Positions 1-64,000 of a stretch of 64,000 nucleotides of DNA are shown piece after piece. Below the pieces are notes generated by a model that did no database searches, was not told where the DNA came from, and saw only the letters and a list, made by a program, of their open reading frames with translations. The position numbers were made by a program, and so were the translations under genes. Numbering within the stretch: the first letter of the stretch is position 1; each line of letters begins with the position of its first letter. The DNA comes from Robiginitomaculum sp. Lineage in GTDB: Bacteria > Pseudomonadota > Alphaproteobacteria > Caulobacterales > Maricaulaceae. The stretch is from assembly GCA_021776615.1 (NCBI GenBank), contig JAJFFO010000013.1:62001-126000 (forward strand), in the 5' to 3' direction.

Positions 1-781
1 CCGCCATATTAACCGGATTAATCGCGCGACTGACTTCCGCCACCACCGGCCCTGGCAACGGATATGGCGCTAAAACTTTACGTAATAAATCAATGACATA
101 CTTGCCTGCCAACACCGCCCCCACCCGCGCACCTGCCAAACCATAGGCCTTGGACAAAGTGCGTAGCACCACCAGATTTGGTGTGTCACCTAAATCAGCA
201 CTAAGGCTTGGCGCGTCAGCAAATTCTACATAGGCCTCATCGATGACCACGAGCTGGTCTGCGCTTGCATTGGCAATACGCAACACATCCTCGCGGGCAA
301 TCAATTTGCCGGTGGGGTTATTGGGGCTACACAGAAAAACCAACTTGACGGGATTGGCTTTTATCGCGGCGATAACCGCGTCGGTTTGGATATCAAACCC
401 GTCACCCAAAGGTTCCGCAATTATGGCGGCCCCCTGAATCCTGGCCGCGACTTCATAAAGGCTGAAAGTCGGCGGGGTAATCAGCGCCGCATCAATACCG
501 GGTCGACAGGTCGCACGAAACAACAAATCAATGCCCTCATCGGCCCCGCGGGTTATCAATAACTGTTCCTCGGCCACGCCATACAGCGCCGCCATGCGCG
601 CCCTCAGCGCCGCCGGTTGTTGCGCCGGATAGCGATTCCATGGCCCCGAAACGGAGGGCGGCGCCCATGGATTTTCATTGGCATCAAGCAATATGGCATT
701 TTGCACCGCCCCGCCGCGCGCCGCGTAAGGCGTCAGTTTTGCGATTTCCGGCCGCGCAATTTTATCGATTAAACGGCTCAT
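1..781 (-). CDS. hisC: Histidinol-phosphate aminotransferase HisC, 3' part beyond window
   Basis: PLP-dependent transaminase of histidine synthesis (imidazole-acetol phosphate plus glutamate to histidinol phosphate), cytosolic. About 260 codons are visible, and the C-terminus lies outside the window. The protein begins MSRLIDKIARPEIAKLTPYA. It has the class I/II aminotransferase motif LCSPNNPTGK, and the PLP lysine lies in LRTLSKAYGLAGAR. The ATG overlaps the hisD TGA by 4 nt (ATGA), so the two are translationally coupled. It is the last visible gene of the yerC-hisG-hisD-hisC operon. Confidence 0.94.
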   Translation of the reverse strand, partial: MSRLIDKIARPEIAKLTPYAARGGAVQNAILLDANENPWAPPSVSGPWNRYPAQQPAALRARMAALYGVAEEQLLITRGADEGIDLLFRATCRPGIDAALITPPTFSLYEVAARIQGAAIIAEPLGDGFDIQTDAVIAAIKANPVKLVFLCSPNNPTGKLIAREDVLRIANASADQLVVIDEAYVEFADAPSLSADLGDTPNLVVLRTLSKAYGLAGARVGAVLAGKYVIDLLRKVLAPYPLPGPVVAEVSRAINPVNMA

Positions 782-2073
782 TTTTTGCCGCTGGTACGAA
801 GACTGATGGCGCGGGCATGGGCTTCTAACCCTTCCAGCCGCGCCAATATTTCCACTTCCGGACCGATGGAACGAAGCGCTGACGCTGATGCCGACTGCAC
901 GCTCACGAATTTGACAAAGCTCTCAACCCCAAGCCCGCTAAAGCTTCGCGCGGCCCCTGCCGTCGGCAGAACATGATTAGTGCCACTGGCATAATCTCCC
1001 AAAGCTTCGGGCGTATAAGCACCAACAAAGACCGAGCCAGCATTGCGAATTTGCGGCACCAATTCTTCTGCCTGCGCGATTTGCATAATCAAATGCTCCG
1101 GCGCATGGCGATTAGCCAATTGCACCATTTGTTCGCGCGATTGCACGACAATCAGCTGCGCATTTTTCAAGGCTTTATTGGCAATCTCCGCGCGCGGGAG
1201 GTCTTCCGCCTGCGCCAATACCGCCGCATACACGGCACGGACCATTTGCTTGCTCAAAGTGAGCATAATTACTTGCGCCTGCGGATCGTGCTCTGCCTGA
1301 GAGAGAAGATCAGCGGCGACCCAGACCGGATTGGCCTCATCATCCGCCAATACCATGACCTCGCTTGGACCGGCAGGAAGATCTATGCCCGGACCATCCT
1401 CTAATTGCGTAACTTGCGCCTTGGCTTCCACCACCCATTGATTGCCAGGCCCAAAAAGCTTGTCTGCCTTGGGCACGCTCTTTGTCCCAAAAGCAAAGGC
1501 GGCAATGGCCTGCGCGCCGCCCATACAAAACACTTCGTCAACGCCGCACAATTTCGCCGCCGCCAAGGTTACTGGCGCTATTTTGCCATCCTCCCCGGGC
1601 GGGCTGGCAACAGCAATACGCGGCACAGCGGCCAGCATGGCTGGAATCGCAGCCATCAGCAGGGATGAAAACAAGGGTGCCGACCCGCCCGGCACATAGA
1701 TACCAACGCAATCAATAGGGCGCACCAAACGCTGGCAAATCAGGCCTGGCTCAATTTCGACCTCAAAATCCTGCGGTAATTCATACCCATGGAATTTTTC
1801 GATATTCTCATAAGCACGGCACATGGCGTCTTTCATCCGCGGTTCCAATCGTCGCCATGCCCCATTGATCTCGCTCGCATCCACCGCGAGCTTTTTGACA
1901 TCAACCCCATCAAATTGGCGGGTATACTCAAGAATGGCGGCATCGCCCTTGGCCTTAACCGTATCAATAATGTCGCGCACCTTGGTTTGCACCAAGTTCG
2001 TTAGTCGGGCCGGGCGTCGCAGCGCGTCTGCCTGGGCAGTAGTACTTAACTCTTTCCAAAACAAGATTTGCAT
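778..2073 (-). CDS. hisD: Histidinol dehydrogenase HisD
   Basis: NAD-dependent, zinc-containing enzyme that oxidises L-histidinol to L-histidine in two steps. The 431 aa product is full length for the family. It contains GPGNQWVVEAKAQV, the QAEHDPQAQ segment and the RHAPEHL segment expected near zinc and substrate. I chose the start at MQILFWKEL because an upstream in-frame ATG would add about 32 residues lying inside hisG. The chosen ATG sits 2 nt after the hisG stop. Its stop overlaps the hisC start. Confidence 0.95.
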   Translation of the reverse strand: MQILFWKELSTTAQADALRRPARLTNLVQTKVRDIIDTVKAKGDAAILEYTRQFDGVDVKKLAVDASEINGAWRRLEPRMKDAMCRAYENIEKFHGYELPQDFEVEIEPGLICQRLVRPIDCVGIYVPGGSAPLFSSLLMAAIPAMLAAVPRIAVASPPGEDGKIAPVTLAAAKLCGVDEVFCMGGAQAIAAFAFGTKSVPKADKLFGPGNQWVVEAKAQVTQLEDGPGIDLPAGPSEVMVLADDEANPVWVAADLLSQAEHDPQAQVIMLTLSKQMVRAVYAAVLAQAEDLPRAEIANKALKNAQLIVVQSREQMVQLANRHAPEHLIMQIAQAEELVPQIRNAGSVFVGAYTPEALGDYASGTNHVLPTAGAARSFSGLGVESFVKFVSVQSASASALRSIGPEVEILARLEGLEAHARAISLRTSGKK

Positions 2074-2075
2074 AA

Positions 2076-2960
2076 TCAGCCCATCATTTTCTCGATCGGT
2101 AACACCAGGATAGCGTGCGCACCGCGTGCTTCCAATTGTTCCAACGTATCCCAAAAAATGGTTTCGCGGCACACGGCATGAACCGCCATTTGGTCATCCC
2201 GACCCGCCAATGGCATGATCGTCGGCGCATCAGCGCCGGGAAGCAAAGCGGTGATCTCCGCCAATGCCGATTTGGGCGCATTCAGCATGATATATTTGGT
2301 GGCCCGGCTGGCAATTACCCCGTCAATGCGGCGCAGAAGCCGCGCCAATAGGGCTTCTTTTTCTTCGCTCCAAAGTGCGCTGGCACGCACCAGATGCGCC
2401 TCACTTTCCATTACCGTTGCAAACGCGCCAAGGCCATTGGCCGCCAAAGTCGCGCCGGACGAAACCAGATCACAGATGGCGTCTGATAACCCCAGAGCCG
2501 GGGCGATTTCCACCGCGCCCTTTAGGGGTACGCATTCTGCCTCAATACCATTATCGCGCAAAAATGCGCCCAGAATACCGGGGTATGAGGTCGCAATTTT
2601 AACACCCTGCAAATCCGGCAGGCTGTTAATAGTGCCCGTGTTGGGGGCGGCCAATTTCAACATACACCGGGAAAACCCAAGCGCGCGCACAGATTGCAAA
2701 TCTACCGGCTCATGGGCCAACAACGCCTCTTCACGCAGCACATTTTCCCCGGCAATACCAAGGTCACACACGCCCTTGGCGACCAAAGACGGTATGTCAT
2801 CATCGCGCACAAAAAGCAGTTCAATCGGCAAACCCTTGGCCCGACAAGTCAAGGCACCCGGATTTCGAAACACGCTTAAACCTGCTTGTTCAAGCAGGCG
2901 CAGGCTGCCGTCAGCCAGACGACCCTTTTTTTGGATCGCAATGCGCAAAAACTCACTCAT
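2076..2960 (-). CDS. hisG: ATP phosphoribosyltransferase HisG, long form
   Basis: Catalyses the first committed step of histidine synthesis (ATP plus PRPP to phosphoribosyl-ATP). At 294 aa it matches the long form, which carries its own C-terminal regulatory domain, so a HisZ partner is not needed; none is visible here. It begins MSEFLRIAIQKKGRLADGSL and contains the type II substrate-binding-like fold segments FVRDDDIPSLVAKGVCDLGI and CDLVSSGATLAANGL. The gap to yerC is only 3 nt, so both probably share a transcript and allosteric and transcriptional control can act together. Confidence 0.95.
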   Translation of the reverse strand: MSEFLRIAIQKKGRLADGSLRLLEQAGLSVFRNPGALTCRAKGLPIELLFVRDDDIPSLVAKGVCDLGIAGENVLREEALLAHEPVDLQSVRALGFSRCMLKLAAPNTGTINSLPDLQGVKIATSYPGILGAFLRDNGIEAECVPLKGAVEIAPALGLSDAICDLVSSGATLAANGLGAFATVMESEAHLVRASALWSEEKEALLARLLRRIDGVIASRATKYIMLNAPKSALAEITALLPGADAPTIMPLAGRDDQMAVHAVCRETIFWDTLEQLEARGAHAILVLPIEKMMG

Positions 2961-2963
2961 CTC

Positions 2964-3311
2964 CTAACTCCGAACCCGCGCTAATGCCAATTGATATCCC
3001 TGATGTGGTTCCTCGTGTAAAAATCGCGCAACGCGGCCCACCGTGGTGGTGCTGGCCCCCGTCCTTTCGCTAATTTCGCGATAGGAGAGATCACCTACAT
3101 TTAACAATTGCGCCACCTGCCATCGCGCTGCCAGCGCCCGCAATTCCGCAGGCGTGCACAAATCGGTGAGAAAGCGTTCAAACTCGCTTTTCGATTTTAG
3201 CGTCGCCAACGCCTGCAACAGCTCCTTCTTTGGCGCACCATTGTGGAGCGCCGCCGCACCAGAAGCAGAAACGGAAGCAGGGGAAGAAAGCTTAGAACCT
3301 CGTGTGGTCAT
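2964..3311 (-). CDS. TrpR-family YerC/YecD-like regulator, probable histidine-operon repressor
   Basis: Small all-helical DNA-binding protein of the TrpR superfamily (115 aa). A helix-turn-helix is visible in LSYREISERTGASTTTVGRV, preceded by the conserved FERFLTDLCTPAELRALAAR segment. I chose the start at MTTRGSK, which has an AAGGTG ribosome site about 7 nt upstream. A longer in-frame start (to 3368) would read through the presumed operator. It is the first gene of the his operon, and YerC relatives beside his genes have been proposed as histidine repressors. That role here is inference. The palindrome at 3332-3349 is the natural candidate operator. Confidence 0.85.
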   Translation of the reverse strand: MTTRGSKLSSPASVSASGAAALHNGAPKKELLQALATLKSKSEFERFLTDLCTPAELRALAARWQVAQLLNVGDLSYREISERTGASTTTVGRVARFLHEEPHQGYQLALARVRS

Positions 3312-3331
3312 GATAAACACCTTGTCAATTT

Positions 3332-3349
3332 GTATTAACGTGCTAATAC
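3332..3349. promoter_or_regulatory. Candidate operator: inverted repeat GTATTA-N6-TAATAC
   Basis: Perfect 6-bp arms separated by 6 bp lie 20 bp upstream of the yerC start codon, in the divergent region between the his operon and the lysine gene. The 8-mer GTATTAAC of the left half recurs at 3381-3388. The right arm TAATAC could also serve as a -10 box for the plus-strand gene, with TTGTCA at 3322-3327 as -35. Autorepression by the YerC-like protein is inferred from position only. Confidence 0.5.
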
Positions 3350-3466
3350 GATGACCCGTCGATAGCAACAGCCCTTTACAGTATTAACACCACGTTTTAA
3401 GGGACGTCGCCTTGCCGGGCACGCATAATGACCGGTAATAGCGGCAATATGAGTCTGGAGTTCAAA

Positions 3467-6079
3467 ATGGCATCCCCAACACAATCACGGCCCTGGGTGG
3501 TGATGAAATTTGGCGGCACCAGTGTTTCCTCATTGGCGCGTTGGGAAACCATTGAACAAATTACCCGTGCCCGTCTTGCAAAGGGCGAACGACCGCTCAT
3601 CGTGCATTCCGCACTGTCGCAGGTTTCCAATTTGCTCGAAGCGGCAATTGAGGCCGCTTTGCATCAACGCAACAATGACCAAATGGGCGATGACCAATTG
3701 GGCGATATTTGCGCCCGCAATGAAGATTTGGGAAGTGCCTTGGGAGTAGATAGCGAAGCTTTGCTTGCGCCGTCTCTGGCCCGCTTGCGCCAATGGCTGG
3801 GCGGTATTGCCTTAGTCGGTGAGGCCAGCCCCCGCGTCCGGGCGCGCATTCTTGCCGAAGGTGAGATTATGGCCACGGCACTGGGCGCCGCGCGGTTACA
3901 AGCCCAAGGACTGGCGGTTTCGCTTTTTGATGCCCGAGAGGGCCTGATCTGCCCGGCCCCGGCCCATGGCAGCGCCGCCAAACAATATTTATCGGCCGTG
4001 TGCGATGACCAAGCGGACGAAGCATTGCAGCAAAACCTGTTGGCGCGCAGTGGCGATCTGGTACTGACCCAAGGCTTCATCGCCAGCAATGCGGCCAATG
4101 AAACCGTATTGCTGGGCCGCGGCGGATCAGACATATCGGCGGCCTTGTTTGCAGCAAAACTACAGGCCAAACGGCTGGAAATATGGACCGACGTGCCGGG
4201 CATGTTCAGCACCGATCCACGGGTCACACCATCGGCCCGGCTGTTGCGTGATTTAAGCTATGAGGAGGCCCATGAAATTGCCCTAATGGGTGCCAAAGTC
4301 ATGCACCCGCGCGCGCTTCCTCCAGCCCGCCGGGCAAGAATTCCGATCCATGTGAAATGCACCATGCAGCCCGAAGCCCAAGGCACGCGGATCAGCGATG
4401 GCCCAGCTGACAACAACCCGCGCGTTAAGGCGGTAACGGTCAAGCCGGGGCTGATTTTGGTTTCAATGACCTCCACAAGCATGTGGGGAGAAGCCGGGTT
4501 TTTGGCCAATGCCTTTGCCGCCTTTGCCAAGAACGACCTTTCCATTGATCTGGTATCCACTTCGCAGGCAAGCGTAACGGTTTCCTTGGATGTCGGGAAA
4601 AATCTCGACGAAGACGCTTTGAGCCAATTGCAAGAGGATTTGAAGCCGCTTTGCCATGTCACCATTTTGCGCAATTGCGCATCGGTTAGCCTGGTCGGGC
4701 GCGGCATTCGCACCATTTTGCACAAACTAACCCCGGCATTGGCCTTGTTTCGCGAACACCCGGTGCGTTTGGTCAGTCAGGCCGCCAATGATCTAAACTT
4801 CACCGTCGTCGTCGATGAGGATCAGGCGAACAAGCTCGCCCGCCGCCTGCATGATGAAATGATTGGCGTAGAGCCTGCTGACAAAGTGTTCGGCCTGCCA
4901 TGGGAAGAAACCAAAACGCCATTAGCCATCGGCACGAGAAGCACGCCATGGTGGGAACGCAAACAAAAAGCGCTATTAGCGATCAAACCCAAGCGCCAGC
5001 CTGCTTATGTCTATGATATGGAAACTGTGGCGGAACGGGCAGAGGCGTTGATGGCGTTTAAAAACCTTGATCAGGTTTTTTACGCCATGAAAGCCAATTG
5101 GCACCCGCGAATTTTACAAACATTAGTACAATTTGGCATGGGTATTGAATGCGTATCTCTGGCCGAGATTGAACACGTCTTTTCCCATGTGCCCGGTATT
5201 GATCCGCAGCGCCTTGTGTTCACGCCCAATTTTGCGCCGCGCCATGAATATGAAGCGGCCATTGACCACGGCGTGAGGTTGACCCTTGATAATATCCATC
5301 CCCTTGAACATTGGCCCGAACTGTTTGCCGACATTGAGTTGATTGTGCGCGTCGACCCGCAACGCGGGCGCGGCCATCACCGCCATGTACAAACCGCCGG
5401 GGCGCGCGCCAAATTTGGCGTACCTATGGCCGACTTAGAGGCATTGCGGCGGTTGGCAAAGGCGGCAGGGGCCCGCATTACCGGCCTGCACGCCCACGCA
5501 GGAAGCGGCATATTGGATCCCGGTCATTGGCGCGATGTTGGTGTTTTTCTGGCGGCGATCATTGCCGGTTTTCCGGACTTGAAAACACTCAATCTTGGCG
5601 GCGGCCTTGGCGTGCCGGACACTGCCGGGTCTGGCGGGCTTGATTTGGCCGCCATGGACCACAACTTGTCCCTGGTCCGCAAAGCCTGCCCGGGGCTGGA
5701 ACTTTGGTTGGAGCCGGGACGGTTTTTGGTAGCCGAAGCAGGCGTGTTATTGGCCAGCGTCACCCAGACCAAGATCAAGGGCAGCACCGCCTATGCTGGG
5801 TTGGAAACCGGCATGAACTCGCTCATCCGTCCGGCGCTTTATGGCTCCCACCACGACATTGTCAATCTTACGTGCCTAGGCGATGACGGCCCGGTTTCTC
5901 CGCTGTCCATTGTCGGGCCGATTTGCGAATCAGCGGATATTTTGGGCATTGATCGGCATTTGCCCCGCACACAGGAGGGCGATGTATTACTGATTGCCAA
6001 TGCCGGGGCCTACGGAGCGGTCATGGCTTCGCATTATAATATGCGCGCACCGGCGGGCGAGCTGGTTTTGGAGCGCTAA
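3467..6079 (+). CDS. Bifunctional aspartate kinase / diaminopimelate decarboxylase (LysC-LysA fusion)
   Basis: An 870 aa fusion holding the first and last enzymes of lysine synthesis. Residues about 10-290 are the aspartokinase catalytic domain (KFGGTSVSS with K14, then GRGGSDISA), and about 310-470 are two ACT regulatory domains. Residues about 490-870 are a fold-III PLP decarboxylase with the PLP lysine in YAMKANWHP (K542), HAGSG, and EPGRF (E749). I chose the ATG at 3467 because GGAG lies 6 nt upstream; two earlier in-frame ATGs lack this. Such fusions are established in Xanthomonadales. The lysine signal may be sensed by the ACT domains. The gene diverges from the his operon and converges on the exporter operon. 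Confidence 0.93.
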   Translation: MASPTQSRPWVVMKFGGTSVSSLARWETIEQITRARLAKGERPLIVHSALSQVSNLLEAAIEAALHQRNNDQMGDDQLGDICARNEDLGSALGVDSEALLAPSLARLRQWLGGIALVGEASPRVRARILAEGEIMATALGAARLQAQGLAVSLFDAREGLICPAPAHGSAAKQYLSAVCDDQADEALQQNLLARSGDLVLTQGFIASNAANETVLLGRGGSDISAALFAAKLQAKRLEIWTDVPGMFSTDPRVTPSARLLRDLSYEEAHEIALMGAKVMHPRALPPARRARIPIHVKCTMQPEAQGTRISDGPADNNPRVKAVTVKPGLILVSMTSTSMWGEAGFLANAFAAFAKNDLSIDLVSTSQASVTVSLDVGKNLDEDALSQLQEDLKPLCHVTILRNCASVSLVGRGIRTILHKLTPALALFREHPVRLVSQAANDLNFTVVVDEDQANKLARRLHDEMIGVEPADKVFGLPWEETKTPLAIGTRSTPWWERKQKALLAIKPKRQPAYVYDMETVAERAEALMAFKNLDQVFYAMKANWHPRILQTLVQFGMGIECVSLAEIEHVFSHVPGIDPQRLVFTPNFAPRHEYEAAIDHGVRLTLDNIHPLEHWPELFADIELIVRVDPQRGRGHHRHVQTAGARAKFGVPMADLEALRRLAKAAGARITGLHAHAGSGILDPGHWRDVGVFLAAIIAGFPDLKTLNLGGGLGVPDTAGSGGLDLAAMDHNLSLVRKACPGLELWLEPGRFLVAEAGVLLASVTQTKIKGSTAYAGLETGMNSLIRPALYGSHHDIVNLTCLGDDGPVSPLSIVGPICESADILGIDRHLPRTQEGDVLLIANAGAYGAVMASHYNMRAPAGELVLER

Positions 6080-6100
6080 CAAGCCCCAAACTATCGCGAC

Positions 6101-8425
6101 CTAACGACGCCGTCGCCAATACGCGAACCCGAAGCCCAACACCACAAAACTGATCGGCACCAACCAGATATTGATAATTTCCAATGCAATTTCAGCATTA
6201 CGGATTTCGCGGTGAAAGTTTTGCCGCACTCCACGCAAAGCTAAATTGGTGTCCACTTGCGCATCCGCTGGCAAGGCCAATTCAGCCTCGCGTAATGCCT
6301 GCTCGGCGGCGGTACGCATTCGCTCAATTCTGGCCAAGCGCCGCGCTGGCAAATGGCGTGCCCGCAAGGCCAGAAGCGCTTCCGCATCGGCCAGGCGGTC
6401 CAGCGCATTAAGGACAAAATCAGCATTATCCGCCTGTGTGCGCGGGCCAAAAACCGGATCATCCTGTACGTAAAATCCATCGCCCAACAGATCAGCATCA
6501 CCAATGATAATGATGCCCGCCCTTTGCACGGCCAGCCATTCGCGTTGTCCGGTCGCAGATACCGCCGCCATCAAGTCATTGGGATTGGGATCGGCAGCAA
6601 AATCCATCGCCGGAAAGAGTGCCGCCTCCGTGCTGGTGTGCACAAGACCTGCCCAATCAGTGCCGGGTGCAGGGCGCAAGGCCGCGGCGCTGGCGATAAT
6701 CAGGCCCCGCTGCAATTGCGCCATTATCGGCTCATCCGCGCTCAGCATATTTGGTGGCAATCCTATCCACGCCGGTTGACGAAGGTTTCGAATTTGCCCG
6801 TCAACATTGCGTTGCACCGGCATCGCGTTGACCCTGTCCAGCACGATTGCCTCGCCCGACCAATCAAGACCCAATGGTGCTAAAAAATCCGGCATGGTCG
6901 ATGCCATGCGTGCACCGGCCTTGGGAAAACCGTTAAGCGCTGGTCGTGCAGATGCTTCACTATAGGGGTCCAAAAACACCAAGGCGCGACCGCCGTTTTG
7001 CGTAAAGTTGAGCAGAGCATCTTGCTGCTCGGCACCAAAAGCTGGCGGATGCACCAGCATGACAATCCGCCCCGATAAATCAGCGATCGAGAAGTCTTCG
7101 GGCAGTATTTCAACACCATAACGCTCGGCGATTTGCCTAAAAACGTAATTTTCCTTGTGGCCGGTGACGAACCAATCCTTGCCCGCCATATCAATGCCGT
7201 CATAAAGCGCAATCGCCGGACGGGCCGCAGCACCTGGCCCCAAGACCCGCGCAATATCATATTCCAGCAAGCCCACACGGGCCGGATCAAAGCGGGCAAT
7301 ACTGGACCCGTTAGCGCTGGCCAAACCCATATAAAGTGGCAAGCCTTGATCGGTTGGCAAAGCCTCCATCCTTGCCGCCAGTGCCGCATCTTCGCGCGGA
7401 TTATCAACGCCGGGATCAATGAAGCTGAGGCTGATATTACCGCGCGAGTGGTCGGCAAAACTACGCAAACTCTCTTCGACCTGCGCGCCGAAATGACGAA
7501 TATCCGGATATTGCCGGGCCAAATTGCGCGAGAAATAAAAAACCCAATCCACAGTTTCATCTTGCGCGCCGACAATAGTACGCGCCGCCGGGCTTAGGGT
7601 GTAAGCCTGCCCGGCGGTCACATCCAATTTCACCGCGCGAAACGCGCCGCTGGCAAACGTCACATTCAGGGCCAAAACGCCAAACGCCGCCAGAGCAATG
7701 CGCCATAATGCGCCGGTTTTTGGTCGCCACAGCACGATCGCCACATAAACGCCAAAAGCGGTGAGCAATACAAAAAAAGCGACATCTTTGAAGCTGATAA
7801 TACCGCGCCAAAATGACACCATATGGACGGGCAAGGAAAAGTCGGCCAATACATCGCGTATCGGTGTTGGCAGGCCAGAAAACACCGGCATGGCCCCGAA
7901 GCTTAAAAGGCCCAATAGCAACAACCCGCCCAAAAAAGCCAACACCTGGTTTGAAGTGCGGGACGAGACGGCAAGAGCCAATGCACAACTGGCCGCGGCC
8001 AACAGCGCCGCGCCGAAATAGCCGCTGAGTGCAACGCCGTGATCAGGCGCCCCCAACCAACTGAGACAGGCCCAAAGGCTCATGGTCAGGGCCAGTCCCG
8101 TAAGGCAAATCAGCCAAAGCGTCAGCCATTTAGAAAGCACAATCGCCGATGACGGCACGGGCAAAGCGCGCAGTATTTCTGCCGTGCCCGCCCGGCGCTC
8201 GGCGCTTAAACTATCCATCGCCAAGGCGGGGACGAACACCACAAACACCCACGGAAAAAACACAAATAAGGCGCTAAGGTCCGCACGATTGGCGTCAAAA
8301 AACCTGCCTACATAGAAAGCCAGCGCATTAGTACTGCCCGCAAACAACGCCATGAACACAAATACGGCAGGGCGCGCTAACGCCAATTTCATGTCCTTGA
8401 TAAAAATTGCGCTAAACTCGCTCAT
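6101..8425 (-). CDS. ABC-2 type permease fused to GldG-like auxiliary domain
   Basis: A 774 aa inner-membrane protein. Residues about 15-245 carry six or so hydrophobic segments of an ABC-2/GldF-like permease. Residues about 250-740 form a periplasmic GldG-like (ABC_transp_aux) region with the features VDWVFYFSRNLARQYPD and LVHPPAFGAEQQDALLNF. A final transmembrane helix (about 747-769) ends in WRRRR. In Bacteroidetes GldF and GldG are separate; here they are one chain. The start codon lies 2 nt after the stop of the ATPase gene, so both subunits form one exporter. The substrate is unknown. Gliding should not be assumed: many non-gliding proteobacteria carry this pair. Confidence 0.85.
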   Translation of the reverse strand: MSEFSAIFIKDMKLALARPAVFVFMALFAGSTNALAFYVGRFFDANRADLSALFVFFPWVFVVFVPALAMDSLSAERRAGTAEILRALPVPSSAIVLSKWLTLWLICLTGLALTMSLWACLSWLGAPDHGVALSGYFGAALLAAASCALALAVSSRTSNQVLAFLGGLLLLGLLSFGAMPVFSGLPTPIRDVLADFSLPVHMVSFWRGIISFKDVAFFVLLTAFGVYVAIVLWRPKTGALWRIALAAFGVLALNVTFASGAFRAVKLDVTAGQAYTLSPAARTIVGAQDETVDWVFYFSRNLARQYPDIRHFGAQVEESLRSFADHSRGNISLSFIDPGVDNPREDAALAARMEALPTDQGLPLYMGLASANGSSIARFDPARVGLLEYDIARVLGPGAAARPAIALYDGIDMAGKDWFVTGHKENYVFRQIAERYGVEILPEDFSIADLSGRIVMLVHPPAFGAEQQDALLNFTQNGGRALVFLDPYSEASARPALNGFPKAGARMASTMPDFLAPLGLDWSGEAIVLDRVNAMPVQRNVDGQIRNLRQPAWIGLPPNMLSADEPIMAQLQRGLIIASAAALRPAPGTDWAGLVHTSTEAALFPAMDFAADPNPNDLMAAVSATGQREWLAVQRAGIIIIGDADLLGDGFYVQDDPVFGPRTQADNADFVLNALDRLADAEALLALRARHLPARRLARIERMRTAAEQALREAELALPADAQVDTNLALRGVRQNFHREIRNAEIALEIINIWLVPISFVVLGFGFAYWRRRR

Positions 8426-8427
8426 AG

Positions 8428-9150
8428 CTATGCGTGCGCCTCGTCGCTAGCGGATACTAGCGCCCGAAAGGCCCGTTCCAAACTCTTCTCACCAGTCTGT
8501 TTAAGCAAAACCTCCGGCGACGCGTCGGCACGGATTTCACCGCGCTCAAGCACAATCAATCGCGTGCAAAGGCGACTGGCATCGCGCAGCGAATGGGTAC
8601 TGATAATCACAAGCTTGTCCGTGCTTAAACTTCGCAACAGAGCTGCCGCCGCATGTTTCTGGACCGGATCGAAACCGTCAAATGGCTCATCAAGCAATAG
8701 CAATTGCGGGTCCGGCGCCAGCGCCATGCCGAGGGCGGTGCGGCGCTTATAACCCTTGGACAAGGTTTCCAGCATTTTGTCCGCGACCGTGCCAAGGTCG
8801 AGCTGGCGCAAAATTTCGTCAATTCTCTTGCGTCGCGCGGCCCGCTCAAACCCATGGGCCCCCAACACGAACGCCAATGCCTGGCGCGGCGTTAATTCCT
8901 CATAGAGTGGCGCTCCCTCGGGCAGATATCCCAGTGTTCTGATTTGGTTTGGGTAATCAATTTTTCCCTCAAGGCGAACCACACCGGCATTGGCAGGCAA
9001 ACTCCCGGCGAGCAAGCGCATCAACGTAGATTTTCCCGCCCCATTGCGACCAACGAGACCAATAATTTCCCCGCGCCGGGCCTCAAACGAGACATTCTCA
9101 AGCGCCATTTGGCCTGCATAAGATTTATTGAGGTTACTTATCTCCAACAT
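8428..9150 (-). CDS. ABC transporter ATP-binding protein (GldA-like)
   Basis: A 240 aa nucleotide-binding subunit that powers the permease encoded just downstream. Walker A is GLVGRNGAGKST, the signature region reads LSKGYKRRTALGMALA, Walker B is LLLLDEPFDGFDP, and the H-loop is IISTHSL. The signature LSKGYKRR is the variant common in ABC-2 exporters of the GldA/NatA kind. I chose the start at MLEISNLNKSYAG; an in-frame upstream ATG would add 19 residues of low quality. No strong ribosome site is visible. Confidence 0.9.
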   Translation of the reverse strand: MLEISNLNKSYAGQMALENVSFEARRGEIIGLVGRNGAGKSTLMRLLAGSLPANAGVVRLEGKIDYPNQIRTLGYLPEGAPLYEELTPRQALAFVLGAHGFERAARRKRIDEILRQLDLGTVADKMLETLSKGYKRRTALGMALAPDPQLLLLDEPFDGFDPVQKHAAAALLRSLSTDKLVIISTHSLRDASRLCTRLIVLERGEIRADASPEVLLKQTGEKSLERAFRALVSASDEAHA

Positions 9151-9235
9151 CGGCCCATGCTTTGCCGAATCGCCAGCGCAAGCAAGAGCAAGACCGCAAT
9201 TGCGCAAAATTATAACGAAGAATTATGGAGAATGG

Positions 9236-9323
9236 TGTCGGTTCAGTGCTGCCGCCATTCCCGGGGGGGCTGGGGGGGCTGTCTGGAAACCAGGGCCGGC
9301 GTACTCGCTGCGCCGAACCGACA
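9236..9323. other. Non-coding stretch with 9-bp inverted repeat and two G7 runs
   Basis: The interval 9151-9458 holds no convincing gene. Within it, TGTCGGTTC (9236-9244) is matched by its exact complement GAACCGACA (9315-9323), enclosing about 70 nt that include two runs of seven G. This could be a structured RNA or a promoter-distal leader of the DUF2794 gene. No known RNA family was recognised. Confidence 0.35.
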
Positions 9324-9458
9324 AATGCAAGATGGCGTCAGGATGGGGCGCGTTCAGGTCCGAAATGTGGCAGTTTTGTGGTATGATCTAAAAACTTTGT
9401 AATATCGCAGCCACAACCCTAAGATAAGACCCGTCTGAGTTGAGGATTTGAAAAACAC

Positions 9459-9782
9459 TTGAATCGTCCAATCACATCAACGGTCCATTTTAACCGCGCC
9501 GAACTTACCAGTATTATGGCCATATACGGTCGCATGGTCGCCGCCGGGGAATGGCGAGATTATGCCATAGATGCGTTAAGCGACCGGGCCGTGTTTTCCA
9601 TTTTTCGCCACGCCAGCGAGATGCCGCTTTACCAGGTTGAGAGGATCCCCACCCTTGCCCGTCGGCAAGGGCAATACCGGGTGATGGCCATGGGCGGCCA
9701 AATTCTCAAACGCGGCGATGATTTGCGCCAGGTTCTCAAAGTTTTCGCCACACGCCGTTTTCGATTGGTATGCAACGAATGA
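9459..9782 (+). CDS. DUF2794 family protein
   Basis: A 107 aa cytosolic protein of unknown function, largely confined to alphaproteobacteria. The segment IYGRMVAAGEWRDYAIDALS followed by DRAVFSIFRHASEMPLYQVE and QILKRGDDLRQVLKV is characteristic. The only start consistent with the open frame is a TTG, since a stop lies 15 nt upstream. TGAGGAT lies about 13 nt upstream and may be its ribosome site. It stands alone between the exporter operon and an AT-rich gene. Confidence 0.85.
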   Translation: MNRPITSTVHFNRAELTSIMAIYGRMVAAGEWRDYAIDALSDRAVFSIFRHASEMPLYQVERIPTLARRQGQYRVMAMGGQILKRGDDLRQVLKVFATRRFRLVCNE

Positions 9783-9849
9783 CTTAATTTTTTTGAGTAT
9801 TTGGGCTAGCTTATCTTTTCAAAAATTTAAAATAATTCGGAGTGGAAGA

Positions 9850-10227
9850 ATGAGGCTATTTCTGAAAACGCTTTTAGTATTGACTTTTTTTTCAATAATG
9901 GGGGGACAATCAATGGCTGAGAGCGGTGCTGACAACGTATTTATCAAGATAGAGTTTTCTGTCAAAAGCAGCCAAAAAACTGATTTTATGGGGATTATGA
10001 GCACTTTAAATTCAGGAATGAAGACCGAACCGGGTTTTATTTTAGCGATGGTCTATGTTGACGTGGAAGATAGTGAAAAAATTACCCTTATTGAGAAATG
10101 GGAAACAAGAAAGCATCACGAAGACCATTATCAGGAAATTGTAAAAAATGGTTCTTGGCAGGGTATTCTTGAAATGCTGACAACAGAACCCGAGATGAGA
10201 TATGTGGGAGAAATTCAGGTGCACTAA
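9850..10227 (+). CDS. Exported antibiotic-biosynthesis-monooxygenase (ABM) fold protein
   Basis: A 125 aa protein with an N-terminal signal peptide (MRLFLKTLLVLTFFSIMGG, likely cleaved after SMA). A dimeric alpha/beta barrel-like domain of the ABM/quinol monooxygenase type follows, judged from FIKIEFSVKSSQKTDFMGIM, EPGFILAMVYVD and the LIEKWETRKHHEDH strand. A strong GGAGTGG ribosome site precedes the ATG. Cytosolic YgiN relatives lack a signal peptide, so this copy acts outside the cytoplasm. The gene is clearly AT-richer than its neighbours, suggesting acquisition. Substrate unknown; a NIPSNAP- or EthD-like role cannot be excluded. Confidence 0.7.
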   Translation: MRLFLKTLLVLTFFSIMGGQSMAESGADNVFIKIEFSVKSSQKTDFMGIMSTLNSGMKTEPGFILAMVYVDVEDSEKITLIEKWETRKHHEDHYQEIVKNGSWQGILEMLTTEPEMRYVGEIQVH

Positions 10228-10320
10228 TACCTCTTGGGATTTAATCACACGCTGTAGAGGTTCCGTTAAAGCTCCAAACTCTGACGTGAGCCAGTCTCCG
10301 GGCTTTTGTACCTTTTAAAA

Positions 10321-11367
10321 CTATGAGTCCGGTCCTGACAGTTTTTCCGGCGCTTTGCTTAGTTTGCGTAAATGAAACATTTCGCGTTGAATAATGACAA
10401 AGCCTGCTGCCATAGGCAGCCACAAGGTGAAACCACGATAGAGCACAATAGCCGTAACGCTCGCTTCCAGCGGCGCTCCAAATGCCACTAGCGAGGCCAC
10501 CGCGCCGCCTTCAAAAGAACCGACACCCATTGGCGTTGGCGCGAGGGTTGCGGCAACTGAGGCAAGCGCGATAGCAATAAAGCAAATGGGCAAGGAAACC
10601 GGCAGCCCAATGGAGAAGAACACAAGCCAAAGGGTCAGTGCATCCAGACCGCGTTGAAAAATTTGCAAAACTACAATTTGGGTAAAGAGCACCTTCTGCA
10701 CCGCTATGTGCGTTATTGCGATCGACACCAGATCGGCACCCTTTCGCACGATGGACCAGCGCGTCAACCAAGTTGGCATTCCCGCCGGCCTTACAATCAT
10801 GGCGCGAATTACCATCAAGATAATGGCCAGCATCGTTAGATAAAAAACGCCAACGCCGATGGGTAAGAAAATTGATGCATCGCCAATCGCGGCAAGAGAG
10901 ACAAAGCCAACTAATGCCGCCATCAAAAATGCGGCAATAAACGTGCTGCCGCCGATGATGAAGGCGGTAAACGCATGATCTTGGGATATGCCGCGGCGCC
11001 CAAGTGCATAAAGCATAAAGGCTGCGCCTGAAATACCGCCCGACGGCACTAGCTGGTCGGCAAACAATTTGGCTATGCTTAAGGGGAAAAGACCAAATAG
11101 GGAAATGGCTTTCCCGAGCCGATAAAGCACCAGCCACCAAATAAAAGCGACCGTACAATAGGTTATCAATTGGATGCCCGCCGCGAGCACCAGCCATAAA
11201 GGTTGAGCCTTCGCAATCTGTTCGGTAAAGGCGCTGATTTCGCTAAACCTAAAAACCACCATAAGCAGCGCGGCAAGGGCAATCAGACCAATCAGGAGCA
11301 TCGCCAGTCGCCGACGATTTGAGCGCCCATTTTTATTTGGCGGTTTTGACGGCTCTTTCACGCTCAT
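10321..11367 (-). CDS. UPF0104 / lysylphosphatidylglycerol synthase transmembrane-type protein
   Basis: A 348 aa integral membrane protein with about eight hydrophobic helices of the YbhN/UPF0104 (LPG_synthase_TM) family. It contains the family-typical KLFADQLVPSGGISGAAFML and the late segment PTPMGVGSFEGGAVASLVAF. There is no catalytic lysyltransferase domain, so it is not a complete MprF. In related proteins this flippase-like part is implicated in lipid or hopanoid trafficking; the substrate here is unknown. The start codon lies 12 nt downstream of the xseA stop, so it is probably co-transcribed with xseA. Confidence 0.85.
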   Translation of the reverse strand: MSVKEPSKPPNKNGRSNRRRLAMLLIGLIALAALLMVVFRFSEISAFTEQIAKAQPLWLVLAAGIQLITYCTVAFIWWLVLYRLGKAISLFGLFPLSIAKLFADQLVPSGGISGAAFMLYALGRRGISQDHAFTAFIIGGSTFIAAFLMAALVGFVSLAAIGDASIFLPIGVGVFYLTMLAIILMVIRAMIVRPAGMPTWLTRWSIVRKGADLVSIAITHIAVQKVLFTQIVVLQIFQRGLDALTLWLVFFSIGLPVSLPICFIAIALASVAATLAPTPMGVGSFEGGAVASLVAFGAPLEASVTAIVLYRGFTLWLPMAAGFVIIQREMFHLRKLSKAPEKLSGPDS

Positions 11368-11379
11368 AATACGTCTCGC

Positions 11380-13017
11380 CTAAAACAAACTGCCCTGCCC
11401 CGGTGTGCCCTTAACCGCTTTGCTTTTAACAGGTTTAGGACTTCGTGGCTTTAGCCCAGGCTTTGGCTTAAATGGCTCATTATCTGTGCCATCTTCAATA
11501 CGCGCCTGGCGACGAATATCGCTAAATTGCAAATCAACCGCTTCACCCGCCTGCAACGCCGCGCCGGTTCGGACAAGGCTGCCATCCTGCCGGTGCACCA
11601 AAGCAAAGCCTCGCGCCAAAACCCCTTCATGGGATAAGGAGCGCAATAATTTGGCCGCGCTGTCCACTTTATACCCGTGTTCGCGCAAAGCCCGTTGCAT
11701 GGCCGCATGACCTCGTTGCCAAAGTGTGTGCAGGTTTTGCTGGTGGTTTTGCAACGCTTGACGCGGGGCTTGGCGCGCCAGCCGCGCCGCCATAACCACA
11801 ATACGATCGCCATTTTGCGTTGATAATCGCCGATTTCCCTGCTGCAAGCGCCTGCTTAGGGCGTCAATTTCCTCGAAACGGCGGGTAATGGCGGTTTGCA
11901 GACCCTGCGGCCGTAATCGCCCGGCAATGCCCGACAGGCGCTGTGCACGCGCATCCAGCCCGCTCTCCAAACCCCGCATCAACCGCGCCGCCACATAATC
12001 AAAGCGCTGCGATAGCACACCAAGAAGGTCCTCCGGGCGCGGTAAGCCACGAGCGGCAGCACGCAATTCAGTCTGTTTGCGCAATTGCAGGCTGGTCACC
12101 GCGCTGGAAAGGCGCATTTGCTGATTTTGCAAACTGTTCAACAGCTCAGTGCGCACTGGAACTGCCATTTCCGCAGCACCGGTCGGCGTTGGCGCGCGCC
12201 GGTCGGCGACATAATCCAGCAAGGTCCAGTCGGTTTCATGGCCAATTGCAGAAATCAGCGGAATTTTCGAACCAGCTGCCGCGCGCACCACATTTTCTTC
12301 ATTAAAGCCCCATAAATCCTCAATCGAGCCGCCGCCACGGGCGACGATTAACAGATCAGGCCTCGGCACCGGGCCATCCTTTGGCAAAGCATTAAACCCG
12401 GCAATGGCGGTGCTGACTTGCTCGGCAGCTTTGTCGCCCTGCACCAAAACTGGCCACAACAGGACATGGCGCGGAAACCGATCGGCCAAACGATGTAAAA
12501 TGTCGCGAATTACCGCACCGGTCGGCGAGGTAATCACGCCAATGGTTTGCGGCAAAAACGGTATTGGTTGTTTATGGGCGTCGTCAAAAAGTCCTTCCGC
12601 CTGAAATTTTTTACGCCGCTCTTCCAACAGCGCCATTAACGCACCGGCGCCCGCCGGTTCCAGCTTCTCAATAATCAATTGGTATTGTGACCGGCCCGGA
12701 TAGGTCGACAATCGCCCTTCGGCAATCACTTCGAGACCCTCTTCCGGTGCAAAACGAAATTTCGAGGCCACGCCTTTCCAGACAATGGATGAAATTACCG
12801 CCCGGTCGTCTTTGAGGTCCATATACACATGGCCGGAGCGAGCAATGGTCACGCGCCCTAACTCGCCGCGCACCCGCACATGGCCATAGGTTTCTTCCAC
12901 CGTGCGTTTTAGCGCGCCGGCAAGCTCGGACACGGTAAATTCATGGGCATTGGATGTTGATACTTCTGACAAGTCGGCGAATCCCGGTAAGAGTTTATGC
13001 GCACAGTTTATCAACAC
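11380..13017 (-). CDS. xseA: Exodeoxyribonuclease VII large subunit XseA
   Basis: Catalytic subunit of the ssDNA exonuclease that works with XseB. The order is an N-terminal OB-fold (EFTVSELAGALKRTVEETYG, then HVYMDLKDD), a catalytic domain with GVITSPTGAVIRDILHR and the ARGGGSIEDLWGFNEE motif, a long alpha-helical coiled region, and a Lys/Pro-rich tail. The start is uncertain: a TTG beginning LSEVSTSNAHEF, about 15 codons later, fits the family better than the first ATG. The gene is divergent from purD, whose start is only about 20 nt away. XseB is not in the window. Confidence 0.93.
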   Translation of the reverse strand: MLINCAHKLLPGFADLSEVSTSNAHEFTVSELAGALKRTVEETYGHVRVRGELGRVTIARSGHVYMDLKDDRAVISSIVWKGVASKFRFAPEEGLEVIAEGRLSTYPGRSQYQLIIEKLEPAGAGALMALLEERRKKFQAEGLFDDAHKQPIPFLPQTIGVITSPTGAVIRDILHRLADRFPRHVLLWPVLVQGDKAAEQVSTAIAGFNALPKDGPVPRPDLLIVARGGGSIEDLWGFNEENVVRAAAGSKIPLISAIGHETDWTLLDYVADRRAPTPTGAAEMAVPVRTELLNSLQNQQMRLSSAVTSLQLRKQTELRAAARGLPRPEDLLGVLSQRFDYVAARLMRGLESGLDARAQRLSGIAGRLRPQGLQTAITRRFEEIDALSRRLQQGNRRLSTQNGDRIVVMAARLARQAPRQALQNHQQNLHTLWQRGHAAMQRALREHGYKVDSAAKLLRSLSHEGVLARGFALVHRQDGSLVRTGAALQAGEAVDLQFSDIRRQARIEDGTDNEPFKPKPGLKPRSPKPVKSKAVKGTPGQGSLF

Positions 13018-13037
13018 TTACGATGATGGGGAAAGTG

Positions 13038-14321
13038 ATGAAAGTTCTGCTGATCGGCGGCGGTGGGCGCGAGCACGCCCTTGGCTGGAAAATTACTCAA
13101 AGCCCGCTGGTTGATGAACTTGTCTGCGCGCCGGGCAATCCGGGTTTGGCAGCGTTGGGACGTTGCGAGCCGGTAAGTGCCGAGGATGTCCCGGCGCTGA
13201 CCGCTTTGGCGCTGGCAGAACGCCCGGATCTGGTGGTCATTGGCCCTGAAGCACCGTTGGCTGGCGGATTGGCGGATCACTTGACCGCGCACGGCATGAT
13301 GGTTTTCGGCCCATCAGCCAAGGCCGCGCAATTGGAAAGCTCCAAAGCCTTTACCAAGGAATTTTGTGATCGCCATGCCATCCCCACCGCCGGTTATCGC
13401 ACGGTCAAAACAACTGCTGAGGCAAATGAATATTTGCAAATGCTGGCACCGCCCTTTGTGCTCAAAGCCGATGGCCTCGCCGCCGGTAAGGGCGTGGTCA
13501 TTGCGCAAGATTTGCAAGAAGCGCAACAAGCCGCCGCGACCTTGTTAGACGGCCAGTTCGGCAGCGCTTCAAAAACGCTGGTGATTGAAGAATTCCTGCA
13601 TGGCGTCGAAGCCTCTTTCTTTGCCTTTAGCGATGGGCGCCATGTTGTACCGCTTATCGCCGCACAAGATCATAAACGCGCTTTTGACGGTGATCTTGGC
13701 CCCAATACCGGCGGCATGGGCGCTTTTTCCCCGGCACCCCAAATGGATGAGGCCATGACGGCGCGGGTGATGAAAGAGATCATATTACCAACCATTACCG
13801 GCATGGCTGCTGAGGGTAATCCGTTCATTGGCGTCTTGTTCGCGGGCCTGATGATCGGATCGACGGGACCAAAGTTGATTGAGTATAATGTCCGCTTTGG
13901 CGACCCGGAATGTCAGGTTTTGATGATGCGCTTGCAAAGCGACCTCTTACCCCTGCTATTGGCCTGTGCCCAAGGCGATCTGACCAACGCAGCTAACCGT
14001 CCTCCGGCACCGCAATGGGATGAACGCGCTTGTGCCAGTGTGGTGATGGCGGCCAAGGGCTATCCCGACACCTATCAAAAACATCTGGCCTTGAGCTTGC
14101 CAAAACAAACAGCGCCAGCCGTGCAAATATTTCATGCGGGCACAACGCTTGATAAGCAAGACATGCTGGTTTCCAATGGCGGCCGGGTTTTGGCGGTTAC
14201 CGCGCTTGGCGCGAATGTCACCGAAGCGGCGGCCATGGCCTATCAAGAATGTGATCGGATTAATTTTCCGGACGGCTTTTACCGTACCGACATTGGCGCT
14301 AGTGTCCGTCCGGCAAAATAA
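13038..14321 (+). CDS. purD: Phosphoribosylamine-glycine ligase PurD (GAR synthetase)
   Basis: ATP-grasp enzyme joining glycine to 5-phosphoribosylamine in purine synthesis. The 427 aa product is normal for the family. It starts MKVLLIGGGGREHALGWK and has FVLKADGLAAGKGVVIA, DHKRAFDGDLGPNTGGMGAFSP and YNVRFGDPECQ. I placed the start at 13038, since earlier in-frame ATGs precede the family's N-terminal Rossmann motif. The short divergent spacing to xseA implies overlapping promoters. Confidence 0.96.
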   Translation: MKVLLIGGGGREHALGWKITQSPLVDELVCAPGNPGLAALGRCEPVSAEDVPALTALALAERPDLVVIGPEAPLAGGLADHLTAHGMMVFGPSAKAAQLESSKAFTKEFCDRHAIPTAGYRTVKTTAEANEYLQMLAPPFVLKADGLAAGKGVVIAQDLQEAQQAAATLLDGQFGSASKTLVIEEFLHGVEASFFAFSDGRHVVPLIAAQDHKRAFDGDLGPNTGGMGAFSPAPQMDEAMTARVMKEIILPTITGMAAEGNPFIGVLFAGLMIGSTGPKLIEYNVRFGDPECQVLMMRLQSDLLPLLLACAQGDLTNAANRPPAPQWDERACASVVMAAKGYPDTYQKHLALSLPKQTAPAVQIFHAGTTLDKQDMLVSNGGRVLAVTALGANVTEAAAMAYQECDRINFPDGFYRTDIGASVRPAK

Positions 14322-14341
14322 TAAACAAGCAGGGGACGATC

Positions 14342-15652
14342 ATGACGGCAAAAGCACTGGCGATTGGTATTAGCATGGCATTGGCCGGTTTGGCGGGCAT
14401 GGCGACGCCGGCATTGGCCCATACACGCGCCGTGCAATGCAAGGCGGTATTGGATCGGCCCGGTGAAGCCCCGCGCGGCCCCTCGACCATTTTGGTCAGC
14501 CATGAGGGTAAGGTTTTGGAAATTCGCGATGGCTTTGTCAGTGTTGATGGCGCGGAAGTCGTAAACTTGCAAACCAAGTTTTGCCTGCCCGGCCTGATCG
14601 ACAGCCATGTACACCTCACGTCAGAGCTTAGTCCAACCGGACGCCTGGACGCGGTCACCCATTCTGACGCGGATTGGGCGATGAATGCGGCCAAATTTTC
14701 CCGCCAGACCTTGATGGCGGGTTTTACCAGCGTGCAGGACCTTGGCGCGCGCGGCGAAGATGCGATTTACGCGGTTCGAGATGCGATTAATCGCGGCGAC
14801 ATGGTCGGGCCGCGCATTCGCGCCGCCGGGCAAACCATTAGCGCGTCGGGCGGCCATGGCGACCCGCGCCACGGGTATGCCGAAGCCATCGCCGCCGCTT
14901 TGCACCGTCCGGCTATATGTAATGGTGCTGACGACTGCCGCCGCGCCGTACGCGAAAACGTCCGTCAGGGCGCAGATGTCATCAAGATTACGGCCACGGG
15001 CGGCGTATTGTCCAATACCGCCGCCGGTACGGAACAACAGTTTTTTGATGATGAAATGGCCAATATTGTCAAAGCTGCACACTTTATGGGGCGGCAGGTT
15101 ACCGCACACGCCCATGGCAAAGGCGGGATTGAAGCGGCCCTGCGCGCCGGTGTGGATTCGATAGAACACGGCACCTATCTCGACAAGGAAACCGTAGCCC
15201 TGTTCAAAAAATACAATGCCACCTTAGTGCCAACCGTATTAGCCGGGGCAACCGTGGTCGAGATGGCCAATGATCCAGATGGTTTTTTGCCACCACCATC
15301 GCGCAAAAAAGCCCTTGAAGTTGGACCGCAAATGATTGCCATGTTGCGCATGGCCCATGATGGCGGCGTTAATGTTGCTTTTGGTACGGATTCTGGCGTT
15401 TCCAGCCATGGAGACAATGCGCGCGAATTTGGATTGATGATTGAAGCAGGCTTTACGCCCATGGAAGCCATTCAAGCGGCCACCATAGTCGCTGCCAAGC
15501 ATTTACAGATGGGCGACAGTCTTGGCTCTTTGGAAAGTGGAAAATTTGCCGACATCATTGCGGTTAACACCAACCCCCTCGACGATGTGACCGCTCTTGA
15601 AGATGTTACCTTTGTGATGAAGGGTGGGAAAATATATAAAAACAAGCCCTGA
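14342..15652 (+). CDS. Exported metal-dependent amidohydrolase (prolidase/imidazolonepropionase-like)
   Basis: A 436 aa amidohydrolase-superfamily protein with a Sec signal peptide (MTAKALAIGISMALAGLAGM, cleavage after ALA). Metal ligands are visible as the HxH in LIDSHVHLTSE, the likely carboxylated lysine in DVIKITATGG, histidines in VTAHAHG and SIEHGTYLD, and the Asp in AFGTDSGV. Family members of this type hydrolyse Xaa-Pro or acylated dipeptides, but the substrate cannot be read from sequence. The ribosome site AGGGGAC lies 7 nt upstream. It is 20 nt after purD, though the periplasmic location makes a functional link unlikely. Confidence 0.85.
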   Translation: MTAKALAIGISMALAGLAGMATPALAHTRAVQCKAVLDRPGEAPRGPSTILVSHEGKVLEIRDGFVSVDGAEVVNLQTKFCLPGLIDSHVHLTSELSPTGRLDAVTHSDADWAMNAAKFSRQTLMAGFTSVQDLGARGEDAIYAVRDAINRGDMVGPRIRAAGQTISASGGHGDPRHGYAEAIAAALHRPAICNGADDCRRAVRENVRQGADVIKITATGGVLSNTAAGTEQQFFDDEMANIVKAAHFMGRQVTAHAHGKGGIEAALRAGVDSIEHGTYLDKETVALFKKYNATLVPTVLAGATVVEMANDPDGFLPPPSRKKALEVGPQMIAMLRMAHDGGVNVAFGTDSGVSSHGDNAREFGLMIEAGFTPMEAIQAATIVAAKHLQMGDSLGSLESGKFADIIAVNTNPLDDVTALEDVTFVMKGGKIYKNKP

Positions 15653-15685
15653 ATCTGGGCTCCGGACTTAGAGGCAGGAGCTAAA

Positions 15686-17833
15686 TTAGATCGCTTCGAC
15701 CCGGCTTGTTCCGCTGTCAGTTTCGGAAATGCCAGTTTCCGGGTTTTTTGCTGGTTTATCGACTTCCAACAGCGCCTTGAACAAGGATTTTGGGTCGATG
15801 GGTTTGGAGACATAGCCATTCATGCCGGCATCAAGATATTGCTGACGGTCGCCGGGCATCGCATTGGCGGTCAAGGCAATAATTGGTACATCACGCGAGG
15901 CGCCATCACCATCGCGAATCATGCGGGTAGCAATGATTCCGTCCAGCACCGGCATTTGAACATCCATAAGGATAAGGTCGAATTTTTGTGCATTCGCCAG
16001 TTCAACTGCCTGCTCACCATTCTCGGCTTCAGCAAGCTCGGCGGACGAAGACCCCAGTAAAGCCTTCAGCACCGTCCGGTTAATCTTAATATCATCTACA
16101 ATCAAAATTGACTGCCAATTTTGCACCGCCGCCTCTACCAGTTTTTTCTTTAATTCAGTTTTTGTCGGCGCAGGCAGAATGGCAGGGGCGTCATTGCCGA
16201 CAATATCGCGCCCGATTGGTGCAGCGGTGATGGTAAAACTGAAGGTCGAGCCTTTGCCTGGCTCCGAAGTCACCGTGAACTCCCCATCCATAAGCTTTAC
16301 TATTTTTTCGCTGATAGACAGGCCAAGACCGGTACCGCCAAAACGGCGCGAAATACTGGAATTCGCTTGGCCGAAGGCGGAGAAAAGTTTTTCCTGTTGC
16401 GCTTTTTCAATGCCGATACCGGTATCAGTAACCGAAAACCGCAATTGCGGCGTGTCGGCATCCTGCTTTGCTTCCAACCGAATAGTAATGCCGCCTGCAG
16501 GGGTAAATTTCAGAGCGTTTGAAAGAAGATTGCTGATTACCTGACGCAATCGTGCGTCGTCGCCGCGCACCAGAGCCGGAAGATCGCCGACGGTCTCAAT
16601 GTTAAAGGTGATATTCTTGTTTTCGATAGTTGTCCGCCACAACATCGCAACTTCGTTCAACATCTCAACCGGATCAAACGCACGATCTTCAAGCTCAAGC
16701 TTGCCAACCTCAATTTTGCTGAGGTCGAGAAGGTCATTGAGGATCACCATCATCGCTTCGCCAGATTTCTTAATCACCTGAGCTTGGCGCTTGCTTTCCA
16801 GGGGAATATCAGAGTCCACCAGCGCACCGGCCATGCCCAGCACGCCGTTCATTGGCGTACGAATTTCGTGGCTCACGGTGGCGAGAAATTCTGACTTAGC
16901 CTGCGAAGCGGCCTCCGCATTATGTCGCGCTTCGACCAATTCTGAAATATCCATGACATCCCCGGCCATGGCGATAACACGCCCTTTAGCGTTGCGCTGG
17001 GATTTGCCGGTCATTCGCAACCAACGCAAACTCCCATCATCGGTCTGCACCCGCAAGCTAACATCAAATGGCTGCTCGCCGCGCAAATACTTCCTAAACG
17101 CTTCTTCGAGAACATGATAATCTTCGCTGAAAACAGCGCTGAATCCTGTGCCACGTTTGGCTTTAGCATGCAGGCTCGAGAGACCCATTATACGGCGCGC
17201 CGAGGCGGAGAGATATTCCATGTCGGCCTCAAAGTCGACATGCCACAGGCCTGAGGTCGAGCCCGCCAAGGCTAGATCTGTGCGTGCTTCGGTCTCCAAT
17301 TGCAGCATGCTGGTAGCGACCGCTGGTGCAAAATGTGTCAGCGCTTTAAGTTCCCGGTCCAAACTATCGCGCTCATTTTTCCACAGCGCCACGATAAGGC
17401 CCACACACACACCTTCTTCATCAAATAAAGGCACCCCGGCATAGGAATGTAGACCAAGTTCAACGAGGTCGGTATCAGCCGGAAAGCAGGCGGCCACTTT
17501 CTTGCAAATAGCGAGAGGACAACCAGTATCAAAAACCGTCTCACATGGCGTACCTGCAAGGTCATAATTATAATGATCCAACGCCCCATCAAGGTCGTAA
17601 AAGGAGTAGGTTTCTACAGGGTGGTTTTTGGATTTTATGCGGCTGAGAAACAGCATGTCCGCGCCCAAGGCCTCGCCCGCGGCTTGCACAAAATGATTAG
17701 CAAGCATGCCTGCACCTTGGGCAAGCAGATTCAGGGAAATATCGGACAGCAATTCCCGAACGTCTCTATCCATAGACAGCGTCTTCTGCCCATGCGTCTT
17801 TGCACTTTTGTCGATTGCTGACCGCACAGCCAC
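15686..17833 (-). CDS. Hybrid sensor histidine kinase / response regulator (GAF-PAS-HisKA-HATPase-REC)
   Basis: A 715 aa cytoplasmic signalling protein with no transmembrane helix. GAF-like sensor at about 30-180; PAS at about 185-300; HisKA with phospho-accepting H322 in FLATVSHEIRTPMNG; HATPase with NLLSNALKFT, DTGIGI and GGTGLGLSI; receiver at about 575-690 with phospho-acceptor D624 in LILMDVQMPVLDG and K677. There is no output or HPt domain, so a phosphotransfer partner must lie elsewhere. The start is a GTG; a second GTG two codons later has better spacing from GGGGA. Ligand unknown. Confidence 0.92.
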   Translation of the reverse strand: MAVRSAIDKSAKTHGQKTLSMDRDVRELLSDISLNLLAQGAGMLANHFVQAAGEALGADMLFLSRIKSKNHPVETYSFYDLDGALDHYNYDLAGTPCETVFDTGCPLAICKKVAACFPADTDLVELGLHSYAGVPLFDEEGVCVGLIVALWKNERDSLDRELKALTHFAPAVATSMLQLETEARTDLALAGSTSGLWHVDFEADMEYLSASARRIMGLSSLHAKAKRGTGFSAVFSEDYHVLEEAFRKYLRGEQPFDVSLRVQTDDGSLRWLRMTGKSQRNAKGRVIAMAGDVMDISELVEARHNAEAASQAKSEFLATVSHEIRTPMNGVLGMAGALVDSDIPLESKRQAQVIKKSGEAMMVILNDLLDLSKIEVGKLELEDRAFDPVEMLNEVAMLWRTTIENKNITFNIETVGDLPALVRGDDARLRQVISNLLSNALKFTPAGGITIRLEAKQDADTPQLRFSVTDTGIGIEKAQQEKLFSAFGQANSSISRRFGGTGLGLSISEKIVKLMDGEFTVTSEPGKGSTFSFTITAAPIGRDIVGNDAPAILPAPTKTELKKKLVEAAVQNWQSILIVDDIKINRTVLKALLGSSSAELAEAENGEQAVELANAQKFDLILMDVQMPVLDGIIATRMIRDGDGASRDVPIIALTANAMPGDRQQYLDAGMNGYVSKPIDPKSLFKALLEVDKPAKNPETGISETDSGTSRVEAI

Positions 17834-17910
17834 TCCCCGAATAATTGCTGACAGGGTATTAGGCCTTTCAAGTTACCAATAGGTGAAAATTCAACAAAAA
17901 TAGAATTTGT

Positions 17911-18627
17911 TTATCGCAAAACTTTTTGCTTTGGACGTAACAAAAATCTGTGCCAAAGAAGTATAATACCAGTAATTGAAAATAAAAACGCCGAAGCCGC
18001 GAAGGCAATCAGCCAGGGACTGTTGAAGTTTTTCCGTTCTCCATAATCCATAATATGCAACATCCAGAAAAAATCGTAAAACCGCCATATACTGGATCGA
18101 TGCGCACGAACATTTGCGGTATTGGGGTCAATCCAGACTGCATACCCTTCAGGGCTTACAAACTCCACGCGCCAAAACGGGCCATCAAAGCGCACTTCTA
18201 CCGGGCCTTTTTCCACCCAGGAAATTGTGCGGATTTCCCCTTTGCCCGCAAAGTCTGCCAACGCGGTTTTACGCGCCGCTGTTGCGTCAATCGGGCTAAG
18301 AAGTTCGCCGGTGTAAGCATCGACGAGGGCACCTTCAGTTTCAGTTTCAGGCGTTTGCACCGTATAAACCGGGCGGCCAAGCCAGCGATGCAATTTCGCA
18401 TTTATCAGCCCGCCAAGACCGGCTTTTTGCGCCGCAGTGATGGGAGAGAGGATGCTCGCATCGGTAATAATGTCATCAACTGGTTCCGCAATAAGGTGTT
18501 CTGAGCGCACCTTTGCCAGCGGCAATACGCTCATCACCAGACCGCCTGCGGTCCACAGAACAATCTGCAGGCCGACAAACAGCCCTATCCATTTGTGGAT
18601 GCGCGTGAGTATGGCAAAAAACTTCAT
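17911..18627 (-). CDS. PepSY-domain membrane protein
   Basis: A 238 aa protein with an N-terminal helix (HKWIGLFVGLQIVLWTAGGL), a periplasmic PepSY-type domain rich in short beta-strand segments, and a C-terminal helix (LIAFAASAFLFSITGIILL) ending in basic residues. Proteins of this PepSY-associated class often accompany siderophore receptors or heme/flavin ferric reductases, but here it stands alone. The ribosome site AAGGAAA is well placed. Two direct copies of GTGTCGCACT lie just upstream and may control it. Confidence 0.75.
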   Translation of the reverse strand: MKFFAILTRIHKWIGLFVGLQIVLWTAGGLVMSVLPLAKVRSEHLIAEPVDDIITDASILSPITAAQKAGLGGLINAKLHRWLGRPVYTVQTPETETEGALVDAYTGELLSPIDATAARKTALADFAGKGEIRTISWVEKGPVEVRFDGPFWRVEFVSPEGYAVWIDPNTANVRAHRSSIWRFYDFFWMLHIMDYGERKNFNSPWLIAFAASAFLFSITGIILLWHRFLLRPKQKVLR

Positions 18628-18645
18628 AATTATATTTCCTTAGAA

Positions 18646-18669
18646 GTGTCGCACTAGAGGTGTCGCACT
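18646..18669. repeat. Direct repeat GTGTCGCACT x2, 14-bp period, upstream of PepSY gene
   Basis: The 10-mer GTGTCGCACT occurs at 18646-18655 and 18660-18669, 19-42 nt upstream of the PepSY start codon. The first copy, taken with its preceding A, is itself a short inverted repeat (AGTG-TCG-CACT). The spacing and position suit a transcription-factor binding site, but no known regulator motif was recognised. Confidence 0.4.
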
Positions 18670-18706
18670 TTTAGTGGCTTACGGACTAGACACCAGGATT
18701 TAGACT

Positions 18707-19246
18707 CTAGAGTTGCCGTGCTCGCCATTCTTCGGCGCTTTGCCCCCAAAGATTAATTTGCATTGGTCCAAAGCCGGCCAATTCATCAGCCTGGCCGACA
18801 ATGTGACTGCCAAGTGCCTTTGCCAAAGCTGCCGACCCGGTGTTTTCCGGATCGATGACATGAATCACCTTCTCCCACCCCAATGTGTCAAAAGCAAAGC
18901 CCAACGCCGCCTCTGCCGCTTCTTTGCCATAACCTTTGCGCCAATGTTCGGCGGCGATGGCCCAACCGACTTCCTGGCCCGGCCACCCTTCGGGGAAATG
19001 AGGGCCAATACTGCCAACCCATGCCCCGGTATGTTTTTCATAAACAAAGAAAAACCCATAGCCGCGCAACACCCACATCCCAATAAGGCCGGCAAAAGAA
19101 CGCCACGCCATTGGCCGGTCCTTCACCCCGCCAATATGGCGCGCCGCTTCTTCATCGGCATAGAGGCGCGCATAACCATCAAAACCCTCTTCCGAAGGGG
19201 GTCGCAGGATCAGGCGTTCAGTTTCTAAGGTTGGGCCAATTTGCAT
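18707..19246 (-). CDS. GNAT-family N-acetyltransferase (RimJ/RimL type)
   Basis: A 179 aa acetyltransferase. LETERLILRPPSEEGFDGYARLY is the typical start of the RimJ/RimL (Acetyltransf_3) subfamily. The acetyl-CoA-binding stretch GWAIAAEHWRKGYGKEAAEA holds the Q/RxxGxG/A-like loop, and LGWEKVIHVIDPENTGSAAL is the conserved C-terminal strand-helix. Acceptor unknown; ribosomal proteins and small amines are both possible. It stands alone and is divergent from the next gene. Confidence 0.88.
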   Translation of the reverse strand: MQIGPTLETERLILRPPSEEGFDGYARLYADEEAARHIGGVKDRPMAWRSFAGLIGMWVLRGYGFFFVYEKHTGAWVGSIGPHFPEGWPGQEVGWAIAAEHWRKGYGKEAAEAALGFAFDTLGWEKVIHVIDPENTGSAALAKALGSHIVGQADELAGFGPMQINLWGQSAEEWRARQL

Positions 19247-19469
19247 GATGATGCTCGCTGCATATTCGAGATAAGAAGCGGGCGTTATAGAATTTTACCT
19301 TCCCAATTCCTAGCCCTCCTCGCGTCATCCTGCGGGCATAACCTGCCCGTGTTGTTTTTTAGGTTTTGTTCATTGCCCGGTGTTAGGAATATTACTATTA
19401 GCAAGAACGGTCCAACGCTTGCGGCACGTAAATTTAGGGAAATTCGGCGGGCCAAATTAGGGGAAACCG

Positions 19470-20180
19470 GTGACAAAATCAAAGCTTCAACATGATGGCG
19501 CACCGCAGGGTTTTCACAACAATGCGAATTTCACCGAAGCGCTATTCTCTTCCATTAAACTGCTTGCCCGCGCTGCGGCCTACGCTTTCGCCATTGGTCT
19601 TGCACTTATTTTATTTGGGCAATTGAGTCAGGCTTTGCAATTAGACCATAATGAAGGCTTGCTTGAGTGGCTCCAATTTGCCTTGATCGTAGGCGGGGCG
19701 GCGCTTTTATCCATGCGGCAAGACCCGAGACGGCGTTGGCTGAGATATCTGGTCGTCGGCGGCCTATTTATATTAGCGATGGAAGAGATTGACTGGGCGC
19801 AACCCTATTTGGGCTATACCCCCCTCTCCATTCTCGCCGATAACAATAAATATGGCGAAATGGCCTTACATAACGCCTTTGGCATGGAAGAATATTTGCG
19901 CACCTTGGTGCTGCTGTGCCTGATGGCAGGTGGTGGAGTTTTGTTGATCCAGGTCGCCCTAAAACGCGGCCTTACGGGCCTTATCAATTATGCACAAAAT
20001 AAATTATTATGGCCGGGCGCCTTATTTGCTGCGGGTATCATTACCATGCTTGCCGGTCGGCTTCTCCATCCCGGTGAATTCTTCAGCTTTGATGAACTCG
20101 GCGAATTGGCGATTTACGCTGGAGTGATTTGGTTCACCCTGTCGCGGCCACTCGACATTCTTAACCCGCGCGGCGACTAG
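19470..20180 (+). CDS. Hypothetical inner-membrane protein with five to six helices
   Basis: A 236 aa protein of no family I recognise. Hydrophobic segments lie near residues 33-55, 68-82, 93-106, 139-160, 180-200 and 212-228. Between helices 3 and 4 is an acidic, aromatic motif, FILAMEEIDWAQPYLGYTP, with a conserved-looking EEIDW that could be functional. The start is GTG with AGGGG 6 nt upstream; no ATG suits. It is divergent from the GNAT gene. Confidence 0.7.
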   Translation: MTKSKLQHDGAPQGFHNNANFTEALFSSIKLLARAAAYAFAIGLALILFGQLSQALQLDHNEGLLEWLQFALIVGGAALLSMRQDPRRRWLRYLVVGGLFILAMEEIDWAQPYLGYTPLSILADNNKYGEMALHNAFGMEEYLRTLVLLCLMAGGGVLLIQVALKRGLTGLINYAQNKLLWPGALFAAGIITMLAGRLLHPGEFFSFDELGELAIYAGVIWFTLSRPLDILNPRGD

Positions 20181-20281
20181 GCTCAGAGCCTAACCCTCGA
20201 TTTGTGGGAATGTTCACGCAATTGGCAGGTTTTCGCCCTCAGTCCGTGCCTTGCCATGCCCCATTGCCTCCGTCAGCATAG

Positions 20282-22423
<2,142 letters not shown>

Positions 22424-22664
22424 TCGCTAACACTCAATATCCGGATGTTGGGCATCATTATGCTTGGCCATCAAAGCGGTGAGGCAATAGCAGCGCTCCG
22501 AAAATTCCGATAAATCTTGATCGTTTAGACAAGTTAGATTAATTCTGAATATTAGACTGGGACGTGACGCTATAGAATAACAACACAGCGTCGCGATGAG
22601 GGACGGCATAAATTATTGAAACACATACCTTTTGACCGTCTGGACATCGACAAAGGGGATTAAA

Positions 22665-25124
22665 ATGAATCAGTACGCACCAAAGGCCCAATCCGTGGCC
22701 ACGAAGCGATCAAGCCATAAAGCCTGCTTGTTTGGCGGCGCCGCATTGCTTGGTTTATGCGCCGGTCTGGCAGTGCCGAATGTGGCACTGGCGCAGCAAT
22801 CCGGTGCAAGTGTTACTGATCAAATTGTTGTCACCGCGCAAAAACGCGACCAGTCCATTCAGGATGTCGGCATCGCCATTAGCGCCTATAGCGGCGAGCA
22901 ATTGGAGAAGCTCGGTGTCGAAACCAGCATTGAGATCATCAACTTCACCCCCGGTGTTTCCATGGCTGGCGACATTGGTGGTCAGCGCGCGCTGTTTAAC
23001 ATACGCGGCGTGGTGCAAAACGATTTTGCCGACCTCGCCGAAGCGCCCGTTGCGGTTTATGTGGACGACGGGTATCTGGCCAGCACTCAGGCGCAAACCT
23101 TTGGCCTTTACGATATTGACCGCGTTGAAGTTCTTAAAGGCCCGCAAGGCACCCTGTTTGGACGCAATGCCACGGGCGGCCTCGTCCATTCGCTGACCAA
23201 GCGCCCAACCCAGGAATTTGAAGGTTATGGCAAATTAAGCGGCGGCTCCTACAACCATGTGCGCGCCGAAGGCGCGGTTAGCGGCCCGCTGGCCGAGAAA
23301 GTCGCTGGCCGGATCTCGGTGCTATACAATAATTTTGGCGAAATTCTGGACAATGTTCACCCGGGCACCGACGCCCAGGGACGCACCGGGACCCCCGGCG
23401 GCGGGCAAGATGGGTATAATGACGACACCTTCGCCATCCGCGGCCAGTTGCTTTTTGATTTCAACGACAACGTAAATCTTTTGGTCATCGGCAATTATGC
23501 GGACACCACCAAAAGTGAAGGCCCATATCAAGGGATTGGCAGCATTCCGGTTCTGGACGCGCAAGGCCGCCATATCAACACCTTGCGGGCGCAAGATACG
23601 ACCAGCAATTGCGAAGCCATCGCCGCCGGCACCAATAATTGTATCAACCTGTTTGCCGACGGCGATACTGACGGCATACGCCCATTGGTCGGCGGCGATT
23701 TGTTTGGCAATGTCGACCCTGATGGCCATGGCAATAAGGTCGATAAGGACTTTGCCTTTGACGATGAAAACAAAATTCGCTCCCGGGGCCTTGCTGGCAA
23801 GCTGACCTGGGATGCCGATTGGGGCACGCTGACATCAATTACAGATTATAAACATTTTTACCGCTCGATTACACTGGATTCGGACCAATCAGCCACGCCG
23901 TTGGCCTTGTTCCAATCCGATGGCGAGATCGATCAATTCAGTCAGGAAATCCGGCTGAACGGCAAAACCGAAAATAGTGATTGGGTGGCGGGGGTTTATT
24001 ATTTAAGCGTCGACACCGACATGACCCAAGGACTTTCCTACCCTACCAACTCGCCGTTTCTGGTGGGGTTCCCACAGATTGTTTTTGGTCTCGTCGGTGT
24101 GGTATTTGACCCGTTTGAAGACAACACCACCGCCAAATTGCGCACGGATTCCTATTCCGCTTTTGGCCAATTTGACTTCCACCTTTCCGATAATTGGACA
24201 CTGGTCACCGGCCTGCGCGGGATCATTGAAGAAAAAAAATACAACCAGACCATTGGCGAATTTGCCAATACGGACGACCGCTTGGTTGAAACAAATGTTT
24301 CAACCGGCTTTGTCCCCCGCGCGCCGTTTGCCGACAATACAAGCGATTTTTTATGGTCAGGAAAAGCCCAATTGGAATACGCGCCAGACGCCAATCATCT
24401 TTATTATTTCGGCGTCAATCGCGGTGTGAAAGCCGGTAGTTTTAATGGCAAATTATTTGATGGCGTCACCCTGACCGATGCGCAAATCCCGTATAAGGAA
24501 GAAGTGCTTTATTCCTATGAAGCTGGCTTTAAATCGACCTTTGGCGGCGGCGCGACGCGGCTAAATGGCTCGGTCTTCTACTATGACTATAATGATTATC
24601 AGGCATTTACCTGGTCGAGCAATTCCGGCTTTGTGACCAATAATGATGCCACCTATAAGGGCGCGGAGTTAGAACTTTTAACCTCGCCTGCCGATGGTCT
24701 CGATATCATTGCCAACGTCGCCTATATCGACGCCACGGTAAAAGATCTGGAATTTGCACCCGGCCTTACCAAAGATGTCACCCCGTCTTTCACCCCGGAG
24801 TTTAAGACGGCGGGTACGGTGCGTTATTCCTGGCCGGCATTTAATGGTCATTTAGCGGCGCAAACCACAGCGAGTTACCAGTCTTCGGTGTTTCATAATA
24901 TGCGCAATTTCACCGCCCACCGCTTTGGCGGCTGGGCCGAAGTCAATGCGCAATTGAGCTGGGAATCGGACGATGGCAATTGGCTGGCTTCGGTTTCGGT
25001 CGACAATATTTTTGACTCGCGCCACGGGGTTATTGGTTTCGACGTGTCTTCCTTTGGCGGCTACACGCAAGAATCCTATGCGCGCCCACGCTGGACCAGC
25101 GTCAGCATTAAGAGAAGTTTTTAG
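22665..25124 (+). CDS. TonB-dependent outer-membrane receptor
   Basis: An 819 aa outer-membrane beta-barrel receptor. The signal peptide ends in NVALA. A TonB-box-like segment DQIVVTAQKR follows. The plug domain runs to about residue 165 (VEVLKGPQGTLFGRNATGG), and the barrel ends in SIKRSF with the terminal Phe expected for BAM insertion. It resembles the large receptor class of Caulobacterales and sphingomonads that import siderophores, vitamins or oligosaccharides; the ligand is not predictable here. AAAGGGG precedes the ATG. The 240 nt upstream (22424-22664) has no gene; a 6-bp inverted repeat GACGCT/AGCGTC lies near 22570-22596. Confidence 0.92.
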   Translation: MNQYAPKAQSVATKRSSHKACLFGGAALLGLCAGLAVPNVALAQQSGASVTDQIVVTAQKRDQSIQDVGIAISAYSGEQLEKLGVETSIEIINFTPGVSMAGDIGGQRALFNIRGVVQNDFADLAEAPVAVYVDDGYLASTQAQTFGLYDIDRVEVLKGPQGTLFGRNATGGLVHSLTKRPTQEFEGYGKLSGGSYNHVRAEGAVSGPLAEKVAGRISVLYNNFGEILDNVHPGTDAQGRTGTPGGGQDGYNDDTFAIRGQLLFDFNDNVNLLVIGNYADTTKSEGPYQGIGSIPVLDAQGRHINTLRAQDTTSNCEAIAAGTNNCINLFADGDTDGIRPLVGGDLFGNVDPDGHGNKVDKDFAFDDENKIRSRGLAGKLTWDADWGTLTSITDYKHFYRSITLDSDQSATPLALFQSDGEIDQFSQEIRLNGKTENSDWVAGVYYLSVDTDMTQGLSYPTNSPFLVGFPQIVFGLVGVVFDPFEDNTTAKLRTDSYSAFGQFDFHLSDNWTLVTGLRGIIEEKKYNQTIGEFANTDDRLVETNVSTGFVPRAPFADNTSDFLWSGKAQLEYAPDANHLYYFGVNRGVKAGSFNGKLFDGVTLTDAQIPYKEEVLYSYEAGFKSTFGGGATRLNGSVFYYDYNDYQAFTWSSNSGFVTNNDATYKGAELELLTSPADGLDIIANVAYIDATVKDLEFAPGLTKDVTPSFTPEFKTAGTVRYSWPAFNGHLAAQTTASYQSSVFHNMRNFTAHRFGGWAEVNAQLSWESDDGNWLASVSVDNIFDSRHGVIGFDVSSFGGYTQESYARPRWTSVSIKRSF

Positions 25125-25139
25125 ACAATTCAAATCGCT

Positions 25140-25592
25140 TCAGCCGGGCTTCATTTGCACCAGATAAAGCCCGGCAAAAAGCAATACGACACCAGCAGCC
25201 CGCGACAGGTCAAATTGGTGTTGCGGTAATCCGGCAACGCCAAAATGATCGACGATAATCGAGACTAATGTCTGGCCCACGAATATGGCAAAGATGACGT
25301 TTGTTGCGCCAATTTTGGGCATCAGCACTAAAACCGTGGTGACATAGATAACGCCTAAAAGCCCGCCAATAAAAAAATAGGGTGGTAGCGGTTTGAGCAT
25401 AGTGATGGACGGCAAAGCAACGCCGCGCGCGGCCATGATGATAAGCAACGCAATCAGCGCTACAGCAAAGGAAATGAAGCTGGCTTGAAGCGGGTGTTGC
25501 AACGCCAAAGACAGGCGCGCATTGATGATTCCCTGAACCGTCAAAAACCCACCGACCACAATGGCCATAATAAGAAAAAGGTAATTTAGCAT
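25140..25592 (-). CDS. YdcZ-type (DUF606) small DMT transporter
   Basis: A 150 aa membrane protein with five predicted helices. The duplicated-half EamA-like family DUF606/YdcZ is recognised from AIVVGGFLTVQGIINARLS, FIGGLLGVIYVTTVLVLMPK and FVGQTLVSIIVDHFG. Half-size members dimerise to form a drug/metabolite transporter; the substrate is unknown. AAGGCG lies 7 nt before the ATG. It converges with the TonB receptor (15 nt between stops), and a 26-bp palindrome lies upstream. Confidence 0.85.
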   Translation of the reverse strand: MLNYLFLIMAIVVGGFLTVQGIINARLSLALQHPLQASFISFAVALIALLIIMAARGVALPSITMLKPLPPYFFIGGLLGVIYVTTVLVLMPKIGATNVIFAIFVGQTLVSIIVDHFGVAGLPQHQFDLSRAAGVVLLFAGLYLVQMKPG

Positions 25593-25634
25593 CGTTTTCG
25601 CCTTCGCTAAGCCTTGGCATAAACCCGTTTAACC

Positions 25635-25660
25635 AACTGAATTTACGCATAAATTCAGTT
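25635..25660. promoter_or_regulatory. 26-bp near-perfect palindrome with 11-bp arms
   Basis: The arms AACTGAATTTA (25635-25645) and TAAATTCAGTT (25650-25660) are exact reverse complements around a CGCA centre. It lies 43 nt upstream of the YdcZ gene and about 180 nt upstream of rutR, in their shared divergent region. There is no T-run, so it reads better as an operator than as a terminator. The regulator is unknown. Confidence 0.55.
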
Positions 25661-25801
25661 CACGAAACAGTAATTACGCCCTAACAATTCCCCGCAAAAA
25701 CAACGCAGTGGAGTGGGTGTTTCGAGCCTAGCAAATGCGTATGCTATGAGGAATGTCAAGCTTCATGAAATTAAAACAAGTTTGGTGAAGGCTGGCACGA
25801 G

Positions 25802-25843
25802 ATGAAAACGAAACTTAATTTTGCAGGCTCTAACACCCTATGA
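25802..25843 (+). CDS. Possible 13-codon leader ORF overlapping rutR start
   Basis: ATG-initiated frame encoding MKTKLNFAGSNTL, ending in a TGA that overlaps the rutR ATG (ATGA). GAAGG lies about 10 nt upstream, whereas the rutR ATG itself has no good ribosome site. This arrangement would couple rutR translation to reading of the leader. It may be chance. Confidence 0.35.
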   Translation: MKTKLNFAGSNTL

Positions 25844-26496
25844 CCAATGCATCTACAGCCATGGCGAGGAAGACGAATAGCAAGCGCGGTATTCGCGAAT
25901 CAAACGAGCTATTAATTCTGGAAGCGGCCGAGCAAGTCTTCGCTGAATCCGGTTTTAAAGGCGCCACCACCGACGCTATCGCCAGACAAGCGGGCGTACC
26001 AAAAGCCAATTTGCATTATTACTTTTCCACCAAAGAGATTTTATATAATCGCGTGATGGAAGATGTGTGTTCCCATTGGCTGGCAGCGGCGCAGTCCTTT
26101 GATAAAACAGACGACCCGAGTACCGCGCTTCGCGGCTACATCAGCGCGAAAATGGAGCAGGCGCGCAAGCGCCCCTATGGTTCGCGCGTGTGGGCCATGG
26201 AGGTATTGCGCGGCGCCCCGGCGATTAACAGCTATCTGCATACGGTATTGAAACCCTGGTATGAGGAACGCACGAAAAAGCTGAATGGGTGGATTGAAGC
26301 GGGCAAAATGGATCCGGTAGATCCGCAGGCGCTATTCTTTATGATCTGGGCAACCACACAGCATTATGCCGACTTCGCGCATCAAATTAGCGTACTCAAT
26401 GAGGACAATAACTTGTCCGACACGCAATATGCCCGCGCCACCGAACAAGTATGCCAAATCATCCTCAAGGGCGTTGGTTTGAAGCAACAATCATAA
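25840..26496 (+). CDS. rutR: TetR-family regulator, RutR type
   Basis: A 218 aa repressor with an N-terminal TetR helix-turn-helix (ATTDAIARQAGVPKANLHYY) and a C-terminal ligand domain of the RutR kind (KRPYGSRVWAMEVLRGAP, KMDPVDPQALFFMIWATTQH). RutR of E. coli binds uracil or thymine and controls pyrimidine use. Here it precedes a reductive pyrimidine-degradation operon, and a textbook RutR operator lies 3 nt after its stop codon, which makes the assignment strong. A shorter start at MARKTNSK is possible, but neither has a clear ribosome site. Confidence 0.92.
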   Translation: MTNASTAMARKTNSKRGIRESNELLILEAAEQVFAESGFKGATTDAIARQAGVPKANLHYYFSTKEILYNRVMEDVCSHWLAAAQSFDKTDDPSTALRGYISAKMEQARKRPYGSRVWAMEVLRGAPAINSYLHTVLKPWYEERTKKLNGWIEAGKMDPVDPQALFFMIWATTQHYADFAHQISVLNEDNNLSDTQYARATEQVCQIILKGVGLKQQS

Positions 26497-26498
26497 AC

Positions 26499-26513
26499 TT
26501 GACCATTTGGTCA
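26499..26513. promoter_or_regulatory. RutR operator TTGACCATTTGGTCA
   Basis: Perfect inverted repeat TGACCA-TT-TGGTCA, matching the established E. coli RutR consensus TTGACCANNTGGTCAA in all but the last base. It sits between rutR and preT, about 110 nt upstream of the preT ATG. A further TTGACC at 26522-26527 could be a half-site or a -35 box. Expected effect: repression of the catabolic operon until pyrimidine binds RutR. Confidence 0.9.
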
Positions 26514-26624
26514 GAAAACTCTTGACCTCCTTTACAATATTGCTGATGATGCTTTTGTGCCCGCAAAGCACATTGGATAATCCACCCGGATCAACCGGGA
26601 TATTGTAGGGGAAAGAGCACGCGA

Positions 26625-27965
26625 ATGGGCGAGCATCCACAGATTAGCAAAACCGGTGAAAATCTCACCCGCGACGAAATTGCGGCCAATTTTGACGATT
26701 TGCATCCGCCATTAAATTTGGCGCAAGTGCGCGTACAATCAAGCCGGTGCCTGTTTTGCCATGACGCCCCCTGTGTTACGGCCTGCCCAACCTCCATCGA
26801 TATTCCCAAATTCATTCGCCAGATTGCCACCGAGAATGTCACCGGCGCGGCACGGACAATTTTGAGCGCCAATATTATGGGCGGTACCTGCGCGCGCGCC
26901 TGCCCCACCGAAATTCTTTGCGAACAAAAATGTGTGCTCAATGTTGGCGAAGATGAGCCAATTGAAATTGGCGCTTTGCAACGCCATGCCGTGGATCATT
27001 TCATGGCCGAAGGTCGCGCCCATCCATTTGTGCGCGCCGCGGCCACGGGCAAAAAAATTGCCATTCTCGGCGCTGGTCCGGCAGGTCTTGCCTGCGCCCA
27101 CGCCTTGGCGATATTGGGCCATGATGTGGAGATTTTCGAGGCCAGGAAAAAGCCCGGGGGCTTAAATGAATACGGGCTTGCCGCCTATAAAATGGCCAAT
27201 GATTTTGCTGCGCAGGAAACCGCCTTCATTCTCGAAATTGGCGGAATAACCATCCACTACGAAAAAGCATTAGGGCGGGACGTTACGCTTGGCGATTTGC
27301 GCGCGCAGTTTGACGCGGTGTTTATTGGCCATGGCCTTGGCCACTCCAACCAATTGGGGATTGACGGCGAAGATCAAGATGGCGTCCTTGATGCCTTGGA
27401 ATTCATTGCCCAATTGCGCCAAACCGACGACAAATCCAAGATCAAAATCGGTCAGAACATCATTGTAATCGGCGGTGGCAATACCGCTATTGATGCGGCG
27501 GTTCAGGCCAAGCGCCTTGGTGCCAATCATGTCGCCCTGGTTTATCGGCGCGGCGCATCGCAAATGGGCGCTACCGACTGGGAGCAGGATCTGGCGCGCA
27601 TAAATGGCGTTGCCGTGCATTTATGGGCGAAACCATTGCGCCTCAATGGCGAGGGACAGGTGCAATCCGTTACCTTTGAAACCACACGCCTTGAAAACGG
27701 CAAGCTTGTCGGCACCGGCAACACCCATGAGGCACAAGCCGACATGGTTCTTAAGGCGGTTGGACAGTTTTTGGATGATGACGCGCTGGGCGGTCTTCAG
27801 ACTGAGCGCGGCAAAATCCTGGTCGATCAATACGGGCAGACCTCCTTGCCCGGCACCTTTGCCGGAGGCGATTGCATTGCCTCCGGTGAAGACCTTACCG
27901 TACAAGCCGTCGAAGATGGCAAAGTGGCCGCTGCTGGCATCCACGCCTTTTTGGGAGGCAAATAA
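26625..27965 (+). CDS. preT: NAD-dependent dihydropyrimidine dehydrogenase, subunit PreT
   Basis: A 446 aa flavin/iron-sulfur subunit that passes electrons from NADH to PreA for reduction of uracil or thymine to the 5,6-dihydro form. The N-terminal cysteine clusters RCLFCHDAPCVTACP and GGTCARACPTEILCEQKC ligate two 4Fe-4S centres. The FAD-binding motif is AILGAGPAGLACAHAL and the NAD-binding motif is IIVIGGGNTAIDAA. It matches the N-terminal half of eukaryotic DPYD. The preA ATG follows its stop after 1 nt. AGGGGAAAG precedes the ATG. Confidence 0.94.
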   Translation: MGEHPQISKTGENLTRDEIAANFDDLHPPLNLAQVRVQSSRCLFCHDAPCVTACPTSIDIPKFIRQIATENVTGAARTILSANIMGGTCARACPTEILCEQKCVLNVGEDEPIEIGALQRHAVDHFMAEGRAHPFVRAAATGKKIAILGAGPAGLACAHALAILGHDVEIFEARKKPGGLNEYGLAAYKMANDFAAQETAFILEIGGITIHYEKALGRDVTLGDLRAQFDAVFIGHGLGHSNQLGIDGEDQDGVLDALEFIAQLRQTDDKSKIKIGQNIIVIGGGNTAIDAAVQAKRLGANHVALVYRRGASQMGATDWEQDLARINGVAVHLWAKPLRLNGEGQVQSVTFETTRLENGKLVGTGNTHEAQADMVLKAVGQFLDDDALGGLQTERGKILVDQYGQTSLPGTFAGGDCIASGEDLTVQAVEDGKVAAAGIHAFLGGK

Positions 27966-27966
27966 T

Positions 27967-29241
27967 ATGGCTGATCTGGGCTGCGCTATTGCTGGCATTG
28001 AAAGCATCAACCCGTTTTGGCTGGCCTCGGCACCGCCAACCGACAAACAATACAATGTCGAACGCGCCTTTAAAGCGGGCTGGGGCGGCGTGGTCTGGAA
28101 AACCCTTGGCCTCAACCCCCCCGTGATCAATGTCACCAGCCGCTATGGTGTACACAAGGACACGGCGCGCGGTATTTTGGGGATCAATAATATTGAGCTG
28201 ATTTCCGACCGGGCGCTCGAAGTAAACCTTCGCGAAATCGAACAGGTACGCAAAAACTATCCTGATCGCATTGTCATTGGCTCGATGATGGCCCCGGTCG
28301 AAGAAGAGTTATGGAAAGAACTGGCCATCAAAATTGCCAATGCTGGCGTGCACGGGATTGAGCTTAATCTTGGTTGCCCCCACGGCATGTGCGAGCGCGG
28401 CATGGGTTCGGCCATCGGTCAGGTGCCGCAAATGGTTGAGGACACCACACGCTGGGTGCGCGAAGTGGTAGACATTCCGGTGTTCACCAAGCTGACCCCC
28501 AACACCACGGACATATTATTGCCCGCCGAAGCGGCCATGGCTGGCGGTGCTCATGCGGTATCGCTAATAAACACGGTAAATTCGATCATCGGGATTGATC
28601 TCGATGCCATGGCCCCAAACCCGCTGCTCGACGGTAAAGGTACCCATGGCGGCTATTGCGGCAGTGCGGTTAAGCCCATCGCCTTGCACATGGTGGCCGA
28701 GATTGCCCGTAATCCGGCTACCAAAGATCTCGACATTTCGGCTATTGGTGGCATTACCACTTGGCGCGATGCAGCCGAATTTATCGCCCTTGGGGCCGAG
28801 GCTTTACAGGTATGCACCGCCGCCATGCTGTACGGGTTTCGCATTATCGAAGACCTTAATGACGGTTTGAGCGATTTCATGGATGAGAAGGGCTATCGCT
28901 CTATTGAGGATTTTTGCGGTCTTGCTGTGGCCAACACGGTGAACTGGAACGATCTGAACATGAATTACGATCTCAAGGCCAGCATCGACAAAGATACATG
29001 CATTGAGTGCGGGCGTTGCCATATTGCCTGCGAAGACACCTCGCATCAGGCCATTCTCATGGAAGCCAATGCGGCAGGCGGCCGTGACTTCACTGTGGTA
29101 GACGCAGAGTGCGTTGGCTGTAATCTGTGCCAACATGTTTGCCCGGTACCTGAGTGCATTACCATGAACCCAGTTGAAAACAATCTGCCGCATTTAACGT
29201 GGCCGGAGCACCCCAAGAACACTTTACAAACCACGGAGTAA
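27967..29241 (+). CDS. preA: NAD-dependent dihydropyrimidine dehydrogenase, subunit PreA
   Basis: A 424 aa catalytic subunit: an FMN-binding dihydroorotate-dehydrogenase-like barrel (GVHGIELNLGCPHGMCERGMG, with the loop Cys) followed by two C-terminal 4Fe-4S ferredoxin motifs (CIECGRCHIAC and CVGCNLCQHVCPVPEC). The start at MADLGCAI has GGGAGGC upstream. A longer in-frame extension lies inside preT and is rejected. It forms the PreTA complex, the first step of the reductive pathway. Confidence 0.95.
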   Translation: MADLGCAIAGIESINPFWLASAPPTDKQYNVERAFKAGWGGVVWKTLGLNPPVINVTSRYGVHKDTARGILGINNIELISDRALEVNLREIEQVRKNYPDRIVIGSMMAPVEEELWKELAIKIANAGVHGIELNLGCPHGMCERGMGSAIGQVPQMVEDTTRWVREVVDIPVFTKLTPNTTDILLPAEAAMAGGAHAVSLINTVNSIIGIDLDAMAPNPLLDGKGTHGGYCGSAVKPIALHMVAEIARNPATKDLDISAIGGITTWRDAAEFIALGAEALQVCTAAMLYGFRIIEDLNDGLSDFMDEKGYRSIEDFCGLAVANTVNWNDLNMNYDLKASIDKDTCIECGRCHIACEDTSHQAILMEANAAGGRDFTVVDAECVGCNLCQHVCPVPECITMNPVENNLPHLTWPEHPKNTLQTTE

Positions 29242-29245
29242 GCCG

Positions 29246-30574
29246 ATGAACATTCATACCCCCCCTATGCCAAACGACCTTGAAGCCTATTGGATGCCAT
29301 TCACCCCAAACCGGGCATTTAAGAAAAATCCACGCATGTTTGTTGCCGCAGAAGGCATGTATTACACCACCGATAACGGCAGTAAAGTGATGGACGGCAT
29401 TGCCGGATTGTGGTGTTGCAATGCAGGCCATAAACGCCCGCGCATTGTCAAAGCCGTCCAGCAGCAAGTCGAGCAAATGGACTATTGCCCGGCTTTCCAA
29501 ATCGGCCATTCAAAAGCGTTCGAGCTTGCCAATCGGTTGACCGGTCTTCTGCCGGACAATCTGAACCATGCATTTTTTGTCAATTCCGGTTCAGAGAGCG
29601 CCGAGACCGCCTTAAAAATTGCCATCGCCTACCATCGTTGCCGCGGTGAAGGGCATCGCACCCGCCTGATTGGCCGCGAAAAGGGCTATCACGGGGTGAA
29701 TTTCGGCGGCATGGCGGTCGGTGGCATGACCGCCAACCGTAAAATGTTTGGCTCTTTGGTCAGTGGCGTTGACCATTTGCGCCACACCCATGGCATTGAA
29801 GCCAACCGGTTCTCCAAAGGCCAGCCCGAACATGGCGTCGAGTTTGCCGACGATCTGGAACGGTTATGCGAATTGCATGACCCCTCCACCATCGCCGCCG
29901 TAATTGTCGAGCCTGTCGCCGCATCCGCCGGGGTGATCATGCCACCAAAAGGCTATCTGGAACGCCTGCGCGAAATCACCAAAAAGCACGGCATATTGCT
30001 GATCTGGGATGAGGTGGTTACCGGCTTTGGGCGCATGGGCAAACCTTTTGCCACGGAATATTTTGGTATTGAGCCAGATATTCTCTGCTCCGCCAAAGCC
30101 ATTGCCAATGGCGTCATTCCCATGGGCGCGACATTTGTGCAAGACCATGTTTATGACGCCTTTATGCAGGGGCCGGAAGGCGCAATAGAGCTGTTCCACG
30201 GCTATACCTATTCGGCCAACCCGATGGCCTGCGCCGCCGCATTGGCGACATTGGATACCCATGAAGAAGAAGGCCTGTTCACCCGCGGCACTGAGTTGTG
30301 GTCGTATTGGGAAGATGCGGTGCACTCTCTCAAAGGCCTGCCGCATGTTGTGGACATTCGCAATATGGGCCTAATTGGCGCGGTGGAGCTGGAAAGCATA
30401 CCCGGTGCTGTGACCAAAAGGGCGACAGAAGCTTTTTTGAAAGCCTATGAAAAAGGCCTGCTGATCCGCACCACTGGCGATATTATTGCCTTCTCTCCGC
30501 CGCTCATCATTGAAAAATCGCATATTGATTTCATGTTTGAAACCATGCGCGATGTGCTCAAAACCATAGATTAG
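29246..30574 (+). CDS. Class III aminotransferase, probable beta-alanine--pyruvate transaminase
   Basis: A 442 aa PLP enzyme of the omega-amino-acid transaminase group. It has NAFFVNSGSESAETALKIAI-type motifs, the PLP-stacking IWDEVVTGFGRMG, and the PLP lysine in ILCSAKAIANGVIP. Context assigns the job: removing the amino group of beta-alanine (from uracil) or 3-aminoisobutyrate (from thymine) to give the semialdehyde used by the next gene. It lies 4 nt after preA. Whether pyruvate or 2-oxoglutarate is the acceptor is not visible. Confidence 0.88.
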   Translation: MNIHTPPMPNDLEAYWMPFTPNRAFKKNPRMFVAAEGMYYTTDNGSKVMDGIAGLWCCNAGHKRPRIVKAVQQQVEQMDYCPAFQIGHSKAFELANRLTGLLPDNLNHAFFVNSGSESAETALKIAIAYHRCRGEGHRTRLIGREKGYHGVNFGGMAVGGMTANRKMFGSLVSGVDHLRHTHGIEANRFSKGQPEHGVEFADDLERLCELHDPSTIAAVIVEPVAASAGVIMPPKGYLERLREITKKHGILLIWDEVVTGFGRMGKPFATEYFGIEPDILCSAKAIANGVIPMGATFVQDHVYDAFMQGPEGAIELFHGYTYSANPMACAAALATLDTHEEEGLFTRGTELWSYWEDAVHSLKGLPHVVDIRNMGLIGAVELESIPGAVTKRATEAFLKAYEKGLLIRTTGDIIAFSPPLIIEKSHIDFMFETMRDVLKTID

Positions 30575-30583
30575 GACATTTTC

Positions 30584-32080
30584 ATGAATCGTATAGAGCA
30601 CATCATTGCCGGCCAAAAAACCAAAGGTAGTTCAGGCAAAACCCAAGCGGTTTACAACCCAGCCACCGGCGAACAAACCGGCGAAGTGGTTATGGGCGGT
30701 GAAGCCGAAATTAATTTGGCCGTAGAGGCAGCCAAAGCAGCATTTTCAACGTGGTCAATCACCTCGCCCGCGCGCCGCGCCCGAATGATGATTGCCTTGC
30801 ACGGTGTTATGAACGCCCGCCGCGACGAAATTGCCCAAACGATTTCTGCCGAACATGGCAAAACCCATGACGACGGATTGGGCGAGGTAACCCGCGCCCT
30901 CGAAGTTGTCGAATTTGCCGCCGGCATTCCGTCGCACTTACAAGGCGATTTTTCGCGCGACGTTGGCCCCGGTATTGATACCTGCGCCGAGCGGCAACCG
31001 CTTGGCGTGGTCGCTGGCATAACGCCATTTAATTTTCCCTCCATGGTGCCTCTTTGGATGATCCCCATGGCCATTGCCTGCGGCAACACCTTTGTGCTCA
31101 AACCCTCCGAGCGCGATCCGTCTTCTGCCAATCTCATCCTTGACCTTTTGCGCGAGGCCGGCATTCCCGATGGCGTGGTCAATGTCGTGCATGGCGGCAA
31201 GCCGACGGTCGATGCGGTGCTGGATCATAAGGACATTCAAGCGGTCAGCTTTGTTGGTTCGACCCCCATTGCCGAATATGTGTACACGCGTGGATGCGCT
31301 GCCGGTAAGCGTGTGCAGGCTTTGGGCGGCGCGAAAAACCATATGATTATTATGCCCGATGCCGATCTCGATCTGGCCGCCGATGCGTTAATGGGCGCTG
31401 GGTTTGGCTCGGCGGGCGAACGGTGCATGGCCATTTCCGTTGCCGTACCCGTTGGCGAGGAAACCGCCGATCGATTGGTAGAAAAACTGACCCCCAGAGT
31501 GGCCGCATTAAAAATTGGCCCGAGCAGTGATGAAATGGCCGAAATGGGCCCGGTAATCACCGCCGAGGCGCGCGATCGCATTAATAAATGTATTGATGCT
31601 GGCGAGCGCGAAGGCGCGAAGGTTTTGGTGGACGGCCGCAACCTCAAACTCCAAGGGTATGAGAATGGGTTCTGGGTCGGCGGCACCTTGCTGGACGGCG
31701 TCACCAAAGATATGAGCGTTTACCAGAACGAGATATTCGGCCCGGTTTTAAGTGTTTTGCGGGCCAAGGAATATCACGAAGCGGTGGACCTGATTAACGC
31801 ACACGAATATGGCAATGGCACCGCTATTTTCACCCGCGATGGCGATGCCGCGCGCGATTTCACCAATCGTATTCAAGTGGGCATGGTCGGGGTTAATGTT
31901 CCGATTCCGGTGCCCGTGGCCTATCACAGCTTTGGCGGATGGAAGCGCTCAATATTTGGCGCGCACGGCATTTATGGCCCGGAGGCCGTGCATTTCTATA
32001 CCCGCCTTAAAACCGTCACCACACGCTGGCCCACCGGCATTCGGTCTGGCGCACAATTTACTTTTCCGAGCATGGGATAA
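30584..32080 (+). CDS. mmsA: CoA-acylating methylmalonate/malonate semialdehyde dehydrogenase MmsA
   Basis: A 498 aa aldehyde dehydrogenase. The catalytic Cys is in GSAGERCMAISVAVPVG. The MmsA-specific features are GVNVPIPVPVAYHSFGGWK and the ending VTTRWPTGIRSGAQFTFPSM. It converts malonate semialdehyde to acetyl-CoA and methylmalonate semialdehyde to propionyl-CoA with CO2 release. Elsewhere it serves valine and inositol breakdown; here it completes pyrimidine degradation. It lies 9 nt after the aminotransferase. Confidence 0.93.
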   Translation: MNRIEHIIAGQKTKGSSGKTQAVYNPATGEQTGEVVMGGEAEINLAVEAAKAAFSTWSITSPARRARMMIALHGVMNARRDEIAQTISAEHGKTHDDGLGEVTRALEVVEFAAGIPSHLQGDFSRDVGPGIDTCAERQPLGVVAGITPFNFPSMVPLWMIPMAIACGNTFVLKPSERDPSSANLILDLLREAGIPDGVVNVVHGGKPTVDAVLDHKDIQAVSFVGSTPIAEYVYTRGCAAGKRVQALGGAKNHMIIMPDADLDLAADALMGAGFGSAGERCMAISVAVPVGEETADRLVEKLTPRVAALKIGPSSDEMAEMGPVITAEARDRINKCIDAGEREGAKVLVDGRNLKLQGYENGFWVGGTLLDGVTKDMSVYQNEIFGPVLSVLRAKEYHEAVDLINAHEYGNGTAIFTRDGDAARDFTNRIQVGMVGVNVPIPVPVAYHSFGGWKRSIFGAHGIYGPEAVHFYTRLKTVTTRWPTGIRSGAQFTFPSMG

Positions 32081-32091
32081 AGGGAAATATT

Positions 32092-32961
32092 ATGAGCAAA
32101 GTACGCGGCGGCCTTATTCAAATGGCCCTTAAGGCATCGACCGATGAAAGCCCGGCAGCGATCACCAAAGCCATGATCGAGGCCCACATTCCGATGATTG
32201 AAGAAGCAGGAGAAAAGGGCGTTCAGGTCTTGTGCTTCCAAGAGGTATTCACCCAACCCTATTTTTGCCCAAGTCAGGACAATAAATGGTTTGATGCGGC
32301 GGAAGCCATTCCCGATGGCCCCACGACGCGGCTAATGCAGGAATACGCCAAAAAATATAATATGGTCATCGTGGTGCCGATTTATGAGGCCGACGACGTC
32401 ACCGGCATCTATTATAATACTGCCGCCGTGATTGATGCTGACGGCGAATATTTGGGCAAATACCGCAAAACCCATATCCCGCAAGTGGCAGGGTTTTGGG
32501 AGAAATTTTTCTTCAAACCGGGCAAATCCAACTGGCCGGTATTTCAGACCAAATATTGCAAACTGGGCGTTTATATCTGTTACGACCGGCACTTCCCCGA
32601 AGGCTGGCGCGCATTGGCGCTTAATGGCGCGGAATATATCGTCAATCCATCTGCTACCGTGGCCGGCTTGTCCGAATATTTGTGGAAGCTGGAACAACCG
32701 GCATCCGCGGCGGCCAATGGCTGTTTCATTGGTGCGATCAACCGGGTTGGCACAGAGGAGCCATGGAATATTGGCGAGTTTTACGGGCAAAGCTATTTCG
32801 TTAACCCGCGCGGACAAATCGAGGCCGAAGCCAGCCGCGATAAGGACGAATTGCTGATTCACGACATGGATATGGACATGGTCCGCGAAGTACGAAACCT
32901 ATGGCAATTTTTCCGCGATCGCCGACCCGACACCTATGGCAAGCTGACCGAAAGCAAATAA
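32092..32961 (+). CDS. Beta-ureidopropionase (N-carbamoyl-beta-alanine amidohydrolase), nitrilase family
   Basis: A 289 aa carbon-nitrogen hydrolase. The Glu-Lys-Cys triad is visible as E in LCFQEVFTQPYFCPSQ, K in KYRKTHIPQV and C in VYICYDRHFPEGWRA. The sequence resembles eukaryotic UPB1 and plant-type ureidopropionases rather than the bacterial M20 peptidase-like AmaB type. It releases CO2, NH3 and beta-alanine from the ring-opened product. The hairpin at 32973-33000 follows directly. Confidence 0.92.
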   Translation: MSKVRGGLIQMALKASTDESPAAITKAMIEAHIPMIEEAGEKGVQVLCFQEVFTQPYFCPSQDNKWFDAAEAIPDGPTTRLMQEYAKKYNMVIVVPIYEADDVTGIYYNTAAVIDADGEYLGKYRKTHIPQVAGFWEKFFFKPGKSNWPVFQTKYCKLGVYICYDRHFPEGWRALALNGAEYIVNPSATVAGLSEYLWKLEQPASAAANGCFIGAINRVGTEEPWNIGEFYGQSYFVNPRGQIEAEASRDKDELLIHDMDMDMVREVRNLWQFFRDRRPDTYGKLTESK

Positions 32962-32972
32962 AAAAGTTCATT

Positions 32973-33000
32973 CGCCGTCATTCTAACCAGGATGGCGGCG
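32973..33000 (+). terminator. Intra-operon hairpin, 12-bp stem with 4-nt loop
   Basis: Stem halves 32973-32984 and 32989-33000 pair at all 12 positions in RNA (two G-U) around an AACC loop. There is no following U-run, so it is more likely an attenuating or mRNA-stabilising structure, or a copy of a short intergenic repeat, than an efficient intrinsic terminator. It separates the enzyme genes from the transporter gene. Confidence 0.5.
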
Positions 33001-33067
33001 ATTTCACATCTGGACACCAGCCAGCGTCAATGTGACCATGGTACGTGTGCCGGGGAGGGCCATTTTC

Positions 33068-35970
<2,903 letters not shown>

Positions 35971-35979
35971 GATCAGCTC

Positions 35980-36795
35980 CTAAGTCTGATGCGGCATTTT
36001 TGGCGTTAACACAAAGTTTTCAACCGCCGCGCAAAATGCCGCTGGATTATCCCAGTGCACGGAATGAGCCGCATTTTCGATAATCCTGATCTGGGCATTG
36101 GCAATGTCTTTCAATGATTTTTTCGCCTCATCAAGCGGGAATAATAAATCATTGCGTGCCAAAACCAGCAATGTCGGCACATCAATTTTGCCCAAATCGT
36201 CACGAAAGTCGGCCTGTTTCACGGCCTCTAATTGCCGCACAAAATTCTCTGCCGTCTGCGCGTGTGGATAAGCAATTGCCAATTTTGCGGCTTCGGTAAC
36301 GCGGCGATCATTGGCAAAAAACGGCACGCCGAAAAGCCATTGAAACAGCATTTTATACCAAAGGACTTTATCCACGCCGCCCAACCGCAATGCGGCCATA
36401 TCATCAAACAAAACACGATTGCGCATAGACAGTTTTGCCCGCGTCGCCGCCAACACCAAATGATCGACCAAATGTGCCGATTGTAATGTCAATTCCAACG
36501 CAATCGCCCCGCCCATGGAATGCCCGGCCACATGCACTTTTTCAAAACCCAAATATTCGATCAAGGCGGCACAATCTTGCGCCATTTTGCCGATACTGAT
36601 CGGCGAATCCAATGGCCGGGTTCGCCCGGCCCCGCGATTGTCCGGCATAATCAGCGAAAATTTGTTTGAAAGACGCTCTACCACCGGCATCCAGCTTTGC
36701 GAATCGCTGGCAATCCCGGCGATGAGCATTAGCGGCGGCCCCTCGCCCCGGCGCTCATAAAAAAGCTCGATACCATTGGTGTTTAAAACTGCCAT
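35980..36795 (-). CDS. Alpha/beta hydrolase
   Basis: A 271 aa serine hydrolase fold. The nucleophile elbow is VAGHSMGGAI, the acid is probably the Asp in LARNDLLFP, and the base is His in ENAAHSVHWDNP. HGG-type oxyanion residues are replaced by LIAGIASDSQSW. It resembles 3-oxoadipate enol-lactonase/RutD-like hydrolases, but no substrate can be named. It converges on hydA and diverges from the TTC38 gene, so it probably belongs to a different transcript from the pyrimidine operon. Confidence 0.85.
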   Translation of the reverse strand: MAVLNTNGIELFYERRGEGPPLMLIAGIASDSQSWMPVVERLSNKFSLIMPDNRGAGRTRPLDSPISIGKMAQDCAALIEYLGFEKVHVAGHSMGGAIALELTLQSAHLVDHLVLAATRAKLSMRNRVLFDDMAALRLGGVDKVLWYKMLFQWLFGVPFFANDRRVTEAAKLAIAYPHAQTAENFVRQLEAVKQADFRDDLGKIDVPTLLVLARNDLLFPLDEAKKSLKDIANAQIRIIENAAHSVHWDNPAAFCAAVENFVLTPKMPHQT

Positions 36796-36919
36796 GGCGC
36801 GACCCTATCGCCCATGGTTTGGAGTTCAAGTCACGCTTCATCACAAACCACGGATTATAAATTGGAGGGACGGATTACCGCGCTTATGCTATTGGATACA
36901 AACCGTGAAAGGGATCACT

Positions 36920-38278
36920 ATGCGCGCCGATTATTTGGGTAATGCCATCACTACTGATGAGGTGTCGCTCGTCAGTGCGATTGATGACTTCATCGCCGGT
37001 CTATTGGGTTATGAGCAAAAAATTGCCAATATTCTGGTTGCGGTGGAACACGCGCCCGATCATTGTTTGGCCAATAGCTATGCGGCAATTTTGTGGATGT
37101 TTATGGAAAACAGCCAAGGCCAAAAAGAGGCCACCAACCACATAAAGAGAGCCATAAAGGCTGCGCCCACAGCCTCCACCCGCGAACGCATGAATTGCGA
37201 AATGGTGCGCCATTGGGTAGCCGGGGATATAGAGCGGGCCATTATTATGGGTGATGAAATCGCCGCCGCCTTTCCACGCGATCTGGCAATCGCCAAACTC
37301 AGCCAGTATTTGCATTTCAATCGCGGTGACGCCCCGGCAATGTTGCGCACGGCGGACCGCATATTTGCGCATAATCGCGACGTGCCGCACATGCACGGCA
37401 TGGCCGCTTTTGCTTTTGAACAATGCCATTTACTGGATGATGCGCAAGCAGCCGCCGAGGCGGCATTGGCATTAAAACCTAAAGAACCGTGGGCGCAACA
37501 TGCCTTGGCTCACGTCTATCTCACCCGTGGGCAGATCGGCAAAGGCACCGCGTTTTTGGAAGATGCGCGCGAAACATGGACCGAATTAAGCTCGTTCATG
37601 TACACCCATAATTATTGGCATTTGGCGCTATTTTATCTTAGTCAGGGCAAGGATGATTTGGTGTTAAAACTCTATGACCAGCATTGCTGGGGCATAGAGA
37701 AGGACTATTCCCAAGACCAGATTGGCGCCGTATCGCTGTTGGCACGGATGGAATTTGCCGGCATTGATGTCGGCGATCGCTGGGAAGATGTCGGACAATA
37801 TTTACGCGCGCGCGTTGACGACACAATTCTGCCCTTTCTCACCATGCAATATCTTTATGGCCTCGCCCGCGCTGGCCTGTCGGAGGCCGACGACCTCATG
37901 GCCGCTGTGCTGGAGCGCAGCAAAACCGCACCGGTTTTTGAACGCCCGGCGTGGCGCGACGTTGGCGTGCCTGCCTGCAGGGGCCTGCTTGCCCACGCCC
38001 GCGGCCAGCATGAAACGGCTATTGAAAACCTCGGCCAGGCCCTGCCCCGCATGATGGAAATTGGCGGCAGCCACGCGCAACGCGATCTGTTTGATCAATT
38101 CATGCTCGATAGCATTATCAAAACCGGGCGATTGACCCATGCCCAGCAAATACTGGAGCTGCGCCGCGGGTTTGAACCCCATAGCGTGCCGATAAACAGA
38201 GCTTTGATGAAAGTTTACAAGGAGTTGGATTTGCCACATCAAGCAATGCAAGCGGCGGCCAGAATCCAGCGGCGTTAA
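36920..38278 (+). CDS. TTC38-type tetratricopeptide repeat protein
   Basis: A 452 aa cytosolic protein of degenerate TPR repeats. The order and motifs (LALKPKEPWAQHALAHVYLT, then SFMYTHNYWHLALFYLSQGK, then the aromatic YGLARAG region) match the TTC38 family shared by bacteria and animals, whose function is unknown. The ATG at 36920 has AAAGGG upstream; a longer frame running into the divergent hydrolase is rejected. It lies directly after the pyrimidine cluster, divergent from the hydrolase. No RutR operator is seen in front of it. Confidence 0.82.
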   Translation: MRADYLGNAITTDEVSLVSAIDDFIAGLLGYEQKIANILVAVEHAPDHCLANSYAAILWMFMENSQGQKEATNHIKRAIKAAPTASTRERMNCEMVRHWVAGDIERAIIMGDEIAAAFPRDLAIAKLSQYLHFNRGDAPAMLRTADRIFAHNRDVPHMHGMAAFAFEQCHLLDDAQAAAEAALALKPKEPWAQHALAHVYLTRGQIGKGTAFLEDARETWTELSSFMYTHNYWHLALFYLSQGKDDLVLKLYDQHCWGIEKDYSQDQIGAVSLLARMEFAGIDVGDRWEDVGQYLRARVDDTILPFLTMQYLYGLARAGLSEADDLMAAVLERSKTAPVFERPAWRDVGVPACRGLLAHARGQHETAIENLGQALPRMMEIGGSHAQRDLFDQFMLDSIIKTGRLTHAQQILELRRGFEPHSVPINRALMKVYKELDLPHQAMQAAARIQRR

Positions 38279-39048
38279 GCCGGGTCGATCAGCTTGGCTT
38301 TTTCCCGCCGCGATGGAAAGCGATAGAAAATATGGGTACCGATATTGGCTGTCCGCAATAGCGAGCTGGACCAATAAGGGCTTATGGCCACCGTGTGATA
38401 ATGGGTGGCGCGCCCAATGGTGATATCCGACATGCCCAACAAAGCGTGCGTCGCGGTCTGGCGGGAACGTTCCCAGCTTCGGCCGCGCGGGACAATGGCC
38501 AATGAACCATCGCAGGTAAAAGTGAACTGGCAACCGGTCCGCCGCTCCGCGCCTTCAAACACGACGCCACATACACTTGCCGGATAAGCCCGATGGGCAA
38601 CACGGTTCAGCACCACCTGCGCAACCGCCAGCTGCCCAAAATGCGGCTCGCTACGCGCTTCATAATAAATCGCTTGCGACAGGCAATCCAGCTTTGCGGC
38701 CTGATCGGCAGCGGTTACGAAATGCGGTTTTGAAAAAGTTTGAAAGGCAGCAATGGTTTGCAGGTCCTGCGCCACAGATGCTTTCGCGCCATTTTCAACA
38801 AATGCCTGCGCATAGGCATAGGTGCCGGTCATGGTTCGCGGCGCTTTAATTGCCGGGGTGTCGTGGATGAAATTTTCGGCTTTGCCCTGCCAGTTGGCAT
38901 TGTCCAATTGCATGGCGCTGCGTTCCGGGATAGCGCCAAACATCAATACCAATAGCGGAGTCAACGCCATAGCAAAGCCGCCAAGGGCTTTTTCGGGCGT
39001 TATCCCGGCGCACAATTTACGCAATCTATGTGGCAGTGAACTGGTCAT
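38275..39048 (-). CDS. Cell-wall hydrolase, SleB (hydrolase_2) family
   Basis: A 257 aa protein with one N-terminal membrane helix (ALGGFAMALTPLLVLMFGAI) and a C-terminal SleB-type domain (DCLSQAIYYEARSEPHFGQL with the catalytic Glu, VAQVVLNRVAHRAYP, CQFTFTCDG). Such periplasmic hydrolases act on peptidoglycan, probably as lytic transglycosylases. Its 3' end overlaps the TTC38 stop by 4 nt on the opposite strand. The 186 nt between it and ppdK contain no gene; a direct repeat ACATGCAA (twice) lies near 39090. Confidence 0.88.
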   Translation of the reverse strand: MTSSLPHRLRKLCAGITPEKALGGFAMALTPLLVLMFGAIPERSAMQLDNANWQGKAENFIHDTPAIKAPRTMTGTYAYAQAFVENGAKASVAQDLQTIAAFQTFSKPHFVTAADQAAKLDCLSQAIYYEARSEPHFGQLAVAQVVLNRVAHRAYPASVCGVVFEGAERRTGCQFTFTCDGSLAIVPRGRSWERSRQTATHALLGMSDITIGRATHYHTVAISPYWSSSLLRTANIGTHIFYRFPSRREKAKLIDPA

Positions 39049-39234
39049 TATGTCTTATTCTCGTACATATCCTTCTTTGGACACATGCAATACATGCAAG
39101 GACGGTACCAAAAACATGCTTAACAAAGCCCTAACCGGGTGGACTTAAGAAGCTTTGCGATTCCAGTCAAGGGCTGATACCGACATTAATCTTCTAAAGT
39201 TCTCACAAGTTCGGGGGAATTTTGTCGGCCCAGC

Positions 39235-41955
39235 TCACTTATTTGTGATTTTCTTCTTTTTCTGTTTTTTCTTCGCAGCCCGTTTCAAGGTCGCCTGCGC
39301 CGCCGCCAATCGTGCAATCGGCACGCGATAAGGCGAACAGGAAACGTAATCAAGGCCGGTTTTTTCACAAAAGGCGATAGAGGCCGGGTCGCCGCCATGT
39401 TCGCCGCAAATCCCCAATTTTACATTCGCACGTCCGGCCCGCCCCCGGGTCACGCCCATACGAACCAGCTCGCCTACGCCATCCTGGTCCAGCGACACAA
39501 ACGGGTCTTGATCCATCATCCCTTTGGCCAGATAAGTATTGAGGAATGAGGAGGCGTCATCACGGGACAAACCAAAAGTGGTTTGCGTCAGATCATTGGT
39601 GCCAAATGAGAAGAACTCGGCATATTGCGCCAACTCATTGGCACGAAGCGCGGCGCGGGGCAGCTCGATCATCGCGCCATAGGCGTATTTCACCTTTTGC
39701 CCCGCCGCTTCACTGACCTGACTTGCGACGTCTTTGATGCGTTCTTTAAGGTAAGCCAGCTCTTCGCCAGTCGCCGCCAACGGGATCATAACTTCAACTT
39801 TTGGCGCCACACCTGATTGTTTTTGCGCAATCGCAGCGGCTTCAAAGATTGCCCGTGCCTGCATCTCATATATTTCAGGATAGGTGATTCCAAGACGGCA
39901 ACCGCGATGACCGAGCATGGGATTGCTTTCCGCCAATTCACTGGCCCGCGCCATGAGCGCATCAACACCAAGCCCGGTGGCTTTGGCAACGGCCTCCACA
40001 TCTTCGCGGGCATGGGGCAAAAATTCGTGCAATGGCGGGTCGAGCAAGCGAATGGTAACCGGCTTACCCTCCATCAGCATGAAGATTTCGACAAAGTCGT
40101 CCCGCTGCATTGGCAAGATTTTATCGAGCGCGGCAATACGTTGTGTCGCATTACTTGCCAAAATCATTTCGCGCACGGCGGCAATGCGTTCTTCATCAAA
40201 GAACATATGCTCGGTGCGGCACAAGCCAATACCCTGCGCGCCAAAACGCAAAGCGGTTTTAACGTCGTCGGGGGTGTCGGCATTGGTGCGCACCTGCATG
40301 CGCCGCGCCTTATCAGCCCAGCCCATAAGCACGGCAAAATCACCGCTCATTTGCGGTTGCGTCATGGTACCTGCGCCTTTGAACACATTGCCCTTGGCGC
40401 CATCAATGGTGATCACGTCGCCTTTGCGTATGCTCATGCCATTGGCGGTAAAGCTGCCGTCTTTGTAATTAATTTTAATCGATCCGGCACCGGACACACA
40501 GGGCCGCCCCATGCCGCGCGCCACCACGGCCGCATGGCTGGTCATGCCACCGCGCGCCGTAACAATACCATTGGCGGCATGCATGCCGTGAATATCGTCT
40601 GGCGAGGTTTCAATGCGCACCAAAATCACGTCCGTACCGGCATTGGCCAAACTCACCGCCTCATCCGCATCAAACACCACTTGCCCGATCGCCGCACCGG
40701 GACTGGCTGGCAGACCAGAGGCAATCAGCGGGCAATTGCTGGTATCGTCCAATGCCGGGTGAAGGAGCTGATCCAATGCTGCCGGGTCAACGCGCAACAC
40801 CGCTTCATCGCGGCTAATCATACCCTCGCCAGCCATTTCCACGGCAATGCGAAATGATGCCGCCGCCGTGCGTTTACCGGCCCGGGTTTGCAACATCCAC
40901 AACCGGCTTTCCTCGACCGTGAACTCAATGTCCTGCATGTCGCGATAATGATCTTCCAGCTTTTGGAAGGTCCTGGCCAATTGCCCAAAAATATCGGGCA
41001 TTATTTCTTCAAGGCTGAGAGAGGTTTCTCCCATTGCTTCGCGCGACGCCTTGGTCAGTACTTGCGGGGTGCGAATGCCGGCGACCACGTCTTCGCCCTG
41101 AGCATTGATCAAAAACTCGCCATAAATGGCTTTTTCGCCGGTGGACGGATTGCGGGTAAAGGCAACGCCCGTGGCCGAAGTGTCGCCCATATTGCCGAAC
41201 ACCATGGCCTGAACATTAACCGCCGTGCCCCAGCTTTGCGGGATATCATGCAATTGGCGATAGGTGATGGCGCGATTATTCATCCAACTATCAAACACCG
41301 CCCCAATAGCGCCCCAAAGCTGGTCCTTGGGGTCGGTGGGAAAGGGTTTGCCAAGCTCTTCGTCGACCTGCGCCAAAAACCGCTTGGCAATCTCCTGCCA
41401 ATCGTCAGCATTTAGCTCAGTGTCCAGCTCATAGCCCTGATCGTCTTTATAATCATCGAGGATTTCCTCGAACACATCATGATCCAGGCCCAACACCACG
41501 CTCGAATACATCTGGATAAAGCGCCGATAGCTATCATAAGCGAAACGCTTATCGCCGGAGCGCGCCGCCAAACCCGCCACCGTGTCGGCATTCAGGCCAA
41601 GGTTAAGCACTGTATCCATCATGCCCGGCATCGAGGCACGGCCGCCAGAGCGCACCGAAACCAGCAATGGGTTGTTGGCATCGCCAAAGCTCTTACCGGC
41701 TTTTGCCTCAAGATCGGCCAAAGCTGCTTCCACCTGCGCTTGCAAGGGTTTGGGATAGGCCTTCTGCTTTTTATAATACGCCGTGCAAACCTCGGTGGTC
41801 AGGGTAAAACCCGGCGGCACTGGCAGACCAAGCGATGACATTTCGGCAAGGTTTGCACCCTTGCCACCCAGCAGGTTTTTCATCCCCGCATCGCCCTCGG
41901 CCGCACCATCGCCGAAGGCATAAACCCATTTCTTTGCGTCCTTTTGGGTAGTCAT
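39235..41955 (-). CDS. ppdK: Pyruvate, phosphate dikinase
   Basis: A 906 aa PEP-cycling enzyme interconverting pyruvate + ATP + Pi and PEP + AMP + PPi. The order is ATP-grasp N-terminal domain (NLLGGKGANLAEMSSLGLPV), swivelling phosphohistidine domain (ARGGMTSHAAVVARGMGRPC), and PEP-utilising barrel (RLGITYPEIYEMQARAI, FGTNDLTQTTFGLSRDD). The C-terminus carries an unusual lysine-rich tail (AAKKKQKKKKITNK) beyond the normal end. It is preceded by the glyQS operon on the same strand, with a REP-like element between. Confidence 0.96.
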   Translation of the reverse strand: MTTQKDAKKWVYAFGDGAAEGDAGMKNLLGGKGANLAEMSSLGLPVPPGFTLTTEVCTAYYKKQKAYPKPLQAQVEAALADLEAKAGKSFGDANNPLLVSVRSGGRASMPGMMDTVLNLGLNADTVAGLAARSGDKRFAYDSYRRFIQMYSSVVLGLDHDVFEEILDDYKDDQGYELDTELNADDWQEIAKRFLAQVDEELGKPFPTDPKDQLWGAIGAVFDSWMNNRAITYRQLHDIPQSWGTAVNVQAMVFGNMGDTSATGVAFTRNPSTGEKAIYGEFLINAQGEDVVAGIRTPQVLTKASREAMGETSLSLEEIMPDIFGQLARTFQKLEDHYRDMQDIEFTVEESRLWMLQTRAGKRTAAASFRIAVEMAGEGMISRDEAVLRVDPAALDQLLHPALDDTSNCPLIASGLPASPGAAIGQVVFDADEAVSLANAGTDVILVRIETSPDDIHGMHAANGIVTARGGMTSHAAVVARGMGRPCVSGAGSIKINYKDGSFTANGMSIRKGDVITIDGAKGNVFKGAGTMTQPQMSGDFAVLMGWADKARRMQVRTNADTPDDVKTALRFGAQGIGLCRTEHMFFDEERIAAVREMILASNATQRIAALDKILPMQRDDFVEIFMLMEGKPVTIRLLDPPLHEFLPHAREDVEAVAKATGLGVDALMARASELAESNPMLGHRGCRLGITYPEIYEMQARAIFEAAAIAQKQSGVAPKVEVMIPLAATGEELAYLKERIKDVASQVSEAAGQKVKYAYGAMIELPRAALRANELAQYAEFFSFGTNDLTQTTFGLSRDDASSFLNTYLAKGMMDQDPFVSLDQDGVGELVRMGVTRGRAGRANVKLGICGEHGGDPASIAFCEKTGLDYVSCSPYRVPIARLAAAQATLKRAAKKKQKKKKITNK

Positions 41956-41993
41956 GTCTTTTTCCTAGATCAAAAAGCCTCTGCCCCCGTCGC

Positions 41994-42073
41994 CCTCCGG
42001 CTTGATCGGAGAGTCCATAAGGCAGGTCTGCGTCTTCGGTAATTTTGCATGGATTCTCCGGTCAAGCCGGAGG
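41994..42073. repeat. REP-like palindromic element between glyS and ppdK
   Basis: The 25-nt arms 41994-42018 and 42049-42073 are complementary at 23 of 25 positions; the two mismatches become G-U pairs in plus-strand RNA. Each arm also contains its own mini-palindrome, for example CTCCGG-TCAAG-CCGGAG in the right arm. This composition (CCGGCTTGACCGG-like core) is typical of repetitive extragenic palindromes of alphaproteobacteria. It may act as an mRNA 3'-end stabiliser or terminator for glyS. Confidence 0.7.
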
Positions 42074-42110
42074 AGGACGAATGGAGGGTTGTGAAAACTT
42101 GGCGCACCCC

Positions 42111-44213
42111 TCACCCCGCGATTTTATCGAAGTCGGCGACTTGGCGCAGGCTTTGCCGGAACAAGCCTAACAAGCGCAGACGATTAGCGCGCAACTTTGG
42201 ATCATCCGCATTGACGGTCACGGCCTCGAAGAAGGCATCAATCACCGGACGCAAGGGCGCAAGCGCCGCCATGGCTGCGGTATAGTTTTCATCTTTAAGG
42301 GCTTCTGTTGCCTTGCTTTGAGCTTCGCTTAAAGCAGCATACAGAGCCTTTTCCTCATCTTGCACGAAAAGTTCTGGATCAACGTCGCCCGAAACCGCCG
42401 CACCGTCTTTTTTCTCTTCGATACGCAAAATGTTCGAGGCACGCTTGGCTCCGGCCAGTAATTGTTCCCCGTCCGTGGTTTCAAGGAAGGTGCCAAGGGC
42501 ACTCACTCTATCGACAATCGAAACCAGATCATCCTGCTCTGGCGTCAGCACTGCATCAATCAGATCGTGCCGCGCACCAGAGTCCCGCAGGTAAACTTTC
42601 AGGCGATCGACAAAAAAGGCGAACAAGCCAGAATGAGGGCCGCTATATTCCCTGTTACCGCGCCTGTTACCTTGAACGATATTTGGCTGACGTCTTTGAA
42701 ATATACGCAAAGACTCTCCAAACATCGTGTTGAGATGATAGCGGGCACGGTTATTTAGTGTCAGCCTTATTATTCCTATAGCAGCTCGCCTCAATGCGTA
42801 TGGGTCTTTTGATCCAGTTGGTGCTTCTCCAATCCAATCAAACGTCACCAGTGTATCCAGCTTGTCGGCCAAAGCCACGGCGACGCTGACCGGATCGGTC
42901 GGAACCGTATCGCTGGGCCCTTGCGGTTTGTAATGATCGCGGATGGCGTCAGCGACGGCGGGGTCTTCGCCGCCTTTTTGTGCGTAATAGCGGCCCATAA
43001 CGCCTTGCAAGGAAGTGAACTCCACTACCATGTCGGTGGTCAAATCGGCTTTTGCCAGACGTGCGGCACGTTCCGCCAAATCGGGGTCGGCACCAACAAT
43101 GGGAGCGAGTTGGCGCGCCAAGGCGGCAACCCGTTCCATCTTGTCATACACACTGCCAAGCTTTTGGTGAAACACCACGTCGCGCAGCTTTTCCACGCGA
43201 TCTTCAAGCGATGTTTTCAGGTCTGTGTCCCAAAAATAGCGCGCATCGGCGAGGCGTGCGGTCAGCACCCGCGCATTGCCAGCCGCAATGGCCGCGCCGC
43301 CATCCGGCGCTTCCAGATTAGCGATGACAATAAAATGCGGGGCGACTTTGCCCGTTGCCGGGTCCAGCACGGTGAAATATTTTTGGTGCTTGGCCATGGA
43401 CAATTGGATCACTTCGGCTGGAAGTTCCAAAAAATCCTCGTCCATATCGCCCAAAAGCGCCACCGGCCATTCCGCCAACCCGGCGACCTCGTCCAACAGC
43501 GCCGCATCTTCGGCCAATTGCAGATTATGCTGCGCACACAGTTTTGCGATCTGATCGCTAATCAGCGCTTTGCGTTCCGCCGCGTCCAAAACGACTTTGC
43601 CTTGCTCGCGCAAGGTTTTTTGATAATCAGCAAACCCGGACACTTCAAACGGTCCCGGCCCCATCATGCGATGGCCATGAATTTGGCTGGAGGTACGAAC
43701 GCCTGCCACTTCAAAATCCACCAATGCACCGTCCAACTGGCAAAGAATGCCATGCAATGGCCGCACCCAGCGAAAATCGCCACTGCCCCATTTCATCGAC
43801 TTTGGCCACGGAAAGGCGCGCATGATTTGCGGAATCATTTGTGCCAGCGCCTCTGTGGCGCTCAAGCCCGGCTTTTCGAGCATGGCGACGTAAAAACTGC
43901 CCTTTTTGCTCTCAACCACTTCGCATTGGTCAATGCTGTCCAAATCAGCACCACGCAAAAACCCGGCCAAGGCCTGTTCCGGCGCGCCGACGCGCGGGCC
44001 TTTGCGTTCCTCGCGTAAATCCGGCGCTTTTTGCGGCAGATCGTCAATCACCAGTGTCAGGCGGCGCGGCCCGGCAAAATTGCGTATACCGGTAAAGAGA
44101 AACCCCGCCTGTTTTAGCGCTTCGCCCAGCAGGCGTTGCAAATCCTCACCGGCGCGGCGCTGCATGCGGGCCGGGATTTCTTCGCTGAATATTTCAAGGA
44201 GAAGCTCAGACAT
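42111..44213 (-). CDS. glyS: Glycyl-tRNA synthetase beta subunit GlyS
   Basis: A 700 aa beta subunit of the bacterial alpha2beta2 enzyme, needed for tRNA recognition. It starts MSELLLEIFSEEIPARMQRR and has FVAMLEKPG-like and AKHQKYFTVLDPATGKVAPH segments, the KADLTTDMVVEFTSLQGVMGRYY region and a C-terminal DALR-type helix bundle. The stretch at about 42640-42815 (encoding NNRARYHLNTMFGESLRIFQ and the following residues) has codon use unlike the rest of the gene, with ATA, AGG, AGA and GGA frequent. It is the last gene of glyQ-cupin-CDGSH-glyS. Confidence 0.96.
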   Translation of the reverse strand: MSELLLEIFSEEIPARMQRRAGEDLQRLLGEALKQAGFLFTGIRNFAGPRRLTLVIDDLPQKAPDLREERKGPRVGAPEQALAGFLRGADLDSIDQCEVVESKKGSFYVAMLEKPGLSATEALAQMIPQIMRAFPWPKSMKWGSGDFRWVRPLHGILCQLDGALVDFEVAGVRTSSQIHGHRMMGPGPFEVSGFADYQKTLREQGKVVLDAAERKALISDQIAKLCAQHNLQLAEDAALLDEVAGLAEWPVALLGDMDEDFLELPAEVIQLSMAKHQKYFTVLDPATGKVAPHFIVIANLEAPDGGAAIAAGNARVLTARLADARYFWDTDLKTSLEDRVEKLRDVVFHQKLGSVYDKMERVAALARQLAPIVGADPDLAERAARLAKADLTTDMVVEFTSLQGVMGRYYAQKGGEDPAVADAIRDHYKPQGPSDTVPTDPVSVAVALADKLDTLVTFDWIGEAPTGSKDPYALRRAAIGIIRLTLNNRARYHLNTMFGESLRIFQRRQPNIVQGNRRGNREYSGPHSGLFAFFVDRLKVYLRDSGARHDLIDAVLTPEQDDLVSIVDRVSALGTFLETTDGEQLLAGAKRASNILRIEEKKDGAAVSGDVDPELFVQDEEKALYAALSEAQSKATEALKDENYTAAMAALAPLRPVIDAFFEAVTVNADDPKLRANRLRLLGLFRQSLRQVADFDKIAG

Positions 44214-44222
44214 GGTTTTCCA

Positions 44223-44465
44223 TCATTGGGCGTTGTGTGCGCCATCGCAAAGCGGCTGGCCTTGGGTGCTTTTGCAAGCGCAAAAGAATACGCGCTTACT
44301 CTCTGGCGCTGTCCATTTAAGCGGTACGATATCCGTGTCCTTGTGGGCACCATCGCAAAATGGCTGGGTTTTGGAGCGCCCGCAGGCACACCAAAAATAA
44401 TTTTTCCCGGCTTCTACATCCACCGGAATAGGGCCATTGCCCGCGCGTATAGCTTCATCACTCAT
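44223..44465 (-). CDS. Dual-motif CDGSH iron-sulfur protein
   Basis: An 80 aa cytosolic protein with two zinc-finger-like CDGSH (mitoNEET-type) motifs: CACGRSKTQPFCDGAH and CACKSTQGQPLCDGAH, each with 3 Cys and 1 His to hold a 2Fe-2S cluster. In both, Ser of CDGSH is replaced by Ala (CDGAH), which is common in bacteria. Likely a redox or cluster-sensing role. Its ATG overlaps the stop of the cupin gene by 4 nt, and glyS begins 9 nt after its stop. Confidence 0.92.
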   Translation of the reverse strand: MSDEAIRAGNGPIPVDVEAGKNYFWCACGRSKTQPFCDGAHKDTDIVPLKWTAPESKRVFFCACKSTQGQPLCDGAHNAQ

Positions 44466-44830
44466 GACAATTTCTCCGCCGCTTTGGTGCGTATCGAAGC
44501 CGGGCCATCGCCAGTATTGACCACGTCCTTATGCTCGATGAGCAAAACCTTGACCTCGCCCTCATCGGCGATGGGGCGGTGTTCGACCCCTTTGGGAATG
44601 ACAATCAACTCACCCGGCGCGATCAGTTCTACCCGGTCGCGAAACTCCATACGCAGACGGCCTTCCAAAATGAAAAACATCTCATCGGCATTGCCGTGGG
44701 CATGCCATGGAAAATCACCTTTCAGCCGCGTTAGCTTGATTTCATAATCATCAAGATTAGCAATGATTTTGGGTGACCATGTTTCGCTAAAGCGGGCAAA
44801 TTGCGCGTCCAGATTAACTTTCAAAGTCAT
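44462..44830 (-). CDS. Cupin-domain protein
   Basis: A 122 aa single-domain cupin. Metal ligands in [20 protein letters not shown] (HxH...E) and the later His in PKGVEHRP are all present, so a mononuclear metal site is expected. It resembles the mannose-6-phosphate-isomerase-like small cupins; the reaction is unknown. The 4-nt overlaps with glyQ upstream and the CDGSH gene downstream show tight co-translation. Confidence 0.9.
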
Positions 44831-45705
44831 AGACTGGCCTCCTCAATAGTGACCCACGCATTGGCGCAGCCTTTGGTCAGGTCGCGCACACGAGCGATGT
44901 ATGAAGCGCGCTCGGTGGCCGAAACCACGCCGCGTGCATCCAGCATATTAAAGGCGTGGCTAGCTTTGAGCGCGTAATCATACGCCGGCAGTGGCAAGTT
45001 GTTTTGCAACAAATCATCACACTGCTTTTCGGCATCTTCAAACCAGCGTTTGAACATTTCGGTGTCAGCGATTTCAAAGTTGAAATGTGAAAATTGGCGC
45101 TCATTTTCGCGAAACACATCGCCATAGGTCAGGCCCGCGCCATTATAATCAAGATCATAAATACTATCGACGCCCTGCACATAAGTGGCCAGACGTTCCA
45201 GTCCATAGGTCAATTCGCCGGAAACCGGGCTAACATCAAGGCCGCCAACCTGCTGAAAATAGGTAAACTGGCTGACCTCCATGCCATCGCACCAAACTTC
45301 CCAGCCAAGGCCCCATGCCCCGACAGTCGGGTTTTCCCAATCATCCTCAACAAAGCGTACATCGTGAAGCTTCATATCGATGCCAATGGCCTCAAGGCTT
45401 TTAAGATAAAGCTCCTGAATGTCATCGGGATTGGGCTTCAAAATCACCTGAAACTGGTAATAATGCTGCAAACGGTTTGGGTTTTCGCCATAGCGCCCAT
45501 CCGCCGGTCGGCGCGAAGGCTGCACATAAGCGGCGCGCCATGGCTTTGGACCTAACGCGCGAAGGCTGGTGGCCGGGTGCAACGTGCCCGCCCCGACCTC
45601 CAGATCATAGGGTTGCAAAATTGCGCAGCCCTGCGCCGCCCAATAGCGTTGCAGGGTAAGGATCAGCTCTTGAAAGCTTAGGGCTTTTTTATGCGTCTGT
45701 ACCAT
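44827..45705 (-). CDS. glyQ: Glycyl-tRNA synthetase alpha subunit GlyQ
   Basis: A 292 aa catalytic subunit (class II synthetase). It contains [20 protein letters not shown], the motif-2 region with [20 protein letters not shown], and [20 protein letters not shown]. The start is [11 protein letters not shown]; an in-frame ATG 12 codons earlier is unlikely. It heads the operon whose two internal genes (cupin, CDGSH) separate it from glyS. Confidence 0.96.
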
Positions 45706-45788
45706 GGGGCTTGAACTATCCGCGCAGGCCCAAAAGGGCAAGGCAATAATGCGCTTAAACCTTCACCAAATTCAGCAATTAGCGCGCT

Positions 45789-46523
45789 TCAGCTACCCAG
45801 ATCGAGGCGCTGCGTGCCGTGCAAAACGGCGGCGGCTTGCGGCGTCCACGTGCGACCCTCTTCATGCACAATAAACGGCGGCAACAAGGTCAGCGGCGTT
45901 TTCACGTTTTTTCGCGCTCGCAAAATAATTCGGTGAGCCGCCTCCCCGGCGCGCGGCGCGATTGGCAGAATACGAAAATCACCGGCTTTGCCAGCAAAAG
46001 CGTGCAGGCAATCGTCAAGCCGGTCAGCGCGTTGAACCAGCGTGATAAAGCCTTTTGGGCGGACCAGCCGATGGGCGGTGGCCAGCCAATCGAACAATTT
46101 GGCTTGATCGGCGATAAATGCCGTGTCTTTTCCCTTTTTTGGTTCGCGCAATGCCTTGGCATCGTCAAAATAAGGCGGGTTCAAAAACACGTGATCAAAG
46201 CTATCAGGACCAAACGCGGCAGGCGGCGAAAAAACACTGCCAGCGACAAGGCGCACCCGGTCCTGCAGATTGTTTTCTTGCGCGTTTTGCCGGGCCAGCT
46301 CCAGCACTTCCTTATGTTTCTCCAACCCGGTAAAATTAGCATCGGGATTGAGATGCGCCGCACACAATAGAGCCGTACCGGCACCGCAGCCCAATTCCAG
46401 GGCGCTTTGCTTAGGTCTTACCCGCACCGCACTCGCCAGCAAAACCGCGTCCAGCCCGGCGCGATACCCTTCGCCCTGCCGCACGCTTAATTGCCCGTTC
46501 AAAAAAGTAATTTTTTCATTCAT
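45789..46523 (-). CDS. N6-adenine methyltransferase, TrmN6 (YfiC)-like
   Basis: A 244 aa SAM-dependent methyltransferase. The SAM loop is ALELGCGAGTALLCAA, and the catalytic NPPY motif of N6-adenine or glutamine methyltransferases is in HVFLNPPYFDDAK. Length and layout match tRNA1(Val) A37 N6-methyltransferase. It is followed upstream, on the same strand, by the DUF2007 gene 9 nt away. Confidence 0.85.
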   Translation of the reverse strand: MNEKITFLNGQLSVRQGEGYRAGLDAVLLASAVRVRPKQSALELGCGAGTALLCAAHLNPDANFTGLEKHKEVLELARQNAQENNLQDRVRLVAGSVFSPPAAFGPDSFDHVFLNPPYFDDAKALREPKKGKDTAFIADQAKLFDWLATAHRLVRPKGFITLVQRADRLDDCLHAFAGKAGDFRILPIAPRAGEAAHRIILRARKNVKTPLTLLPPFIVHEEGRTWTPQAAAVLHGTQRLDLGS

Positions 46524-46532
46524 ATTCGCGGA

Positions 46533-46766
46533 TCAGCTATCGCGCGCAGTGGAGGTTTGGTCATCCGCTTTTATCGCCGCGATAATCTCCAGCGCTTGTA
46601 CTTCCTCTTCGTCCAACACCATGAGGCGGCGTTGGATGGCACTGATCGAACCTTCCAACATGCTGGTATAACCATCAAAAAGAACCGGATGCAGGCCAGC
46701 ATCGCGCAATACCATTTCCACATAGGAAAGCTGAACCGGATCATTGCTGCGTAATATTTCTTTCAT
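46533..46766 (-). CDS. DUF2007 (putative signal-transducing) protein
   Basis: A 77 aa protein. MKEILRSNDPVQLSYVEMVL, then DAGLHPVLFDGYTSMLEGSI and RRLMVLDEEEVQALEII, is the DUF2007 pattern: a small ferredoxin-like fold often found beside methyltransferases or polyprenyl synthase genes. Function unknown. It diverges from the polyprenyl synthase gene, with a 118-nt shared promoter region. Confidence 0.85.
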   Translation of the reverse strand: MKEILRSNDPVQLSYVEMVLRDAGLHPVLFDGYTSMLEGSISAIQRRLMVLDEEEVQALEIIAAIKADDQTSTARDS

Positions 46767-46884
46767 GCGCCTACCTTTTTATGACGATGTGTTCACGGTC
46801 ACGTTAAACAAGCACTCCTGCCCTTGCCGCGCAATCGGTGCCTCTCTATTCTGCCCACATAACACACATGTGCAGGGGGCCATT

Positions 46885-47904
46885 GTGGCACTGACGAGTT
46901 TTGCAGAACCGGAACAAAAGCCCAAGCTGAACGCAATGGATCGCTTGGAAGCGGCTTTTGCCGATGGACTGGCAGAAGTCAACGCCCTGATCATTGAGCG
47001 CATGCAAAGCCCGGTTGGTATGATCCCCGACCTTGCTTCGCATTTGGTGCGCGCCGGTGGCAAACGTCTGCGCCCGTTGATCACCCTCGCCGCGGCGGAT
47101 CTGGCCGGGTATAAAGGTGATGCCCATTACAAACTTGCGGCCACGGTTGAGTTCATTCATTCGGCCACCTTATTGCATGATGATATTGTCGACGGATCGC
47201 CCATGCGCCGCGGTAAACCAGCCGCTAATACGGTGTGGGGCAATGCCCCTTCCGTATTGGTTGGTGACTTTCTTTTCGCGCGGGCATTTTCGTTAATGGT
47301 GGAAACCGGGCGTTTGCGGGTTTTGGATATTTTGGCCGGGGCATCATCCATCATTGCCGAAGGCGAAGTGCGCCAATTGGCAGCCATTGCCAATTTCGAC
47401 ACTGACGAACAAGAATATATGGAAATTATTGAAGCCAAAACCGCTGAACTGTTTGCCTCAGCGGCGAGGGTTTCTGCGGTGGTCGCCGATTTGCCCCACG
47501 CCAAAGAAGTGGCGCTGGATCGTTATGGCCGGGAATTGGGTTTGGCTTTTCAATTGGTCGACGACGCGCTTGATTATGCCGGGGCGCAGAGCAAATTGGG
47601 CAAAGCCGTCGGCGATGATTTTCGCGAAGGTAAAATCACCATGCCGGTGGCCAAAGCCATGCAAAAGTCCAGTACCGAAGAACATGATTTTTGGATAAAG
47701 GTGTTTCGCAAACCGACCCGCACCAATGCGGATTTGCAGCACGCCATGTCGCTGATTACCAAGCACGGTGGGGTTCAAGCCACCCTTGATCAGGCCCGCA
47801 CCCATATCGCCAATGCCAAATCCGCATTGCAGATTTTCCAACCTGGCAAGACCCGCACTTTGCTGAGCGATATTTGCGACTTTGTTGTCGAGCGAAGTTT
47901 TTAA
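46885..47904 (+). CDS. Polyprenyl (octaprenyl/decaprenyl) diphosphate synthase
   Basis: A 339 aa trans-isoprenyl diphosphate synthase that makes the ubiquinone side chain. First Asp-rich motif LLHDDIVDGSPMRRGKP, second QLVDDALDYAG, with KRLRPLITL upstream. The start is GTG at 46885 with AGGGGG 5 nt upstream; the longer ATG frame runs into DUF2007's start and is rejected. Chain length cannot be set by eye; decaprenyl (Q10) is usual in alphaproteobacteria. Confidence 0.93.
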   Translation: MALTSFAEPEQKPKLNAMDRLEAAFADGLAEVNALIIERMQSPVGMIPDLASHLVRAGGKRLRPLITLAAADLAGYKGDAHYKLAATVEFIHSATLLHDDIVDGSPMRRGKPAANTVWGNAPSVLVGDFLFARAFSLMVETGRLRVLDILAGASSIIAEGEVRQLAAIANFDTDEQEYMEIIEAKTAELFASAARVSAVVADLPHAKEVALDRYGRELGLAFQLVDDALDYAGAQSKLGKAVGDDFREGKITMPVAKAMQKSSTEEHDFWIKVFRKPTRTNADLQHAMSLITKHGGVQATLDQARTHIANAKSALQIFQPGKTRTLLSDICDFVVERSF

Positions 47905-47905
47905 T

Positions 47906-48511
47906 ATGGTGGTCCCTGATTGGGTATTTTACCCGTTAGCGGCACTGATCGCCGGTGCGATTATTTTGTTTTCCCTGAATTATTGGCCCGGGCGCCTTAA
48001 GGGCGAGAGCCCGTTTGTCGGCCCGCCAGAGCAAGGCTTTGTGGTGGCGGCTGAGCAATTACAAATTCTGCAAGCCGGGCCGGGTTTGAGCGCGCAGATT
48101 ATGGAGGGCGGCGATGGTTTTACCTTGCGCGTCGCCGCCGGTCATGGGCCCGATGATGGCGACAAATCTGCTGGTGTTTTTCTAACGCTTCCGCAGACTT
48201 ACAGTTCTGCCTTTGCCGACAAAACCGTCGAGCTGACCATGATTGTGCGCGCCGCCGGCGCCAATCCATCGCCGCAGGTTTTTATTGGCTATTATGCCAC
48301 TGGGCGCGCTGACAGCCCGCGCACTTTCTGCCCGTTAACCGCGCATTGGCAGGCATGCCGCCTGTTGTTTCACGTTCCTGCCGCCAACAATAATGATGAT
48401 ATTGATTTTGTCGGCATATGGCCCGACCCCGATGGCTTAAGCCGCACGGCCGACATCCGTGAGGTACAGGTGCGCCTGATTGCCTCGCCGCAAACCAGCG
48501 GTTCAGAATAA
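47906..48511 (+). CDS. Hypothetical membrane-anchored protein
   Basis: A 201 aa protein with one N-terminal helix (FYPLAALIAGAIILFSLNYW) and a periplasmic domain of beta-strand character. The domain resembles a carbohydrate-binding or jelly-roll sheet (TVELTMIVRAAGANPSPQVF, WQACRLLFHVPA), but no named family is recognised. It starts 1 nt after the polyprenyl synthase stop, so it is probably co-transcribed. The 3' end overlaps the acyltransferase on the other strand by 9 nt. Confidence 0.75.
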   Translation: MVVPDWVFYPLAALIAGAIILFSLNYWPGRLKGESPFVGPPEQGFVVAAEQLQILQAGPGLSAQIMEGGDGFTLRVAAGHGPDDGDKSAGVFLTLPQTYSSAFADKTVELTMIVRAAGANPSPQVFIGYYATGRADSPRTFCPLTAHWQACRLLFHVPAANNNDDIDFVGIWPDPDGLSRTADIREVQVRLIASPQTSGSE

Positions 48512-49570
48512 GCGGCGGCGCATCCACTTCACCACCATCAGTAAAGGCATTTCCACAAAGCGGTGCAATACTTGCGCGCCAAGCAGCGCCCCTATCAGCA
48601 TTAGCGGCAGCATAAGCACATTGTCCCAGATGCCCTCCTTCGCAAAAAGCGCCCAAAGACGCCCCAAGGCGGCAAGCGTAAGGATATGGCTAAGATAAAG
48701 TGCGTAGGATTGATTACCCAGCCACACCAGAGCTTGATGAAAATTCCGGCCCGCCTTTTCCGCCCCTGCCGCGCCATAAACCAGCAATGAAATACCGGGT
48801 GTGAAGCTGGCGGCGCGCGGCCAACTTTCCCAAAACCCAATGCCTGTTTTCACGGACACGAAACAGGCCGCCGCAAACAATAGCGCCCCGCTTATTAGCG
48901 CCAACGCCCAGCCATGACCGCCAAACCGCCGATATACCAACGCTGCCGCCGCCCCGCCCAAAAATTCAAACGTCAATGGATTGGTCAGCAAGCGAAAACC
49001 TGGCGCATTTACCCCGGCCCCAAAAATAAATCCGGTGAGGATCACTATCGCCCAGACCAAAAGCACCAAAGGGCGAAAGCGCCGGGAAACCAGCAGCAGC
49101 AAAGAAAACACCAGATAGAAATACATTTCATGGATCAACGTCCAGCCGACCGCCAATAAAGGCGGATGATTGGCCGGCCATAAGACGAAGGATTTGACCA
49201 GAGAAACCTGCGCATTGCTGGCGAACACAAAATCCGGGCGCACCAGCCACAAGCCCAGCACGATTAAGCTCACCAACCAATAAAGCGGGTAGATACGGCC
49301 AATTCTGGCAAACAAAAATGACGCACTGGTCCTCATGGTGTTGGGCGCATCCCACGCCACATAAACCATGACAAAGCCGGAAATAGCGAAGAACAGATCA
49401 ACCCCGGAAAACCCGAAAATCAGGGCATCACCCAATAATCGGTCCCCCGCATAGTTGCGCTCTACGCTCATCAAATGCGACAACACCACCAATAACACAG
49501 CAATACCGCGCAAAGCTTGGATATTGGCAAGCCGTGAAGTGTGTTGCGCAGGTTTTGAAGCAATGCCCAT
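48503..49570 (-). CDS. Acyltransferase 3 family membrane protein
   Basis: A 355 aa, about ten-helix integral membrane acyltransferase (OafA/NodX/YrhL family) that O-acetylates or succinylates glycans. The motif LANIQALRGIAVLLVVLSHL holds the R and H expected in helix 1, and IFGFSGVDLFFAISGFVMVY is the second signature. I placed the start at MGIASKPAQH, because the upstream frame antisense to the FAA hydrolase gene is not protein-like. Confidence 0.88.
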   Translation of the reverse strand: MGIASKPAQHTSRLANIQALRGIAVLLVVLSHLMSVERNYAGDRLLGDALIFGFSGVDLFFAISGFVMVYVAWDAPNTMRTSASFLFARIGRIYPLYWLVSLIVLGLWLVRPDFVFASNAQVSLVKSFVLWPANHPPLLAVGWTLIHEMYFYLVFSLLLLVSRRFRPLVLLVWAIVILTGFIFGAGVNAPGFRLLTNPLTFEFLGGAAAALVYRRFGGHGWALALISGALLFAAACFVSVKTGIGFWESWPRAASFTPGISLLVYGAAGAEKAGRNFHQALVWLGNQSYALYLSHILTLAALGRLWALFAKEGIWDNVLMLPLMLIGALLGAQVLHRFVEMPLLMVVKWMRRRLF

Positions 49571-49627
49571 CTCTTCGCATAGCGGGAATAGCCGCGGCAG
49601 GAAAGAGGGCAAGGATGAGAAGGCAAT

Positions 49628-50317
49628 ATGAGCACCACTGTTTTTGCGCCGCCGCCGATAATCACCATGCCCATTACCGGGCGCACGGAGCGTTTTGCCG
49701 TAGGCCGGGTTTTTTGCGCCGGGCGCAATTATGCCGACCATGTGGTAGAAATGGGCGGCAAGGTAAGCACAGAACCGCCGGTTATTTTCACCAAACCCGC
49801 TTCCGCTTTGGTTTGCGACGGGGCAGATGTGCCATACCCACGCGCCACTTCGGAATTGCATCATGAAGTTGAACTTGTGCTGGCTCTTGGCAAGCCCTTA
49901 GCCGATGCCAGCCCTGAAGATGCGGTTGCCGCAATTTACGGACTGGCAGTCGGTGTCGATCTGACCCGCCGCGATGTACAGGCCAAAGCCAAAGCCCACG
50001 GCGCGCCGTGGGCCGCCGCCAAGGCCTTTGATCATAGCGCCCCTATTGGCCCGCTTACCGTATTGGAAAACCCGATGAACGCCTTTACCGGCCCGATCGC
50101 TTTAAGCGTGAATGGCGCGGTTAAGCAAAGCGGTGATCTGGCGCAAATGTTATGGTCGCCGCCGCAATTATTGGCGCATTTATCCACCCTGTTTGATTTG
50201 CACATCGGTGACCTTGTATTCACCGGCACCCCGCAAGGCGTTGGCCCGCTACAACGCGGCGATTATGTTGAGGCACAGGCGCAGGGCACCACCGGATTCA
50301 GCTTCACGGTAATTTAG
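49628..50317 (+). CDS. Fumarylacetoacetate hydrolase family protein (fumarylpyruvate hydrolase-like)
   Basis: A 229 aa enzyme of the YcgM/FAHD1 group. Metal-binding acidic residues are in ELHHEVELVLALG and VGVDLTRRDVQ, with AGRNYADHVVEMGG and GDLVFTGTPQGVGPLQRGD as signatures. Relatives hydrolyse acylpyruvates or decarboxylate oxaloacetate. GAGAAGG precedes the ATG. It is divergent from the acyltransferase (57 nt). Confidence 0.9.
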   Translation: MSTTVFAPPPIITMPITGRTERFAVGRVFCAGRNYADHVVEMGGKVSTEPPVIFTKPASALVCDGADVPYPRATSELHHEVELVLALGKPLADASPEDAVAAIYGLAVGVDLTRRDVQAKAKAHGAPWAAAKAFDHSAPIGPLTVLENPMNAFTGPIALSVNGAVKQSGDLAQMLWSPPQLLAHLSTLFDLHIGDLVFTGTPQGVGPLQRGDYVEAQAQGTTGFSFTVI

Positions 50318-50383
50318 CGGAAAAGAGAATTTAAGGCCCGGTTTAAGACCAGTATCCCAGCGTGATGGCCATAGGATCAGAAC

Positions 50384-50758
50384 CTAGCCATGCACCACAT
50401 AAAACGTCAAATTGCCAAGAAACAGAAGCGCCGCCGCCATTAACAGCCAACGTGATGGCTGCTTTTTGGCTATGCAAGATTCATGGCCGCAACTTTGTGC
50501 ACCGCAATCACGCTTTGCGCTCACCCATTGCGCCCAGACACCAACTAACAATGCTGCCCCCGAAAACGCCAGCAAATGCAATTCAAACTGGTGCATAAAC
50601 AGATGAACACTACCGACCCATGGGGCCACAGCAGTGAGCGCGCCGGCACCCGCTGCCAACGTAACCACATTCATTAAGGCCGGTAGGCCACAACAAAACA
50701 CATGGCTTAACAATGCGGCCAAATTGGCGTGATGCGCAGTATGAGCTAAACGTTGCAA
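50384..50758 (-). CDS. MerC-like small metal-related membrane protein
   Basis: About 124 aa with four hydrophobic segments, His/Cys-rich: HTAHHANLAALLSHVFCCGL near the N-terminus and CGAQSCGHESC in a loop, resembling MerC/MerT-type metal-transport proteins though the match is loose. The TTG at 50758 is chosen because GAGGAAT lies about 6 nt upstream; a TTG six codons earlier is possible. A Zur-like palindrome sits 44 nt upstream. Metal handling is inferred. Confidence 0.6.
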   Translation of the reverse strand: MQRLAHTAHHANLAALLSHVFCCGLPALMNVVTLAAGAGALTAVAPWVGSVHLFMHQFELHLLAFSGAALLVGVWAQWVSAKRDCGAQSCGHESCIAKKQPSRWLLMAAALLFLGNLTFYVVHG

Positions 50759-50801
50759 CGAATTATTCCTCAGCAAGCCCTGACCAATGCGGGCACGGTT
50801 A

Positions 50802-50818
50802 TGTTATATTATATCACA
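50802..50818. promoter_or_regulatory. Zur/Fur-like AT-rich palindrome
   Basis: The 17-bp segment TGTTATATTATATCACA is a palindrome with 7 of 8 arm positions matching about a central T. It resembles TGTTATAWTATAACA-type Zur operators. It lies just upstream of the His/Cys-rich membrane protein gene. The match to Zur is by eye. Confidence 0.5.
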
Positions 50819-50942
50819 ACGAAAACCGCAAAGCGCAAGAAAATAGTGCACGTGCTAGGGTGCAAGTTAACAAATATTACCAAAAATTGATTTGCGCCGC
50901 GCAGATTCCGGTAATAAAAGCTTTCTCACGAGGATAAAAGTT

Positions 50943-50996
50943 ATGATCTTGCTGCCAATATTACGCCGCAACGATGCGAGGACCGCGACATGCTAG
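50943..50996 (+). CDS. Possible 17-codon leader ORF
   Basis: ATG with a strong GAGGA site 8 nt upstream encodes MILLPILRRNDARTATC. Its TAG at 50994-50996 overlaps the ATG of the next ORF (50990). Typical geometry for translational coupling. Confidence 0.4.
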   Translation: MILLPILRRNDARTATC

Positions 50997-51286
50997 AGCT
51001 ATTAGGCCTTTTATTAAAGGCAATAATCACCATTGCCATTGGCATTATTGGCTTCACGTGGGAGCCAAAGCAGGAGCTGATTCAAAAACCGATTGAAGAT
51101 GAAAAAAGCGAAATTCTCTCACCGGTTTATTTTGTAGCGCCGCCAGAACAGGCTTACATCATTCAGGCTAGCAATACCTCTGCTGAGCCGGACTGCGTAA
51201 ATTCGCGGGAAAAGCTCAGACTTGAAAACGCAAGAACCAGCACGGCCATTCAGGCGCGTTATCTGCCGGTCTCGCTCTCCAGCTAA
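50990..51286 (+). CDS. Small hypothetical membrane-anchored protein
   Basis: A 98 aa protein with one N-terminal helix (LELLGLLLKAIITIAIGIIG) and a soluble tail rich in acidic residues and Ser/Thr. No family recognised. GAGG lies 8 nt before the ATG, and a leader ORF overlaps the start. No promoter partner identified. Confidence 0.5.
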   Translation: MLELLGLLLKAIITIAIGIIGFTWEPKQELIQKPIEDEKSEILSPVYFVAPPEQAYIIQASNTSAEPDCVNSREKLRLENARTSTAIQARYLPVSLSS

Positions 51287-51409
51287 GTTACAGCACCGCT
51301 AAATGCCGGATCATTGATACTGTATTGCGGTATCAATACGGGCGATGGCACCATCAAAATTGATAAATATGTAGTCGCACCTGCAGATAAGGTTCGCTAG
51401 GATAAACCC

Positions 51410-51442
51410 ATGCGGTTTAGCGACTCACCCTTATGCGAATAA
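51410..51442 (+). CDS. Possible 10-codon leader ORF overlapping ydbH start
   Basis: ATG with AGGA 7 nt upstream encodes MRFSDSPLCE and ends in a TAA at 51440-51442, overlapping the first codons of ydbH by 10 nt. The ydbH ATG itself has no clear ribosome site, so re-initiation from this ORF is plausible. Confidence 0.4.
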   Translation: MRFSDSPLCE

Positions 51443-54400
51443 TCCCCAAATTCGCGCGTACCATAGGCCGGAATATACTTCTTGCTTTGGCGCTTCTCCT
51501 TGTTTTGTTTTTTGGCCTTTGGCTAGGCCGCTTACCGTTGGCCGGTTTTGCCCTTGAACGTGCGGCCAAGGCACGCGGCTTGGTGGTCGATGTGAAGGTG
51601 GAAAGCCTTAGCACTAAAGGCGCGCGCCTTGGCGATATCGTTTTTGGCGATGAGCTAAGCATTGAAAGTGCGCAGTTTAGCTGGGCATTGGCCGGATTAC
51701 GCCGCAAAGAGATTATCAGCATAGACATAATAGGCGCCAAGTTCGGCGCCCAAAGGCAAAACGGCCAGACCAAAGTCGCGGGGTTCGATCTTGCCAACCT
51801 CTCCCCAAGCGGCAAAACGCCATGGGATATTGGTGCGATCAGCATTATCGATAGCCAATTGGCGCTTGATATTGCGCCGGGACGCATTCTGGCCGACTTC
51901 GACGCGCAAAAGCTGCCAGACAATGGCTGGGCGTTTACCGCCAACGCCAAACCAGCACGGCTGGAAAGTAAAGCCTGGTCGGCATTGATAGACACCATCG
52001 CCTTCAAAGGCGAATATGCCGACAACAGGCTGAATGCTGACGCCGAAATAGAATATCGAGACGCCAAATGGGTTGCCGAAAAGGCGGGCGAATTTGCCAT
52101 ACAAAATGGCAGGGTTTTCGTGAAATGCGATTGCGATTTCCAAAACCCAAATCAACTGGCAGGGAAACTTGAGGCGCAGGCAGATTTTCAAAACTTGAAC
52201 ACCCCTTATCTGGCCGCCGAAAGCGCGGCGATTTCTTTGCAATTTGATGGCGCTACCGACCCCAATGACCTGCTTGGTGCGTTACAGGCACAGATGAGCA
52301 TCAGCGTGCAAATTGGCCGCGCCCACGCCGAACCTACGCCTCTCAAACAGGCGGTAAGTTCACAAAAAATGCCGGAATTTGTTTTACCTTTTGCCAATGC
52401 ACTGGTTGAAAACCTCGGCACGGCGGCAAGTTCATTTGACGTGGCTACTGATATAAAGTTGAACGCGCAAAATGGGCAGTTCACCCTCTCCACCCCGACC
52501 ATCAGCATGACGAGCATCGCGGAACCAAAAAGCGCCGTGCATATTGGCAGCCTGCAGGCAGCGTACGCGCCAAAAACCAAAGATTGGGATTTTTTCGGTA
52601 ATGCAGAAGCACAACTTTCCGGTTTTGGACACCTGCAGTTAGACGCTTTGGCGCTGCGCCACGACCAAATCGGGGCTTTGCAATTGCAGATGGCAGAAGC
52701 GCAAACGGCGGTGCAGACCGGTGATCAGAAATTGGCTTTGCAAACCCGCAATATTAGCGGGCAGTTCGCCAGCAATGCGACCACGCTGGCTGGCGATATA
52801 GACGCGCAATGGAATGGGCAGATCGGCGGTGTAAACTTTACCAAGGCGCGACTGAAAGGCCCGCTTCAATTGGTTAAATCTGGGTCGGATTGGCAAGGTT
52901 TCGTCCCAGGACCTTCGCTTTCCTTTGCCGCCGACCGGCTGCGCATGGGGCAATGGCGCGCCTCGAAGGCTTTGGCGACCCTAAGGCCACAAAAATCGCG
53001 CACCGGCGCAAAGCCGCTTTTTACCTATGACAAGGATGGGTTTTTGCTCACAGCCAATATTGCAAGTGTTGCCGCCAATGTGCGCAAAGCCAATGTCGCA
53101 ACCCTGGTGGTTGAGATACGCGGCAAAGATGGCAATGGCACATTACGGCTCAAACCAAATAGCACCGCCAGCGCCACGATAGATATGGCCAGACTTAGCT
53201 TGGATTTACCCAGCAAGCAGAGTAAATATGTGCGCATTGGCAAATTTTCCGCCGCGGCCTACGCCAAAAACCGGCGCTGGCGTGGCAATGGCCGATTAGG
53301 CACGGTGCAATACCATAGCGATGGCATGCCCGCGCGGGTGAATGGCGAAAACACGCCATATAAATTCTCTTTTGATAAAACCGGCTTGGATATGTGGGCG
53401 AAAAAGCTGGACCTGAAAGTAACCTCCACAGACCGGCCGGCAATATTCCCACCGCTGCAGCTGGTACTCGACACCGTGCTTTCCCATGGCGGCGTCACCG
53501 GTATTGGCGAAATTCGGCTGGCCCGCGACGGCACCTATCTTTCTGATTTGAGCCTGGCGCACAATTTGGCCAGCGCCCGTGGCACCGCCATTGGCGGGGT
53601 TGAGCGCTTGGCACTCGCGCCCAATGGACTGGAACTGACCGAATTATTGCCCGCCTTTGAGGGCCTGGTTGCTAATGCGCAAGGCCAACCATCTGGCGTA
53701 TTTCTGGCCAAATGGGACGCTACGGGTCTTGGCGAAACCAAGGGTAGTGTTTCTCTCAACGGCATGAATTTCGACATTTTACTGGGCCGGGTGGAGAATG
53801 TGACCGGCGAAATACGGTTTTCGTCGCTCTTGCCTTTGACCACCAAGGGCAGTGCCGAAATACAAATTGGCACGCTTGACCCCGGCATGGCCCTTAACGA
53901 CGGTGAACTGGTCTTTGCCTTGGTTGAAGATGGTGGCCTGCGCATCGACCGGGCGGAATGGCCTTTCGCTGGCGGACAATTGCGCGTCGCCCCGATGCTG
54001 TGGAAGATTGGCGGCCTGCACCAAAATGTTGAATTACAGGTGGAAAATGCCGATTTGCTCGAGCTTTCCGGCCTGTTTGGCTTTGCTGACCTGAGCGCGC
54101 AAGGCAAGCTTAGCGGCAGCATACCCGCCGAGATTACCGAAACCAGCGTTCTTGTGCGCGGCGGCATATTGCGCGCACCGGCGCCGGGCATATTGCGCTA
54201 TCAAAGCGCCGTCGGTGACAATGCCGCTGGTGCGGCACCGCAAGCCAAAATGGCCTTTGATGTATTGAAAAACCTGCATTTCAACCGGTTGGAATTACGT
54301 CTGGATGGCGATGTTGGTGGGCGTATGGAGGCAGGTTTGGTGTTGGAGGGTAATAATCCGGACGTGGTTTTCGGCATACCATTTCGTTTGAACATCACCA

Positions 54401-54507
54401 CTTCCGCAGAATTTTCACGCCTCGCAGCCCAGGCCAGTCAGGGTTTGCGCATTGGCCAGAACATTCAGCGCATGATCGAAAATGGCGGTTTGCAAGCAGA
54501 TGAATAA
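51433..54507 (+). CDS. ydbH: YdbH-family AsmA-like intermembrane lipid transport protein
   Basis: A 1024 aa protein: a single N-terminal inner-membrane helix (about 14-33), then a very long, repetitive beta-rich region of the AsmA/bridge-like superfamily, ending in the YdbH domain (GGILRAPAPGILRYQSAV and LEGNNPDVVFGIPFRLNITT). In E. coli YdbH, with TamB and YhdP, spans the periplasm to carry phospholipids to the outer membrane; YnbE and YdbL help. The same trio lies here, which supports the call. See leader ORF at 51410. Confidence 0.88.
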   Translation: MRIIPKFARTIGRNILLALALLLVLFFGLWLGRLPLAGFALERAAKARGLVVDVKVESLSTKGARLGDIVFGDELSIESAQFSWALAGLRRKEIISIDIIGAKFGAQRQNGQTKVAGFDLANLSPSGKTPWDIGAISIIDSQLALDIAPGRILADFDAQKLPDNGWAFTANAKPARLESKAWSALIDTIAFKGEYADNRLNADAEIEYRDAKWVAEKAGEFAIQNGRVFVKCDCDFQNPNQLAGKLEAQADFQNLNTPYLAAESAAISLQFDGATDPNDLLGALQAQMSISVQIGRAHAEPTPLKQAVSSQKMPEFVLPFANALVENLGTAASSFDVATDIKLNAQNGQFTLSTPTISMTSIAEPKSAVHIGSLQAAYAPKTKDWDFFGNAEAQLSGFGHLQLDALALRHDQIGALQLQMAEAQTAVQTGDQKLALQTRNISGQFASNATTLAGDIDAQWNGQIGGVNFTKARLKGPLQLVKSGSDWQGFVPGPSLSFAADRLRMGQWRASKALATLRPQKSRTGAKPLFTYDKDGFLLTANIASVAANVRKANVATLVVEIRGKDGNGTLRLKPNSTASATIDMARLSLDLPSKQSKYVRIGKFSAAAYAKNRRWRGNGRLGTVQYHSDGMPARVNGENTPYKFSFDKTGLDMWAKKLDLKVTSTDRPAIFPPLQLVLDTVLSHGGVTGIGEIRLARDGTYLSDLSLAHNLASARGTAIGGVERLALAPNGLELTELLPAFEGLVANAQGQPSGVFLAKWDATGLGETKGSVSLNGMNFDILLGRVENVTGEIRFSSLLPLTTKGSAEIQIGTLDPGMALNDGELVFALVEDGGLRIDRAEWPFAGGQLRVAPMLWKIGGLHQNVELQVENADLLELSGLFGFADLSAQGKLSGSIPAEITETSVLVRGGILRAPAPGILRYQSAVGDNAAGAAPQAKMAFDVLKNLHFNRLELRLDGDVGGRMEAGLVLEGNNPDVVFGIPFRLNITTSAEFSRLAAQASQGLRIGQNIQRMIENGGLQADE

Positions 54508-54596
54508 AATGCCCTGCCGAAGCTATCGTAAGTTTTTGCTGTTAATCTGCGGTTCAACTTGGGTATGATGAGATGATATTCAGAAAAGGAACACGC

Positions 54597-54806
54597 ATGA
54601 TCACCAGCCGCCCCGCCTTTGCCTTCGCCGCAATGGTTGCTCCGATGTCTCTGTTCATGAGCGGCTGTATGCCGACCGTGCGCATTGAGGCCCCTGATCG
54701 GCCCATTGAGATTAATTTAAATGTCAAAATTGATCAGGAAGTTCGCGTCCGCCTCGACAAGGACGTGGAAGACCTGATCACCAGCAATCCGGACCTGTTC
54801 AAATGA
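54597..54806 (+). CDS. ynbE: YnbE-like outer-membrane lipoprotein
   Basis: A 69 aa lipoprotein: signal peptide with lipobox ending FMSGC (lipidated Cys), then TVRIEAPDRPIEINLNVKID, the YnbE signature, and a short acidic C-terminus. AAAGGAAC precedes the ATG. In E. coli YnbE forms an intermembrane bridge with YdbH. The stop overlaps ydbL by 4 nt. Confidence 0.88.
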   Translation: MITSRPAFAFAAMVAPMSLFMSGCMPTVRIEAPDRPIEINLNVKIDQEVRVRLDKDVEDLITSNPDLFK

Positions 54807-55162
54807 CCAAGATATTTCCTCGCTTTTTTCTAGTAGTTTTCATTATCGCCGCTTTTGGTATGGCATTTTCAGCCCAAGCGGATGCCACAGCGGACGTCAT
54901 CGCCAAAGCCAAAATTGACCGCGTCATTGGCGAACGCACTGACGGCTATATTGGTGTGATCAACGGCACTGCCAGCGCCGATATTGAGCGCGCGGTACGC
55001 GAAACCAATATTAAACGCAAAGCGGTCTATGGCGATCTTGCCCGCGCCCGCAATGCGACTATCGAAGTGATCGCCGCCCTGACCGGTGAAAAACTCATTA
55101 CCCGCACGCCAAAAGGTCAAATGGTCATGGATGCCAATGGTAATTGGCGCGCAGTCCCGTAA
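54803..55162 (+). CDS. ydbL: YdbL (DUF1318) periplasmic protein
   Basis: A 119 aa protein with a signal peptide (cleavage after AQA), then AKAKIDRVIGERTDGYIGVI, and a C-terminal VIAALTGEKLITRTPKGQMV segment typical of DUF1318. YdbL is reported to modulate the YdbH-YnbE complex. ATGA overlap with ynbE shows coupling. Confidence 0.88.
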   Translation: MTKIFPRFFLVVFIIAAFGMAFSAQADATADVIAKAKIDRVIGERTDGYIGVINGTASADIERAVRETNIKRKAVYGDLARARNATIEVIAALTGEKLITRTPKGQMVMDANGNWRAVP

Positions 55163-55321
55163 ATGCGGCCATAAATAAAGCCTGTGACCATGTAAGCAGT
55201 CGCGGTGCAAACAAAATTTAAACGTGGAAAAAAGGCAGTTTTTCACCAAACCTAGAAAATTATTGCGTAGCGATCTATTCTCGATACATTATGCAAGTCG
55301 TAAATGAGGAGACATCAGGCC

Positions 55322-55522
55322 ATGACCATACTCAAATCCACACAAATACTATCTGATTCAACGCAATCATTTGAACATGCGGTCGCCAATGGCGTTGAAC
55401 GTTTTTCGCAAACCGTCAAACATGTGCGCTCGGCCAGCGTCAACCATATGTCGGTCACCGTTAAAGACGGCACCGTCGATAAATTTCGCGTCAATTTGCA
55501 GATCACATTTGAAGTCAAATAA
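55322..55522 (+). CDS. Dodecin-family protein lacking the flavin-stacking Trp
   Basis: A 66 aa protein matching the dodecin beta-alpha-beta-beta pattern: SFEHAVANGVERFSQTVKHV, then VSVTVKDG-like, ending FRVNLQITFEVK. Canonical dodecins have Trp in the segment between helix and second strand to stack the isoalloxazine ring; here the corresponding position reads RSASVN and no Trp occurs in the protein. GGAG lies 10 nt before the ATG. It stands alone, and converges with the GNAT gene. Confidence 0.85.
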   Translation: MTILKSTQILSDSTQSFEHAVANGVERFSQTVKHVRSASVNHMSVTVKDGTVDKFRVNLQITFEVK

Positions 55523-55557
55523 AAGCGATTAGTTTAAGCCAAAACAGATAAACCTGA

Positions 55558-56049
55558 CTATGCTTCATCTAAATTTGTCACAAAAAATTTCTGCATCAAC
55601 AGTCGCTTATCGCCTTGTTTGTAGTAATTTTTTTTGTGTTCTAGTTCGGTGAACCCAAAGTCACGGTAAAGTGATATCGCAGAAACATTGTCAGGTTCAA
55701 CTGTAAGACGGCACCGATCCATACTTGTGCTAATACAAAAATCATCACACGCTTTCGTCAGTGCTCTGCCTATCCCCTTTCCTTGATGTTCGGTTGATAC
55801 ACCGAGGGAGAGAAGCCATGCATTTTTGGTCAAAGCCTCAATGCCCAAAAGGGTATAACCTATAACATTGCCGCTCTTTTCACATACAAAAAAAGAATTT
55901 GGAAATAAATCTATATATTGTCGGATAGAGAAATTTTCATAACCGCCTTCTCCGAATAATTTTTTATCGAGATCTACGATTTGTTGTACGTCTTTATAAC
56001 TTACTTTTCTTATAGACGTTATCTGCGAATAACTTCTCTGCATACTCAT
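55558..56049 (-). CDS. GNAT N-acetyltransferase (RimI-like), AT-rich
   Basis: A 163 aa acetyltransferase with the CoA-binding loop VSTEHQGKGIGRALTKAC (Q/RxxGxG/A) and the C-terminal VEPDNVSAISLYRDFGF strand-helix, similar to RimI. The gene is visibly AT-richer than neighbours, and its first 56 nt overlap the 3' end of the next gene upstream on the same strand, implying one transcript. A start two codons later (MQRSYSQ) has better spacing from GAGAG. Confidence 0.85.
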   Translation of the reverse strand: MSMQRSYSQITSIRKVSYKDVQQIVDLDKKLFGEGGYENFSIRQYIDLFPNSFFVCEKSGNVIGYTLLGIEALTKNAWLLSLGVSTEHQGKGIGRALTKACDDFCISTSMDRCRLTVEPDNVSAISLYRDFGFTELEHKKNYYKQGDKRLLMQKFFVTNLDEA

Positions 56050-56524
56050 CTCTCAAAATCAGCAAGTTTTTACGTTTCCGGTAAGCGTACCACACTTTGT
56101 GGAGCGCAAAAACAGAACGCCAAAAATGGCGTGATTCCTCTTGCAACAATTCAAATTTTTGAGTGTTTGGGTTATGCACTAAGATAAAAAACCTGTACGC
56201 AAACATTTTGTCTATAATTTCAATTTTAATAAAACCTAATTCGTATAAATGCGCCAACCGGTCGAAAAAAGAAAGAGATTGGATAATTTTTTGACGATCT
56301 GATTGGTCAAAGATTTTAATATTATTGTATAAGCGGCCTGTTGGTTCAAGCTCCACTTCAATTTCTATATTCTTGTTAACATCCTCAGAAAGTTTATCTA
56401 AAAATTGAGCCCTCGCTAATTTAGCTGAAAAGCGTGCCTGTATGCCAACAAAAAGCAAACCGAGAGCCGAAGTGAGTGCCGCAAAGGACGATATTAAAAA
56501 CTCTATTGAAAAACCGATGCCCAT
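55994..56524 (-). CDS. Hypothetical membrane-anchored protein, AT-rich
   Basis: A 176 aa protein with an N-terminal helix (EFLISSFAALTSALGLLFVG) and a charged helical cytoplasmic part (LSFFDRLAHLYELGFIKIEI, SRHFWRSVFALHKVWYAYR). No family recognised; a DUF4760-like resemblance is possible. GGCGGAG precedes the ATG. Forms an AT-rich pair with the GNAT gene it overlaps. Confidence 0.7.
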   Translation of the reverse strand: MGIGFSIEFLISSFAALTSALGLLFVGIQARFSAKLARAQFLDKLSEDVNKNIEIEVELEPTGRLYNNIKIFDQSDRQKIIQSLSFFDRLAHLYELGFIKIEIIDKMFAYRFFILVHNPNTQKFELLQEESRHFWRSVFALHKVWYAYRKRKNLLILRDEYAEKLFADNVYKKSKL

Positions 56525-56709
56525 TTAGTCTCCGCCTTTATATCTAAAGTCACCATACTCCTTACCCGACTTACGTAAAGCGATTCTGTTTCCATTATTA
56601 TGATACATTTACCCATTGAAACGCCTGCTCTAGCTGAAGCATTCCCTTGACGGATGTTCATCAGGAGCCAATCCTGTGAAAAAACTAATTTATATTTGAG
56701 GAGCACCCC

Positions 56710-57897
56710 ATGCCGCAAACCACCGATCCCGTCGTCATTGTTGGATATTCGCGCACCCCAATTGGTGGGTTGTTGGGCGAATTGGCCCCCTTAAGCGCCA
56801 ATGAATTGGGTGCCATTGCCATCAAAGCGGCGCTTGAAGACGCTGGTCTTGAAGGCGAAGCCGTCGAACAAGCCTTAATGGGCTGTGTTTTACCGGCCGG
56901 CCAAGGCCAAGCCCCGGCCCGCCAGGCTGCGCTCAAAGCTGGCCTTCCTATCCATGTGGAAGCCACCACGCTAAACAAAATGTGTGGCTCTGGCATGCAA
57001 GCGGCCATTATGGGCAATGATACGTTGTGCGCTGGCAATGCAGACATCCTCATTGCCGGCGGCATGGAAAGCATGACCAATGCCCCCCATATGCTGCCTA
57101 CTCACCGTGCCGGTTTCAAATATGGCCATGACCGGGTGCTCGACCATATGGCCCTTGATGGCCTTGAAGATGCCTATGCAAAAGCGCCAATGGGCAATTT
57201 TGCCGATATGGCCGCACAAAAATACCAATTCACGCGCGAAGATCAGGACGCCTATGCGCTAGAGACTTTGCGGCGTGCCCAATCGGCGGCGAGCGACGGC
57301 GCCTTCGCCCGCGAAACCACCCCCGTTACCATAAAAACCCGCAAGGGCGACATTGTAATGGACACCGATGAGTTGCCACGCAAAGCCATGCCGGAAAAAA
57401 TCCCGAAATTGCGCCCTGCCTTTAATAAAGACGGCACCGTCACCGCCGCCAATGCTTCGGCCATTTCCGATGGTGCCGCGGCTATGGTGCTCATGCGTCT
57501 TTCGGAGGCACAAAAGCGCGGGCTTAAGCCCATCGCCAAAATTGTCGCCACCGCCGCCCACGCCCAGGAACCGGAATGGTTCACCTCTGCGCCAGTTCCG
57601 GCCATGAAAAAGGTATTGGAAAAAGCCGGGTGGACAACTGAAGATGTTGATCTGTGGGAAATCAACGAGGCCTTTGCCGTTGTGCCGATGATCGCCATGA
57701 AAGAAATGAATCTTTCGCACGATATCATCAATGTGAATGGCGGTGCTTGTGCACTGGGCCATCCCATTGGCGCTTCAGGGGCCCGGATTATGGCTACATT
57801 GATGGGGGCGCTGGAAAACCGTAACCTCAAAAAGGGCGTTGCCAGCCTGTGTATTGGCGGCGGAGAAGCCACAGCCATTGCGCTGGAAATGATGTAA
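56710..57897 (+). CDS. Acetyl-CoA C-acetyltransferase (thiolase)
   Basis: A 395 aa thiolase. Nucleophile Cys92 in NKMCGSGMQAAIMG, His in GACALGHPIGASGA and second Cys in SLCIGGGEA. Closest in length and motifs to biosynthetic/degradative acetoacetyl-CoA thiolases (AtoB/PhaA type). GAGGAG lies 6 nt before the ATG. Physiological direction (ketone-body breakdown, PHB or leucine breakdown) not visible from neighbours. Confidence 0.94.
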   Translation: MPQTTDPVVIVGYSRTPIGGLLGELAPLSANELGAIAIKAALEDAGLEGEAVEQALMGCVLPAGQGQAPARQAALKAGLPIHVEATTLNKMCGSGMQAAIMGNDTLCAGNADILIAGGMESMTNAPHMLPTHRAGFKYGHDRVLDHMALDGLEDAYAKAPMGNFADMAAQKYQFTREDQDAYALETLRRAQSAASDGAFARETTPVTIKTRKGDIVMDTDELPRKAMPEKIPKLRPAFNKDGTVTAANASAISDGAAAMVLMRLSEAQKRGLKPIAKIVATAAHAQEPEWFTSAPVPAMKKVLEKAGWTTEDVDLWEINEAFAVVPMIAMKEMNLSHDIINVNGGACALGHPIGASGARIMATLMGALENRNLKKGVASLCIGGGEATAIALEMM

Positions 57898-57909
57898 AAT
57901 CCATGTGAA

Positions 57910-58608
57910 TTATGCCGGAGGAATCGCCTGTTTTATGGTGATGCCCTCCGGCGATACCGCACAGCCATAACATAGAATTTCGACCCCGGCAGCTTTAGCT
58001 TTTTCCAACGCCGCGCCATAAGCGGGGTCAATATCAATCGCCGGGGAAAACGCTACGCAATCGGCCCGTTGCACCACAAACAAAACCACCGCACGATTGC
58101 CTTTATGCGCCTCATCGGCGAGATCAGCCATATGCTTTGCCGCGCGGGCGCTTACCGAATCTGGAAATTCTGCCAACCCCGATGTGCGCGACAAGGTCAC
58201 GCTTTTTACTTCGACAAAGCAGGGTGGCCGGTTGTCATTTTGCAGCAAAAAATCCACACGGCTATTAGCGCCATATTTCACTTCGCGACTAAGCTGCGCA
58301 TAGCCATTTAACGGCGCTATGACACCAGCCTTTATGGCTTCTTCGGCCAATGCGTTGGCCCGGCCCGTATGCACGCCGACCAAAGCGCCATCCGCCTCAA
58401 TCAGTTCCAAACTGAACGGTAATTTGCGTTTGGGGTTTTTGCTGTTCGAAATAAAAGCCCGCGCGTACGGCGTGTTCAGCCCCAACATCGAGCCGGGATT
58501 GGCGCAATGCACGGTCATTTCCTCGCCATTGGCCAGACGCACATCGGCCAGGAATCGCTTATAGCGCCTGATCAGTTGGCCTTCGACGAGTGTGTTCGAG
58601 AATCGCAT
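57910..58608 (-). CDS. sfsA: DNA/RNA nuclease SfsA
   Basis: A 232 aa protein of the sugar-fermentation-stimulation family, now regarded as a PD-(D/E)xK-type nuclease. Motifs: GQLIRRYKRFLADVRLANGE, VHCANPGSMLGL, the SRVDFLLQ and CFVEVKSVTLSR catalytic core. Converges with the thiolase gene (12 nt between). Confidence 0.93.
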   Translation of the reverse strand: MRFSNTLVEGQLIRRYKRFLADVRLANGEEMTVHCANPGSMLGLNTPYARAFISNSKNPKRKLPFSLELIEADGALVGVHTGRANALAEEAIKAGVIAPLNGYAQLSREVKYGANSRVDFLLQNDNRPPCFVEVKSVTLSRTSGLAEFPDSVSARAAKHMADLADEAHKGNRAVVLFVVQRADCVAFSPAIDIDPAYGAALEKAKAAGVEILCYGCAVSPEGITIKQAIPPA

Positions 58609-58745
58609 GGCAATATAGTGACTAAAAATATTAAGGTGGCCAAGTCACCCCACTTTGGCCGTAACACCATCTGCAGATCTCGCGTGCAAAAAGGACTTTA
58701 TTTTGCCGCCACTTTCGCCATAGTGCGCGCGTCAGTCATGGCTTT

Positions 58746-58833
58746 GCGGGCGTGGCGGAATTGGTAGACGCACAGGACTTAAAATCCTGAGATCTGTTAG
58801 ATCGTGGGGGTTCGATTCCCCCCGCCCGCACCA
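58746..58833 (+). tRNA. tRNA-Leu (UAA), CCA encoded
   Basis: The acceptor stem GCGGGCG (58746-58752) pairs with CGCCCGC (58823-58829), followed by discriminator A and encoded CCA. The anticodon arm is CAGGA-CTTAAAA-TCCTG, giving anticodon UAA, and a long variable arm typical of leucine follows. TTCGATTC forms the T-loop. 88 nt in total. Confidence 0.97.
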
Positions 58834-59115
58834 TTCTATCTTGCGCTATCGCGGTGCTGACGCCCGCTACTTGAGCGCTGTTTGTGTTATCTCGCGGCAA
58901 TGTGCTACGCGCACGCCTCCGACGGGGCGGCGAACGCCAGATATTTTGGGGCACCGGGGCGCGGTCGCACCCTTGGGTGCGGTTCGAAGAAGGCGCTCAT
59001 ACCTGCCCAGCGTCTACCCGAGCACTTAAACCCCGAACTTTGTTGTTAGTGTTATTAGGAACTGGCGTAGACGGCAGATAAAAGCCATTTAAGTCTGACG
59101 TTTATGCGTGGGTGG
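58834..59115. other. Gene-free stretch downstream of tRNA-Leu
   Basis: No supported gene. A short perfect palindrome CGCACCCTTGGGTGCG lies at 58966-58981. No integrase and no second copy of the tRNA 3' end was seen, so there is no proof of an island. Confidence 0.4.
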
Positions 59116-59889
59116 TTACAAATTTCCTTGCATCAGGAATTCACTCAAATATATCGCGTCAACAAACGAGTTGGCGCTGACTTTTTGCTCGACCAGCGCA
59201 GAGCGTTCGGGTGGCAAGACCTGCTTTAACGTGGCGATTCTTGCTGCCAATCCCGTGCATGCCTTCTTATCCAAAAAGCAGGCGCGGCTTAAAACATAGT
59301 ATTCAACTTCGGTGGAGCGCACAAAAACATCGTCCCGGCGCAACCATTCCCCGACCTTGATCAATGCCGGACTATAATCTCTTTCTGCCAGATCTACTAA
59401 CATGGCGACATTTTGATCTCGCGATTCAAGCCAATAATGTTCGTATTTCACATTATCCAAAATATTGCGGTTATTGTATTGTAGTGGCGTCAGCCCGTGT
59501 AGGCGCACTTCATAATCGGCCTGATCGAACCCTGATACCGCATTGCAATACCCATATTCATCAAAAACCACCACGGCAGAGACGTCCCAGCTTAAACAGC
59601 CTGTAATACATTGCTGTTCTAGCCAATCACGTTGAAATTGCGGATATTGCCGAATGAAGGCCGTGTTCAGCAAAACGCCGGCCAAATCACATTCCAAGCT
59701 TTCCAGTGCCCGAGTATAATACTTGTACTCTGCATCCGACATCAATTCTTGTGCGGGCTTGCTGTTGAAAGATGCAAAATTGGTGAAGCTTCCAAGCTTT
59801 GGTTTAAATGAATACTGGATAATGACGCACATTGCCGTGGCAATGAGCGCCCCGGTGAGCATTATCAATCCAATCCGCAATCTGGACAT
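59116..59889 (-). CDS. Hypothetical single-helix membrane protein
   Basis: A 257 aa protein with an N-terminal helix (LRIGLIMLTGALIATAMCVI) and a periplasmic, mostly helical domain with several Cys (LECDLAG, QQCITGCLSWD, SRACFLDKKACTG) that may form disulfides. The region YSPALIKVGEWLRRDDVFVR is Sel1/TPR-like, but no family is established. AAGGGG precedes the ATG. Confidence 0.65.
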   Translation of the reverse strand: MSRLRIGLIMLTGALIATAMCVIIQYSFKPKLGSFTNFASFNSKPAQELMSDAEYKYYTRALESLECDLAGVLLNTAFIRQYPQFQRDWLEQQCITGCLSWDVSAVVVFDEYGYCNAVSGFDQADYEVRLHGLTPLQYNNRNILDNVKYEHYWLESRDQNVAMLVDLAERDYSPALIKVGEWLRRDDVFVRSTEVEYYVLSRACFLDKKACTGLAARIATLKQVLPPERSALVEQKVSANSFVDAIYLSEFLMQGNL

Positions 59890-60099
59890 AACTTATACCC
59901 CTTATTGATAAATTTTATCCGCCCCAATTGAGGATAAACTTATACTGAGCATCGAATTTCGTTGAGCTAATACGGCCTATTTCAGGCAATATAAAGTACT
60001 ATATATAAATGAACAGAACAATTTGCAATTTCGGCGCAAGATCGGGGCCTATACCAAGAGTAAATCACATGCTGCGCCCGTAGAAGAAGGTACTCTCCA

Positions 60100-60246
60100 G
60101 TGAAAACCCGGATCAATTTATTGAAAGTATACAGCAATGCAAAGAATTACGCGCCGAGCGAGATAGACTTGCAAAGCGCAGAAGTCGCATTATCCAGGAA
60201 ACTGTTCAGCAAACAGAGCTCGTGGGAACCCGTAAGGGGAAAATAA
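60100..60246 (+). CDS. Small hypothetical ORF (48 aa), GTG start
   Basis: Encodes MKTRINLLKVYSNAKNYAPS and onwards, ending EPVRGK. AGAAGG lies about 10 nt before the GTG. By hand count, third-position GC is about 60% in this frame versus about 40% in the overlapping frame of the next ORF, favouring this frame here. No family recognised. Confidence 0.4.
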   Translation: MKTRINLLKVYSNAKNYAPSEIDLQSAEVALSRKLFSKQSSWEPVRGK

Positions 60247-60248
60247 GC

Positions 60249-60548
60249 GTGGCGCAGAACGAGCTATCAAAACTGCTGGCCTCAATTAAGGAAAATAGTG
60301 CAAACTTCGTCAGCTTGGGTGGCAACGTTGCCCTACGCAATGCTCGTGGTGTGATATCCGATGCCACAACATTAGCAATCAGCCTTAGCAATGCACAGGC
60401 GAAACAAAGGGACAATATCCGGCTTTTACAGTTTCAACTTCGTATTGACGAGGGCCGCCTGCGACTAACGAAAGAAAAGCAAGCCGGGATTGAGACCGAC
60501 ATGGACGATATAGCCAAGGGTATGACAGCCAATAATTGCTTGATGTGA
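60249..60548 (+). CDS. Small coiled-coil hypothetical protein (99 aa), GTG start
   Basis: GTG 2 nt after the previous stop, with AAGGGG about 8 nt upstream. The product is helical, Gln/Lys/Arg-rich at the C-terminus (NAQAKQRDNIRLLQFQLRID), probably coiled coil. The frame stays open upstream to 60084 without an ATG/GTG/TTG before 60222, so the two ORFs may once have been organised otherwise. The following 207 nt (60549-60755) hold no supported gene. Confidence 0.45.
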   Translation: MAQNELSKLLASIKENSANFVSLGGNVALRNARGVISDATTLAISLSNAQAKQRDNIRLLQFQLRIDEGRLRLTKEKQAGIETDMDDIAKGMTANNCLM

Positions 60549-60755
60549 AAGAGAGACGCATTCTTCCCTTGGCAATATCAGCCCTACCGCCAATGAAAAC
60601 TAGCCGCTTAAGAGATAGATGATGACCATTTTATGGACAAAACTGGTGTGTGGTTGCCGCCGTGGCGCTTACGGGAAGCGGTGCCATGGAGATTGGGGCG
60701 CTATCCCTACCATACATAATAGCAAGGGTTGGGACTCACTTGCCAGACCAGTGCA

Positions 60756-61238
60756 CTATTGCGGCGTAATCAGGTGCAAAGGCAGTGAAGTTGTGTCTTT
60801 AACCGAGCGGATAATAATGCGCGAGACGGCGGTTTGTACAAGATCCATAGACAAAATCTCATCGCGTAGAAAATCATCATAGGTGTGCATGTCGGTGGTA
60901 ACGATTTTCAAAACATAGTCCACAGCGCCGGTAACGGTTGCACAAGCCAGCACTTCTGGCAGCTCTTTGACCGCCGCTTCAAATTTGGCCAGGTTAGAGC
61001 GCGTTGGCCGCTCCAGCTTAACCGACACAAACACTTCAAAATTCAACCCCAAGAGATCACGGTCCAACACCGTCACCTGACAGGCAATAATCCCGGCTTC
61101 TTCAAGGCGTTTAATCCGTCGCCAACATGGTGAAGACGACAAACCAACTTTAACCGCGACATCCGCCACCGACAGGGAGGCATCGCCCTGCAAAAGTCGC
61201 AGAATTTTAATATCAATTTCGTCGATTTCGTTGCTCAC
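60756..61238 (-). CDS. bkdR: Lrp/AsnC-family regulator of bkd operon
   Basis: A 160 aa feast/famine regulator: N-terminal winged HTH (LSVADVAVKVGLSSSPCWRR) and C-terminal RAM ligand domain (ACATVTGAVDYVLKIVTTDM). Start GTG (VSNEIDEIDIKIL) with GGGAG 8 nt upstream; a longer ATG frame is unlikely. It diverges from the branched-chain dehydrogenase genes. BkdR of Pseudomonas is an Lrp-type activator of bkd responding to branched-chain amino acids; the same role is inferred. Confidence 0.9.
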   Translation of the reverse strand: MSNEIDEIDIKILRLLQGDASLSVADVAVKVGLSSSPCWRRIKRLEEAGIIACQVTVLDRDLLGLNFEVFVSVKLERPTRSNLAKFEAAVKELPEVLACATVTGAVDYVLKIVTTDMHTYDDFLRDEILSMDLVQTAVSRIIIRSVKDTTSLPLHLITPQ

Positions 61239-61298
61239 CAGCTTCACTCCCAAGGTGATCAAAATTATTTTACCCGCGCTATTGCACTTTTTAGAGGA

Positions 61299-61316
61299 CA
61301 AATGCAATCATATTTG
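61299..61316. promoter_or_regulatory. Candidate BkdR site: CAAAT-N8-ATTTG
   Basis: Inverted repeat with 5-bp arms, located between bkdR and bkdA1. Its right arm continues as ATTTGC, shared with the sites at 61340 and 61373. Assigned by position and repeat pattern only. Confidence 0.4.
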
Positions 61317-61339
61317 CCATAATACCGGTGGAAATTGCC

Positions 61340-61352
61340 ATTTGCTGCAAAT
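61340..61352. promoter_or_regulatory. Candidate BkdR site: ATTTGC-T-GCAAAT
   Basis: Perfect 6-bp arms about one central base, 49-61 nt upstream of the bkdA1 start. Further ATTTGC copies at 61312-61317 and 61373-61378 lie 28 and 33 bp away, close to three helical turns, as expected for multimeric Lrp binding. Confidence 0.55.
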
Positions 61353-61400
61353 AAGAGGGCATAAATACCCCCATTTGCGGTCTCATAGAAGAGTTTATCG

Positions 61401-62642
61401 ATGACACATGTGCCTTCAAGCAATATGTCTGGTTTCGCTGTACCCGAGCCTAATGCACGGCCCGGCGACACACCAGATTTTTCGCACCTTAAGCTAGATC
61501 AAAACAACCTTGCACCAAAACCGGACCCCATTTGCGAAGCGTCCGAAACTTATGGGCTCGCCAATTCCCTGGTGCGTGTTTTGGATGATGAAGGGCAGGC
61601 ACAAGGCCCCTGGAATCCGCAGCTTTCGCCAAAAGTGCTGCGCGAAGGCCTGCATTTAATGCTGAAAACCCGCACCTATGATGCGCGCATGTTCAAACTG
61701 CAACGGCAAGGCAAGATGTCGTTTTATATGAAATCGCTTGGCGAGGAGGCGATTTCCGTCGCCGCCGGCATGGCATTGCGGGACGAAGACATGCTGTTCC
61801 CATCCTACCGCCAGCAAGGCCTGCTGTTCGCCCGAGGGCACGACATGGTTGAAATGATGAATCATTGCCTGTCAAACGCCAAGGACCCGCTTAAAGGCCG
61901 CCAATTGCCAGTGCATTACACATGGGCAAAAGGGAATTTTTTCTCCATCTCCGGCAATCTTGGCACCCAATTTCCGCAGGCCGTAGGGTGGGCAATGGCC
62001 AGCGCCTCCCGCGCCGAATCAGCAGTCACCGCTTCGTGGATTGGCGATGGCACCACCGCCGAGGGCGATTTTCACGGCGCTTGCACCCTGGCCAGCGTCT
62101 ATAAAGCGCCGGTAATCTTGAACGTCGTCAATAACCAATGGGCGATATCTTCATTTGCCGGTATTGCCGGCGGCAATAATGCCACCTTTGCCGCCCGCGG
62201 CATTGGCTATGGACTGGCGACCTTGCGGGTTGATGGCAATGACTTTCTGGCGGTCTATGCCGCAACCCAATGGGCGGCGGATCGGGGACGCGCCGGGCAT
62301 GGGGCGACACTGATTGAAACCGTGACCTACCGCGCTGATGCGCACTCTACCTCAGATGACCCCCATAGATATCGCCCCAAGGAAGAGGCTGCCGCCTGGC
62401 CGCTTGGCGACCCTATTGAGCGATTAAAGGCACATCTGATCGCGCTTGGCGAATGGGACGACGACCGCCATCAGGCCCTTGAAGAAGCACTGACAAAAGA
62501 AGTGTTGGCCTCCTACAAAAAAGCCGAAAGCAATGGCACGTTGCGCGATGGCCCCCTATCGCCAATTCCTTCAATGTTTGAGGATGTATTTGCCGAGCAA
62601 CCTTGGCATTTACGCCGTCAACGTCAGGACTTGGGGGTTTAA
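61401..62642 (+). CDS. bkdA1: Branched-chain 2-oxoacid dehydrogenase E1 alpha
   Basis: A 413 aa thiamine-diphosphate-binding subunit. TPP motif GDGTTAEGDFHG...NN (with VVNNQWAISS), and RxxRxxHS-like loop TYRADAHSTSDDPHRY bearing the phosphorylation-loop region. It pairs with E1 beta to decarboxylate 2-oxo acids from Val, Leu and Ile. AGAAGAG lies 7 nt before the ATG. The E1 beta ATG follows the stop with no gap. Confidence 0.95.
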   Translation: MTHVPSSNMSGFAVPEPNARPGDTPDFSHLKLDQNNLAPKPDPICEASETYGLANSLVRVLDDEGQAQGPWNPQLSPKVLREGLHLMLKTRTYDARMFKLQRQGKMSFYMKSLGEEAISVAAGMALRDEDMLFPSYRQQGLLFARGHDMVEMMNHCLSNAKDPLKGRQLPVHYTWAKGNFFSISGNLGTQFPQAVGWAMASASRAESAVTASWIGDGTTAEGDFHGACTLASVYKAPVILNVVNNQWAISSFAGIAGGNNATFAARGIGYGLATLRVDGNDFLAVYAATQWAADRGRAGHGATLIETVTYRADAHSTSDDPHRYRPKEEAAAWPLGDPIERLKAHLIALGEWDDDRHQALEEALTKEVLASYKKAESNGTLRDGPLSPIPSMFEDVFAEQPWHLRRQRQDLGV

Positions 62643-63656
62643 ATGGCTAGAATGACCATGATTCAGGCGGTCAATTCCGCCCATGATGTATTATTGGAAC
62701 GCGACGACCGGGTTTGCAGTTTTGGCGAAGATGCCGGTTATTTTGGCGGCGTCTTCGGATGCACCCAGGGCTTGCAGGAAAAATACGGCAAAACCCGGGT
62801 TTTTGACGCACCGATCAATGAAGCCGCCATTGTTGCTATGGCCATCGGCATGGCCGCCAATGGCCTGCGGCCGATCGCCGAAATTCAGTTTGCGGATTAC
62901 ATTTTTCCGGGCTTTGATCAAATCGTTTCCGAACTAACGCGCATTCGCTATCGTTCGGGCGGTCAATTTACCGCGCCTTTGGTCTTACGCTCCCCCTGCG
63001 GCGGCGGCATTTATGGCGGGCAAACTCATTCCATGAGTCCCGAAGCGTTTTTCACCCATATTCCCGGGCTTGTGGTGGCCATGCCGACCACCCCTTATGA
63101 CGCCAAGGGCATGTTGATCGCGGCCAGTGAAAGCGACGACCCGGTTCTCTTTTTCGAACCCAAAAGACTGTATAATGGCCCGTTTGATGGCGATCCGCAC
63201 AAACCGGCATTAAGCTGGGCCAGCCATGAAAAAGGCGAAGTTCCAGAAGGCCATTACACCGTGCCTCTGGGCAAGGCCGAGATGGTTCGTGAAGGCAATG
63301 CCCTGACCGTAATTGGCTATGGCACCATGGTCCATGTAGCGCTGGAAACCGCGCGCCTGGCTGGCATTGATGCAGAGATTATCGATCTTCGCACCATCGT
63401 GCCTTATGATATGGAAACCATTGCCCGCTCGGTTAACAAAACCGGCCGATGCGTCGTGGTGCACGAAGCGCCGCGCACCAGCGGCTTTGGCGCCGAACTT
63501 ATCGCGCAAATTCAGGAAGACTGTTTTTACGCGCTCGAAGCACCGGTAAAGCGGGTGACCGGGTGGGATACCCCCTACCACCACGCCCATGAATGGTCAT
63601 ATTTTCCCGGTCAGGCCCGCTTGAAGCGCGCCATGCTAGAAACGCTGGAGGCGTAA
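62643..63656 (+). CDS. bkdA2: Branched-chain 2-oxoacid dehydrogenase E1 beta
   Basis: A 337 aa transketolase-like subunit: GEDAGYFGGVFGCTQGLQEK at the N-terminus, FAEIQFADYIFPGFDQI-type TPP contact region, and C-terminal transketolase domain ending SYFPGQARLKRAML. It immediately follows bkdA1 and precedes bkdB with no intergenic bases. Confidence 0.95.
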   Translation: MARMTMIQAVNSAHDVLLERDDRVCSFGEDAGYFGGVFGCTQGLQEKYGKTRVFDAPINEAAIVAMAIGMAANGLRPIAEIQFADYIFPGFDQIVSELTRIRYRSGGQFTAPLVLRSPCGGGIYGGQTHSMSPEAFFTHIPGLVVAMPTTPYDAKGMLIAASESDDPVLFFEPKRLYNGPFDGDPHKPALSWASHEKGEVPEGHYTVPLGKAEMVREGNALTVIGYGTMVHVALETARLAGIDAEIIDLRTIVPYDMETIARSVNKTGRCVVVHEAPRTSGFGAELIAQIQEDCFYALEAPVKRVTGWDTPYHHAHEWSYFPGQARLKRAMLETLEA

Positions 63657-64000
63657 ATGGGACTCTATTCATTTAAATTGCCTGACGTTGGCGAAGGTGT
63701 TGTCGAGGCGGAAATCGTCGAATGGCACATTACTCCCGGCCAAAACGTCAAGGAAGACGATGTGCTGGTTGATCTTATGACCGACAAGGCCACGGTGGAA
63801 ATCCCCTCGCCGGTCAGCGGCGTCATCAAGGAATTGACCGGCGACCCCGGCGACGTTTTACCCGTCGGCACGGTGATTATCACCATTGAAACCGATAGCG
63901 TTGGTGAGACCGAGGAAGAAGCGCCAAAACCAGAATCGGCACCGGCACCAGAACCAGCATCGGCACCAGAACCGGCAGCCGCCAAGGCTGAGGCCAGCAA
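63657..64000 (+). CDS. bkdB: Branched-chain dehydrogenase E2 (dihydrolipoyl acyltransferase), 5' part
   Basis: About 114 codons visible, running off the window. Lipoyl domain at residues about 3-77 with the lipoylated Lys in LMTDKATVEIPSPVSG, followed by an Ala/Pro/Glu-rich linker. Peripheral-binding and catalytic domains lie outside. Confidence 0.93.
   Translation, partial: MGLYSFKLPDVGEGVVEAEIVEWHITPGQNVKEDDVLVDLMTDKATVEIPSPVSGVIKELTGDPGDVLPVGTVIITIETDSVGETEEEAPKPESAPAPEPASAPEPAAAKAEAS

Follow-up and report, generated by a model that had tools for sequence, protein, structure and literature searches.

A dodecin-family protein lacking the flavin-stacking tryptophan in Robiginitomaculum sp. 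and its place in a wider alphaproteobacterial clade

The dodecin locus

Dodecin is a storage cage for vitamin B2, and its family is usually regarded as one of flavin buffers. The gene considered here lies in a 64,000-nucleotide stretch of a Robiginitomaculum sp. contig (JAJFFO010000013.1, assembly GCA_021776615.1), referred to below as the window, in which the following features, numbered from its first letter, were recognised:

55307..55311, plus strand: Shine-Dalgarno-like AGGAG, 10 nt 5' of the ATG (sequence)
55322..55522, plus strand: dodecin-family coding sequence, 66 aa plus stop (PF07311, invariant M1, AlphaFold2 model)
55430..55438, plus strand: codons S37-A38-S39, in place of W-F-E of flavin dodecins (sequence, structural alignment)
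55487..55489, plus strand: codon R56, in place of Gln of flavin dodecins
55558..56524, minus strand: AT-rich insert with a GNAT acetyltransferase and an unassigned ORF (Acetyltransf_1, 64.1 bits; GC)
56710..57897, plus strand: acetyl-CoA C-acyltransferase, a thiolase (Thiolase_N/C; TIGR01930, 416.7 bits, cut-off 240.55)

The encoded protein, MTILKSTQILSDSTQSFEHAVANGVERFSQTVKHVRSASVNHMSVTVKDGTVDKFRVNLQITFEVK, has 66 residues and is a dodecin, as the original prediction had proposed: it matched PF07311 (Dodecin) over profile positions 1-63 of 64 with an E value of 4.6e-18 and a score of 65.7 bits, the cut-off being 22.5. The NCBIfam DodecBact equivalog gave 42.5 bits, below its threshold of 75. 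The initiating Met1 is invariant among 33 aligned members of the S-A-x clade defined below, and this was the single dodecin found in the window's genome assembly, which is 70.7% complete.

Directly upstream lies a ydbH-ynbE-ydbL (DUF1318) set at 51433-55162 (Pfam); most of the genus loci examined have, in this place, two genes identified by eye as mnmA and an FAD oxidoreductase-like gene. In the window, the dodecin and the thiolase are parted by the AT-rich insert (GC 0.36-0.37, versus 0.54-0.57 over the thiolase), and the gap between the two genes measures 95-171 nt in 13 of the 15 further genus copies. The sole tRNA gene of the window, tRNA-Leu (taa), was located at 58746-58833 by ARAGORN, and further on, at 60756-62642, an Lrp-like regulator and a dehydrogenase E1-like gene were recognised by eye, with similar genes following the thiolase at two other loci (L119 and L194). 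A promoter and terminator scan of 55100-58000 returned counts near the shuffled mean, from which the operon structure is not readable.

Orthologues with 77-86% identity were found in 14 of the 17 further genus genomes searched; 15 of the 18 genus genomes, the window's included, have the gene, and one of them (G779) has two copies. These lie in two similar mnmA-dodecin-thiolase blocks (G779:C55 and G779:C1; L102 and L115), and as the contamination estimate of this genome is 6%, the double block may reflect two strains. For the 120 pairs of 16 genus-level sequences, the mean pN was 0.120, the mean pS 0.720 and the median pN/pS 0.167, and the median dN/dS, computable for 63 pairs only, was 0.072; the gene is maintained by purifying selection. 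No viral copies of the dodecin were confirmed.

Predicted fold and replacement of the pocket residues

The AlphaFold2 monomer, built with 57 sequences, had a mean pLDDT of 94.8 and a pTM of 0.77, and its predicted order of strands and helix (E4-13, H17-29, E35-48, E51-64) is the beta-alpha-beta-beta order of dodecins. All 29 Foldseek matches at E ≤ 0.001 were dodecin-family structures, the best being 2vxa (TM 0.97), with 3onr_A at 0.86, and 66 residues of the model could be aligned on bacterial flavin dodecins with an rmsd of 0.7-1.1 Å. The VIA-align rows below the dodecins (Z of 6.2 and less; IgaA, FtsA and others) were set aside as a common arrangement and not kinship. A profile search of the PDB gave 20 distinct sequences at E ≤ 0.01, which by name are flavin dodecins, their mutants and 3onr, the solved structure of a Trp37-less dodecin (Rv0379, "calcium dodecin"); among these 20, no structure from the Trp39 or S-A-x side described below was recognised by name.

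In the flavin dodecins, according to a published account (PMC7414021), each pocket stacks two flavins between symmetry-related tryptophans. In the window protein, V35-R36-S37-A38-S39-V40 aligned on L-R-W-F-E-V of the Halorhodospira dodecin 2vxa (HMMER), and the structural alignment, with its constant offset of one relative to the Thermus dodecin, placed Ser37 (codon 55430-55432) at Thermus Trp38. The replacement of the flavin-stacking tryptophan claimed at the outset is therefore confirmed, and the protein has no further tryptophan, nor any aromatic residue at positions 37-39. It shares the Pfam family and the predicted fold with the flavin dodecins (Thermus TTHA1431, Halorhodospira 2vxa, M. 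tuberculosis Rv1498A and Streptomyces 6r1e/6ri3), but W37, F38, R44, G45, Q56 and G62 of these proteins are each replaced in it; Gln56, presumably a flavin contact, has become Arg56. Arg45 and Arg65 of the Thermus protein, both the subject of mutant structures and presumably CoA-binding residues, correspond to Ser44 and Glu64, so that neither of these Thermus-type FMN/CoA residues is kept, and Thr46 stands at Halobacterium Glu45, the site of a mutant structure.

The co-occurrence of residues, scored over 222 distinct sequences (64 with Trp37 and 158 without), shows that these positions change together. Gly45 was found in 64/64 sequences with Trp37 versus 1/158 without it, Arg44 in 63/64 versus 1/158, Gln56 in 63/64 versus 2/158, Phe38 in 62/64 versus 0/158 and Gly62 in 62/64 versus 0/158. 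The joint replacement of Trp37, Phe38, Arg44, Gly45, Gln56 and Gly62 in the window protein makes the loss of the classical flavin sandwich well supported, and the central inference of the original prediction stands on this point.

The residues that took their place are themselves conserved in what we call the S-A-x group, comprising sequences with Ser (once Gly) at position 37 and Ala or Cys at position 38, of which the window protein is a member. Arg56 is present in 88/88 genes of this group, Asn58 and Thr62 each in 98% of its 82 distinct sequences, and when 33 members were aligned, every one had R56, with S37, A38, N58 and T62 each conserved in 90% or more; the pocket-side residues rank among the most conserved positions of the clade. 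Residue 39 is variable (S/N/Y/H/F). Arg56 is not peculiar to the group, being found in most of the remaining Trp37-less sequences irrespective of the residues at 37 and 39. Since the model is a monomer, the pocket geometry was deduced from the strand pattern, in which 37, 39, 41 and 56, 58, 62 alternate with hydrophobic residues at 38 and 40 and at 57, 59, 61 and 63; this alternation suggests that positions 37, 39, 41, 56, 58 and 62 would face the side of Trp37 and Gln56.

Relatives without Trp37

The window protein had been presented as if it were singular, and a survey of the class does not bear this out. An even draw of 385 genomes contained 61 with a dodecin and 69 distinct sequences, two of them partial; of the 67 scorable ones, 28 have Trp37, nine have Trp39 and 30 have neither, so that 39/67 lack Trp37. 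Among the 30 with neither, 14 have a tryptophan at some other aligned position, and the remaining 16, the window protein included, have none. With so many relatives devoid of Trp37, the window protein is to be regarded as an intact member of a non-classical branch and not as a one-off.

After the addition of family, order and phylum samples and the removal of repeats, 231 genes were classified: 64 Trp37, 88 S-A-x, 41 Trp39, 14 Gxx, 13 [IV]AE, eight SIY, one other and two partial, proportions that are not frequencies because the later samples were drawn toward the window's relatives. Members of the S-A-x group come from three families of the same order, namely the window's own (f1), a second (f3) and, with the single genome G547, a third (f175); literature searches of CC-licensed papers found no account of this clade. 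Trp39 loci (L033, L138, L153 and others) come from many families of the phylum sample and mostly have Arg or Lys at position 56, and the Gxx group (L052, L055, L060), Trp37-less with a motif that is mostly G-[LIV]-E and with Arg56, occurs in several families of the class. Both a Trp37 and an S-A-x dodecin are present in four genomes of the window's family (G533, G558, G731 and G791), a coexistence that suggests different roles, with neither type standing in for the other in those genomes; the near-complete G386 has the S-A-x type only.

The tree of 220 sequences and 62 columns is unrooted, and the direction of change cannot be read from it; 107 of its 217 inner branches are open. A single branch separates the Trp37 sequences from all the rest (SH-aLRT 97). 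Together with one SIY row, the S-A-x sequences make up a set of 83 (SH-aLRT 98), nested in a set of 94 (SH-aLRT 97) whose further members are the remaining SIY rows, three Trp39 rows and a sequence of none of these types. By this placement, the Trp-bearing rows nearest to the window protein have Trp39 and not Trp37. The whole Trp37-less side with S-A-x, Trp39, SIY and Gxx comprises 144 of the 220 distinct tree sequences, most of them with Arg56, and no solved structure was recognised as belonging to it. The Trp39 dodecins of Proteobacteria, mostly [GS]-[AVC]-W-[VI], are tree neighbours of the S-A-x clade and, like the window protein, have Arg56 (31 of 41 genes) and Asn58 (62% of distinct sequences), but their tryptophan lies two residues further on, whereas the window protein is without any. 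The [IV]AE group, which is Rv0379-like, is split off by a branch of its own (SH-aLRT 97), away from the S-A-x clade, and shares a set of 76 with the Trp37 sequences (SH-aLRT 95). The clade-wide motif, together with the purifying selection described above, rules out a lone or recent loss of the tryptophan and decay of the gene.

The gene block and the possible ligand

Within 1.5 kb downstream and in the same orientation, a thiolase was found for 65/88 S-A-x genes and 1/8 SIY genes, and for 0/64 Trp37, 0/41 Trp39, 0/13 [IV]AE and 0/14 Gxx genes, whose loci mostly offered about 1-1.5 kb of downstream DNA. These counts were taken from the classification of 231 genes, since neighbour clustering, which sometimes picked antisense ORFs, undercounts the thiolase. 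In the second family, a thiolase follows within 1.9 kb in 22/30 S-A-x genes, with none in the available DNA of the other 8/30, and the upstream neighbour is often another gene, peptidase-like by eye (17 loci). Such an arrangement speaks for a protein that binds coenzyme A or acyl-CoA and works with the neighbouring thiolase, CoA having been one of the ligands offered originally. However, mnmA, named from sequence and not by family search, and the thiolase lie on one strand within 6 kb in 50/62 family genomes without an S-A-x dodecin and in 38/50 with one. Where a genome had been searched for mnmA and thiolase alike, the dodecin proved as well linked to the former (within 3 kb, 47/54 genes) as to the latter (within 2 kb, 45/54). 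In the control survey, 13/58 S-A-x dodecins had no thiolase within 2 kb. For five of these, a thiolase does adjoin, four (G780, G803, G804, G808) having been outside the genome draws and one (G814) having been missed at E ≤ 1e-130; the remaining eight (G533, G632, G672, G731, G791, G792, G807, G817) showed no thiolase in the available DNA, some of them near contig ends. All of these eight except G817 were also recorded as keeping mnmA with no adjoining thiolase found, contig ends possibly hiding some. The control in family genomes without an S-A-x dodecin weakens the pair as functional evidence and indicates that the dodecin sits in an old mnmA-thiolase gene block. The adjacency is probably a shared old gene order and not a demonstrated partnership, although a functional link is possible. 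As the Thermus arginines are Ser44 and Glu64 in the window protein, a Thermus-like mode of CoA binding is disfavoured as well, and we consider the CoA reading very improbable.

The explanation that we prefer, while giving it no better than an even chance, is that the window protein is an intact subunit of a dodecin-fold cage, presumably a dodecamer, which lacks the Trp37 sandwich and has a pocket for a non-flavin ligand, probably anionic or polar. With Ser37, Ala38 and Ser39, and with Arg56 in place of Gln56, the tryptophan sandwich cannot form. By strand alternation, the strand with S37, S39 and N41 and its neighbour with R56, N58 and T62 would present these residues on the same face; they would then create a polar, positively charged pocket, and such an arginine-lined pocket would most likely accept a small molecule other than flavin, probably anionic or polar. 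Two observations temper this picture: the presence of Arg56 in most other Trp37-less sequences means that R56 may plug the pocket and not touch the ligand, and the variation of residue 39 across the S-A-x clade argues against a tight contact at that position.

A ligand-free or metal-type cage, in which R56 fills the old flavin site and the role is structural or ion-binding as in Rv0379, is an alternative that we regard as rather doubtful, though worth keeping in mind. The calcium dodecin Rv0379/SecE2, solved as a 12-chain structure under that title (3onr), resembles the window protein in having no Trp37 and in carrying Ala38 and, at the same column, Arg56. It differs in having Val37 and Asp44 where the window protein has Ser37 and Ser44: Asp44 is found in 13/13 distinct [IV]AE members and in 3onr, whereas Ser44 is found in 76% of the S-A-x clade. 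The Rv0379-like group is also placed elsewhere in the tree, with the Trp37 sequences (3onr itself was not placed), and the conservation of the pocket-side residues in the S-A-x clade makes an empty cage less probable. Continued flavin binding by the window protein, weaker or in a different mode, agrees with the retained dodecin fold and with the Thermus W38F mutant, whose crystals are still those of a dodecin (2vyx, 12 chains), but the positions that mark the Trp37 class are jointly replaced and no aromatic residue is left at 37-39, and this reading seems unlikely.

For the family as a whole, since 39/67 of the class-draw dodecins are without Trp37 and the pocket signature is replaced with it, flavin storage should not be read into the annotation "dodecin", and for much of this well-known nanocage family no ligand was found. 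Tentatively, the side with the S-A-x, Trp39, SIY and Gxx sequences might form a separate ligand class, whose cages with arginine-lined pockets would serve as stores or buffers of a metabolite other than flavin, probably an anion; if this were true, the alphaproteobacterial S-A-x clade would be its Trp-free extreme.
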